From NCBI GenBank assembly GCA_036939355.1, contig JALLAP010000116.1, positions 1-19,256 on the forward strand: DNA of 19,256 bases, given 5' to 3'. Below are positions 1-19,256 of the stretch, in pieces; position 1 is the stretch's first letter; every line of letters begins with the position of its first letter. The position numbers and the translations under genes are program-made. This DNA comes from Thalassiosira profunda (lineage: Eukaryota > Bacillariophyta > Thalassiosirophyceae > Thalassiosirales > Thalassiosiraceae). The notes beneath the pieces are model-generated. The model searched no databases. It saw only the letters and a list, made by a program, of their open reading frames with translations, and had not been told where the DNA came from.

Positions 1-2
1 CC

Positions 3-347
3 GATGCAAACTTCGCCGCTGGCTTCGTGGCCGCCACAGCCTACCACTCCAACCAGATGCGCGATCAGATGCGGGATATGCTGACGAACGCCTTCGGGGC
101 CGGTGTGCCCCCGGCAGCTCCCCCGGCAGCACCCACTGCCGCAGAAATCAATAATGCCGTCAACCTCCTCCAGAGGGCGGGAATGGGCCACGCTGTGAAT
201 CAGGGCAGCAACCTTGCTCCTCAAGGAGCCCCTGGCATGGCGGCAGCCGCGGCACCAAGCCAACCAGCGCCAACGAGCTTTGCGGCGCAGTTCGCAGCGT
301 TCCAAGCTGCCAGGAGCGACCCTCCGCCCCCATACCCTTATCGCTAG
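3..347 (+). CDS. 3' end of an unrecognised Ala/Pro-rich protein (partial)
   Basis: An open frame enters from the left window edge and stops at TAG 345-347, giving about 114 residues of a C-terminus. The GTG at 27 is not a convincing start, because the same frame is open to the edge. The visible part has a short polar helix-like stretch (AYHSNQMRDQMRDML), then proline/alanine-rich low complexity (PPAAPPAAP, AAAAAPSQPAP) and a PPPPYPYR tail. No domain is recognised. Such tails are common in disordered C-termini of regulatory proteins, but the function cannot be told from this fragment. It converges with the ankyrin gene at 591-2666. The frame call is fairly safe from its length and composition; the identity is unknown. 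Confidence 0.6.
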   Translation, partial: DANFAAGFVAATAYHSNQMRDQMRDMLTNAFGAGVPPAAPPAAPTAAEINNAVNLLQRAGMGHAVNQGSNLAPQGAPGMAAAAAPSQPAPTSFAAQFAAFQAARSDPPPPYPYR

Positions 348-590
348 CTACCTTAACGGGGCATGGGTTTTTTACTGATGTAGGGGCCTGGGGAGAATCA
401 GGGGAGAGGGTGATTGAACAGTTGCCTGCAAGACAAGATAATGAATGCCCTGCAATGCAATTGCAATTTTGTAGATGCATGTAACTTTAGGATGTGTTGA
501 TGCGGTTTAGATGCACCGTTGATTAGCTTAGAGCCATCGTGATGCACGGACAGTGCTTCTTAACACCCAGTTGCTCCGAAGAACCTTCGT
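348..590. other. Convergent intergenic region, presumed 3' UTRs
   Basis: These 243 nt lie between the stop codons of two genes that face each other. The sequence is more AT-rich than its neighbours and has no convincing ORF, RNA gene or repeat. It presumably holds the two 3' UTRs. No canonical AATAAA is seen. Confidence 0.5.
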
Positions 591-2666
591 TTAAGAATCG
601 TCAGTCTTGGAATCACTGGGCATTTCCACTGCCGCCGGCTTCCGGTCATCTGCCTTATCATCCATTTCTTCGTCATCTGGCGGCTCTCCGGTCAAGGCCA
701 TGGTGACGAGATCAGGGGCATCTCGCAACAACGCAAAAATGGTGCCCACGTGTCCTCGGCCCCGGCCGACGCTCGCGGCGAGCATGAAGGGATATAGGTT
801 CGTCTGGCTGTCCGGCTGGGTCAAGGCATCGGGATGCGCGTCCACCAGCGCTTGCACGCCCTCGTCCAGAGTCTTGCCTCTCATGATGGCCACGTGGAGG
901 GGCAGCTGACCATGGGCATCGCGTTCTCTCGCAGCCGCAGGCTCCCCGTCGAGAAGAATGTTCAATACCGAGGGTTCCTTGTACTTGCATTCCTTCTTTT
1001 TGTTGCGTTCCACCCTTGCCGCGGGGTCCTCGTCGAAATCGACGTCGTCTATGGTGTACCCTTCTCCTCGCAAATCGTGCACGGCATAAACAGGGGCAGC
1101 CGCGGCGATGTGGACGGGAAGCTGATTCTTCTCGTCGCGGCTGAGCAGCTCTTGCGGGAACAAGACCCTGGCGATGCGCAGGACACAGCGGGGACAGTCG
1201 ACGGACGACGCAGCGTGGACCGTGCGGAAGGGTGCCGACTGGTTATGTTCCGAACTCGGATTTTCCATGCCGTGCATTACCTGGAGCAGCAGCAAGCTCT
1301 TCTGCCACGCCTCGACCAGTTCGCCATTGATGTCGCTCGGCTGCGCGATGTTGGAAATGATCTGTTCGCCCACGAGGACGAAGTACCGCACCCACAGCCG
1401 CATCAGCGGGTTCAGCCCCTCGTAATCCTTCTGCGTCACCGCTGTTGGGTTCGCCTGGAGTAACGTCACCAACACGTCCATTGGGGCGGCGCACCGGCAC
1501 GCGGCGTGAAGAGGCGTGTCCCCGTCGACATCCTTCGCGCCAGTGATCCTCAGACTGTCCCGACACCCCTGCAACAGCACCCTTACAACGTCCACGCTCG
1601 CGTGCGGACTCGAGCACGTGATGTGCAGCGGGTTCATTTGGCTCGTCCCCACCCGCTCCGCCCCTTCCGGCCAGGCGTTGAGCAACGCCTGGACCAGCGC
1701 GGGAGGGGCATCGTGATCACATGCGACGTGAAGCGGGGTCCGCCCCTGGATGCCCACCTGCTGGGTCTCCCGGGGGTGAGTGGCAATCCTTTGGAGGGCG
1801 GCGACCCAGTGGTGGTCCTCCACGAGGCGGATGAGCGGCCGATCGCCTAGCCCTCCCTCGCCATCGTCGTCGCTGTCGTATTGATTTGTGGCTAGATTCG
1901 ATTCGTCGGCTTGATAGATGGCTTGGATGCCCTCCACAGGAATTCCATGTAGCGGATCTAACACCGGTTGAGCATAAGCCGCCTGCTGGATGCTTTGGGG
2001 TGGTTGCGGAATGGGAATCTGTTGCTGACTGGCTCCAACTTGAAACAAACCCGGCTGAAAAGAGGGTTGCTGAGGCAGGCCGTTTACGGCGGCGGCTACA
2101 GCGGCCTGAAACTGTGCCGCCTGATGCATCTGCTGCTGAAGGGCGTGTTGGACCACCTGCTGCTGAAGTATTGCCCATTGGGCCGCCGCCTCCCCCTCCG
2201 TTGAATTTTGTGTCATGCCAGAAGGAGGTTGTATATTCGCCTGCTGCAGCTGCAAAAGTTGCTGCTGCGCCATCTGCTGCAGCACAAGCTGCTGCTGCAT
2301 TAGCGCCATCCGATGCTGCTCGGGCGTCATCTGTTGCATCTGTTGCTGTTGCAACTGAGGGTCGAGCATCAGTTGTGTCAACAGTGCAGGGTGGATCTGG
2401 TATGGAGGGAGCGGCTGACCGGCGACGGGCGCTCCCCCTAATTGTGGCGGCGCTTGCAGTTGTGGATTTGGGGCAGCGGCCGCAACTGCTGGAGCGGCGG
2501 CGTCTGTTGAATTAGGGATGGCTGGGGCACCTACAGCAGACATCGCACCACCCCCACCCGTGACACCGCGGCCCGCAGAGGCAGTTTCTGGCAGAGACGC
2601 CGCCGACGGCGGCAACGACGCGGCCCCCGACGTCGGGGCGGTGCCCTCGCCCGCCTGATCACTCAT
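591..2666 (-). CDS. Gln-rich ankyrin-repeat protein
   Basis: This is a 691-aa protein in a single exon. The first true ATG of the frame is at 2664-2666 (MSDQAGEG); the frame is open further upstream but only from a GTG. Residues about 1-90 are Ala/Ser/Pro/Gly-rich. About 95-245 are strongly glutamine-rich (QQQQMQQM, QQLLQLQQ). A short acidic linker (YDSDDDGEGG) follows, and then an ankyrin region at about 275-630. Clear repeat cores are TPLHVAC, NPLHITC, TPLHAAC, LPVHIAA and LPLHVAI. The extreme C-terminus is acidic (PPDDEEMDDKADD). The repeat style, W-x2-ALQRIATHP followed by G-x-TPLHxAC, is typical of the large ankyrin families of diatoms and relatives. Ankyrin repeats bind other proteins, and the Gln-rich N-terminus suggests a nuclear or assembly role, which is inference. 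It is divergent from the peptidase gene at 2875. Confidence 0.85.
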   Translation of the reverse strand: MSDQAGEGTAPTSGAASLPPSAASLPETASAGRGVTGGGGAMSAVGAPAIPNSTDAAAPAVAAAAPNPQLQAPPQLGGAPVAGQPLPPYQIHPALLTQLMLDPQLQQQQMQQMTPEQHRMALMQQQLVLQQMAQQQLLQLQQANIQPPSGMTQNSTEGEAAAQWAILQQQVVQHALQQQMHQAAQFQAAVAAAVNGLPQQPSFQPGLFQVGASQQQIPIPQPPQSIQQAAYAQPVLDPLHGIPVEGIQAIYQADESNLATNQYDSDDDGEGGLGDRPLIRLVEDHHWVAALQRIATHPRETQQVGIQGRTPLHVACDHDAPPALVQALLNAWPEGAERVGTSQMNPLHITCSSPHASVDVVRVLLQGCRDSLRITGAKDVDGDTPLHAACRCAAPMDVLVTLLQANPTAVTQKDYEGLNPLMRLWVRYFVLVGEQIISNIAQPSDINGELVEAWQKSLLLLQVMHGMENPSSEHNQSAPFRTVHAASSVDCPRCVLRIARVLFPQELLSRDEKNQLPVHIAAAAPVYAVHDLRGEGYTIDDVDFDEDPAARVERNKKKECKYKEPSVLNILLDGEPAAARERDAHGQLPLHVAIMRGKTLDEGVQALVDAHPDALTQPDSQTNLYPFMLAASVGRGRGHVGTIFALLRDAPDLVTMALTGEPPDDEEMDDKADDRKPAAVEMPSDSKTDDS

Positions 2667-2874
2667 GGTTGCGCTCTGGTGCACTCGATGGGGGCTGGGC
2701 GCGCGTCGCCTGGGGGTTGGGCGGGGGGGGGGGGGTCGAAGCAAGGTGAAGGGTGAAGGTGAACGGTGAAGGAAGAGAGAAATGCAGAAGGATGCTAACA
2801 CAACTTATTTGTTTACCTTACGTACCCCTTATTGTTGGTAGGAACTACTTTCAGGCTCAGTTAGCGTTACGGAA
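2667..2874. promoter_or_regulatory. Shared upstream region of divergent ankyrin and peptidase genes
   Basis: These 208 nt separate the ATG of the ankyrin gene (-) from the earliest candidate ATG of the peptidase gene (+), so both promoters should lie here. It contains a run of 13 G and a GGTGAA cluster (listed separately), followed by an AT-richer stretch around 2798-2835. No clear TATA box was recognised. Confidence 0.45.
2723..2772 (+). repeat. G13 homopolymer and GGTGAA short repeats
   Basis: Thirteen consecutive G occupy 2723-2735. They are followed by four copies of GGTGAA at 2745, 2752, 2758 and 2765. The tract lies 57-107 nt upstream of the ankyrin start codon, in its presumed 5' UTR or promoter. 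Confidence 0.8.
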
Positions 2875-5464
2875 ATGTTGGATGCAGAGACCCCCGCGAC
2901 CTTCTTCCTTTGTCTTCCTCTCATCTTCCTCCTTTCAACAGCGACGGGCTCATCCAGTAGGATGCTGTTTCGACTGCCGCTGCTTCGAAGGCGCAACGCG
3001 GAGCTCCTCTTCCTCCTCCACTCGTTCCGTTCGACCCCCGCCGCAGCATTTATTGGGGCCGCCACCCCCGTCAGCGCATCGTCCACCTTTGGTTCAGTCG
3101 GCTCCGCCCCTCGGCCGTTCCTGCACCGCCACCAACACTCCCTCAAATCCACCGAGGAAGCCACCATGGTCGCCGAGAAGGGAGAGGACGCCTACACCTT
3201 CCTCGAGGAGGTGGAGTCGGAGGAATCCATCGCGTTTGCAAAAGGCGCAAACGAAAAGTGCCTCGCGCAGCTGGGGGATCCTAGCCGGAGACCTACAAAC
3301 GCGTGTTGGCAGCGCTGGAGAGCGACGAGCGGATCCCCCACGTGAGGCTGCTGGGGTACGACGAGGCGGGCGACATGCTGTTGTTCAATTTCTGGCGCGA
3401 TTCCAAGGTGCGTTTCTAGTTTTGTGCACATGATGTGTCTCTGAGTCTTCGCCTGAATTGCAATTCATCTTGCAGAACCCCAAAGGAATCTGGAGGAAGA
3501 CCACTTTGGCCTCCTACCAGTCTGATAGCACGGATTGGACCACTGTGCTTGATCTGGATGAGTTGGCCGAAAAGGAGGACATCAGCTGGGTATGGAAGGG
3601 ATATGTCCCTCTGTCTCGCTCCCTCGATGAAAAGTCGGGATACAAACCAGCCACGGACTCCTCGCCGCCCGAGGGTCGGGTGACCAGAGTGCTACTCAAT
3701 CTATCCCGGGGAGGCGCCGATGCCACCTATCTGCGAGAATTCGACCTGCTGACCGAGTCGTTTGTGGATCCGGATGGAGATGAGCAAGGGTTTTCTCTTC
3801 CCGAGGGGAAGACTCGGGCGAGGTACAAATCGCGCGACGTTCTGCTGGTCGGTGCCGATACCGGAGAAGGCTCGATGACCACGTCTGGCTATCCCCGTAC
3901 TGTCAGAGAGTGGAGGCGAGGCACAAAGATTGAAGATGCCCCCATCGTGTTTCAGGGAGAGAACACCGATGTGAGCTGCGGACAATACATTTATGATGAG
4001 ACTCATCGGGAGGGAGGGGCGATGTACGAAGTGCAAAGCAGATCGGTCAGCTTCTACGATTCCGTTTACAACGCGCGGAGTGATGAGTCCAAAGCATTCG
4101 TGAAGCTGGCAATCGACCCAAAGACCTCGCCCTCCTTCTTTGGACGCTGGCTGATTCTCAATATCAAGGAAGACTGGACTGACAATGGATCTGCGAAGAC
4201 CTTTAAGTCAGGCTCTTTGATTTACGTAGATGCTGAGGCCTTCTTTGAGTTCAGCAAGGCCAAAGAATATGGCGGCGAGGGCGCTGCCAAGGAGGCGGGA
4301 GCCAAGCTCGAGTATCACGTGCTGTTCGAGCCGACTGAGTCGACGTCGTATGCGGGCTACTCCACAACAAAAAACTTTCTGATACTGTACTCGCTGGATC
4401 ACGTCAAGGAGAAGCTGCAGTACTTCAGAATTGGTGAGGGTGGCGGGCCCTTCGAGTTGGTTGGAGGAGACAGCGAGGGAGCAATTCGATCGGCAAGCGC
4501 CAGTGCTGTCGACCCGAAGGACAGCGATCTGCTCTGGTTGACCGAGAGTAGCTACACTCAGCCCAGCACGATGTACCTGGCAGACGCCGGCAAATGCGCC
4601 GAGGACAAGAGAGAGCTGAAATCGCTTCCGCACATGTATGATTCTTCAGAGCTGGAGGTTACGCAAGGGTTTGCCACTAGCAAGGATGGCACCGAAGTAC
4701 CTTACTTCATGATCGCGAAGAAAGGGCTCGTTTTGGATGGCTCCACGCCCACTCTGTTGTACGGTTACGGTGGCTTCGAGATTTCCCTGGGGCCGCGCTA
4801 CATCACTACCGTTGGCATCAGTTGGCTGGAGAGAGGTGGAGTGTACGTTGAGGCCAACATTCGTGGTGGTGGCGAATACGGCCCCCAGTGGCATCAGAGC
4901 GCATTGAAGGAGAACCGAAACAAAAGCTACGAAGACTTCATTGCCGTGGGAGAACACCTCGTGGCGTCCAGAGTCTGCACACCCAAGACACTGGCTTGCC
5001 GCGGCGGCTCCAACGGAGGCCTGCTGACTGGCAATATGCTTGTGCAGGCACCTGAGCTGTTCGGAGCCATCCATATCGCAGTCCCGTTGCTTGACATGCA
5101 GAGGTACCACAAGCTCCTCGCAGGCGCTTCTTGGATGGCCGAGTACGGGGATCCTGATACTGATGACTGGGAAAACTTTCTGTACAAGTACTCTCCATAC
5201 CACAACATCGACGAATCGAGGGAGAAGTATCCCAATGTGCTGTTGACCACGTCCACCAGAGACGACCGCGTGCACCCGGCCCATGCCCGGAAGATGGTAA
5301 AGAAAATGTGGGATCTTGGTGAAGGAAAAGAGTGGCCGGTCTTCTACTATGAGAATATCGAGGGTGGACACGGCGGAGCCGCGGATCTGAAGCAATCGGC
5401 TTTCATGACATCGCTGAGTTATGATTTTATGTGGCGTGCGTTGACCACGTCCTTGCCCAAGTAG
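2875..5464 (+). CDS. S9A prolyl-oligopeptidase-like serine peptidase (one intron; 1-nt frame break in exon 1)
   Basis: This is an alpha/beta-hydrolase peptidase of the prolyl oligopeptidase family, expected to cleave short peptides. Exon 1 (to 3407) reads EDAYTFLEEVESEESIAFAK and then RVLAALESDERIP...NFWRDSK. Exon 2 (3476-5464) starts NPKGIWRKTTLASY. The catalytic triad is intact: Ser at 5009-5011 in GGSNGG, Asp in DDRVHP at 5261-5266, and His at 5369-5371 in GGHGG. The family motif NIRGGGEYGPQWH is also present. The frame changes between 3283 and 3288: upstream ends GDPS and downstream resumes as ETYKRVL, consistent with one missing base. Possible starts are 2875 (adds a hydrophobic signal-like segment FFLCLPLIFLL), 2962, and 3166 (ACCATGG, no presequence). 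With the missing base restored the lengths would be about 840, 811 and 743 aa. The extra N-terminus, including AAAFIGAA, looks like an organelle presequence. Confidence 0.85.
3408..3475 (+). other. Spliceosomal intron in the peptidase gene
   Basis: This is a 68-nt phase-0 intron, AAG|GTGCGT ... CATCTTGCAG|AAC. Removing it joins NFWRDSK to NPKGIWR, the expected S9A sequence (family form NFWxDxxNPRGLWR). Confidence 0.9.
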
Positions 5465-5533
5465 CATGGGGTCGGGGGGAGAAAGGGCAGGTGATAGCCA
5501 GGCACGGATTGTCCGGCAACATTGTAGCGCTGT

Positions 5534-5755
5534 TTAGCTGTCATCATCGTCATTCATGATGTCGGCAATCTCTGCCAGCCACGCGTCGTCATAGTCCACG
5601 TCTTCTCGCTGCTTTGGCTCTTCTGGTGGCAATCTGACGATGTCTTCAAACACTCCTGGTACATCAGTAGGTTGTGCATCAATCAGCTTCATCTGTTCCT
5701 CGGGCCGTTCATCCAACAACGTCGCATCGACCTCTGATTCTATCGCCAGATTCAT
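5534..5755 (-). pseudogene. Displaced 3' end of the histidine-phosphatase-like gene, cut off by the mobile element
   Basis: This is an open frame of 73 codons, acidic, ending DIMNDDDDS. Its apparent ATG (5753-5755) lies inside the first four bases of the element's left terminal repeat, so it is an accident of the junction rather than an ancestral start. From CTG at 5746-5748 (minus-strand reading) onward the codons continue the frame of the host gene interrupted at 11264. Deleting the element and one AGAT copy gives DNATD directly followed by LAIESEVD. Composition matches the acidic tail on the other side (TVVDDTDTDN). It could be transcribed from a promoter in the terminal repeat, but no evidence for this is seen. 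A separate small gene (for example an APC13-like protein) was considered and is less likely. Confidence 0.8.
5748..5751 (+). repeat. Left target-site duplication AGAT
   Basis: AGAT directly abuts the left inverted repeat and is repeated at 11264-11267 next to the right one. Keeping a single copy restores the host reading frame. Confidence 0.75.
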
Positions 5756-6014
5756 GCTGCCACCGCGCGAGCAAGAGGAGGTGGTTCAAAGCTTGAATTT
5801 TTAAATGTAAAAATAGCGCGCATTGCCCCGTGCTTTGGCCGCATTGCTGGGTGCGAGGATGGAGCTCGCGCCCCTCGCGGACGCGTGTCGGGCGTCGGGC
5901 GGTGGCCTAGGCGTGTCAAACATCACGAATGGTAGTGGGGATGCCGGCGCTCCGACGTCGATAGCGGCGGCGCGGCCGAGTATCCAGCATGGCGCGGACG
6001 GTGGGCGGCGGACG
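5752..6014 (+). repeat. Left terminal inverted repeat of the element
   Basis: The outer block 5752-5805 matches the reverse complement of 11210-11263 at 49 of 54 positions, with the first 21 identical. The inner block 5928-6014 matches the reverse complement of 11000-11086 at 81 of 87. The intervening 122 nt are much less similar. The AT-rich stretch 5794-5815 (GAATTTTTAAATGTAAAAAT) is mirrored on the right and may hold the promoter. Confidence 0.9.
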
Positions 6015-7499
6015 GGACGGCAGAGGAGCAAATCAGCCAAGGTGCTGGAAAACGAGGAGTTTGAGGCCGCGGAGCTGGCCCAGAAGCGTGCATCAGCCCC
6101 CTCCAGGCGCGCCCCATCAGGGCCGAAGAAGCGCGGCACGAAGGGGCCGCCCAACGCGGCTGCTCGCGCGCAGAATCACGTCGCGTCGGCGGCGCAACGG
6201 CCTGCGGAGTCGACGAATGAGGACGCGGAGGATGCATCCGAGGCCGAGGAGGGCACCGAGAAGCCGCCCTCCTACTCGGACCACTTCAAGCGCCGCAACC
6301 GCAAGGAGCAGGAGGAGCAGTGCAACTTCTCGGACCACTCGTCCATCAACGAGTGGATTCCTGCGCACAGCGGCAAGGGCCAGCTCAACTGCCCCCTGGC
6401 CTTGATCGCCGAGGCCAGTTCCAACAAGGCCAAAGCCACTGTGGTCCGGGAGTGGCGGATGAAATCGCACAATCAGCAGGTGGCGCAGATGGAGGAGATC
6501 CACGACAGGCTGAACGAGGCGGCGCGGCAGCAGAAGCAGCTGAAGGGCGCGGGCAAGCGCAAGGGGAAGAAGCGCGGCTCCTACAACAAGACTTCGGCAT
6601 CGAAGGCGACGGGGATGCCGGGGAGGAAGCTGAAGGACGACAAGGCGGTGTTGATGGGTGCGGATATGGATTCCGACGAGGAGGAGGCGTGGTTGAACGT
6701 CTTGGAGGCGCAGGAGCGGGTGAGCGACGCCGCAGACGAACGCGGCAGGAAGAGGAGGGAGAAGAATGCTGCCGAGCGTGAAGAGGAAGCAGCTGAGGTA
6801 CGTGTCTCTTTGTGCTCGTGCAATCTTGCATGCAGTGTTGGTATCTCACCTCTTGCTTGCTGTCGACCACGCGCAACATCACGCGCTGCACTCCAGCCAA
6901 TCAGTGGGCTCCTTGGCGGCGGCGAGAACGCCGCATCGACTTCTGCCGCCGCCAACGCGCTGAAGAGGAAGGGGAATCGCCGGCGCACGAAGGATGCTGC
7001 GACGGAGAAGCGCCACCTGAACGATCGGGTGACAAACAAAGTCATTGACCAGGCGGAGCAGGGCGCCATGAACGTGGCAGCGAGGACGCGGCCGGCGGAG
7101 GGCGTCGATATGGAGGGGGCGTACACGCACACAATCACCATGACCGTGACCAACGTTGCGCGCCCCGACCGAAACGGAGGCGGCAACGCTCAAAATAGGC
7201 AGTGGGTGAGGGAGCAGCCCACCGTGACAATTGTCAATCCTGGAGGTCAGCAAGCGCTGGCGTGTGCCTTCCCAGCGCTGCAGGAGGCAATGCAGCGCTT
7301 GGGGAATGCAACCGAGGTCAACGGGTCGTCGCCGATTCGATTGGGCGACAACGCCACGATGGTCACAAACGAGGAGCAGTACGCGAGGCACCGGGCGACC
7401 AGGATTCGGAAGAAGGCGAAGACGACCGTGCCGGAGAAGGACATCGAGGAGAACCTCGGGGAGGCCATGGGGACGCAGGCGGAGGCGTGGGGGAACTAA
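5859..7499 (+). CDS. Element accessory protein, basic and coiled-coil, unrecognised
   Basis: The open frame gives 546 aa from ATG 5859 (MELAPLADACRASGG), or 513 aa if the probable intron 6798-6896 is removed. The first 50 or so residues are encoded by the terminal repeat. A low-complexity Ala/Arg and acidic region (EDAEDASEAEEGTEKPPSY) follows. Next comes a more ordered stretch (SSINEWIPAHSGKGQLNCPL ... VVREWRMKSHNQQ), a helical region rich in Gln/Glu, and a strongly basic nuclear-localisation-like patch (KRKGKKRG). Then come an acidic segment (MDSDEEEAW), a charged coiled coil and a second basic patch (KRKGNRRRTK). I recognise no DNA-binding domain. Being the second gene of a transposon, a role in end binding, nuclear import or regulation of the transposase is a reasonable inference. 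The start is uncertain, because the ATG conserved between the two repeats (5989) is out of this frame. Confidence 0.65.
   Translation: MELAPLADACRASGGGLGVSNITNGSGDAGAPTSIAAARPSIQHGADGGRRTGRQRSKSAKVLENEEFEAAELAQKRASAPSRRAPSGPKKRGTKGPPNAAARAQNHVASAAQRPAESTNEDAEDASEAEEGTEKPPSYSDHFKRRNRKEQEEQCNFSDHSSINEWIPAHSGKGQLNCPLALIAEASSNKAKATVVREWRMKSHNQQVAQMEEIHDRLNEAARQQKQLKGAGKRKGKKRGSYNKTSASKATGMPGRKLKDDKAVLMGADMDSDEEEAWLNVLEAQERVSDAADERGRKRREKNAAEREEEAAEVRVSLCSCNLACSVGISPLACCRPRATSRAALQPISGLLGGGENAASTSAAANALKRKGNRRRTKDAATEKRHLNDRVTNKVIDQAEQGAMNVAARTRPAEGVDMEGAYTHTITMTVTNVARPDRNGGGNAQNRQWVREQPTVTIVNPGGQQALACAFPALQEAMQRLGNATEVNGSSPIRLGDNATMVTNEEQYARHRATRIRKKAKTTVPEKDIEENLGEAMGTQAEAWGN
6798..6896 (+). other. 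Probable intron in the accessory gene
   Basis: The donor is GAG|GTACGT, a perfect match to consensus, and the acceptor is GCACTCCAG|CC. It is 99 nt, phase 0. It can be read through without a stop, but the 33 residues it would encode are unusually Cys-rich (SLCSCNLACS, ACCRPR) in an otherwise nearly Cys-free protein, which supports splicing. Confidence 0.65.
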
Positions 7500-7542
7500 A
7501 GTTTGGGCATAGAAAGAGATATCAATGATAAATATCCATACT

Positions 7543-10500
7543 TTATTCATCATCGTCGTCGTCGTCCTTCCGATTGTACCGCTCCTTCGCTCGCACCGAC
7601 TCTGATAGCTTGAACAGATGATGCTTCATCAGCTCTACGCGCGACTCTTTGGAGGAGAGCCCTTTCTGGCGGTGCTTCTCCTTGATTGTTTTCACTGTGT
7701 CCTCCTTCAGCGTCGGATTCTTTGCAAAGACGGCCGCCCTCCATTCCACAAGATGCTTGATGATGTCGCCCTTCGGCTCCTCCTCGCCCTTCTTCAGCCG
7801 CTTCTTCACGTCCATCTTCACGCGATCTCTCTTCTCTTTCTCCTTCTCGGCCGATGCCATCTGGTTGACCTGTGCCATCAGCTTTGCCCTGGTGAAGACG
7901 CGGGCCTCGAGCTCCTTGGCCGTTGTCGACGTTGCAAGAATGATCTCCTGGTCCAGCTTCTCCTGGATGCTCACCACCGTGGTATTGATCCTGGTCAGAT
8001 CGACCACCTTCTCGGACCGGGACACGGAGCCGTACCTCTTGATGTACCATTCAGTGAAGTACTTCATGGTGCGGTCCTTTCCCTCGCCAGTGATCGACGA
8101 CAAGATGAGAGCGTGCAAAAGTCCTCCGCTGGGCACTTGAATGATATCGTCTCTGCAATCCTGCGCGACAGATTTGCCCTTCAGCTTGATGCGCGGCGCC
8201 GCACCAGGACTCCACAGCCGCATATCATCGATCTTCTCGGCAATTTTGTAGTAGGGGCAGGCGGGAGAGTTGCTGATCACATCATGTGTCCGTGAGCGGT
8301 TGGAGGCAGATTTTGCATCTTTGTCGTGCAGCGTTCGGTGCGCTGCACTCTCTCCAGCGGTGTCGGGGAGACCCGCGGTGACAAGCTCCATATTGAGGTC
8401 CATTCCGGGCCGGTAAACCTTCCCAAGAGGCGCGCGGACGTCCATCACGCAGTTCTCGACGCTGTTGTCGTGGTAGATGGGCATGCCCTGTGATGTCAGC
8501 AAGGTAAAGATGTGGTTCTCATAAATCACTCTCTGTGCCGGCGAAGCGCAGTGATACCACCTCAACAAGTCAGACGCGAGGAGCATGTAATCCACCTTGT
8601 GCGTGACAGCAAAGAGCGGCATGGCGAATCGGAGGGCAGAGAAGAAGTAGTCCACGCTCCCGCGCGGGCCGAGGCGCTCGGCATTCGTCATCATCTTTGC
8701 AATGGCGCCGATTCGGATCTCCAACAGCGCGAGTGCACAAATGGCATACTCCTGCGCTCTCTCCAGCATGAAATCGTTCACCTCCACCGCCGACACGCCC
8801 CGTTTCACGTGGTCTTTGAGATTCTGAGCGGCTCGGGCGTAGTTGGCAAGAAGGCAGAAGGAATAGTCTCCTTGCCGCTGCCTCGGATCGGTCGGCTTGA
8901 GGATCCACTTCACCTTCTGCAGAGAATCCCGGAAGGCGGACCACATATCGGTGAGAAATTCCTCAAACAACTCGCCACTGGCATTGAGCAGCTTCATGAT
9001 GGTGTGGAATCCGCCAGGCGAGACAAACATTGTATCGGGATAGCGCCTGGCGTCGGGGCCGAAGTCTTCTGCATCCTGTGCAAAAATCCGACGCAGATCG
9101 GCAGCTGGCTTGCCGTCGCAGCCGGATCCAATCATGACCTCGGCAAGCGGGGCCTCGGCGTTGGAGGGATATTTGTCCTTCTCCTTCCTCCATTGATTCA
9201 TCTGCGCGTCCTTCTGCCCCACCATGTAGTCCGCCAGAGCGCGGAGGGAGCCCGTCTTCGCGAGATCTTGATGCACTGCCTCCAACCGTGCATTGTTCAT
9301 TTTGTAGCGATTGCTTTTGCTGAGCTCGAATTCGGCAGAGCTAGATTTATCTCCGCCCGCGTCCAGCTCGTCCTCCTCGCCCTCGCTCTCGTCCTCGCCT
9401 GCAAATGCATCTGCATTGGTGACAAAGTTTTGCACTCCACGCCCACCAATCTCATTTTCGGCGTCGGTGGGCATTTCGTTGCGGGCCAGGACGGCCGATT
9501 GTCTGATTGCAGTTTGTTGCGCGACCGCGGCACGTGCAGGATGGCCCTCCTCCATCAATTGCTCCATTGCCTTGCGCGTTTGCTGGTTCACAATGCGATC
9601 GAAGCGAGGAATTTGGACGGCAGTGGTTTGGTTGTCGAGTGATAGCTTCTCCCGATTGTCCAGCACAAATTGGATGTTCTCCAGGACGCACTCCGACAGA
9701 CGTTCGTGATCCACGTCCTTGATCCCCACCACGTCGCCTGCAAGCTTGTCCATCGCCTCCTGGGACAGATCTTTGATTGCATCTTCCCACACCACCGTCG
9801 GCTCGCGCGAGATTCGGTTGTTTGGGTCGTCATCCCGGTAGAAGCCAGCCCTCTTCAAGTCGCTTTCGGTCACCACGACAACCTTGATCAAAATCCACTG
9901 ATCATAGGACGCCTGCCGCCCCAGGATTTTGAAGCCCATGTTGTCGAAGAAAAGCAGGACCAGATCCCGAGGAGCCACTTTCAACCCCTCCTTCATTTGC
10001 TTCAGCGCCTTGTCCGCCCGCTCCTTCAGAGAGAACGACCGACTCGGCGCCAAGTTGAAGGCCGAGCAAAGATCTCTGAACTCCCTCGTGGACCGCTGCC
10101 GATTCAACAGCTCGCCGTACATCAACTGAAAGTATCCCGGCTTCGTTCGGAGGTTTTGGAGCAGCAGATCCGACGCCGCGAGCGAGGACAGGTACTTCTT
10201 CTGATAGTCCTGCGTGTCGCGGTCGAGGAAGAGGGAATCATTGAACTCGGACATCCCCATCACCATGCTGAGCAATGCGCGGTCGATCGGGAACGGCTGG
10301 CGGCAGCGAAATTCCAACAGCTCGCGAGGTGACATCATCGGCAGGTGCTTCTGCAGAGGAAGGCTCGCCTTCAGCAACGGCCGATGCAGAGTTGCAAAGA
10401 AGTTGGCAATCTCAATCACGGCCCGGTTGGGATCGAGCACCTCGACCTTCCCCTCCTTCATCTCCGTCAAGACGAACGTGGACGACACGATCTTCGTCTC

Positions 10501-11025
10501 GTAGTTGCCGTCGGAGTTCTGGTAGCCCCTCCCCGAGAACAGCACCATCCCCTCATTCTCGGGATGGTCCTTCAATTCCGCCATGTGCTGCTCCTTCAAC
10601 CACTGGAGGGGCAGGTTGTTTTTTGTGTACTCCCTCGGATTTTCCCCGCCGATGCTCCGGATCGATTGCGCGGTAGAGGCATCGCCCCCGCGGATAAAGT
10701 CACTCTGCGTCGAGTAGCGCTTGCAGCCGTCGACGGGGCACTGATGGAGCTTGGATCCGCGCTCTGTCTGGGACTTTAGCGCGCAGAATGTGCACAAAAC
10801 ATGCTGGCACGGGCGCACCACAACGCGATCAGAGCCGCGCCGAAGGACGAGGCTGCACACCTGACACTCCTCACCGCCCTCCGGGGCATCCTCGGAGCCG
10901 GAGGAGTCGCTGGGGGGCCGATCTCGGCGCCGCGTCTGGCGTCCGCTGCTGCCGGACCGCGGGCGCTTGTGAGAGTGTCTGTGGGAGGCGCCACCGCCGC
11001 GTCGGCCGCCCGCCGTCCGCGTCAT
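7543..11025 (-). CDS. Putative transposase: RING finger plus DUF6589-like core
   Basis: This is a 1160-aa protein from one open frame, starting at ATG 11023-11025 inside the right terminal repeat (MTRTAGGRRGGG, A at -3). Residues 1-50 are basic and Ser-rich. A C3HC4 RING finger follows with C54, C57, C73, H75, C78, C81, C96 and C101, the last pair as CPVDGC. The core carries LLFFDNMGFKILGR (D361), an acidic linker (about 544-557), MIGSGCDGKPA (D637), SPGGFHTIMKLL (669-680), a helical region VDYFFSALRFAMPLFAVTHK (791-810) and DNSVEN (E857). The C-terminus is a lysine-rich coiled coil ending RKDDDDDDE. The FDN, GGFH and tyrosine/histidine helical motifs recall DUF6589-type proteins from transposons of fungi and other eukaryotes; this is from memory. 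D361, D637 and E857 are candidate acidic catalytic residues of an RNase H-like fold, by inference only. RING could act as a ubiquitin ligase or in protein contact. Confidence 0.75.
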   Translation of the reverse strand: MTRTAGGRRGGGASHRHSHKRPRSGSSGRQTRRRDRPPSDSSGSEDAPEGGEECQVCSLVLRRGSDRVVVRPCQHVLCTFCALKSQTERGSKLHQCPVDGCKRYSTQSDFIRGGDASTAQSIRSIGGENPREYTKNNLPLQWLKEQHMAELKDHPENEGMVLFSGRGYQNSDGNYETKIVSSTFVLTEMKEGKVEVLDPNRAVIEIANFFATLHRPLLKASLPLQKHLPMMSPRELLEFRCRQPFPIDRALLSMVMGMSEFNDSLFLDRDTQDYQKKYLSSLAASDLLLQNLRTKPGYFQLMYGELLNRQRSTREFRDLCSAFNLAPSRSFSLKERADKALKQMKEGLKVAPRDLVLLFFDNMGFKILGRQASYDQWILIKVVVVTESDLKRAGFYRDDDPNNRISREPTVVWEDAIKDLSQEAMDKLAGDVVGIKDVDHERLSECVLENIQFVLDNREKLSLDNQTTAVQIPRFDRIVNQQTRKAMEQLMEEGHPARAAVAQQTAIRQSAVLARNEMPTDAENEIGGRGVQNFVTNADAFAGEDESEGEEDELDAGGDKSSSAEFELSKSNRYKMNNARLEAVHQDLAKTGSLRALADYMVGQKDAQMNQWRKEKDKYPSNAEAPLAEVMIGSGCDGKPAADLRRIFAQDAEDFGPDARRYPDTMFVSPGGFHTIMKLLNASGELFEEFLTDMWSAFRDSLQKVKWILKPTDPRQRQGDYSFCLLANYARAAQNLKDHVKRGVSAVEVNDFMLERAQEYAICALALLEIRIGAIAKMMTNAERLGPRGSVDYFFSALRFAMPLFAVTHKVDYMLLASDLLRWYHCASPAQRVIYENHIFTLLTSQGMPIYHDNSVENCVMDVRAPLGKVYRPGMDLNMELVTAGLPDTAGESAAHRTLHDKDAKSASNRSRTHDVISNSPACPYYKIAEKIDDMRLWSPGAAPRIKLKGKSVAQDCRDDIIQVPSGGLLHALILSSITGEGKDRTMKYFTEWYIKRYGSVSRSEKVVDLTRINTTVVSIQEKLDQEIILATSTTAKELEARVFTRAKLMAQVNQMASAEKEKEKRDRVKMDVKKRLKKGEEEPKGDIIKHLVEWRAAVFAKNPTLKEDTVKTIKEKHRQKGLSSKESRVELMKHHLFKLSESVRAKERYNRKDDDDDDE

Positions 11026-11263
11026 GCTGGATACTCGGCCGTGCTGCCGCTATCGACGTCGGAGCGGCGGCATCCCCACTACCATTTGAGCCACCCGTCC
11101 TGTTTGGATGTGCGGCGACTTCAGACGGAGGCGCCCAAGCGAAGATCCGGGTGCGTCTCGGACAGGGTATTTGCAGCCAAAGCATGCAGTCTGTACGGCG
11201 ATATTTTACTTTAAAATTTCAAACTTTGAAGCACCTCCTCGCGCTCGCGCGGTGGCAGCATGA
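11000..11263 (-). repeat. Right terminal inverted repeat of the element
   Basis: This is the inverted counterpart of 5752-6014. The inner block (11000-11086) begins 177 nt from the element end, against 176 nt on the left. It contains the start codon of the putative transposase and an AT-rich patch (11201-11223). It also supplies the last 18 codons and stop of the interrupted host gene. Confidence 0.9.
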
Positions 11264-12993
11264 AGATCTGTTGCGTTGTCTGTATCAGTGTCATCCACGA
11301 CAGTTGTGTTTTGTTCAGCAGCGATATCTTTCTCCTCCCCCAATTCAGCCACAGGTTCAATCGCAACGATTGTTGAATTGAGTGAATGCTCATCGGCAGC
11401 AGTACCAGTCTCTGAACTCGTTGCATTGAGAGCTTCATTGCTAGCGTCAACAACAACATTTGTTGCATTTTCCTGCGTGATTGCAACTTCTTCCGTATCG
11501 CCGCCACCACCAAATGCAACTGTAGCAACCACAGCTCCTGCCACAGCAGCGCCTCCAATTCCAACGGTGCCAGTATCGAGGGAATCTTGCTTAGCATCGC
11601 CCTCTTTCAGTTGCATCTTCTCTTCTCGCTTTCGTTGTCGTTCCAACTCTTTCTCCCGCGCTTCCTTCGCCCGCGCCGCTTTGGCCGCATCAGCTTCGGC
11701 CTTCCTAGCAGCGGCCTCCTCTTTTTGTTTCTGCCTCTTTATTTCCAACGCCTTTGCGGCCTCCTTTCGTTTTGCTTCTTCCACTTTCCTCTCTTCTTCT
11801 CTCTCCTCTTCGTACTTCAGGTCTTTGACGTTTCTGAGAAGGTCCGGATTCTCTCTCAGTTGTTTCAGCTCTGCCCTTCCGCGTTCAAGGATATCAAAGT
11901 AAGTTTGTGATGGTGGCCGAGACGCCAATGCATTGATCGAATTGTAGTCCACATTGCACCGTATTTCTCCTGGGCAAAATTGCAGCTCGTGAACTCTATT
12001 CAGTGGTATCCCGGCGATTAGGCAACTCAACAGAGCCGGGCCGGTTCCATCAGGAAACACGACGAGAACAGTGTCACCTGAGTATAACGTCTCCAGCACA
12101 CTCATCAAATTAGTCAATCTGACCACTTGATCCGAAAGGGTCTCGGCGGGCGTTCCATCTTCATTTGGAGGTGGCTTGCCTCCTTTGCCATACTGCCCTG
12201 CCTCATCCACATCGAGGGCCCACACAGCCTCCTCTGTTGCATTCAGCGCCGATCCGTCCCATCCACCGATCGCTCGTGGGTCCGCATAGTTGAACTCTGG
12301 CACGAGCCGATCGCGCCCTACTCTCAGCTCCTCGCCGACGATGTTTGCCGAGTCAATACACGCAGCAGCCAGACTGTATCGGACCACTGTAGGGTTCGAT
12401 CCCGTCGATTTGAGATACCTGCACGCCTCTCGGACCTGCGCCTCGCCGAGTTCCGACAGAGCCGCCTCACGATTCGTCAAGAACAACGGATTGGTCGACC
12501 AAATGTCATCCACCTCCAGCAGACTCGCCCCGGCCCTCATGAAATGATACGTGTTCAGCAGTGGATCCTTGCAGGGAAATCGGACCAACCCTCTTGCGTC
12601 TGCTCTGTCGGCAGATCCGAAGGCAAAGGAGATGGATAGCGCACTGCCCTCGAGGAATGTTCGTCGATCTTGCTGTTGTTTGCATTGTGTTTGGTGCACG
12701 CCCGACGAGGCGTATTTTGTTTGATGCATCTTCATCTCCTGTCCCTCATTTTGCGTTTGGTGCACCTCCTTTTCATCATCACTGCTGCTAGACCGAGCCG
12801 CGAGGAATGCCCCCCTCTTCTTTGCGCCCCATGGCTGAGAAACCAACAAGGAATGCGTTCTGCAACCATCGGTGCACGAAGAAGGCCGGACGGTGCACCC
12901 ACTCCGGAGGGAACACGCAGTGGGCGCGAGGGAGGCCGAGGGCCCGAGATACACCGACGCGAGAAGGACGGAAAGCAGCGCGGCTACAACCAT
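11206..12993 (-). CDS. Plastid/thylakoid histidine-phosphatase-like protein, 3' end replaced by the element
   Basis: The frame gives 595 aa from ATG 12991-12993; the frame upstream offers only GTG. The N-terminus is an ER signal peptide (MVVAALLSVLLASVYLG) followed by SASLAP, close to the ASAFAP plastid motif. Three HQT repeats follow, then a twin-arginine signal (DRRTFLEGSALSISFAF ... ADA) suggesting Tat export to the thylakoid lumen. The core has TYHFMRAGASLLE, WSTNPLFLTNREAALSELG, AETLSDQVVRL and VVFPDGTGPALLSCLIAGIP, as in phosphoglycerate-mutase/histidine-phosphatase-like proteins of diatoms. The usual RHG motif reads MRAG, so the catalytic histidine appears to be missing and activity is doubtful. 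A long charged coiled coil, a membrane helix (IGGAAVAGAVVATVAF) and an acidic region follow. Host codons end at 11264. The last 18 residues (HAATARARGG...) and the stop come from the element's repeat. The original would have been 647 aa. Confidence 0.85.
   Translation of the reverse strand: MVVAALLSVLLASVYLGPSASLAPTACSLRSGCTVRPSSCTDGCRTHSLLVSQPWGAKKRGAFLAARSSSSDDEKEVHQTQNEGQEMKMHQTKYASSGVHQTQCKQQQDRRTFLEGSALSISFAFGSADRADARGLVRFPCKDPLLNTYHFMRAGASLLEVDDIWSTNPLFLTNREAALSELGEAQVREACRYLKSTGSNPTVVRYSLAAACIDSANIVGEELRVGRDRLVPEFNYADPRAIGGWDGSALNATEEAVWALDVDEAGQYGKGGKPPPNEDGTPAETLSDQVVRLTNLMSVLETLYSGDTVLVVFPDGTGPALLSCLIAGIPLNRVHELQFCPGEIRCNVDYNSINALASRPPSQTYFDILERGRAELKQLRENPDLLRNVKDLKYEEEREEERKVEEAKRKEAAKALEIKRQKQKEEAAARKAEADAAKAARAKEAREKELERQRKREEKMQLKEGDAKQDSLDTGTVGIGGAAVAGAVVATVAFGGGGDTEEVAITQENATNVVVDASNEALNATSSETGTAADEHSLNSTIVAIEPVAELGEEKDIAAEQNTTVVDDTDTDNATDLHAATARARGGASKFEILK
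11264..11267 (+). repeat. Right target-site duplication AGAT
   Basis: This is the direct copy of 5748-5751, immediately outside the right inverted repeat. It falls in the host codons for Asp-Leu (GAT CT.). Confidence 0.75.
12684..12765 (-). repeat. Three imperfect HQT peptide repeats within the phosphatase-like gene
   Basis: Three copies read VHQTQ, MHQTK and VHQTQ in the protein, spaced about 30-36 nt. The underlying DNA (TTTGGTGCAC or TTTGATGCAT on the plus strand) is repeated as well. They lie between the plastid targeting segment and the twin-arginine motif. Confidence 0.7.
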
Positions 12994-13251
12994 CGTGCCG
13001 GCGGGCTCCTCGCGACCACCACCACCACCACCTGGCTTCACCCCGCCCGCGCCGCGGCCTCCCTCCTTGTTGCCGACGTCGAAGAAGACGAATCGGCTGC
13101 GCGCGGCCTAGAGTGAGTTACCTACGTCGTACTATAAGATGTACTTTACGAAGCCCCTGCCTGGCCAATCAAAATCCCATCACAACACTGCACCCCCCCG
13201 CCCAGCGTTGCGATTCAGAACATCGCCCCTCTCGGCCTCGCGCACATCAGC
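12994..13251. promoter_or_regulatory. Shared upstream region of divergent phosphatase-like and helicase genes
   Basis: These 258 nt lie between two divergent start codons. A CCAAT box is present at 13165-13169, 83 nt before the helicase ATG. A TATAAG sequence lies at 13133-13138, and a short CCA repeat lies near 13015-13031 on the phosphatase side. The assignment of these sites to either gene is inference. Confidence 0.4.
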
Positions 13252-15846
13252 ATGGCCACCGACCGATTTGTAATGCTCCTGCGATGTTGCTGCGTTGTTG
13301 CCGCCGCTCTGGGGGTCCTGGCAGTTGCAGAAGCCAGGCTCGAAACGGGTGCATCGGCAGAAAAGTTGATGCCACTGCCAGCCATCACATCATCACATGC
13401 GTCAATTGCAGGACTGCCACATCATCCATCACATACGTCGCATTTGCAAATATCATCCATCAGTCGTAGAGCAATGGCCCCTTTTTGCAAGGGCGCGGCG
13501 TTTGTAACCCCGCGGCCTTCCTCGGCAATCGGATACAATCGCGTTCCGAAGTGTTTGGAATGCCCGGATTATACCTCATGCAGCAGCACAGCACTGAGCA
13601 TGTCCCCAACGCCCTCGTCGAGGCAATCCTACTCCTCGCGGGGGAAGCGGACGCAACAAACACGCAACCGGGGCGCCAACGCGGCAAACCACAATCGCCG
13701 CGGACATTCTTTCCGACTGGAAAACAAGGACGGAACCACAAAAAGGCACAGAAAGTCGAACACCAAGCGGGCGCCTCGGTGGGAACGAGAGGGAGACAGA
13801 CTATATGCCGAGGTGACGAAGCAGTTGGATGCCTATCAACGCCATGCAGGGGAGGATGAGAACGCCAGCGAGGGCTTGCTGGCGCTTGCAAACAAGCAAA
13901 TAGAGAGTGCACAAGATGTGTGCGAGGCACTTGAGCCGTGGACGGCAACGGACGAGCAATTGGAGGAAACAAGAGCAAAGAAACCGGAGCCAACAACCAA
14001 ACCTGAAGCCTCAACAGAGAAACCAAAGAAGTCGCCTCCATTCCTGTGGGGATCTCTCCCCGTGGGGCCCGTCTTGGCGTCGCGCCTCCACGCCAGCCAA
14101 CGATCCTCCCCCACCTCCGTCCAGCGGGGGGCGTTTCCCATCCTCACCGCCGGCCACAGCAAGGGCAACAAAAAGGTGTCCACCAAACGAACGAATGCCA
14201 TCATCGCGTCGCCCACGGGTACCGGCAAGACGCTGGCTTATTTGCTTCCGCTGCTTTGTACGTCCCCGGGGGGTCAGAGCGGAGAGGGCGCGGGGGGCGT
14301 GCTGATTGTGACACCGACGATTGAATTGGCTTGTCAGATCCAGCGCGAGGTGGACGTGCTGTGGCCGCCATTGGAGGACTCTGGCAGTTCGTCGCTGTTT
14401 GTGGTCGGCGTTGATGATGTGGACAATGTGCAAGAAAGCTTGGACGATGAGGAGAGTATGAATCCCGGGAGAGTGACTCTGAAAGCATTGCAACATGCTC
14501 CGCTCATTGCTGGCACGCCCAAAATGCTTCGAATGCTCTACCGGGAAGCAGAGAGGATCGTTCGTGCTCCAGGTTTCGACCGCACAATAATATCCACCGA
14601 CGAACGCGCCACAGCCAAGGCGCTCCTGTCCAACCTCCGCGCCATTGTGTTGGACGAAGCCGATCGTTTGCTGCGCACCGAAGCTGTCGCGAGAGAGGCG
14701 ACAGAGCGAAAGCAGAGAAAGATTGCGCAACGAATAGTGGCCGAAGCCGAGGCCGCGGCCCTCGACAGCTACATTCCGCCGCCACCTGCTATGAAGAAGA
14801 GGAGGCTCAATATTGCACGGAATACTCAGACCGAGCTCCTTCTGCGCGATCTTCCGATACCTTCCCTGGCGGACGTTCAGATCATTTGCGCCTCTGCGAC
14901 GATTGGACGGACGATGCGACGACAATTGATGCAGATCCTCGACGCGCCGAGCGCCGACAAGGCAGCGACGCTCGTCACAGGGGACGAAGACGAGAGGGTG
15001 AAGAGCAAAGATGCGGAGAGGAGAAAGAGCGTATTGCTGCCAGAAAAGTTGAGGCATGAATTCCGAGTGGTTAACGAAGACTCAGAGTCTTCCAGCCATG
15101 AAGAGCTGCCTGATGATATGTCAACAGCAGAGAGGAACGAGGAGAGGAGAATAAAGGATACCATGAATACACTATGGGAAACCATGGCGACAATGGAAGA
15201 GGCGAAGCCAATCCTCATTTTCCCAGGAAGAGTGGGCGTGGAAAGCGTTCAGAGAGAGTTGTTGGCCCGCGGACTCGATGATGTTCGCACATTGCGGAAC
15301 CTCGATGGCTCGTCGCCCGAATCTGATCTCCAAGTGGAGACTGCGGATGCGGATCCTGGTGGCTGGAAGTCTGTCCCTGTTTACATCATCGGCGAACGCT
15401 TCGCTCGCGGGCTGGATCTCCCGGACGTGGAATACGTCTTCATGCTGTCTCCGCCGTCCAGCGCTGCAGGCTATGCCCACATGGCCGGGCGGACCGGTCG
15501 CAGTGGTCGCGAAGGCACGGCAATCACGCTTGTCCGGCCAAAGAACAATGAGGTGCAGCGATTGGCCGCCATCGCAGAAGCATTAGGGCTCAAGTTTGCT
15601 GCGTCTACATCTGGTGTGGCTGGAACGGAGAATGAGCAAAGCGACGTGCAGGATGGCAGCACGTCTCCAGAGACTGGATCAGATTCCGCAACATATGCCT
15701 GGGAGGACCTGTCGGAGACTGAGCTGGCAAAGATGAAGAACGCTGAGCTGTACGAGTACCTCACAAGTTGTGGTGGCACAATCAACAAACGAGCGAAGAA
15801 GGCGGAGCTGGTGTCAGCGATCCAGGAACTGCATTCTGGTGCGTAA
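13252..15846 (+). CDS. DEAD-box RNA helicase with C-terminal SAP domain, probably plastid-targeted
   Basis: This is an 864-aa ATP-dependent RNA helicase. Start ATG 13252 has A at -3 and G at +4. The N-terminus is a signal peptide (MLLRCCCVVAAALGVLAVAEA), then a Ser/His-rich stretch and GAAFVTP (residues 81-87), similar to the ASAFAP plastid motif. A basic linker follows. Helicase motifs in order: I, SPTGTGKT (323-327 GTGKT); Ia, PTIELACQI; Ib, GTPKML; II, DEAD at 468-471; III, SAT at 548-550; IV, ILIFPGR; V, ARGLDLPDV; VI, HMAGRTGRSGR from 743. Residues about 820-861 (ETELAKMKNAELYEYLTSCG) are a SAP domain, a nucleic-acid-binding helix-loop-helix. Insertions between motifs II and III and before IV are Lys/Glu-rich. 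Role: RNA remodelling, probably plastid rRNA or ribosome work by analogy. The gap between the signal peptide and GAAFVTP is long, so an unresolved intron is possible. Confidence 0.88.
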   Translation: MATDRFVMLLRCCCVVAAALGVLAVAEARLETGASAEKLMPLPAITSSHASIAGLPHHPSHTSHLQISSISRRAMAPFCKGAAFVTPRPSSAIGYNRVPKCLECPDYTSCSSTALSMSPTPSSRQSYSSRGKRTQQTRNRGANAANHNRRGHSFRLENKDGTTKRHRKSNTKRAPRWEREGDRLYAEVTKQLDAYQRHAGEDENASEGLLALANKQIESAQDVCEALEPWTATDEQLEETRAKKPEPTTKPEASTEKPKKSPPFLWGSLPVGPVLASRLHASQRSSPTSVQRGAFPILTAGHSKGNKKVSTKRTNAIIASPTGTGKTLAYLLPLLCTSPGGQSGEGAGGVLIVTPTIELACQIQREVDVLWPPLEDSGSSSLFVVGVDDVDNVQESLDDEESMNPGRVTLKALQHAPLIAGTPKMLRMLYREAERIVRAPGFDRTIISTDERATAKALLSNLRAIVLDEADRLLRTEAVAREATERKQRKIAQRIVAEAEAAALDSYIPPPPAMKKRRLNIARNTQTELLLRDLPIPSLADVQIICASATIGRTMRRQLMQILDAPSADKAATLVTGDEDERVKSKDAERRKSVLLPEKLRHEFRVVNEDSESSSHEELPDDMSTAERNEERRIKDTMNTLWETMATMEEAKPILIFPGRVGVESVQRELLARGLDDVRTLRNLDGSSPESDLQVETADADPGGWKSVPVYIIGERFARGLDLPDVEYVFMLSPPSSAAGYAHMAGRTGRSGREGTAITLVRPKNNEVQRLAAIAEALGLKFAASTSGVAGTENEQSDVQDGSTSPETGSDSATYAWEDLSETELAKMKNAELYEYLTSCGGTINKRAKKAELVSAIQELHSGA
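13391..13448 (+). repeat. Imperfect direct repeat in the helicase N-terminal region
   Basis: CATCACATGCGTCAATTGCA (13391-13410) and a similar 22-nt copy at 13427-13448 differ by one substitution and a few inserted or changed bases. They encode the Ser/His-rich segment between the signal peptide and the plastid-like motif. Confidence 0.5.
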
Positions 15847-15919
15847 GGGCCTTTGGCAGAGGAGAAGATGAAGAGTTACTATTATGATTGAAGCTGGGCG
15901 CTTGGTGTTACCAGCGCAC

Positions 15920-18161
15920 TCAGGCGCTCTGACGAGCCTTCTCCAACTCGATCTTCACGGAATGGAGCTCTCTCTTCAGCGCAACCTCACGGGAAATCCG
16001 CAGTTCTTGAGCCTCCATGCTAGCAGCGAGCTGGCGACCGAACGAAGATAGCTTGCTTTCACCGATTGAAATCACCTTTTCCAGCTCGTAGATCTTGTCA
16101 GCGTACGTGTTGGCCTGGTGGCTGATTTGTTGCTTTTGCGCAGTCAGAGTTTGGACGCGGCTGGTCAATTCTTGCAGCTTGGCCATCAAACGCTTGCCGC
16201 TAGAACAAAGAACGGATTGGTTGAGAACAGATAAAAGGAACAGCAACTGTCAAAGGCAAAGGAACTCACACCTCACGCTCGCTCGACACGAGAGTGCTGC
16301 ACTTCGCCGCGAGGTCCTCCTTCTCCGCAGTCAGCTGATCCAGGGTGGATTGATGCAGACGCGTCTTCTTCTCAAGAAGATCTTCGGCCTCCTGCCGCTT
16401 CATCTTCTCGCTCTTCGTCGATGCGCGCAGGGTCTCGCACTCCAATTCAGCCTCCCTCACCTTGTGCTCGGTCTCTTCTTGCATCTTCTGCTTGTCCTTG
16501 GCACACGATTCCTTCACCTTCTGGGCTTCCTCCTCGAGCTGCGGCATGCGAGTAGACAGCGCTCGGAGCCCCTCCTGCGCAGCGAGCAGCTTCCGCTGCA
16601 GCTCGTCCAAGACATTGGAGTGCTTGGCGTCCGTCTCCTTCTTTTCCAGCTCAATCGATGCGAGAAGTTTGCTCTGTGAAGACACATTGGTCTTCAGCTC
16701 TTGGTTGCACGCAAGGCCAACGTCCACCCGAGCCTCGGCATCGGTCGCTCGGTTCAAAAGCTCCTTAAGAGCGTCGCGGTGCTCTCGTTCCTTGCCGGCC
16801 AACAAACTCTCGAGCGCCGAGCAACGCTGCTCTGCACTCTGCAAATCCCTTTTGCACTGGGCACTGCCGCTCTCGAGGGTGGCGTTCAATCGACGCAGGT
16901 TGTCAACCTGCTTCTGTTGAGCAAGCACTTCTTCCTCGTGCTGCCCTTCGATGGTGGCAACAAGCTTTGCCTGTCCCTTGGACCAGCTCGATACTTGAGC
17001 CTTGTGCTGCTCCACCAACGTCTTGACCTCCGCTTGCAGGCCATTGTTCGTGGTCTCCAACTTGTGGCGGGCGATTTGGCTGTCGGCCAGCTTGTCCCTC
17101 GTCTCGGCCAGCTTCTCCTCGAGCTTCTGGCTCTGCTGCTTGGCACGGCGCAGAGTCTCCTGCAGCGCGAGCGTCGTCTCGGCGCTGGCCTTGGCCTCGC
17201 GCTTGGCCGAGTCAAGGTTCGATTGCTGCGTGCGAAGCTCTTCCGAGAGCTTCTCGACATCTCCTTGTTTCGACGTGAGCTGCGATTGCAGGCCATCGAC
17301 GGTCGACGACAGGTGGTTCGTCTGAGGATTGGAGACAGTGTGAGAGCATTGCGCATAACGAGAGTACAGCAGAGCGAGAGTTGTGCTTGCCTGTGTCCCA
17401 AGATCTGCGACCTCGGCCTCGAGCGCCCTTCGCTCGGAGAGATACTGCTCCGCACGCGAGTGGATCTCGGCGCGCAGGGCGCTCGATCGTTTGGCGTTGG
17501 CCTCGAGCGTCTCCACCGCTCGGGTCTTCTGGGCGAGGTCCGACTTCAACGCCGCCTTCTCGGCCATCAACGAGCGGGCCTTCTCGACGCAGGAGGACAG
17601 CTCCTTGCCCAGCGTGGCGACGCTAGCGTCTCGTTCAGCGATGAGCTTGTTGGCCTCGGCGGACTCTGCAGCGAGGAGATCGGCCTGTTGGTGTAACAGC
17701 GAGTTTTCGTCCTTGAGCTTGCGAACGAGTTGGGCCTGCTCCTCGGTCTTGCGAGTCTGGTTGATGACGCTCTTCAGCGGGTACCTCCTCGGCGAGGGCG
17801 CCGGTTTTTCCGTCCTCTCTTTGAGCACCTTGTCTCGCAATATCGCGTTCTCGGTGGAGAGACGGTTGGAGCGATTGGTCAACTCATCGAGGCATCTTCC
17901 TTGCTCGGATAAGAGCGCCCCCAGTTCGTCGATGCGGCCCTCGTAGACGTCGATTGCGGCGGCGTGCGCATCGGCGGCTGTGGTGGGGCGACTGCTGGCG
18001 TTTGCGAGCCCATTGTCGTTCGTGGCCGTGGTTGTTGAACGATCGAGCGGCGGCTGACTCTCGCCGTCGAACTCAGACGTCGTGAGTTGAATGCCCGGCG
18101 GACAAGACGCCCTCCTCCTCGACCGCCGTCGGCGTAGCGATAGACGCCTGAGGAAAGACAT
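15920..18161 (-). CDS. Long coiled-coil protein with one or two introns
   Basis: The start is ATG 18159-18161 (MSFLRRLSLRRRR); the upstream frame has only GTG. A basic, Arg-rich N-terminus precedes a disordered Ser/Thr stretch. From about residue 70 almost the whole protein is heptad-rich, charged coiled coil (EGRIDELGALLSEQGRCLDE, ENAILRDKV, and many E/K/Q/L blocks). With intron 16200-16269 removed it is 723 aa, or 700 aa if 17322-17390 is an intron as well. Exons then are 17391-18161, 16270-17321 and 15920-16199. The last exon (GKRLMAKLQELTSRVQTLTA) continues the coil. I do not recognise the family. A structural or tethering role (cytoskeleton, centrosome-like body, Golgi) is typical of such proteins, but nothing here distinguishes between these. 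Confidence 0.75.
16200..16269 (-). other. Spliceosomal intron in the coiled-coil gene
   Basis: This is a 70-nt intron with donor GAGGT|GTGAGT and acceptor TTTGTTCTAG|CGGC. Splicing joins SSEREV to GKRLMAK in frame (phase 2). Without it the frame stops at once (TGA 16266-16268). Confidence 0.88.
17322..17390 (-). other. Possible GC-AG intron in the coiled-coil gene
   Basis: The donor is CACAG|GCAAGC and the acceptor CCAATCCTCAG|ACG. It is 69 nt and phase 0, so it can also be read through. The 23 residues it would encode (ASTTLALLYSRYAQCSHTVS...) break the heptad pattern and contain the only NPQ turn of this part. The length equals that of the other introns here. Confidence 0.5.
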
Positions 18162-18569
18162 GGTGATGCGAGGTGCCCCCGAGCCTTGACAATTGCGCCT
18201 TCGTTGCACCCCTTCTCGGCGAGTCTCCGGCCGTCGATGGCAAACGAGAGGGAGCAGCCGGCTGCGCAGAGATTATCCTCCGCTCTTCTCAAAATGTCAA
18301 CTCTTCAAAAATTTCAAGTCACACTTGAAAATTCAAATGAAAATTAAAAATCAAATACTCGCATTTTCAATTGGAAATTAATTCATTTTTTAAACGATTT
18401 TGATTTGCCGATTAAAAAGTCACACAATTTACGGGACACTTCTCTATCTCTCTCATAGAATGTGATAGTTGAACTTTTTTATGCATTGCTTCTTCACGGT
18501 CTCTCTTTCGCCGCTGGGTTGCTCCCTGCCACTCTCAAGAAGTCCGATTCCATCCCACTTCCCCTGGAC
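18162..18569. promoter_or_regulatory. Intergenic region: coiled-coil gene promoter and CSN2 3' UTR
   Basis: These 408 nt have no convincing gene. The part 18290-18480 is markedly AT-rich compared with the GC-rich genes on both sides, with many short A and T tracts. It lies upstream of the coiled-coil gene and downstream of the CSN2 stop (both minus strand), so it probably holds the promoter of the former and the 3' end of the latter. Confidence 0.45.
18312..18330. repeat. Short perfect palindrome TTTCAAGT-CAC-ACTTGAAA
   Basis: It has eight-base arms and a three-base centre, in the AT-rich intergenic region about 150 nt upstream of the coiled-coil start codon. It could be a dimeric protein-binding site or chance in AT-rich DNA. 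Confidence 0.5.
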
Positions 18570-19256
18570 TTACTGCAGCACCTGCTGGTGGTAGGATCCG
18601 GCCCCGCGGCTCCCGGCCCTGGAAATGGTGCTCGTCAGGCTCTCCAGCGCCGCCGTCAACTGCATGAGCGACGCCACGTTCCGCGACTCGACGCTGCCCT
18701 CCCCGGCCGGAGTCGTCGCCTTTTTGGCCTCCCCGCCGTCCTTCTCCCCTCCCGCAGCGGTCTTCTTCACCAGAATGCCGTTCACCTGATCGATACGCCC
18801 GTCCAGCTTGCCATCGAGGATGAGGCCCACGAGCAACCCCTCCACGTCCTCGATGGGGACGTCGTTCAGATCCTTCGAAATCCGCGAGAGGCGGATGCGG
18901 GTGTACGGCCCGATGTTCCGCACGATGACCTGCGTCCGGATCGTCCGCAGCAGGTCCGCGACGTGCTCCCGCACGAAATCGTCGTCCATGATCCGCCCCT
19001 CGTTCTTCTGGAGGATCTTCTCGAACCGCTTGATGTCGTTGTTGTGGAAGGCGTGGACCAGGTCGGTCATGGCCACGATCTCCGGATCGTCGCGGTGCGC
19101 CCGCGCCTCGTGGCTGTCGAAGGGGTTGATCGAGCTTGCGTGGAGCATGCTCGCCATGACCAGGTACTTGAGGCAGCGCAGGCGGCTCCGGTCCCCCGCC
19201 TCGTCGTAGGACTTGAACGCCTGGAAGAACGCCTGGCTCGCCTCGTCGAAGTTGCG
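18570..19256 (-). CDS. CSN2: COP9 signalosome complex subunit 2, C-terminal part (5' end beyond the window)
   Basis: These are the C-terminal 228 residues of CSN2, a scaffold subunit of the COP9 signalosome, which removes NEDD8 from cullins. The frame is open to the right edge (RNFDEASQAFFQAFKSYDE, then RLRCLKYLVMASML). Recognisable conserved blocks include INPFDSHEAR, DPEIVAMTDLV, IRTQVIVRNIGPYTRI, VEGLLVGLILDGKLDGRIDQVN. These form the end of the helical repeats and the PCI domain (winged helix). After the DQVN motif the usual short tail is replaced by a longer Lys/Ala/Gly-rich linker (GGEKDGGEAKKATTPAG) and a final helix (VASLMQLTAALESLTSTI). The final helix may correspond to the C-terminal bundle helix seen in CSN subunits. 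The ATG at 19155-19157 is internal. Stop TAA 18570-18572. Confidence 0.93.
   Translation of the reverse strand, partial: RNFDEASQAFFQAFKSYDEAGDRSRLRCLKYLVMASMLHASSINPFDSHEARAHRDDPEIVAMTDLVHAFHNNDIKRFEKILQKNEGRIMDDDFVREHVADLLRTIRTQVIVRNIGPYTRIRLSRISKDLNDVPIEDVEGLLVGLILDGKLDGRIDQVNGILVKKTAAGGEKDGGEAKKATTPAGEGSVESRNVASLMQLTAALESLTSTISRAGSRGAGSYHQQVLQ

Follow-up and report, generated by a model that had tools for sequence, protein, structure and literature searches.

The window, that is the whole stretch of 19,256 nucleotides that was analysed (contig C116 of an assembly of 21.8 Mb in 1366 contigs), holds two convergent genes that lie within the 3' part of a host gene. This locus raises the question of whether the two genes form a mobile element and, if they do, whether that element fits among the eukaryotic DNA transposon superfamilies, of which Repbase has 23 or 24 according to passages of two sources (PMC10045372, PMC12730594). 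We find that the segment is very probably a cut-and-paste DNA transposon with two genes, belonging to a microbial eukaryote and intact now or until recently.

Ends, genes and insertion site

The window element occupies positions 5752-11263 (5512 bp), and the flank sequence carries AGAT directly outside both ends, at 5748..5751 on the left and 11264..11267 on the right, as a target site duplication. The 21-bp sequence TCATGCTGCCACCGCGCGAGC is present at 5752-5772 (+) and 11243-11263 (-) with 0 mismatches, and these are its only two matches in the window when up to 3 mismatches are allowed (200 shuffles gave 0). It forms the outer part of longer inverted arms (5751-5817 and 11198-11264; 67 nt, 85%), annotated here as terminal inverted repeats at 5752..5817 (+) and 11198..11263 (-). 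A subterminal inverted pair of 93 nt and 91% covers the starts of both genes, with the left copy (5928..6020, +) overlapping the 5' end of the partner gene and the right copy (10994..11086, -) that of the large gene. The large gene (7543..11025, -) is an open reading frame (ORF) of 1160 aa without stops that runs from 11025 to 7543, and we read its product as the probable transposase. The partner gene (5859..7499, +) belongs to an ORF of 558 codons that ends at 7499 and has its first ATG at 5859. The stop codons of the two genes are 43 bp apart.

Deletion of 5748-11263 yields a host ORF of 647 aa on the minus strand with its stop codon from 5534, compared with 595 aa when the element is in place and the ORF runs into it. 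The interrupted frame consists of a 3' end at 5534..5747 (-; 70 codons plus stop) and a 5' part at 11264..13041 (-). To the left of 5748 the matching frame is open for 70 codons and the other two for 12 and 1. The restored frame is consistent with insertion of the window element; taken alone, this test would succeed by chance about one time in three, and the 4-bp duplication and two-gene layout of two other copies, described below, are the stronger evidence. The preliminary description of this DNA had reported inverted ends opening with 21 identical bases, AGAT on both sides, an interior filled by two convergent genes and the return of a host frame upon removal of 5748-11263, all of which we recovered. 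Its span of 5748..11267 included both AGAT copies, which lie outside the element itself.

The interrupted host gene adjoins a DEAD-box helicase gene (13252-15846), whose protein has a leader with an AAF-V type motif that we take to be of organelle type, presumably indicating a plastid-bearing microalga. Two ordinary host genes are also present in the window, encoding an ankyrin-repeat protein (591-2801) and a prolyl-oligopeptidase-family protein (3458-5464).

Other copies in the same assembly

Diverged copies of the large protein, at 29-33% identity, are encoded on contigs C1162 and C163 and at the cut end of contig C6. With the window element, this gives three complete copies that share the same convergent genes: C116 (5512 bp), C1162 (5777 bp, positions 3970-9746) and C163 (5703 bp, positions 10931-16633). 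The large gene of C1162 contains one in-frame TAG. All three begin and end with 5'-TC..GA and are flanked by 4-bp duplications (AGAT for C116, perfect GCTT for C1162 and perfect ACCT for C163); repeats of 3 bp or 5 bp fit none of them at the chosen ends. The fourth copy (L016:1-1556) is cut by the contig end and encodes 434 aa of the large protein. It retains one end only, the left, where ACAT stands before TCGGGG, the start of TCGGGGGGG.

The ends of C1162 and C163 share only the leading 5'-TC with the window ends, and the right ends of both are unlike their own left ends in the outermost 10-15 bp. Their present boundaries were set because TTCGGGGGGG is a left-end sequence common to three copies. 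Boundaries at the longest perfect inverted matches, which lie further in, were rejected as no direct repeat flanks them there. The left ends of C163, C1162 and C6 have a common 20-base pattern, and TTCGGGGGGGNNAGNGNAAC, the pattern taken from these three ends, occurs three times in the assembly, each time without mismatch and at one of these ends (with up to 1 mismatch allowed, its reversed control also occurs twice). Since the boundaries of C163 and C1162 were set after the sequence had been seen, we made a control with random anchors that required the same first dinucleotide, at most 19 bases of outward slack per side and offsets within 2. Exactly one solution was obtained for each of the three complete copies, whereas random right anchors (4000 trials per copy) gave any solution in 2.3-3.1% of trials and a solution starting with TC in 0.05-0.275%.

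Further copies in the genome, with the same ends and a 4-bp duplication, had been named beforehand as the expectation for a cut-and-paste type transposon with terminal inverted repeats and a duplication of fixed length. Two complete copies and the cut one on C6 now accompany the window element, and the duplications GCTT and ACCT agree with that expectation, so that the type assignment draws on three independent complete copies; as for the ends, the expectation is borne out only in part, the leading 5'-TC being common to them and the remainder differing from the window ends. Short non-autonomous copies were not found, the left-end queries of C1162 and C163 matching their own element only.

An alternative without a mobile element, in which the pair are host genes of a duplicated or rearranged region, could appeal to the exact window end, which is single-copy in the assembly in that the left end matched the element's own two ends only (among the matches listed, with counts as lower bounds), and to two host-like genes elsewhere that encode a related RING. 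It is already contradicted by the terminal repeats, the matching 4-bp duplications, the occurrence of the same two genes on three contigs and the host frame that is restored on removal, and we consider it scarcely credible.

The C163 copy lies between two related, divergent host genes (L014, about 1101-1900 and 8680-9440) so that host sequence forms a long imperfect inverted repeat around it.

The two proteins and a possible mechanism

The N-terminal part of the large protein carries a C3HC4 RING finger (10723..10866, -; ligands C54 C57 C73 H75 C78 C81 C96 C101). Every one of its eight ligand columns is covered by 15 or 16 rows and conserved in 13 or more of them; Pfam matches to the finger score under the curated cut-offs. 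In a PDB profile search only the RING region was matched, among the best 60 of 62 rows. A long conserved region contains the motifs FDNxG (D361), GCDGxP (D637), GGFH (H674) and VEV (E748). The invariant residues D361 (codon 9943..9945, -) and D637 (9115..9117, -) are candidates for the first and second catalytic aspartates, and E748 (8782..8784, -), also invariant, is the candidate glutamate and the least certain of the three. As 15 alignment columns are acidic in every covering row, these three were picked by position, as a guess. Hydrophobic segments that precede D361 and D637 appear to resemble the first and fourth strands of RNase H, and we infer a DDE/RNase H fold from the conserved acidic residues only. 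Third codon positions differ most in four of four comparisons between copies, as expected for genes kept under selection.

Pfam searches at E<=1 with 17 members of the family touched 21 families, none of them a transposase family; at E<=10 the proteins of C163 and C1162 matched no such family either. PHROGs gave no match and NCBIfam none above its cut-offs. Matches other than RING among the 17 members were weak and were set aside as chance, the best being Adeno_IVa2 (E 0.0095, 2 members).

The preliminary description had called the large protein RING/DUF6589-like. The RING part stands, as a C3HC4 finger, and the DUF6589 part is unsupported, since the PF20231 profile matched 0 of 17 members at E<=1. 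A whole-genome search for PF20231 gave no signal anywhere, its 14 controls included, and so carries no weight. A comparison by hhalign with a profile of PF20231-type proteins (120 of the 226 found, short ones that cover the later part of PF20231 poorly) gave a probability of 0.1% over the whole length and at most 0.7% on five sub-regions, and HMM scores between the large-protein family and PF20231 proteins were not above those of shuffled sequences in either direction. In favour of membership in DUF6589, which would make this a transposase domain, the best hhalign result in two of the five sub-region runs pairs FDNxG with LDNVQ and GCDG with GGDG in the same order. Among the PF20231 proteins (P0022-P0141), the first motif, [ILVF]DN[VI]Q, is present in 82/120 and GGDG in 109/120, and where both occur they are 155-165 residues apart. 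The likeness is one of two Asp motifs that follow each other in the same order; the two alignments lack significance (P 0.079 and 0.19), and neither the whole-length comparison nor the shuffled controls favour a relationship; we regard such membership as improbable. The two PF20231 motifs could themselves be the two catalytic aspartates of an unrecognised nuclease or transposase.

The partner gene encodes 546 aa unspliced and 513 aa when a putative GT-AG intron of 99 bp (6798..6896, +) is removed. An intron, putative in the window and in C1162 and of 78 bp in C163, lies at the corresponding place in all three complete copies. The window and C163 partner proteins are basic (pI 9.3 and 9.6) and match nothing known in Pfam and PDB sequence searches, which also lend no support to an HMG-box reading. 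The partner had been described beforehand as unrecognised, and with no Pfam family at E<=10 it keeps that description, with its gene in each complete copy. In pairwise BLASTP, the C1162 and C163 partners match at E 1e-25 and are clearly homologous; the window partner is weakly similar to both (E 5e-7 over 56 aa with C1162; E 0.004 with C163). A whole-genome search with the window partner missed both at E<=0.01, and exon 1 of the C163 partner as query found the C1162 partner (E 1e-4) and missed that of the window.

On these observations we propose that the large RING protein would act as a DD(E)-type transposase, with D361, D637 and E748 as candidate residues. It would bind the 5'-TC ends, excise the element and join it to a target whose strands have a 4-bp stagger, after which host repair would create the 4-bp duplication. 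For the basic partner our guess is a probable role in binding the ends or the transposase. The RING may act in ubiquitylation or self-turnover, and the subterminal repeat pair that covers the two gene starts may provide both genes with matching promoters.

Relatives and comparison with known superfamilies

Two protein searches, each scoring the 8000 candidates that share most words, found 21 metagenome homologues of the large protein (40-53% identity over 39-99% of the window protein), none of which has a precomputed Pfam domain. The profile iteration among these searches returned 16 proteins, all of the same family and likewise free of precomputed Pfam domains. In a tree of 22 rows (P0019-P0021 left out; midpoint root, with a long-branch warning), a split with 100/100 support separates the C163, C1162 and C6 proteins from the other 19, the window protein and 18 from metagenomes, and the genome therefore holds two old branches of the large protein. 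The search pattern was fitted by 39 stretches in viral contigs and 54 in prokaryote species genomes, none confirmed as a relative, and no relative of the element was found in phage records. Among the titles and abstract starts listed for open-licence PMC papers no such element was seen, which is weak evidence of absence.

Could the element nonetheless belong to a known superfamily from which it has diverged so far that profiles no longer recognise its core? The most likely one would be Chapaev/CMCT (EnSpm, Mirage, Chapaev, Transib, RAG1). The large protein has its C3HC4 RING N-terminal to the putative DD(E) core, and passages of PMC4411706 describe RING fingers in the transposases of two Chapaev subgroups and in RAG1; the 4-bp duplication also falls inside the 2-5 bp that passages of PMC12730594 give for CMCT elements. 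The same two sources (PMC4411706/PMC12730594) give a C(2)C motif between the second D and the last E as common to the CMCT group, whereas in region 637-900 this motif occurs in 0 of 15 full-length rows. The H(3-4)H motif of CMCT is absent from the window protein and was seen in 5 of 15 rows, where its position agrees only within the close pair P0012/P0014. CMCT ends are mostly 5'-CA..TG-3', in contrast to 5'-TC..GA in three of three complete copies here. The window family further differs in its convergent partner gene and in having no detected core similarity, with no transposase family in Pfam for 17 members at E<=1. We judge a CMCT origin possible, if on the unlikely side.

In MuDR elements, as in the window element, two genes converge and both ends carry matching sequence; the window element differs in that the Pfam matches of the 17 members (E<=1) include no transposase family. 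The C/DxxH signature of MuDR/hAT/P/Kolobok/Dada was found in 4 of 15 rows, at a common place only in P0012/P0014, and is missing from the window protein. For Ginger1, an integrase-type core would be expected to match Pfam, and none is among the matches of the 17 members. Excerpts of PMC10045372 give duplications of 4-10 bp for IS256/MuDR, a range that includes the 4 bp seen here, and of 4 bp for Ginger1, the same length. Harbinger duplications are 3 bp, and 0 or 2 bp in its relatives, according to passages of PMC12730594, as opposed to 4 bp here, and the Harbinger transposase domain is absent from the Pfam matches of the 17 members.

Repbase practice, as worded in an excerpt of PMC4455052, is to recognise a separate superfamily when repeated rounds of searching do not bring its transposase together with the transposases of another. 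The preliminary description had suggested that the element may be an undescribed superfamily. We detected no link between the core and any known superfamily and accordingly treat the transposon as a candidate new one, the chances that its core represents one being roughly balanced. In full, this reading describes a RING transposase unrelated to Chapaev/RAG1, with a convergent partner gene that has an intron, with 4-bp duplications and ends in 5'-TC, found in several genomes sampled by metagenomics, and with RINGs passed between transposons and host genes; we would put it at an even chance. If true, it would add one more superfamily in microbial eukaryotes and give meaning to proteins that are now called hypothetical. 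It would also provide a second example of a transposase with a fused RING, given that a passage of a 2015 paper (PMC4411706) states that RING fingers are encoded by no known transposable element beyond its Chapaev subgroups.

Two host-like genes elsewhere in the assembly encode, at the N-terminus, a RING that is related to the one in the transposon proteins. The first, C909:8460-10121 (-) (L015:2461-4122), is a RING-only match of the window large protein, and its protein has a weak F-box-like match behind the RING (E 0.015). The second, C190:3117-3884 (-) (L026:3117-3884), was found through its RING with the C163 protein as query, and its protein has no such match at E<=1. On the new-superfamily reading, a RING common to the transposon and at least two host-like genes would mean that RINGs have been passed between transposons and host genes; either the host took up transposon RINGs or the reverse took place.
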